Shown here piece by piece: positions 1 to 21,743 of a stretch of 21,743 nucleotides of DNA (positions within the stretch are counted from its first letter, which is position 1; the number at the start of each line of letters is the position of its first letter). The notes under the pieces are model-generated. The model worked only from the letters and a program-made list of their open reading frames with translations, searched no databases and had not been told where the DNA came from. The stretch comes from Bacteroidota bacterium. GTDB lineage: Bacteria > Spirochaetota > Spirochaetia > JABMQR01. The translations under genes were made by a program, and so were the position numbers. Location: NCBI GenBank assembly GCA_013202335.1, contig JABMQR010000076.1:1-21743 (forward strand). Reading direction: 5' to 3'.

Positions 1-205
1 GGCAACGTGGACGGCTGCGCCATACCGTGGACGGCTTTGTCGCCTTACCAATGGAGATCCTCTGTACTCTTCAACGGAAAGAAGGCAATGACACAATGGG
101 GGCAGCATGTACCACCCCGGAGGTGGAAATTACAGGGAAACGGGGAGTAACAGAGAAAACAAACCTGTTCCTAAGACTGGAGAGGCGCACTTCTACTCGA
201 CCCTT
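1..205. other. Unassigned left-edge segment with short direct repeat
   Basis: The segment between the window edge and the sulfatase stop codon is visibly richer in G and C than the rest. It contains an 11-base direct repeat, CGTGGACGGCT, at 6-16 and 26-36 (period 20). Frame 1 is open from the edge to a TAA at 148-150 (49 codons, Trp-rich), and another frame is open from 27 to 212. Neither reading resembles a protein I recognise and neither has a ribosome binding site. A small hairpin CCACC-CCGGA-GGTGG lies near 112-126. It may be the remnant of a mobile or repeated element cut by the window edge; this is a guess. Confidence 0.25.
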
Positions 206-1624
206 TTACTGAGTAAAAGAAATCTCTTCAGTTCTTCTCTTCCCAACAAAGTCTGTCTGCCCTTTGCCGGTAACTGGTTCTTTTAGCCCGTCCTTGTCAG
301 CATCCACATATCGTGAAAACCAGCTCTCCAGCTCACTTCTCATCTCATTTATAGTTCCTGTATACTCAAGTTGATCAACAAGGTTCACTTTTTCATCATG
401 ATCTTTGGAAAGGTGATAGAGCTCGTGCGGACCGTTGGGGAACCGGTGGACATATTTCCACTCATGGGAACGGATCATACGTACCGGGCCGTACTCATCA
501 TACACGACCACTTTCGCATCATTGATATCGTTTCTCTCTCCGGTGAGGATTTGCGTGAAATCTTTCCCCGGCCTTGATGTATCTGCATAGGGAATTGAAG
601 CATACGAGAGAAGGGTAGGCATAACATCATATCCGCTCAGCATCGCATCAGAAACAACTCCTTCCGGTATTTTATTTGGTTGTGAAAATATCGCAGGAAC
701 CTTAACTGACGTATCATACATATTCTGCGGGTATGTACCGTTTCCTTTTCCCCAGATACCGTGATGCCCGCAGTTGAAGCCGTTATCACTCATAAAGCAG
801 ATCAATGTGCTCTCCCGAAGGCCCAGATCATCAAGCTGCTTAATAACACGTCCCACATTATCATCCATAGCAGAAATTGCTCCGTAGTACCCTTTAAGAT
901 GTTCTGTCGGATCATCCAGGATGGATTCCGGGATAGCATCGGGAACTTTCACAAACAAATTCCATGGGTGCGGTTTTTCCCGGGGGCAGGATTCAAACAG
1001 ACAATCATCATATAAATTGACAAATTTTTTCGGGTGCTGATTAAGCCAGGGCGTATGTGGGGCTGTATAGTTTATGCTCAGATAAAATGGATTATCCTGC
1101 GGAACCTGATCGTTGATAAACTCCATGGCATCATCGGTGATCAAATCGGTAATATACTCCGTTTCAATAATCTCTTTTCCATTACGAATCATGGGGGCGC
1201 CGTAGTAATCACCACCGCCCTTCTGGTGAACGTACCAGTGTGAGAACCCTTTTTGGGGGAGAAGACTGTTGCCCAGATGCCACTTGCCGCTAATGCCGCA
1301 GGTATATCCCTGTGCCGCAAGATCCTCGGTATATCCCCTGATCCCCTCAAGATAGCTCTTCCCTTTTTCGCCCGAATTGCCGTCACGAATCCAGTCGTGT
1401 ACACCGTGCTGGGAAGGAATGCAGCCGGTTAAAATGCTTGCTCTTGCCGGTGAACAGACAGGTGAGGTGCAGAAAAAGTTGGTGAACCGCATACCTTCAG
1501 CTGCCAGTTGGTCGATGTTAGGAGTTTTCAGATCATCATTTCCATAACATCCAAGAGCCCATACACCCTGGTCATCTGTAAGAATATATACAATATTGGG
1601 TCTGTCCGGATTTTTGCTTGCCAT
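206..1624 (-). CDS. Type I sulfatase (S1 family), Cys-type, cytosolic form
   Basis: Predicted sulfuric-ester hydrolase of the alkaline-phosphatase fold, 472 aa. Visible family residues are the metal-binding Asp17-Asp18 (YILTDDQG), the formylglycine motif Cys57-Ser-Pro-Ala-Arg61 followed by ASILTG, the GKWHLG motif (Lys114, His116), His190 (APHTPW), the second metal pair Asp280-Asn281 (SDNG), and Lys293. All catalytic positions I can check are intact. Cys57 must be oxidised to formylglycine by a maturase (FGE or anaerobic anSME), and none is encoded here. The N-terminus (MASKNPDRPNIVYI) has no signal peptide, so the enzyme probably works inside the cell on an imported sulfated compound. A GAGG ribosome site lies 7 bases before the ATG. 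It is divergent from the lacI-type gene at 1942 and shares its control region, so it is plausibly co-regulated with the neighbouring importer. The exact substrate cannot be read. Confidence 0.93.
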   Translation of the reverse strand: MASKNPDRPNIVYILTDDQGVWALGCYGNDDLKTPNIDQLAAEGMRFTNFFCTSPVCSPARASILTGCIPSQHGVHDWIRDGNSGEKGKSYLEGIRGYTEDLAAQGYTCGISGKWHLGNSLLPQKGFSHWYVHQKGGGDYYGAPMIRNGKEIIETEYITDLITDDAMEFINDQVPQDNPFYLSINYTAPHTPWLNQHPKKFVNLYDDCLFESCPREKPHPWNLFVKVPDAIPESILDDPTEHLKGYYGAISAMDDNVGRVIKQLDDLGLRESTLICFMSDNGFNCGHHGIWGKGNGTYPQNMYDTSVKVPAIFSQPNKIPEGVVSDAMLSGYDVMPTLLSYASIPYADTSRPGKDFTQILTGERNDINDAKVVVYDEYGPVRMIRSHEWKYVHRFPNGPHELYHLSKDHDEKVNLVDQLEYTGTINEMRSELESWFSRYVDADKDGLKEPVTGKGQTDFVGKRRTEEISFTQ

Positions 1625-1743
1625 CTTATTTCCTCATATATTACGAACATAAAACTCTTACAAACAACATACAATTATATTTGTAAAGAGATAGTGGTAT
1701 ACATAGTGTAAATCTACACAAAAATGTAATTAATAAAAAGAGG

Positions 1744-1768
1744 ATATGTGGAATCGGTTATCAGATAT
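1744..1768 (+). repeat. Repeat copy 1 upstream of sulfatase/lacI
   Basis: ATATGTGGA-AT-CGGTTATCAGATAT. The same sequence, lacking two central bases and with one substitution, occurs at 2988-3010 just before the binding-protein gene. Both copies lie in non-coding control regions of the same module, so this may be a regulator or activator site. It is not palindromic. Confidence 0.45.
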
Positions 1769-1860
1769 CATAATAATTACATAACACCATACGATTGTCT
1801 ATACGTTTATATGGAATTTTCTGTATAAAAATTATTACGGGAAATTTAGAAAAATACTTA

Positions 1861-1889
1861 TTGACAAATCGATTTTTGTGATTTAGTAT
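1861..1889 (+). promoter_or_regulatory. Sigma-70 type promoter of the lacI-type gene
   Basis: TTGACA (1861-1866), 17-base spacer, TAGTAT (1884-1889). The boxes and spacing are close to consensus. The spacer begins with the perfect 10-bp palindrome AAATCGATTT (1866-1875), which shares the ATCGATTT part of the main operator arm and could be an auxiliary site. Confidence 0.75.
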
Positions 1890-1924
1890 CTATGTAAACC
1901 GATTGCGCAATCGATTTACATAGA
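1889..1924. promoter_or_regulatory. 36-bp palindromic operator (LacI type)
   Basis: Inverted repeat centred between 1906 and 1907 with core CGATTGCGCAATCG and outer arms TCTATGTAAA / TTTACATAGA. One base pair of the 18 is mismatched. The central CpG and symmetry are typical of LacI/GalR-family operators. It begins at the last base of the -10 box and covers the expected transcription start, a position suited to repression. The adjacent regulator gene at 1942 is the obvious ligand, implying autorepression and possibly control of the whole downstream operon. Confidence 0.75.
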
Positions 1925-1941
1925 AAAGATGAGGATTATTA

Positions 1942-2949
1942 GTGAAAGTAACCATGGCTGATGTAGCGCAAGCTGCCGGAGTCTCTAAAACCACCGTATC
2001 ACATGTTATTAACAGATCCCGGGCAGTCTCTGCAGAAGCTCAGGCACGGGTGCAGAAAGCCATTCGTGATCTGGATTATAAAGTGAACACTATAGCCAGA
2101 AATCTGCGAAGCGGAAATTCGCATCTTATTGGATTTGTTGTTACAAACCTCACAAACTATTTCTATATTAACGTAGCCTCAGGATTAAACTCCGTATTGA
2201 AGCCCAAAGGGTATAAATTGTTCTACGTAAACTCATTTGAAGATGCTGAAATTGAACAGCAAAATATTGAAGATATGGTCTATCATTCAGTAGATGGACT
2301 GGTTATAGCCCCCACTGCAAATAATTGTAAATACATGGAAGAGATAATTCCTGTCGGTCTGCCTACCCTGTTCATTGATAGAAAACCCAGAGAGTTTACG
2401 CGTGATACCGTACTTCCTACTAATTTCCAGGGAGTCTATGAAGCGGTTGCCCATCTCATTAAAAAAGGCCATACACGCATTGGATTCATCGGATCACGTA
2501 ATAATGACACCATGAACGAACGACATGAAGGATTCCTTCGGGCTCTCTCTGACGGCGGCATCACCCATCATCCTGAACTTGATTTAATCGGTGAAATCCC
2601 ACCGGCTCCCATGCATGATCTATTGGAAGGTTACCTCTATAACATCATGGAATCCTATCTGAAAAACAGACCAACTGCACTCATGATAGGAAACGGACTT
2701 GCTGCAATTGGGGTCTTTAATTATCTGCAGAAACATACTATCCGGATTCCGGAAGAGATGGCGCTTGTTGCATTTGACGACTCTTTCTGGTATTCGACCG
2801 CGACACCGGCAATCTCGGCAGTTAAACAGGATCCTTTTGAAATAGGGGTACAGGCCGGGAAAATTTTGCTGAAACGGCTGGATAAAGATGACTCTCCATT
2901 TGAAGATATTCGTATCCCCACTGAGTTCATACAACGGGGGTCATGCTGA
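1942..2949 (+). CDS. LacI/GalR-family transcriptional regulator (module 1)
   Basis: DNA-binding repressor of 335 aa. The N-terminal helix-turn-helix (about residues 5-25, ADVAQAAGVSKTTVSHVIN) and hinge helix (ARNLRSG, about 52-58) lead into a periplasmic-binding-protein-like effector domain, with typical stretches HLIGFVVTNLTN, GLVIAP, GHTRIGFIG and ALVAFDD. The GTG start is preferred over the ATG at 1954 because GAGG (1931-1934) lies 7 bases before it. It carries its own promoter and palindrome immediately upstream. The ABC importer follows 98 bp downstream and the sulfatase is divergent, so its inducer is probably a sugar or sugar derivative handled by these genes. Confidence 0.95.
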   Translation: MKVTMADVAQAAGVSKTTVSHVINRSRAVSAEAQARVQKAIRDLDYKVNTIARNLRSGNSHLIGFVVTNLTNYFYINVASGLNSVLKPKGYKLFYVNSFEDAEIEQQNIEDMVYHSVDGLVIAPTANNCKYMEEIIPVGLPTLFIDRKPREFTRDTVLPTNFQGVYEAVAHLIKKGHTRIGFIGSRNNDTMNERHEGFLRALSDGGITHHPELDLIGEIPPAPMHDLLEGYLYNIMESYLKNRPTALMIGNGLAAIGVFNYLQKHTIRIPEEMALVAFDDSFWYSTATPAISAVKQDPFEIGVQAGKILLKRLDKDDSPFEDIRIPTEFIQRGSC

Positions 2950-2987
2950 ATCTGAAAATGAGTTAGAGTTTGAATTAAGTAAGTGGT

Positions 2988-3010
2988 ATATGTGGACGGT
3001 TATCAGAAAT
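2988..3010 (+). repeat. Repeat copy 2 upstream of binding-protein gene
   Basis: ATATGTGGACGGTTATCAGAAAT, matching copy 1 at 1744-1768 apart from a two-base deletion and one substitution. It ends 37 bases before the binding-protein start codon. Directly after it, GTTTACAT (3011-3018) matches one outer arm of the 36-bp operator, a weak half-site. Confidence 0.45.
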
Positions 3011-3047
3011 GTTTACATGTACTTTTGATACAAGTAAGGAGGTATCT

Positions 3048-4322
3048 ATGAAAAAGCTGGTTGTGCTATTAGTACTTATCGCATTAGGTCTGACAATGAT
3101 CTATGCACAGGGAGCACAAGATCAAGAGACTATCGTTATTGAACATCTCACACGAATGCGTGCTGAAGAGTATGGACGGGATGTCTTTAATGCATCTGCT
3201 GCAGAGTTTGAAGCTGCAAACCCCGGAGTGGAAATCAAGTTTATCGATGTATCTTATGATGATTTAAGAAGCCAGATGCTTTTAAAGGCACAGGCGGGAA
3301 CTCCACCAAACATTTCAGAACCTGTTTTGTCCTGGATTCCCCAGCTGGCAGGGGCTGGAATACTGGAACCTATTACTAATTTCATGAGTGATGTTGAACT
3401 GGCAAAATACATGCAGTCAGCCATCGATGATTCACGTATTGATGGTGTGCCCTATGCAGTACCGCTCTGGCACGGACCTATTCTGCTCTATGCAAACAAA
3501 GAACTCATGACAAAAGCTGGATTACCTTTGCGGGCACCGGCAGACATCTATGAATTCAAGTCATGGATAGAAAAGATTGGCTCATTGGGGAAAGATAAAA
3601 ACGGCGAAGACATCGTTGGATTCTCCATGCGTAATGTAAAAAGTCCTAACTCAGGATTCTGGTTTGTTCCCTGGATATGGGCATGGGGTGGAGAACTGGT
3701 TGATGCAGATGGAAATCCATCGCTTGATACTCAGGGATTTAAAGATGCACTTGGCTTTTATCAGTGGTGTACTGATAGCGGTTACAGCCCGAAAGGTATC
3801 GATGCTCCTACCAGTAGAATTATCTTTGCACAGGGCAGGGCAGGATTCGTATTTGACGGTCCCTGGCTGAAAGGAATGCTTCCCGGTATGACCGACAATC
3901 CTGACATCGATAACATGTATGAAGTATTTACTGTTCCTAATGGTGTAAACGGAGAACCCTGGACCATCGCAAATCCTACCAGTATGGTCGTACTTTCCGG
4001 TTCGGAAAACAAAGAAACAGCATTTGATTTTGTAAAATATCTCACTGCAAGTAATGATGTATCTGCATTACTGGTTGAAAAAATGGGTGTATTACCGACA
4101 TTCCTCGAGTTTGCCGACAATGATCCAAGTATGCAGACAACATTTGTGAAAGAGTTCTTTAAACAAATGCCGTACAGCCGTGGAGTTCCCTGGAAAAACG
4201 AAAGTTGGCCGGGACTTCAGGATATTCTTGCTACCGCAATGAGCCAGGCTCTAGCTGGTGATAATCTCAACAACATTGCAGCTGCCGCACAGCAGGATTT
4301 TCTTGACTTAGCAGGAAAATAA
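3048..4322 (+). CDS. ABC sugar-importer substrate-binding protein (family 1), module 1
   Basis: Extracytoplasmic solute-binding protein of the SBP_bac_1 type, 424 aa from the ATG at 3048. That start is chosen over one at 3009 because TAAGGAGGT (3035-3043) sits correctly before it and because it begins a signal peptide, MKKLVVLLVLIALGLTMIYA, probably cleaved near QGAQ. There is no lipobox Cys, so it is likely a free periplasmic protein. Typical features include the PLWHGPILLYANKELM stretch and AGFVFDGPWLKG, the GxW region found near the ligand cleft of MalE/UgpB-like proteins. Two permease genes follow after a 178-base gap with hairpins, the usual arrangement for expressing the binding protein in excess. 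The ligand is probably an oligosaccharide or modified sugar. Confidence 0.93.
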   Translation: MKKLVVLLVLIALGLTMIYAQGAQDQETIVIEHLTRMRAEEYGRDVFNASAAEFEAANPGVEIKFIDVSYDDLRSQMLLKAQAGTPPNISEPVLSWIPQLAGAGILEPITNFMSDVELAKYMQSAIDDSRIDGVPYAVPLWHGPILLYANKELMTKAGLPLRAPADIYEFKSWIEKIGSLGKDKNGEDIVGFSMRNVKSPNSGFWFVPWIWAWGGELVDADGNPSLDTQGFKDALGFYQWCTDSGYSPKGIDAPTSRIIFAQGRAGFVFDGPWLKGMLPGMTDNPDIDNMYEVFTVPNGVNGEPWTIANPTSMVVLSGSENKETAFDFVKYLTASNDVSALLVEKMGVLPTFLEFADNDPSMQTTFVKEFFKQMPYSRGVPWKNESWPGLQDILATAMSQALAGDNLNNIAAAAQQDFLDLAGK

Positions 4323-4342
4323 TAGCATAGCAGTAAAATTGG

Positions 4343-4390
4343 GGCTCTATCAAAACACCAAAACATCAAAACAGAGATTTTGATAGAGCC
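4343..4390 (+). repeat. Intercistronic stem-loop behind binding-protein gene
   Basis: Perfect 13-bp inverted repeat GGCTCTATCAAAA / TTTTGATAGAGCC with a 22-base loop (4356-4377). No U-run follows, so it is more likely an mRNA-stabilising or attenuating hairpin than a full terminator. It could keep binding-protein transcript levels above permease levels, as known for malE-malF. Confidence 0.7.
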
Positions 4391-4404
4391 GCTTATAATT
4401 AGTT

Positions 4405-4460
4405 TACTTTGATGCTTTGATATCTGAAAATCTGGGTAAAATTAATCATTCATCAAAGTA
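4405..4460 (+). repeat. Second inverted repeat in the SBP-permease gap
   Basis: TACTTTGATG (4405-4414) and its exact complement CATCAAAGTA (4451-4460) are separated by 36 bases. This could be a second RNA fold or a protein site just before the permease gene. Its function is unknown. Confidence 0.4.
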
Positions 4461-4500
4461 CTATTATCACATAACTAATGTGCTTTAAGGGAAGAAACGT

Positions 4501-5394
4501 ATGTCACTACAACGCAGAACCAGGGATAGAATATTCGGGTATTCACTTCTGACCCCGGCCCTTCTCCTGCTTACTTTAATAATAATAGTACCCCTCACTG
4601 AAGCAATAGGATACAGCTTTACAAGAACCAGTTTGATCAGCTTTACCAAACATGAGTTTGTCGGATTTCAGAACTATCAAAAGCTTTTCAGGGATCCTGA
4701 TTATTGGCTGGTATTGAAAAACACCATATTTATTGTGTTTACCTCAGTGTTCATCAGTTTGGTGGTGGGGGTAATTCTGGCTCTAATTCTGGATAATTCA
4801 TCCGGATTAAACTTGCTTCGCGGATTACTAATTATTCCCTGGCTTATACCTGGAGTCGTTATTGGGATAGTCTGGAAATGGGTACTTGCGACTGAGGCCG
4901 GCATATTCAACTATCTTTTGCGAAAAGTAGGCATACTTGAGAGTAATTTCCCTTTTCTTGCCGATAATACCGTATCGCCCTGGGTAGTGATATTCGTTTT
5001 TGTCTGGGCATCAGTTCCCTATATACTTGTAACCACACTAGCAGGCCTTAAAGCTGTCCCTCAGGATCTGGAAGAGGCGGCAATAATAGACGGTGCTAAT
5101 TTTCGGCAAAGGTTTTTCTCAATCGTTGTTCCCATAATACTTCCTGTTATCTCCATAGCCGTAATTCTCAGAATTATCTATACCATGCAGGATTTTGCGA
5201 TCATTTTCTCTCTCACACAGGGCGGACCGGGGAATGCAACGGAAACTTTTGTCCTGCATGTTTATAAAACAGCATTTAACAGTGCTCAGATAGGTATGGC
5301 TTGTGCCATTGGTGTGACTTGGCTGGTGTTTCTTTTAGTATTTGTCATCTCATATTTCAAATTGATGAATATCAACGAAAAACGGATGAATTAA
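4501..5394 (+). CDS. ABC sugar-importer permease, MalF/UgpA-like
   Basis: Inner-membrane subunit of 297 aa with about six hydrophobic helices. The first is near residues 14-35; the others are around 73-97, 108-131, 160-181, 209-232 and 265-288. The cytoplasmic EAA loop that docks the ATPase is clear at about 191-214 (EEAAIIDGAN...PIILP). A GGGAAG ribosome site precedes the ATG by a few bases. It pairs with the permease 39 bp downstream and receives substrate from the binding protein upstream. The window has no ATPase gene, so a shared MsmX/UgpC-type ATPase elsewhere is expected. Confidence 0.95.
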   Translation: MSLQRRTRDRIFGYSLLTPALLLLTLIIIVPLTEAIGYSFTRTSLISFTKHEFVGFQNYQKLFRDPDYWLVLKNTIFIVFTSVFISLVVGVILALILDNSSGLNLLRGLLIIPWLIPGVVIGIVWKWVLATEAGIFNYLLRKVGILESNFPFLADNTVSPWVVIFVFVWASVPYILVTTLAGLKAVPQDLEEAAIIDGANFRQRFFSIVVPIILPVISIAVILRIIYTMQDFAIIFSLTQGGPGNATETFVLHVYKTAFNSAQIGMACAIGVTWLVFLLVFVISYFKLMNINEKRMN

Positions 5395-5433
5395 TTAAGA
5401 TTTAATATGATTAGGAACTGATAGGTAATTGAT

Positions 5434-6279
5434 ATGTACATAAAAAAGAAGCAGCCCATAGTAAAAATACTCATCATCACTTTTATCATCATCTACTTGA
5501 TGATTACGCTGTTCCCCATATACTGGATGGTAAACACCTCCTTTAAAAGTAACCGGACAGCCTATAAAGCTCCGCCGGATTTCTTCCCCAATCCTGTAAC
5601 ACTGGAAAATTATAAAAGACTGCTCAATGAAGACAGCACTATTCTACGATTTTTTTTTAACAGTATGGTTATCGGATTAGGGACGGTATTCCTCTGCCTG
5701 CTTATAGGTGGATTTGCGGGATATTCCCTTTCGCGATTCAACCTGCCGGGAAAGCGTTTTATTATGGTATTTATTATGCTTTCACAGCTCTTTCCGCTTG
5801 CAGTTCTCCTTATTCCGCTCTATATACACTTTGCAAAACTGGGAATGCTTGATACCTACTATACGGTAATTCTTGCCCATTCAGCGATTACGCTGCCGTA
5901 CTCAATATGGTTGCTTAAAGGATTTATTGATACCATCCCCATTGAAATGGAGGAAGCTGCCTCCATTGACGGATGCTCCCGGATGGGAATACTCTGGCGT
6001 ATAATTATGCGTATGATAGCTCCGGGATTGGTAACTGCCGGGGTAACCTCATTTTTGATGTCATTCCGCGAATTTCTCTATGCGCTGACCCTGACCTCAA
6101 CTGAAGCCAGTCGTCCGATCAGCCCTGGGATACAGGTCTATTTTATGGCAGTTATGTCTCTGCGCTGGGCGAATCTTATGGCAGCTACCACCATAGCAGT
6201 AATTCCGGTAATTCTTATCTACATTTTTCTACAGAAGTATGTAGTGAGCGGATTAACCGGCGGCGCAGTAAAAGGGTAG
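5434..6279 (+). CDS. ABC sugar-importer permease, MalG/UgpE-like
   Basis: Second inner-membrane subunit, 281 aa, six predicted helices, with the first at about 11-32. The family hallmarks are the N-terminal FPIYWMVNTSFK segment, LENYKRLL, the FAGYSLSRF motif near 94-102, and the EAA loop at about 173-198 (EEAASIDGCS...MIAPG). The C-terminus QKYVVSGLTGGAVKG is typical of the MalG family. It is 39 bp behind the first permease and 29 bp ahead of the UroD-like gene, so it is almost certainly co-transcribed. Confidence 0.95.
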   Translation: MYIKKKQPIVKILIITFIIIYLMITLFPIYWMVNTSFKSNRTAYKAPPDFFPNPVTLENYKRLLNEDSTILRFFFNSMVIGLGTVFLCLLIGGFAGYSLSRFNLPGKRFIMVFIMLSQLFPLAVLLIPLYIHFAKLGMLDTYYTVILAHSAITLPYSIWLLKGFIDTIPIEMEEAASIDGCSRMGILWRIIMRMIAPGLVTAGVTSFLMSFREFLYALTLTSTEASRPISPGIQVYFMAVMSLRWANLMAATTIAVIPVILIYIFLQKYVVSGLTGGAVKG

Positions 6280-6308
6280 GACGTACGGAAATTACCGGGA
6301 GAAATGAA

Positions 6309-7565
6309 ATGAACTCAAGAGAATTACTGCAGGCTGCTCTTCATCATCGGGAGAGTGATGTTGTCCCACTGGATCTGGGAAGTACCTACGTTTCAGGAAT
6401 TTCGCTGCCGGCATATGATCGGCTGATCAAACATCTCTCTTTACCATCAAGAACTTATAAAATTGTAGATCCCATGCAGATGCTTTGTGAAGTTGATGCT
6501 GATGTACTCAGTCTGCTCGGGGTTGATGTTGTTGGCATTCATCCCCCGGATAACAGCTTTGGTACACGTAATGAAAACTATAGGAGCTGGCAGCCGACTC
6601 CGGCGCTCACCTGTCAAATGCCGGCAAACCTTATCCTGAAACAGAATGAATCCGGAACTTGGTACTATTACCCGCCAAATAGTAAAGAACCCAGTGCGGT
6701 GATGCCTGAGGGACAGTCTTTCTTCGATTTGATTCCCCGACAGGAACAGTTTGATATAGAGGATTTGACTCCTGAAATGGCCGTCCAGCATTACAGTGAT
6801 CAGTTTCAACAAATATCTGAAACAGATTTGGATTACTACGAGAAGCAATCAATACATCTCTATAACAGCACGGATCTAGGTATCGTAGCCAACTTGAATA
6901 TTAGTGCTTTTGGTGGGTATATAATGATTGTTGCCCCCGGTATGACGCATACATCCGGTATTCGTGATCCGAAACTCTGGTATGAAGCTCTTTTGTTAAA
7001 TCAATCCTACATAAAAGAGGTTTTTGAGATGCAGACCGAAAGCGCTCTTAGGAATCTTAAGCTGTTGAAGCAGGCTTTTGGGAATCGTATAGATGCAATT
7101 TTTATGAGCGGAACTGATTTTGGTGCACAGGACTCACTTATGATTTCCCGGGAAGTTTTCACTTCTCTTTACAAGCCCTATTATAAGATAGTAAATGACT
7201 GGATACATACACACACTACCTGGAAAACTCTTTATCACTCATGTGGTTCGATTTTTAACCTGCTTGATGATTTCGTGGATATGGGTGTGGATATTCTGAA
7301 TCCCGTTCAGCTTTCTGCCAAAGATATGGGTCTGAAAAGACTGAAAGAGCTCTACGGGGATAAATTGGTTTTCTGGGGCGGTGGGGTTGATACACAGCTT
7401 ACGCTGCCGGGAGGAACAGAAGAAGAAGTAGCACGGGAGGTACAGGAGAATATCAAAATCATGAGTCAGGGTGGAGGTTTTGTTTTTAATCCTGTACATA
7501 ATATTCAGGCTGATGTTCCCCCGGAAAATATTCTGACTGCATACCGAACGGCTGCCGGAAAATAA
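6309..7565 (+). CDS. UroD/MtaA-fold family protein (putative methyltransferase-like)
   Basis: A 418-aa protein of the uroporphyrinogen decarboxylase superfamily. It starts [24 protein letters not shown], the usual opening of this family. The TIM-barrel core includes [15 protein letters not shown] (about 266-280), the HSCGS motif (His310, Cys312) and FWGGGVDTQ (about 355-363). In zinc-containing methylcobamide:coenzyme M methyltransferases (MtaA/MtbA) the ligands are HxC plus a later Cys; here HxC is kept but the late position appears to be His397 (NPVHNI). True UroD seems unlikely because there is no haem gene nearby. No corrinoid protein is encoded in the window, so a methyl-transfer role is unproven. 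GGGAGA (6297-6302) serves as ribosome site. It sits in the ABC-importer operon, 20 bp before the SDR. Confidence 0.85.
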
Positions 7566-7585
7566 ACATATTAGAGGATGAAGAG

Positions 7586-8392
7586 ATGAATACAGACCAA
7601 TCAGAGAAAAAAAATATTTTAGATAGATTTTCCCTCTCAGGTAAAACGGCGCTGGTAACCGGTGCCGCCCAGGGGATTGGAAAAGCCTTTGCTGCGGCTC
7701 TGTTTGAAGCAGGGGCCTCAGTGGCTATCCTGGATATTAACCTAGAGAAGGCAGAGATTACTGCTGATGAAATTGGCAGAGGTTCCGGACGCGTTATTGC
7801 CATGAAGTGTGATGTGACTAAAGAAGATGATTTTGAGAGAACACTCGGGAGCATTATTCAGCATTGGGGCAGCTTGACCATTGCCGTGAATAATGCAGGA
7901 ATCGGGGTATGGTCTGATGCAGAACAGCAGGATTTAGAGACCTGGAACAGGGTCGTGAATTTAAATTTAACAGGTGTTTATCTTTGCTGTAAACATGAAG
8001 GTCATCATATGCTTGAGACTGGATATGGAAAAATTATCAATACAGCGTCAATGTCCGGCCATATTGTGAACTGGCCTCAAAAACAGTCTGCTTATAATGC
8101 CAGCAAAGCCGGAGTTATTCATTTAACCCGGAGCCTTGCAGTGGAGTGGGCGGAGAAAGGAGTGCGTGTAAACAGCATCAGCCCCGGTTATACCCGGACA
8201 AAACTTGTTGATGATTTATTGGAGACTCCCATAGGTAAAAATATGCTACCGCTCTGGCTTGATCGAATACCCCAGAGACGGATGGCGGAAGTGACCGATC
8301 TCCAGGGTGCACTGATCTATCTCGCCTCAGAGGCCTCCGATTACATGACTGGCCATGACATGGTCGTCGATGGGGGTTATTGCGCGTTGTAA
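7586..8392 (+). CDS. Short-chain dehydrogenase/reductase (polyol/ketose type)
   Basis: Classical SDR oxidoreductase, 268 aa. The Rossmann glycine motif TGAAQGIG is at 25-32. Asp50 at the end of the second strand (AILDIN) favours NAD(H). Other landmarks are NNAG at 102-105, the catalytic Ser in NTASMSG (Ser155 or Ser157), and YNASK with Tyr170 and Lys174. The stretch [18 protein letters not shown] is typical of sugar-alcohol and ketose reductases such as the sorbose or xylulose group, so oxidation of a sugar or polyol is the best guess. It is the last gene of module 1, 20 bp after the UroD-like gene, followed at once by a hairpin terminator. Confidence 0.93.
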
Positions 8393-8399
8393 AAACTGC

Positions 8400-8430
8400 C
8401 AAGAAAAAGGTGTTTGGCACCTTTTTCTTG
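8400..8430. terminator. Bidirectional rho-independent terminator
   Basis: A 13-bp perfect stem, CAAGAAAAAGGTG / CACCTTTTTCTTG, with loop TTTGG lies between two convergent genes, 7 bases after the SDR stop and touching the MFS stop codon. T-rich sequence in and after the stem serves both directions. A smaller alternative pairing, TGCCAA (8397-8402) with TTGGCA (8414-8419), is mutually exclusive with it. Confidence 0.85.
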
Positions 8431-9618
8431 TTACTTTTTCAAAGTTATCAGATTAGCAAGAAATATAATAAGAAGTAAAATATATACTCCTATTATTGAA
8501 AAGTAATGTGTAATGTCGAATGCTGTTATCAATAACGATGTACACAAGGGGCCAGTAAAGGCACCTATACTGGCAGTACTAACCAAATACATAATATAGT
8601 GAGGTTTAGAGAACTCATGGCGACAACTAGCGAGAAGCATGGGCCATAAAGGACCGCAACTCAAACCAATACCAAAAACACACAGAATAGAGAGGACTTC
8701 TGATTGAATGATATTCATAGAAAATGCGAGCAGCAGGGCAATTAGTCCATGGATGAGCATACTTTTCTTAAGAGATTTGGTTTTTGCAAATGCATAGTAT
8801 AAACGGCCTAGAGCTACCCCCAACCAGAAAAAAGTGAGAATTAGCGCAGAACTTCCCAAACTGATCTGCTTGCCTTTTTCAAAAAAGAGAGGAATCCAGC
8901 TGGCAAGACTGCTCTCTGCAACCACAAACATGAACATAGCTAATAGATACCAGATAAATTTTCCTCTGGGACTGTCTGATACATTCTGCATCGTTGTTTG
9001 GCTAACATTTACTTCTGCTGTTTTTTTTGTATCTTTCTCTCCGGTATTAGTATAAATCAGAATAAAAACTGCAACGGCAATCAGAGCAATGAAAACAGCC
9101 AGGATAATTCCCAAATATGAAATTGAGAAATTCCAGGTGAAAAGCAATGCTGTGATGGCCGGACTCAGCATTGCCCCAATACAGTAGAAGAATTGTGAAA
9201 GATTGAGAAATCTACTAGAGTTGTACTTCTCATATGCCGAAATCATTGTAGAGCTTACAGATTCCAGAATACCACCACTGCCGCCAACAATTACCAGTAA
9301 CATAATTAAACCGAAAAAAGAGTTGATATAACCCAAAAAACAAAGTGCTGCAGCTGCAGCCAGTAATGATATGACGATACTTGATTCATGAGTTTTTCTT
9401 CCTTTTTGGATCAAGAATCCATAGATGAGAGAGAAGATGAAAAATGATACATACTGCAGCGAGAATGCAAAACCCAAATGATTTACCGATATATTAAATT
9501 CCTGTATCAGACTGGTAACAAGAGCTGGAAGAACATTAATACTGATAGCAAAACCTGTAAGACTTAGAATCAGCCCATATAATTTCCCTACAGTTCTTAC
9601 ATTTCTCACTTTTCTCAC
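8431..9618 (-). CDS. Major facilitator superfamily transporter
   Basis: Integral membrane protein of 395 aa with about 12 hydrophobic helices split by a polar linker (about 192-215, TNTGEKDTKKTAEVNVSQTT), the normal MFS architecture. Loop 2-3 has FLIQKGRKTHESS, a diverged form of the MFS motif A. The GTG start is supported by GAGG (9627-9630 on +) 8 bases upstream. It follows the UroD-like gene at 9654 by 35 bp on the minus strand, with no promoter seen between, so both are expressed from the operator-controlled promoter near 10950. A secondary importer or exporter for the same compound class is likely; substrate cannot be predicted. Confidence 0.9.
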   Translation of the reverse strand: MRKVRNVRTVGKLYGLILSLTGFAISINVLPALVTSLIQEFNISVNHLGFAFSLQYVSFFIFSLIYGFLIQKGRKTHESSIVISLLAAAAALCFLGYINSFFGLIMLLVIVGGSGGILESVSSTMISAYEKYNSSRFLNLSQFFYCIGAMLSPAITALLFTWNFSISYLGIILAVFIALIAVAVFILIYTNTGEKDTKKTAEVNVSQTTMQNVSDSPRGKFIWYLLAMFMFVVAESSLASWIPLFFEKGKQISLGSSALILTFFWLGVALGRLYYAFAKTKSLKKSMLIHGLIALLLAFSMNIIQSEVLSILCVFGIGLSCGPLWPMLLASCRHEFSKPHYIMYLVSTASIGAFTGPLCTSLLITAFDITHYFSIIGVYILLLIIFLANLITLKK

Positions 9619-9653
9619 TGGAACTACCTCATGCTGCTGATAAACTTGTTTTC

Positions 9654-10904
9654 TTATAAATTTCCGATGCTATCTATTAATTTGTTTAACTTCTTTCTGT
9701 AATACCTGAAATCTTCCCACGAAACATGCGGCGGGACAGAATGATCAAGAAAAGGAATATAGTTTCCTGTTTCCAGAAGCTTTTCTGTAACTTCAAGAAT
9801 CTCATCAATACGTTTTTTACCCTTTGCAACTTCCATCTTGGGAATTCCACCCATCATGGAAAGATCTGGATATTTTTTTCTAATCTGTAAAAGGTCCATA
9901 CCAGTCTCAGTTTCCATAGGATATAAACCTGTTATACCACCTTCAATAAACAGAGGAATAAGCTGCTCACAGTTGCCGTCAGTATCAAGGAGTATTATAT
10001 TGACACCTCGGCTTTTGAGAAAAGAGGTAATTCGCTTATAGTAGGGGAGCATGAACTCTCTTATAATTGCCGGGGAAACCATTGATCCCAGGCCGCTGGA
10101 CATATCTTCAAAGATATGCAGTACATCAAAAGATGTTTGCCCCAATATTTCCTCCCATAGAGCAATCCAGAGATCCGTAAAAGTGCTGTTTATATCATGA
10201 ATCAACTCAGGATCATCATAATAGTTGAGGAATAGATTCTCATATCCCATTAAATGAGCCTGCAGACCAAATAATCCACAGGGGTATCCACCTGCAGCAA
10301 GTGGATAACTTCTTTTTTGATGGATTTCTGCTTTTTGGTGCCAGTTTTCGGGCAATCGGCTTGTGATAGTATCCTGACGCACGCGTTCGCTCTTTATCTG
10401 ATCCCAATCTTTTTTGTTTTGGATTGGCCATTGAGTAGGGCTTGGAACGACCGACTCTTTCTGCAAAAACTTTCTCGTAACCCCATCCATGTCTTTATAG
10501 ATAATATATCCATCTCCTTCTGCTAGTATCTCAGGTTCATAGCGGGGGTAGAAGACATGTTCTGCATCTATAAGTCTTACCGATTCATCAAATCCAAAAT
10601 AATCATGCACATCTGTATCAATGGGAAATCCTTGAGTCGGCCAGTAGGTGGCATCTCCCCACACAGCTAAACCTTCCGGGAGATGATTGCTCTGGTTTAA
10701 TGACGATGGATGGTTCCATGCAAATGAGTAGAGAGATGCAGTGATCGTGGTAGAATCTGCTGGGATGGTCGGAGGGTTTTTTTTGGGTAATCCCTCACGA
10801 TACCATCTGTTTAGAGTGCCGCCCCAATAGGCATATTCCCATTTGGGGGACCTTGCTCCTGGACTTCTGCCCATAACCTGTAGAAATCTCTGCTGAGAAG
10901 TCAT
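9654..10904 (-). CDS. UroD/MtaA-fold family protein lacking HxC metal motif
   Basis: Protein of 416 aa from the ATG at 10904. That start is preferred over one at 10967 because AAGGAG lies 6 bases before it, and because the upstream start would put the operator and promoter inside the gene. The fold is recognised from MTSQQRFLQVMGR, HIFEDMSSGLGSMVSP (about 263-278), MLPYYKRI and the late MMGGIPK strand. At the place of the zinc-binding HxC seen in methyltransferase relatives it reads LLDTDGN (Asp307-Thr-Asp309), so the metal site is changed or lost. It differs strongly from the UroD-like protein at 6309, so the two are not recent duplicates. It is first gene of a two-gene minus operon with the MFS transporter. 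Its reaction is unknown. Confidence 0.82.
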   Translation of the reverse strand: MTSQQRFLQVMGRSPGARSPKWEYAYWGGTLNRWYREGLPKKNPPTIPADSTTITASLYSFAWNHPSSLNQSNHLPEGLAVWGDATYWPTQGFPIDTDVHDYFGFDESVRLIDAEHVFYPRYEPEILAEGDGYIIYKDMDGVTRKFLQKESVVPSPTQWPIQNKKDWDQIKSERVRQDTITSRLPENWHQKAEIHQKRSYPLAAGGYPCGLFGLQAHLMGYENLFLNYYDDPELIHDINSTFTDLWIALWEEILGQTSFDVLHIFEDMSSGLGSMVSPAIIREFMLPYYKRITSFLKSRGVNIILLDTDGNCEQLIPLFIEGGITGLYPMETETGMDLLQIRKKYPDLSMMGGIPKMEVAKGKKRIDEILEVTEKLLETGNYIPFLDHSVPPHVSWEDFRYYRKKLNKLIDSIGNL

Positions 10905-10920
10905 CGCTTTCTCCTTGTTG

Positions 10921-10936
10921 GGTTTTACGTCAAACC
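10921..10936. promoter_or_regulatory. Operator A of the module 2 regulon
   Basis: GGTTTTACGTCAAACC is a 16-bp palindrome with one mismatched pair and central ACGT. It starts two bases beyond the -10 box of the minus promoter and covers the likely start of transcription of the UroD/MFS operon. The same sequence recurs at 11099, 13295 and 13378. Confidence 0.8.
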
Positions 10937-10938
10937 TC

Positions 10939-10967
10939 AAGATAACACACGCTATGCTGCCTGTCAA
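10939..10967 (-). promoter_or_regulatory. Promoter of the UroD-like/MFS operon
   Basis: On the minus strand TTGACA (10967-10962), 17-base spacer, TATCTT (10944-10939). It has a consensus -35 and ideal spacing, and operator A lies immediately downstream. Confidence 0.75.
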
Positions 10968-11059
10968 TAATGTCTTTTATTTGGAGCAGCAGCACCAGTA
11001 AATTCCTGGGCAGCTCTGCTGTATTGTTCTATTTAAAAGGGAGCTACGTTAATAAAATA

Positions 11060-11089
11060 TTGACATCTGCCAGCTGATGGGAGTATTCT
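11060..11089 (+). promoter_or_regulatory. Promoter of the phosphotriesterase-family gene
   Basis: TTGACA (11060-11065), 18-base spacer, TATTCT (11084-11089). Operator B follows 9 bases later over the expected transcription start, the same layout as operator A. Confidence 0.7.
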
Positions 11090-11098
11090 ATGTATCTA

Positions 11099-11114
11099 AG
11101 TTTTACGTCAAACT
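11099..11114. promoter_or_regulatory. Operator B of the module 2 regulon
   Basis: AGTTTTACGTCAAACT has the same central ten bases as operator A (TTTACGTCAA) and the same single mismatch pair. It lies between the promoter and the ribosome site (AAAGGAG, 11118-11124) of the gene at 11131. Centre-to-centre distance to operator A is 178 bp. Confidence 0.8.
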
Positions 11115-11130
11115 ACAAAAGGAGTGACCT

Positions 11131-12171
11131 ATGTCAATTAAAACTATTACTGGGCCAATTGATGAAAAAGAAGCAGGTTTTATTGCACCTCATGAACATA
11201 TATTTATCGATATCTCTCACCAGTTTATTACTCCTGATGCAATTTCAAAGCGTCGGCTTGCAAAGGAGAAGGTTTCAATTTCAAATCTTGATGTTCTCTC
11301 AAGAAATCCATTTTTGGTTATAGATAACCTTATCCTGGATGATGAAGAGACAGCTATTGATGAAGTACTGCGATTTAAAAATGCAGGGGGAGGAACCCTG
11401 ACTGATGTTACTCCAAGCGGCATCGGTAGAGATCCTGAAGCACTTCACCGGGTGAGTGTTCGAACCGGAATTCATGTTGTTGCCGGGTGCGGATACTATA
11501 CTGGTGATACACATCCTGATGCCCTTTCAGAAATGTCGATCAACGATCTTGCCGATAGTTTTCTCACTGATATTGAAGTAGGTATTGAGGGAACCAGGTT
11601 TAAAGCAGGGGTTATTGGTGAAATTGGTACGAGTAAGGTTGTTAGTAAAAAGGAGAAAAAGGTTGTTGCTGCAGCTGCTGTAGCGCAGAAAAAGTCAGGA
11701 CTCGGAGTCCATATCCACACCTATCCATGGGGTAATCGGGGATTGGAAGTAATTGAGCTGATGAAAAAGCATGGCTGTGATATCGGTAAAGTGGTTATCG
11801 ATCATATTGATGTAGAGTTTGACATGGACTACTGCCGATCACTCATGAACGCAGGAGCCTTTATAGAGTTTGATGACTTTAGCAAGGAGTTCTATATTGA
11901 TTCATTTGAACGAAAACAGTTTGCCGGAGGCATTTTTGTCACTGATTATGAACGGGTTCTCGCTCTCAAACAGTTCGTTGATGATGGATATACAGATCAT
12001 ATCCTCATTACCTGTGACATCTGCCTGAAAACTCTTATTCACCGCTATGGAGGGTGGGGCTATGATCACATCCTTGCACATATAATTCCTATGATGCGTG
12101 AGGTAGGGGTAAAAGAGAAGGATATTGAGACCATAGTCTATAGAAATCCGGTACGGTTGCTTGGGGTTTAG
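11131..12171 (+). CDS. Phosphotriesterase-family metal-dependent hydrolase (Php-like)
   Basis: Amidohydrolase-superfamily TIM-barrel protein, 346 aa, cytoplasmic (no signal peptide). Metal ligands are visible in order: His21-x-His23 (APHEHIF), Glu164 in GVIGEIGTS at the place of the bridging residue, His196 (VHIHTY), His225 (VIDHID) and Asp296 (ITCDIC). In true phosphotriesterase the bridge is a carboxylated Lys; Glu places this protein with the E. coli Php / lactonase-like branch, so hydrolysis of a lactone or sugar-acid ester is more likely than of a phosphotriester. It forms a single-gene unit under operator B, divergent from the UroD-like operon and convergent with the regulator 39 bp downstream. 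A sugar oxidised by a dehydrogenase to a lactone would be a sensible substrate, but that is inference. Confidence 0.9.
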   Translation: MSIKTITGPIDEKEAGFIAPHEHIFIDISHQFITPDAISKRRLAKEKVSISNLDVLSRNPFLVIDNLILDDEETAIDEVLRFKNAGGGTLTDVTPSGIGRDPEALHRVSVRTGIHVVAGCGYYTGDTHPDALSEMSINDLADSFLTDIEVGIEGTRFKAGVIGEIGTSKVVSKKEKKVVAAAAVAQKKSGLGVHIHTYPWGNRGLEVIELMKKHGCDIGKVVIDHIDVEFDMDYCRSLMNAGAFIEFDDFSKEFYIDSFERKQFAGGIFVTDYERVLALKQFVDDGYTDHILITCDICLKTLIHRYGGWGYDHILAHIIPMMREVGVKEKDIETIVYRNPVRLLGV

Positions 12172-12210
12172 AATTCAGAGTTATTTTTATATCATCTATG
12201 AAAACAGTAT

Positions 12211-13245
12211 TTACTGCCGGAAAAGAGTAGTACTGCTGCGTTCAATCAGCCTTGGTTTAACTATCTTTTTCAACTCTCCCTTTACCTTTCCATCGATCTG
12301 ATCAATAAGGTAGTTTGTTGCCTTTTCAGCGATCTCATCATAATCGATATAGATAGAACTTAAGGAAATCATAGCTAAATCAGATACATCATTATTATCA
12401 ACTCCAATAATTGCATAATCCCTGCCTGGAATAATCCCTGCTAGATTTGATTCATGCATGAATCCCATGGCACATAAATCATTCATACAGAAAATACCAT
12501 CATACTGAATACCTGATTTTTCCAGCTCTTTATAGGCCTGCTTCCCAGAATCGATTGTTAAACCGGCTTTAATGACGATACAATTTTTTGCGGGAAATTG
12601 TTGTTCTTCCAGATAGAGATTAAAACCCCGTTCCATCTGTCTTATCGAGCTGAAATCGCCAAGATCATTCCATGCATTAACCACCGCAATATGCTTACAG
12701 CCAGTAGTACATAGATGCTGTGCTGCAAGGTAACCAGTATTGTATCCATCGTTAAGTATATAGGATCCGGAATAAAAGGTAGGAATAGTATCTACAGCGA
12801 CGTGGGGAAGCCCTGACTGCTGCACAAGATGATAGGTATTTTCGTTTTTTTCTGAGAAGCAGAGAATAATTCCCTCAATACGGCTCTGAATCATCTTACT
12901 AACAACTTTGCTGGCTCGATCAGGATCCCATTGACTCTCTGAAAAGATGACCTCAAACCCACGGTTAGAAGCAACCAGCTCTGACCTACGAATCATGGAT
13001 CCGTAAAATGGATTGGTGATATCGTTGATCAGGAATCCGATTGTTTTTGTTCTGCCGGATCTGAGACCCCGAGCTGCAGCATTGGGGCTGTAGTTTATTT
13101 CTGCAGCAATTGCAAGAACTTTACTGCGTGTTATCTCACTGATCCGTGATTCTGGTTGAAACGAGAGCGATACTGTTGTCTCTGATACCCCCGCCAGAAG
13201 AGCAATGTCTTTAATAGTAGATTTCTGTTTTTTTATATTTTTCAT
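12211..13245 (-). CDS. LacI/GalR-family transcriptional regulator (module 2)
   Basis: Repressor of 344 aa. Helix-turn-helix at about 10-30 (IKDIALLAGVSETTVSLSF); the VSLSFQ end of the recognition helix differs from the common VSRVLN. The hinge AARGLRSGRTKTIGFLIND is followed by the effector domain (FEVIFSESQWD, GIILCF, GIFCMNDLCAMG, AIIGVDNND). There is no C-terminal leucine-heptad tetramerisation tail like that of E. coli LacI. AAGGA lies ahead of the ATG. Operator C lies 50 bases upstream, suggesting autoregulation. Matching sites in front of three other units make it the most economical candidate for their regulator. Its recognition helix differs from the module 1 regulator, in line with their unrelated operators. 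Confidence 0.95.
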   Translation of the reverse strand: MKNIKKQKSTIKDIALLAGVSETTVSLSFQPESRISEITRSKVLAIAAEINYSPNAAARGLRSGRTKTIGFLINDITNPFYGSMIRRSELVASNRGFEVIFSESQWDPDRASKVVSKMIQSRIEGIILCFSEKNENTYHLVQQSGLPHVAVDTIPTFYSGSYILNDGYNTGYLAAQHLCTTGCKHIAVVNAWNDLGDFSSIRQMERGFNLYLEEQQFPAKNCIVIKAGLTIDSGKQAYKELEKSGIQYDGIFCMNDLCAMGFMHESNLAGIIPGRDYAIIGVDNNDVSDLAMISLSSIYIDYDEIAEKATNYLIDQIDGKVKGELKKIVKPRLIERSSTTLFRQ

Positions 13246-13294
13246 TTTTATATTTTTCCTTGACTTATGCTAAATCAGCTTCTATAATCAATTT

Positions 13295-13310
13295 AGTATG
13301 ACGTCAAACC
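13295..13310. promoter_or_regulatory. Operator C of the module 2 regulon
   Basis: AGTATGACGTCAAACC has a perfect TGACGTCA core and conserved AAACC right arm, with two mismatched pairs in the left arm. It is the most diverged of the four sites. On the minus strand it contains a TTGACG box that could be the -35 element of the regulator gene, so binding would block its own promoter. I could not assign a matching -10 box with confidence. Confidence 0.65.
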
Positions 13311-13375
13311 TAATGGTTAATACTACAAACATTATATAAAAAATGCAAGTAGTAACGTTTTATTTTTTTTGGCAT

Positions 13376-13395
13376 AAGGTTTGACGTAAAACCTT
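13376..13395. promoter_or_regulatory. Operator D of the module 2 regulon
   Basis: The GGTTTGACGTAAAACC core (13378-13393) has AAG/CTT extensions making a 20-bp palindrome with one mismatched pair. It is the longest symmetric version of the four. It ends 42 bases before the first gene of the eight-gene operon and lies 83 bp centre to centre from operator C. I could not place a promoter for this operon with confidence. Confidence 0.78.
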
Positions 13396-13437
13396 CTTTG
13401 AGTTGGTTGGCCGATAACAGTATAAAAAGGGGAGTAT

Positions 13438-14604
13438 ATGAGAATAGAGAAAGCAGAATTTGTTGAACGAATTCATAAACTTCAAGACTATATGAGAGAA
13501 CACCAGATAGATGCCGTTGCCGTTTATGGAGATGAATACCGGAAGGAAAACCTGCGCTATGTATCAAACTTCTGGCCCATATTTGAGCGTGGTATGTGCT
13601 TCATTCCAAAGCAGGGAGAACCTGTTCTTGCAGGTGCTCCGGAAGGGGAGAGCTATGCCCGGGAGATGAGCGTATGGGATGATATACGAAATGTAAAAGA
13701 TTTTGCCTGTGTAACGGTTCCTGATCAAATAGTATATCCGCTGGCCTCTTTCTCAAGTTTTACTGAAATACTTTCTGAAGTACTAAAAGGAGGGAAACGT
13801 TTAGGATTGGCAGGTTATTGGGATATACCGGCTCCAATTATGGAGAGAATACAGGGAGCTGTCGATAATCTTGAAATAGTACAGGTGGATAATCTTCTGG
13901 AAAAGATGCGAATTATAAAGAGCCCGGCAGAAATAGCGTGCCTGAAAGAGTGTGGGAGAATTGCAGGGCTTGCCTATCAGGAAATTATTAAAAATGCAGT
14001 TCCCGGTAATACTGAACGTGAAGCAGCGGCGGCGGGGGAGTGGATAGCCAGGAAAGAGGGTGCTGAAGCGATAAATTTTCATGTCTTTGGAAGCGGCAAA
14101 CGAACTCATACCATAATTGGGCGGGCAACAGAAAAAATCATTAAAGAAGGCGACATGGTCATGTCCGCCTTAGCAGTCCAGTACGAAGGTTATGTTACAA
14201 CCGTAGAGTACCCTTTTGTAGCCGGAACTATGTCTGATGAGCAGAAAAAGATACTCTCAATTCTAGCTGAAGCTGCAAACGTGCAGCAGCAGTATCTGAG
14301 AGCCGGAACGGTTACAGGAGAAATGGTACGGGCAGTGCAGTCAGTCTATCAAAAAAGAGGATTCGCCGAGTTCGATGTTTATCCCCCAATGCATGGAATA
14401 GGACTTGCTGAAGCTGAATCTCCCTATCCTGACGAATCATCTGAATACCAATTTCAGGCTGGAATGTGTGTCAATTCAGATATCAGCCTTTTTGGACACG
14501 CAGGTGGATCAAACAGAATTGAAGAGGGGTTTGTCATTCAGGATGACGGCTGTGAATCTCTTACCCCTATTATCCGAAAATTACTGGAAAAATTATCTTT
14601 ATAG
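13438..14604 (+). CDS. M24-fold hydrolase, creatinase-like, metal Asp ligands absent
   Basis: A 388-aa pita-bread-fold protein with an N-terminal creatinase domain (about 1-150) and C-terminal M24 domain (about 160-388). In M24 aminopeptidases and prolidases the five metal ligands are Asp, Asp, His, Glu, Glu. Here the first two are Ala244 (GDMVMSA) and Thr255 (GYVTT), the His is kept (His319, MHGIG), the first Glu is Asp348 and the last Glu is kept (Glu362). A dinuclear metal centre is therefore unlikely. His224 (SGKRTH) and Glu257 (TTVEY) fit the places of creatinase His232 and Glu262, as I recall that sequence, so a metal-free C-N hydrolase is the best reading. The substrate need not be creatine. 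AAGGGGAG precedes the ATG. First gene of the operator D operon; its stop overlaps the next gene's ribosome site. Confidence 0.85.
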   Translation: MRIEKAEFVERIHKLQDYMREHQIDAVAVYGDEYRKENLRYVSNFWPIFERGMCFIPKQGEPVLAGAPEGESYAREMSVWDDIRNVKDFACVTVPDQIVYPLASFSSFTEILSEVLKGGKRLGLAGYWDIPAPIMERIQGAVDNLEIVQVDNLLEKMRIIKSPAEIACLKECGRIAGLAYQEIIKNAVPGNTEREAAAAGEWIARKEGAEAINFHVFGSGKRTHTIIGRATEKIIKEGDMVMSALAVQYEGYVTTVEYPFVAGTMSDEQKKILSILAEAANVQQQYLRAGTVTGEMVRAVQSVYQKRGFAEFDVYPPMHGIGLAEAESPYPDESSEYQFQAGMCVNSDISLFGHAGGSNRIEEGFVIQDDGCESLTPIIRKLLEKLSL

Positions 14605-14615
14605 GAGGAATACTG

Positions 14616-14984
14616 ATGAAAGGCGGGGCAAAGACATGGTATTTCCCTGATGGATATCTCCCGGAAAAGAATATAGAGGGATCACTCGAATCTCATGAAG
14701 CATTGATGATTCTAAATGCAGGAACATCCAATGCCTACATCGACATAACTATCTATTTTGAAGATAAAGACCCCATAAAGGGAATTGAGACCCTTGTTTT
14801 AGGCGAACGGGTGAAAACCCTGCGGCTTGATCATAAAGAGGATATGGGAGGGGTGATTATACCTATCCTGACTCAATATTCTCTTCGGATAGAATCTGAT
14901 GTTGAAGTTGTCGTACAGTTTGGAAGGCTGGATGCAACTCAGACTAACCTGGCGTATTATGGAACCATGGGGTTCCGTGAGTAA
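14616..14984 (+). CDS. Anabaena sensory rhodopsin transducer (ASRT)-family protein
   Basis: A small all-beta protein of 122 aa that aligns along almost its whole length with the Anabaena sensory rhodopsin transducer: GYLPE near 13-17, SHEALMILNAG at 26-36, DITIYFEDKDP at 43-53, VVVQFGRLDATQ at 98-109, and a final AYYGTMGF. No rhodopsin gene is in the window. It is cytoplasmic, without signal peptide or membrane segment. Family members outside cyanobacteria occur with carbohydrate genes, and the domain has been proposed to bind small molecules. Here it lies between an M24 gene (11 bp gap) and a binding-protein gene (40 bp gap), so it may sense or hold the pathway substrate. The AGGAGG site overlaps the stop codon of the gene before it. 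Fold assignment is firm; role is not. Confidence 0.88.
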   Translation: MKGGAKTWYFPDGYLPEKNIEGSLESHEALMILNAGTSNAYIDITIYFEDKDPIKGIETLVLGERVKTLRLDHKEDMGGVIIPILTQYSLRIESDVEVVVQFGRLDATQTNLAYYGTMGFRE

Positions 14985-14986
14985 TA

Positions 14987-15004
14987 TTTGGCAAATGAGC
15001 CAAA
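14987..15004 (+). repeat. Small stem-loop before second binding-protein gene
   Basis: TTTGGC / GCCAAA with a six-base loop, ending 6 bases before the AGGAGG of the gene at 15025. Only six base pairs, so of doubtful weight; it could tune expression between the ASRT-like and binding-protein genes. Confidence 0.3.
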
Positions 15005-15024
15005 AATAATAGGAGGATCTATTT

Positions 15025-16326
15025 ATGTGCAAAAAAGGAATCGTACTGGTATTATTCTTGCTAATGTCAACGGCATTAGTTTTCGCAGGTGCAGAGGCAG
15101 AAGGCGCCGAAGCAGCGGATAGCGGTGAACCATTGGAGTTTTATGGATGGGACTTTATGCCTGATCAGATTAAAGCCTATAACAATGATTTCAGCGTTGA
15201 GAATGATGAAGAGGTCAATGTTCATATCATTCCGAATATTGGATATGTACCCGGACTTCAGACAAAGATGATGGGCGGCGTCCGAATGGATGTTATGTAC
15301 AATTTTCGCTGGAACCAACTGAGATTCTACAACGTTGGATGGGCAAAAGGCCTGTCGGATTTTGACGGCGCTGATGAAGTGCTGAATGATATTGTTGAGA
15401 GTGCAAGACCTGCCTATCAGTCACCTGATGGAGAACTAATTTCTCTTCCCTATTTCTCGGCACCCTTCATTTTGATGTTCAATCCCAGTCTGCTGAAATC
15501 TGTAGGATATGACAATTTTCCTGCAACCAAGCAGGAAATGTATGAGATGTGTGTAAAACTAAAAGCTAATGGTGTGGACAGTCCTTATGTAGCCTATTGG
15601 AACAAAGACTTTATCGACCGATACTTTTTCATCTATCTGATCTCTGAAGGCATTAAAGTATTTGATGACAATTTTAATCCAACATTCCAGAATGATCCGG
15701 CAACCAAAGAAGTTTTTACCTGGTGGGTTAAAATGTATCAGGAAGGGTTAACTACTCCGACTATTCTTACTGATGGACCAAGTGAAGGAGCAATCTCTAT
15801 TCAGGAAGGCCGATCAGCATTCTTTAATCTTCACCACTATTTTCTGAAAGGAATTCAGGAATCAGATGCACCAGAGGGTAAAAATGTTGTTGTTGGACCG
15901 CAAATTCCCGGAAAAACCGGTACAACACTGCACATTGGTGAAGTACTGCAGATGGGAGGAACTACTCCTGATCCGGAAAGAGCCTGGGAACTGCTGAAAT
16001 TTTACAGCTGGAAGAATGCAGAAGGTGATTACCATGTTCCAAGAACCTGGGCACTGGAAGCTGGTCTTCTTGTTCCCTACAAAGGATTCTTTGAGATTAA
16101 GGAAATTCAGGATAGCTTTAAATCATGGATCGATTGGGATCAGCTGATTGAAATTATCGAAGACAAGTCAAAGATCGAACCTGTCAGAATGCAGATATGG
16201 TATCCTGACTGGAGAACTGAATCAGCAAATATTCTCCATAATATGCTTTTGGATAATATTTCTGTAGACGATGCTATAGCAGAAATTGCTGACCTTGCTA
16301 AGAAAAACAAGTCAGAAGCCGAATAA
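15025..16326 (+). CDS. ABC sugar-importer substrate-binding protein (family 1), module 2
   Basis: Extracytoplasmic solute-binding protein, 433 aa. A signal peptide of about 22 residues ends in ALVFA before GAEAEGAEA, a mature N-terminus seen in many spirochaetal sugar-binding proteins. The only early Cys is residue 2, so it is not an obvious lipoprotein. Features include MMGGVRMDVMYNFRW, SLPYFSAPFILMFNPSLLKSVG and EGRSAFFNLHHYFLKG, where the usual GPW ligand segment is not conserved. This differs clearly from the module 1 binding protein, so the ligand is likely different. AGGAGG (15011-15016) supports the start. A GC-rich hairpin and two permease genes follow. Confidence 0.92.
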   Translation: MCKKGIVLVLFLLMSTALVFAGAEAEGAEAADSGEPLEFYGWDFMPDQIKAYNNDFSVENDEEVNVHIIPNIGYVPGLQTKMMGGVRMDVMYNFRWNQLRFYNVGWAKGLSDFDGADEVLNDIVESARPAYQSPDGELISLPYFSAPFILMFNPSLLKSVGYDNFPATKQEMYEMCVKLKANGVDSPYVAYWNKDFIDRYFFIYLISEGIKVFDDNFNPTFQNDPATKEVFTWWVKMYQEGLTTPTILTDGPSEGAISIQEGRSAFFNLHHYFLKGIQESDAPEGKNVVVGPQIPGKTGTTLHIGEVLQMGGTTPDPERAWELLKFYSWKNAEGDYHVPRTWALEAGLLVPYKGFFEIKEIQDSFKSWIDWDQLIEIIEDKSKIEPVRMQIWYPDWRTESANILHNMLLDNISVDDAIAEIADLAKKNKSEAE

Positions 16327-16338
16327 GATTATGTCCCG

Positions 16339-16358
16339 GGGCGGGAGAAATCCCGCCC
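16339..16358 (+). repeat. GC-rich stem-loop behind second binding-protein gene
   Basis: Perfect 8-bp stem GGGCGGGA / TCCCGCCC closed by a GAAA tetraloop of the stable GNRA class, 12 bases after the stop codon. No U-run follows, so it is likely an mRNA-stabilising or partial attenuator hairpin that sets binding-protein and permease levels apart, parallel to 4343-4390. Confidence 0.75.
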
Positions 16359-16384
16359 AATAATATATCAGCAAAGGACCATCA

Positions 16385-17287
16385 ATGATACGTAAAAAAT
16401 ATGATATATTGCCGTCAGATTATCGGGTATCGATCTATTTTGTCATACCTGCAATTATTTCTGTTCTTGCATTTCTTCTCTTCCCGTTTATATATACGGT
16501 GATTCTGAGCTTAAGTAAGTTTAATTTAATGGATCAAAGCCTAACATTCAGGGGGTTGGATAATTATATTTCAATATTTTCATCCAAGCCTTTTATTCAC
16601 TCTATCAGTATAACCGTTCTTTTTGCGCTCTATGTTTTAATCTGCTCTAGCGTGCTGGGAGTGTTGTTTGCACTCCTTCTTAATCAGGATTTTATCGGGA
16701 GAGGATTTGCGCGGGCAATACTGATTATTCCCTGGGCTATTCCCTGGGTAGTAATAGGAATTATGTGGAAATGGATGCTGAATGCACAATTTGGTTTGCT
16801 TAATGGCTTGCTCTTCCAGCTCGGACTGATCAAAGAGTATATCCCGTTTCTGGCCCTGGAGAAGTGGGTTCTCTTTATATCGGCATTGCCTGCTGTATGG
16901 AGACAAGCGTCCTTTTCAGGCATTCTGCTTTTAGCATCAATTCAAACCATCCCCAATGCACTTTATGAATCAGCAATGATTGACGGAGCCGGTACACTTC
17001 GGAAATTCTTCTCAATCACACTTCCCTGGATGATGCCGACGCTTATAGTTGTATTCATGTTCAATACTCTGTATGGATTTATGCAGTTTGATACGGTATT
17101 CATGCTTACAAAAGGTGGACCAGGGGATGCAACTGAAGTAATCGCAATAAATATGTATAGAAAAGCTTTTGAATCGTTGAAACTGGGTGAAGGTGCTGCC
17201 ATCGGATATGTACTCTCTATGCTCTGTCTTGCTTTCGGGCTCGTCTTCACACGTATTTTACGAAAAGTAGAAGATATAACAAAATAG
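16385..17287 (+). CDS. ABC sugar-importer permease, MalF/UgpA-like
   Basis: Inner-membrane subunit of 300 aa with about six helices (first at about 16-43; others around 74-99, 110-131, 158-185, 212-235 and 268-291). FRGLDNYISIF near 55-65 and LLIIPWAIPWVVIGIMWKW-type residues at 112-130 are family signatures. The ATPase-docking EAA loop is at about 194-218, reading YESAMIDGAG...WMMP, with the usual EAA weakened to ESA. AAGGA lies ahead of the ATG. It pairs with the permease 10 bp downstream. As in module 1, no ATPase gene is present. Confidence 0.95.
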   Translation: MIRKKYDILPSDYRVSIYFVIPAIISVLAFLLFPFIYTVILSLSKFNLMDQSLTFRGLDNYISIFSSKPFIHSISITVLFALYVLICSSVLGVLFALLLNQDFIGRGFARAILIIPWAIPWVVIGIMWKWMLNAQFGLLNGLLFQLGLIKEYIPFLALEKWVLFISALPAVWRQASFSGILLLASIQTIPNALYESAMIDGAGTLRKFFSITLPWMMPTLIVVFMFNTLYGFMQFDTVFMLTKGGPGDATEVIAINMYRKAFESLKLGEGAAIGYVLSMLCLAFGLVFTRILRKVEDITK

Positions 17288-17297
17288 GAAAAATGAG

Positions 17298-18176
17298 ATG
17301 TTAAGAAAGAAATCAATTGTGGGAAAAGTGCTGCTCTACTTAGCGTTTGCTCTATTTATCTTCTGGATTGTATTCCCCTTCCTGTGGGTTATCATATCAA
17401 GCTTTATGACCATCAGCGAGCTGGGAGCAGTTCCACCTCACTGGATACCGGAACGGCCTACGCTGGCAAACTATAAGAGTGTTCTTCTTGGTGTGTACGA
17501 AGGGAAAAATACCTATGGAACCTATGGTTCCGGGCAAAAGGCAGAGACCATTCTGCCTGCTTTAAGGAACAGTTTTTTAATAGCTGTCATTGTCTCTTTT
17601 TTCAATATTCTAATTGGCGGACTGGCTGCTTATTCAATTTCCCGATTTAAGACACGGCTGAATCACACCCTTTTCTATACATTGATAACTTCCAGAGTTT
17701 TGCCTCCGATAGGAATGATCATACCATTTTTTATCATTTTTAGATTTTTAAAAGTAATCAATACACCATTGGTGCTCATACTCTCCTATAACCTGCTGGT
17801 TTTACCTATGACCATATGGCTGTTGAAAGGATATTTTGACAATGTTCCGGCAGACCTGGAAGAGATGGCAATGGTGGAAGGGTGTACCCGTTTCAGATCA
17901 TTGTTTCTTATCGTTATACCTGTGGCAATACCCGGGTTTATCGCTGTATTCATTATGTCGATGATGGAATGCTGGAGTGAGTTCTTCTTTGCTCTGGTAA
18001 TGACCGATCAGTTAACATTACCCCCTGTTCTCATAGGATTTGAGAAAATGGAACAGATTCAATGGAATGTTATGGCAGCTGCTACCGTAATAACCGTTAT
18101 CCCGCCGGTAATTGTAGCACTGTTTATGCAGAAATATATTATCAAAGGGCTTACAGCTGGAGCTGTCAAGGGATAA
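17298..18176 (+). CDS. ABC sugar-importer permease, MalG/UgpE-like
   Basis: Second membrane subunit, 292 aa, six predicted helices, with the first at about 10-35. MalG-type marks are FPFLWVIISSFM, LANYKSVL, AAYSISRF (about 110-117), WLLKGYFDNVP and an EAA loop at about 188-213 (LEEMAMVEGCT...AIPG), in which EAA is changed to EMA. The C-terminus QKYIIKGLTAGAVKG nearly repeats that of the module 1 partner. The segment YEGKNTYGTYGSGQKAET (about 67-84) is an extra periplasmic loop compared with the module 1 permease. It lies 10 bp behind the first permease and 43 bp ahead of the next M24 gene. Confidence 0.95.
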   Translation: MLRKKSIVGKVLLYLAFALFIFWIVFPFLWVIISSFMTISELGAVPPHWIPERPTLANYKSVLLGVYEGKNTYGTYGSGQKAETILPALRNSFLIAVIVSFFNILIGGLAAYSISRFKTRLNHTLFYTLITSRVLPPIGMIIPFFIIFRFLKVINTPLVLILSYNLLVLPMTIWLLKGYFDNVPADLEEMAMVEGCTRFRSLFLIVIPVAIPGFIAVFIMSMMECWSEFFFALVMTDQLTLPPVLIGFEKMEQIQWNVMAAATVITVIPPVIVALFMQKYIIKGLTAGAVKG

Positions 18177-18219
18177 ATTAACTTTACTATAAAATAGAAG
18201 CTATAGAGGAGATTCAACC

Positions 18220-19395
18220 ATGAGATGCGAACCACTTCCCAAAGCGGAATATATGCGCAGAATTCGAAAAGTGCAGGAAGAGATAAGAAAGCAGGGAATA
18301 GATGTACTTATTACCTATAGTAATGAAACAGAATCGGCTTCAAGCCGGTATTTAACAGGATTTTGGCCTTTTTTTGATTTTGTGGGAATAGTTATTCCAG
18401 CCAATGGGGAAGCAGCACTGGTAACCGGCGGTCCCGAATCGTATGAATTTGCACTTCGATTTTCGGCAATCGAAAACATTCTTATCAACCCGCTTTATGT
18501 AGAATCGTCTGCACCGGATTGGGTACCGGAAGTAGAAGGGGAGAGCTTTGCAACGCTTCTTCCCCGTATATGCGGATCCGTTCCGAATGTTGTAGGATTG
18601 AGTGATTGGAATATTTTTCCTCATCTGTTGTTTGAAGATATTAAAGAGGGTGCTCCTGATGCAGATATCATTCCGGCGGATGACTTACTCATGAATATCA
18701 AAGCAATTAAAGAGGATGTAGAAATTCCTTATATTGAAGAGGCTTTTCGCATTACTGAACAGGCAATGTCTGCAGCTCTGGATGCATGCCGACCTGGAAT
18801 ACGCGAATATGAACTTGAATCAATTGCCCGGCAGAAAATGCTGGAATTAGGATCTGAAGGTATGCCTTATCCTGCCTGGGTATGTTCCGGTCCCAATACT
18901 CCATTAAGTCTGTGTCGATCCACCAGCAGAATGATAGAATCCGGTGATCTGGTTCAGTTTACCATGGGTTCAAAATTTATGGGATACTGCGGCAACATGT
19001 GCAGACCGGTATTCCTTGGGTCAGTTCCTTCACAGGCAGGCAGGCTCATGGATGCAGCAATCGAGGCTACCGAGTATGTAATGAAATTTCTTAAACCGGG
19101 GATTGTCGCTTCTGATGTTTTTTCAGGATATTATGACATTCTGGCAACCTATGGTTTTGAAAACTTCACACTCTATGGTCCAGCTCATGGAACCGGTCAT
19201 GCAGAAGTTGAGGGTCTTTGGCTCTCAAAGGATGCAGATTTTATCATTCAACCCAATATGCTCTTCAATGTTGATATCTGGCTGACCGATGGAACCTATG
19301 GAATGAGATACGAAGAGGGTGTGCTGATAACTAAAACCGGATTGAAACAACTGAATAACTCCAGAAGAAATAATCGTACTCTATCAATCAGTTAA
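18220..19395 (+). CDS. M24-fold protein, second copy, metal ligands and active His replaced
   Basis: A 391-aa creatinase/prolidase-fold protein with an N-terminal domain to about residue 155 and an M24 domain after it. Metal-ligand places read Thr248 (GDLVQFT), Asn259 (GYCGN), His323 (PAHGTG), Asp352 (NVDIW) and Glu365 (MRYEE); both aspartates are gone. The His that follows SG in aminopeptidase P and creatinase is replaced (SGPNTP, Pro228), and the creatinase-like Glu seen in the copy at 13438 is absent. It is therefore either an enzyme with altered chemistry or a non-catalytic partner. GAGGAG precedes the ATG by 9 bases. It lies 23 bp ahead of the third copy and is divergent in sequence from both others, so the duplication is old. 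Confidence 0.85.
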   Translation: MRCEPLPKAEYMRRIRKVQEEIRKQGIDVLITYSNETESASSRYLTGFWPFFDFVGIVIPANGEAALVTGGPESYEFALRFSAIENILINPLYVESSAPDWVPEVEGESFATLLPRICGSVPNVVGLSDWNIFPHLLFEDIKEGAPDADIIPADDLLMNIKAIKEDVEIPYIEEAFRITEQAMSAALDACRPGIREYELESIARQKMLELGSEGMPYPAWVCSGPNTPLSLCRSTSRMIESGDLVQFTMGSKFMGYCGNMCRPVFLGSVPSQAGRLMDAAIEATEYVMKFLKPGIVASDVFSGYYDILATYGFENFTLYGPAHGTGHAEVEGLWLSKDADFIIQPNMLFNVDIWLTDGTYGMRYEEGVLITKTGLKQLNNSRRNNRTLSIS

Positions 19396-19418
19396 TATGA
19401 AAGAAGGGGCTTGAGAAA

Positions 19419-20570
19419 ATGCTTACACAAGATGATTATAGGCAAAGAATAGAAGCAATGCGTTCAGCGTGTGAAATGAAAGATCTTGATGCCGTTCTCA
19501 TATTTGCCAATGAGAATGAACCGGCCAATGTACGCTATTTTACCAATTATAGACCAGTCTTTGAGACAACAGCACTCATTATTCCAAAGAGCGGGGAGGC
19601 TGTACTGCTAATTGGTCCGGAAACAGAAGCTCTTGCGAAAGATCACTCCGTGTTAACGAATTTTAAAATGCTGCAGCCATTTAGGGAGACCTCTGACCCT
19701 GAATATCCGGATATTCAATTGGATACCTTTCCTGAAATATTTTCTGAGCTGAATAATGGGCGCGGAATAAAAAAACTTGGACTGATTGGAACAAATCTTA
19801 TGACCGTTCAGGTATACGAGAAAATTCAGGAAGCACTCCCTGATGCAGTAATGACCAAAGAAGATTTTCTGCTGCGAAAAATGCGTATGATTAAATCTGA
19901 AAAAGAACTGATTCTGCTAAAAAAAGCTGCAATCAGTGCAGGTGAGGGATTTAAGTTTGCACTTAATCGGATACATCCCGGTATGACAGAGTTAGAAGCT
20001 ACCGCAGAGTGTCTTTATGGTGCCTATAAGAATGGAGCAGAAGGAACAGGATTTCAAATCTGGTGTGTGTCAGGAAAAGCAACAAATCAGGCAATCGGAA
20101 TTTCTACACCAAGAATCATCGGTAGAGAGGAGGTCGTTCAGATCTCTATGGGTGTACAGATTGAGGGATATGTTTCCAGTTTCGGCAGAGCTTTTGTTTT
20201 TGGAAATATATCTGATGATATCAAAAAAATGTTTGAGGTGAATCTTGCATCAAATGCTCTAACGCATGAGCTTATCAAACCGGGAGCTGCAGCTGCTGAT
20301 ATTGCAAAAAAGGTTCATGGCTATATCAGGAAAGAGGGGTTCGGTGACTGTCTAGTCTATGGTCCAGCGCATGGAATCGGTATGATGGAATGTGAATATC
20401 CCTTTATAGAAACCACCTCAGATTTTATATTGAGCGAAGGAATGACCTTTGCGGTAGATTCCTATCTTTCAGGCTCAAGTTTTGGAATGCGCTTCGAAGA
20501 CACTGTTGCGGTCACATCTCGTGGAGAAGAGCAGTTTTGTGATTACAGGCGGGAAATAATCAATCTATGA
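19419..20570 (+). CDS. M24-fold protein, third copy, metal ligands and active His replaced
   Basis: A 383-aa protein of the same two-domain creatinase/prolidase fold. Ligand places read Ser243 (VVQIS), Ser254 (GYVSS), His318 (PAHGIG), Asp347 (FAVDS) and Glu360 (MRFED). As in the other two copies both metal aspartates are missing and the first Glu is Asp. After SG the usual His is Asn223 (SGKATN). The N-terminal stretch ANVRYFTNYRPVFETTALIIP matches the first copy (ENLRYVSNFWPIFERGMCFIP) well. GAAGGGG lies before the ATG. It is followed after 10 bp by the epimerase gene. Hydrolysis of a C-N bond, or a partner role with another copy, are the options; neither can be decided from sequence. Confidence 0.85.
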   Translation: MLTQDDYRQRIEAMRSACEMKDLDAVLIFANENEPANVRYFTNYRPVFETTALIIPKSGEAVLLIGPETEALAKDHSVLTNFKMLQPFRETSDPEYPDIQLDTFPEIFSELNNGRGIKKLGLIGTNLMTVQVYEKIQEALPDAVMTKEDFLLRKMRMIKSEKELILLKKAAISAGEGFKFALNRIHPGMTELEATAECLYGAYKNGAEGTGFQIWCVSGKATNQAIGISTPRIIGREEVVQISMGVQIEGYVSSFGRAFVFGNISDDIKKMFEVNLASNALTHELIKPGAAAADIAKKVHGYIRKEGFGDCLVYGPAHGIGMMECEYPFIETTSDFILSEGMTFAVDSYLSGSSFGMRFEDTVAVTSRGEEQFCDYRREIINL

Positions 20571-20580
20571 GAAGGATAGG

Positions 20581-21441
20581 ATGAATAAGATAGGAATCCA
20601 TTATGGTAGTTTTGTTTCAACATGGAGCGAAGATCAATTTCCTTTAATTAAACGGGCCAAGTCTATAGGATTTGATTTGCTTGAATTTGGTGTTCCTTTT
20701 CTCTTGGAAATGGGTGATTACCAATTACAGCAATTTAAAGATGAAGCACAAGAAAATGATCTCTTATTAGTATTAAGTTTGGGTCTGAACCCTGAGCAGG
20801 ATATTGGTTCTCCCAATAGTGAAATACGTAATGCTGGTATGAAAGTGATGAAAGATACTATCAAGGCCATGATAAAAATCGGTGCAGTTGATTGTTCCGG
20901 GATAGTGTATGGCAGTTGGAATGGCAAGATTTCAAGGTATGAAGATAAGGCTATATATTGGAAAAATAGTGTGGCATCTATGAAGGAGATTGCAAAAATC
21001 CTGACGGATGAAGGAGTCTACTTCAATCTGGAGGTGGTTAATCGCTTTGAGAACTTCCTCCTTAACACCTGTGGGGAGGCATTGAAATACATTGAAGAAG
21101 TAGGTTCTTCTCATATTGGTGTTCATCTGGATACCTTCCATATGAATATTGAAGAAGATTCAATGGTGGCTCCAATCATTCGTGCAGGAGATAAACTCAG
21201 ATACTTTCATGTGGGGGAGAACAACAGAAAGTTCCCAGGATTAGGGAATCTCTCTTGGAAAACGATCTTTGATTCCCTGAAGGCTATCAATTATTTTGGA
21301 CCCATAACCATGGAACCTTTTGTGAAACCAGGTAGTGAGGTAGGGTCTGCTGTTAGCCTTTTCCGTAATCTTATGGATACCAGTGATTATGAGAATGATA
21401 TGAGGCAGTCTCTGAGTTTTGTCAGACATATGTTGTTATAG
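20581..21441 (+). CDS. Ketose 3-epimerase (D-tagatose/D-psicose 3-epimerase family)
   Basis: Cytoplasmic TIM-barrel isomerase of 286 aa that interconverts ketohexoses at carbon 3. The four metal ligands of the D-psicose 3-epimerase family are present: Glu151 (LEVVNRFEN), Asp184 (HLDTFHMNIEED), His210 (YFHVGENNR) and Glu245 (MEPFVKPG). Each is offset by one from the Agrobacterium enzyme (Glu152, Asp185, His211, Glu246), as I remember it. The N-terminus MNKIGIHYGSFVSTWSE also fits. Exact ketose preference cannot be told. AAGGA lies shortly before the ATG, 10 bp after the third M24 gene, so it is the last gene of the eight-gene operon. It is the clearest sign that the pathway ends in a free ketose or close relative. 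Confidence 0.92.
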   Translation: MNKIGIHYGSFVSTWSEDQFPLIKRAKSIGFDLLEFGVPFLLEMGDYQLQQFKDEAQENDLLLVLSLGLNPEQDIGSPNSEIRNAGMKVMKDTIKAMIKIGAVDCSGIVYGSWNGKISRYEDKAIYWKNSVASMKEIAKILTDEGVYFNLEVVNRFENFLLNTCGEALKYIEEVGSSHIGVHLDTFHMNIEEDSMVAPIIRAGDKLRYFHVGENNRKFPGLGNLSWKTIFDSLKAINYFGPITMEPFVKPGSEVGSAVSLFRNLMDTSDYENDMRQSLSFVRHMLL

Positions 21442-21527
21442 TTTATATGTATCTAAAATAGAGAATCTTGCTTGTTTAACCTGTACTATGTTCAAATATG
21501 AATCTATTTAAAGCAAACCAACTTACT

Positions 21528-21558
21528 CTACACTCTGAATCACTAAATCAGAGTGTAG
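21528..21558 (+). terminator. Hairpin downstream of the eight-gene operon
   Basis: Perfect 11-bp stem CTACACTCTGA / TCAGAGTGTAG with a 9-base loop, 86 bases after the epimerase stop. No clear U-run follows (CTTATAAAA), so it may be a weak terminator or a 3'-end stabilising hairpin. Confidence 0.5.
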
Positions 21559-21569
21559 CTTATAAAAGG

Positions 21570-21691
21570 TGCCAGGGAAGCCTCCGAAAAAGCATTTATT
21601 TTGAGTAAATCTTTGAAAAAACCTTCAAAATAGATACTTTAACGAGGTATAGAATATGCTAAAAAGCCCTTTTTCGGAGCCTTCCCAGGCA
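21570..21691. repeat. 122-bp element with 23-bp imperfect terminal inverted repeats
   Basis: The left arm (21570-21592) begins TGCCAGGGAAG and ends CGAAAAAG; the right arm (21669-21691) is its complement with two mismatched pairs in 23. Inside, TATTTTGA (near 21597) and TCAAAATA (near 21620) pair as well, so the unit could fold as one long cruciform. There is no gene inside and no target-site duplication at the edges. It could be a MITE-like element or a large RNA hairpin ending transcription from both sides. The rest of the gene-free stretch 21442-21743 holds only the hairpin at 21528 and, after 21692, a GC-richer tail I do not recognise. Confidence 0.6.
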
Positions 21692-21743
21692 GTGCGGCCG
21701 AGCCTAGGTCGCTTTAACATATAGCCCACGATAAGGCGAAGCC

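Follow-up and report, generated by a model that had tools for sequence, protein, structure and literature searches.

Four palindromic sites very probably form one sugar-type gene switch of a LacI-family regulator and recur beside related regulators in distant bacteria

The stretch of DNA analyzed here, a window of 21,743 nucleotides (contig JABMQR010000076.1), very probably holds one sugar-type gene switch, in which four palindromes stand at the promoters of about 12 genes and recur beside the regulators of distant bacteria. From the sequence evidence set out below, we hold with high confidence that the four palindromes are the operators of the LacI-family repressor encoded at 12211-13245, which would control four units and be released by a small molecule. 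The features are collected in Table 1. The gene identities proposed in an earlier note on this DNA were borne out by Pfam, NCBIfam and our own gene list, and its figure of at least 12 genes, which is based on operon continuity, is a fair count because the gaps inside the units are 10-58 bp. The eight-gene operon runs in the order M24a, ASRT, ABC importer (three genes), M24b, M24c and TIM-barrel protein.

Table 1. Predicted operators and genes of the four units in the window.
Feature	Coordinates	Strand	Location or basis	Promoter-like sequence
Operator 1 (predicted)	10921..10936		16 nt before likely ATG 10904 (minus strand), UroD-like/MFS unit	2 nt behind TTGACA-17-TATCTT, minus strand
Operator 2 (predicted)	11099..11114		Precedes phosphotriesterase-like gene	9 nt behind TTGACA-18-TATTCT
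Operator 3 (predicted)	13295..13310		Between regulator and eight-gene operon; 49 nt before regulator ATG	6 nt behind TTGACT-17-TATAAT pointing to operon
Operator 4 (predicted)	13378..13393		83 bp from operator 3; 44 nt before first operon gene	7/12 promoter-like sequence before it
MFS transporter	8431..9618	-	35 bp behind UroD-like gene	
UroD-like protein (PF01208; weak MtaA/CmuA relative)	9654..10904	-	Start chosen	
Phosphotriesterase-family protein (PF02126)	11131..12171	+	Pfam	
LacI-family regulator, VSL clade	12211..13245	-	Pfam LacI and Peripla_BP_3	
M24 protein a, both Asp columns replaced	13438..14604	+		
ASRT-family protein (PF07100)	14616..14984	+		
ABC importer substrate-binding protein	15025..16326	+		
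ABC importer permease 1	16385..17287	+	Named from sequence and 78% identical G001 match	
ABC importer permease 2	17298..18176	+	Named from sequence and 81% identical G001 match	
M24 protein b	18220..19395	+		
M24 protein c	19419..20570	+		
Xylose-isomerase-like TIM barrel, D-psicose 3-epimerase type	20581..21441	+	298.6 bits, cut-off 300	

A scan of the whole window for GGTTTKACGTMAAACC with up to three mismatches returned five places, compared with a mean of 0.22 in shuffled sequence, and none of 100 shuffles reached five. This pattern scan confirmed the positions of the four 16-mers described earlier, at 10921, 11099, 13295 and 13378, which have 0, 2, 2 and 0 mismatches, respectively. The earlier note reported noticing no further copy; a weak place with three mismatches lies at 17798. 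We rejected this fifth place as a site on the grounds of its three mismatches, its location in coding sequence (a permease gene) and its matrix score of 11.7, against 22.3-24.6 for the four palindromes. All four lie in the noncoding part of the window, which makes up 8.6% of its length in our gene list. The palindromes are imperfect, with 7, 7, 6 and 7 of 8 pairs matched in the order given above, and each is even with a central CG, as are all 29 sites of the collection described below, those from relatives having been selected by likeness. A perfect 16-bp palindrome, GAATATCCGGATATTC, was also observed inside the M24c gene at 19701-19716 and is likely due to chance.

Two of the sites had been placed at promoters in the earlier note; we instead observed three (10921, 11099 and 13295) directly behind promoter-like sequences. 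These sequences match at 10/12 (minus strand), 10/12 and 11/12 (plus strand) positions, respectively, and are the best of 13 promoter-like places in 10700-13700, a region for which shuffles average 8.6 places. The proposed assignment of one site to each unit is uncertain in how 13295 and 13378 are divided. The strong promoter before 13295 faces the eight-gene operon, suggesting that this site probably serves the operon, either in addition to the regulator or in its place. The best promoter seen for the regulator itself has 7/12 matches, and the sequence does not settle whether 13295 or 13378 serves it. In the Spirochaetes metagenome-assembled genome G001, whose regulator is 61% identical to that of the window, the best promoter at the regulator's site faces away from the regulator.

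Promoter geometry was then assessed over 29 collected sites, namely, the four of the window and 25 of 72 places with up to two mismatches in relatives; we excluded 47 places that are not near a regulator but retained C63 of G250, as it adjoins a UroD-like gene, and two sites of G985, as they are exact. As the search selected for the site letters, keeping 25 of 72 places, they look conserved partly for that reason. A promoter-like sequence of at least 10/12 matches, with the site -6 to 15 nt behind it, was found at 15 of the 29 sites, compared with 0.84 expected for random positions within 400 bp and 0.96, 0.58 and 0.3 expected under systematic shifts of 25-100, 25-150 and 25-400 bp, respectively. 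Lowering the threshold to at least 9/12 or at least 8/12 gave 18 and 22 sites (1.2-2.2 and 3.7-6.4 expected from the shift controls), and at 7 of the 29 no promoter-like sequence of at least eight matches was found. The location of sites directly behind promoter-like sequences suggests repression, and it points to the geometry of a repressor covering the transcription start.

In the mechanism that we propose, a dimer of the regulator would bind each site and bend the DNA at the central CG. With three of the sites 2-9 nt behind the -10 box, the bound repressor would block initiation at all four units, the regulator's own gene among them. Release would be brought about by a small molecule, probably sugar related, that is either taken up through the ABC importer of the operon or derived from a compound so imported. 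It is highly improbable that the regulator activates instead of repressing, or does both: near-whole-turn spacing in four of six site pairs would suit co-operation, but 22 of the 29 sites lie behind a promoter-like sequence of at least eight matches at a position where binding hinders RNA polymerase. The six listed pairs, with 178, 83, 53 and 31 bp near whole helical turns and 45 and 204 bp not, are too few for a claim of helical phasing.

The repressor proposed here combines a LacI helix-turn-helix (PF00356, 55.8 bits) with a periplasmic-binding-like domain (PF13377, 80.1 bits), and its recognition helix reads ETTVSL; the operators have T at position 6. Among the best 120 of 212 hits of a protein search, the first 73 were set apart (E values of 3e-52 or better, then 6e-40), and in those with intact starts the helix reads VSL, then S, A, C or T, then F or L. 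A quick tree of 141 rows, from which three hits under 310 residues were left out, separated the clade (87 rows) from the remaining 54 rows at a single branch with a support of 100. An earlier tree of 138 rows, to which a long-branch warning applies and which was built without four of the regulators, agrees. Since VSL also occurs in 8 of the 54 nonclade rows, leucine alone is no marker of the clade. Related regulators were present in 2/296, 8/387, 6/194, 1/3, 3/394 and 10/197 genomes of overlapping draws. Searching plasmid DNA with positions 10500-16500 of the window gave no match, and a plasmid protein search gave 4242 records with general LacI matches, all below 60% identity (three listed at about 33%).

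We searched the loci of 16 clade regulators from 14 genomes, 35-61% identical to the window's regulator, and 10 less related LacI loci with a matrix built only from the four sites of the window. In 13 of the 16 clade loci, the top-ranked position fell no more than 200 bp upstream of the regulator (scores of 16.0-24.6), a few of these positions overlapping the extrapolated regulator start; the ranking for G001a was confined to the half of the contig that carries the regulator. In contrast, none of the 10 control loci had such a position ranked first (scores of 0.9-8.5; the best, L008, came second, P = 0.02). The motif is thus present beside most of the related regulators, where the earlier note had proposed to look for it. 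The three misses have explanations found after the fact: in G797b the regulator ends a tight gene run headed by a site (score 16.7), in G250 it ends a run that is headed by an exact site (score 24.6) and interrupted once, by about 0.7 kb, and in G003 the 69 bp of upstream DNA contain one weak site (score 9.4), with two good sites behind the gene. In G001, sites on the regulator's contig precede the orthologues of the phosphotriesterase gene (65%) and the M24a operon (70%) as well as the regulator. The phosphotriesterase orthologue has a site and a promoter in the position corresponding to operator 2 (L022:2502), and the run behind the M24a site reads M24-ASRT-ABC-M24. A second clade member of G001 has two palindromes between the regulator and an M24-ASRT run.

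In PurR and RbsR, His at residue 20 of the regulator goes with G at operator position 6. A second LacI protein of the window (1942-2949, helix TVSH) carries this His and has a palindrome of its own, CCGATTGCGCAATCGA, at 1899-1914, with G at position 6 and 9 nt behind TTGACA-17-TAGTAT (window 1861-1914). It is even less probable than activation that the four palindromes belong to another regulator, such as this protein, whose gene is 8-10 kb away from them, or a global one: their occurrence across genomes follows the clade to which the 12211-13245 regulator belongs (13/16 versus 0/10), and the four palindromes have T, not G, at position 6. The second LacI protein probably controls a separate unit reaching to 8392 (ABC importer, UroD-like and SDR genes).

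Random scatter of the motif, which the earlier note had named as a refuting result, was examined in genome-wide scans of relatives (14 genomes with a clade regulator, 62 Mb). With up to one mismatch to RGTTTGACGTCAAACY, a pattern fixed after five of these relatives had been looked at, there were 13 places in 11 of the 14 genomes, compared with about 2.6 expected by chance at uniform composition. All 13 lie in a regulator locus or its gene run or adjoin a phosphotriesterase-, M24- or ASRT-type gene. With up to two mismatches there were 72 places, against 69 for a control pattern, so these weaker matches are background and mean nothing by themselves. Within 98 genomes of the class of G001, seven had a place with up to one mismatch, namely, G001 and 6 of the other 97, and none of these six had an intact ACGT core; a reversed control pattern gave 19 places in the same genomes. 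In G985, two further exact sites lie outside the regulator's contig, one 41 nt before an ASRT gene and one before an 822-residue gene that is followed by an M24a orthologue (63%). The 822-residue protein behind the exact operator (L060 2610-5078) has no Pfam match at E 0.001. The one-mismatch places at related loci, together with the matrix test (13/16 versus 0/10), support the LacI-type regulon proposed in the earlier note. That the palindromes are chance occurrences or a functionless repeat element is next to impossible: only four copies occur in the window, but no shuffle reached the count, the motif marks orthologous but not control loci, and the sites are conserved at orthologous promoters in G001.

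An M24 gene was found in the fetched DNA of 14 of 17 regulators, the window included, several contigs being short (none in that of G250, G490 and G003), and an ASRT gene accompanies 10 of the 17, in one case on another contig and in one in two pieces. No M24 or ASRT match was found at the 10 control LacI loci. In all 18 aligned M24 sequences, three of them from the window, both Asp columns of the paired metal ligands, set by alignment, are replaced (G797a has an Asp one column over), and the His is kept in all 17 sequences covering its column. These proteins thus lack the paired Asp ligands of M24 metallopeptidases; a replaced Asp pair with a kept His is as in creatinase-like, metal-free M24 members. 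An amidohydrolase occurs in 8 of 16 relatives (profile-scanned in three), G250 has rhamnose-mutarotase and weak sugar-isomerase matches, and G797b has an MttB-type methyltransferase. Gene content varies within the clade and does not settle the substrate. In the predicted regulon, which spans Spirochaetes and Lentisphaerae, M24 proteins lacking the usual Asp pair are linked with ASRT proteins and, in part, with amidohydrolase or UroD-like genes. As a tentative and rather doubtful extension, the clade may control an undescribed pathway of these two groups. Creatinase-like M24 proteins without metal, an enzyme of the amidohydrolase superfamily and partly a UroD-like protein would then act on a nitrogen-bearing sugar compound; ASRT would sense the same ligand as a second sensor, in the cytosol, and would tune either the importer or the repressor.

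Several further observations were made at these loci. The window's operon encodes three M24 proteins, all without the paired Asp. MttB-type and pterin-binding proteins (L062 4067-5569 and 9786-10568) lie close to a clade regulator that is accompanied by M24 and ABC genes and hint at methylated-amine substrates in one branch. In G001, a glycyl-radical enzyme (L001 4091-6334) is encoded in an ABC/UroD/SDR cluster divergent from the regulator, a radical-SAM gene (L022 9775-10722) lies upstream of the M24a gene, and the ASRT orthologue (L022 8106-8419) matches in two pieces, indicating an indel or a frame break. Behind the ASRT gene of another locus (L045 10195-11949) are two tandem similar 274-residue proteins, the first without a Pfam match.

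ASRT proteins have been proposed as sugar sensors of operons (PMC2739507), and the window resembles the neighborhoods described there in that a solo ASRT gene stands among genes of sugar transport and metabolism. In contrast to that study, the main text of which has no words starting with M24 or LacI, ASRT here falls in one operator-defined regulon. No literature match for ASRT with LacI, M24, creatinase or Spirochaetes contained "rhodopsin transducer." Shared operators, including one directly before an ASRT gene off the regulator's contig, make the sugar-sensor idea testable, and the regulon bears on the role of ASRT proteins outside rhodopsin signaling. The ASRT and UroD-like genes and the M24 genes lacking the Asp pair, all poorly understood, become one operator-defined unit that can be traced in other genomes. 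Among the literature matches listed, the 12-base consensus core did not occur and no title was on a LacI operator, and a search for comparative genomics of LacI operators or regulons in Spirochaetes found none, both searches covering literature outside subscription journals and RegPrecise.

The regulator is neither RbsR nor MalI by NCBIfam: RbsR (NF047341) is its best match at 185.1 bits, far below the cut-off of 382, and it scores 103.2 bits against the MalI cut-off of 310. With the helix ETTVSL and operators that have T rather than G at position 6, it also falls outside the TVSR subgroup of Camas et al. (2010, PMC2978694), which comprises 1490 of 2639 LacI domains and whose recognition code, as given there, does not cover the arginine-less case. 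Loss of this Arg with a G-to-T change at operator position 6 is described in PMC2329647, with MalI of Escherichia coli as the tested case. The regulator and its operators share with MalI and other arginine-less LacI proteins of that study Leu or Gln in place of the helix Arg and T at position 6, but the other operator letters differ from those of MalI, for which the available text of a reporter study (PMC5543585) yielded no operator sequence. The pairing of Leu at residue 20 with an operator T at position 6 agrees with this published rule, of which the clade would be a many-genome case. Most LacI operators are even palindromes that have a central CG and lie near the gene (PMC4052901). The present regulon resembles the local LacI/GalR regulons described there in its 16-bp even palindrome with a central CG, its site near the regulator and its sugar-type ABC importer, whereas the clade, operator and gene set of the window were not found in the accessible text of that study, which does not mention Spirochaetes. 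Set against these studies, the regulon fits known frames, and the parts that appear to be new are the clade itself, its operator and the set of genes that recurs.
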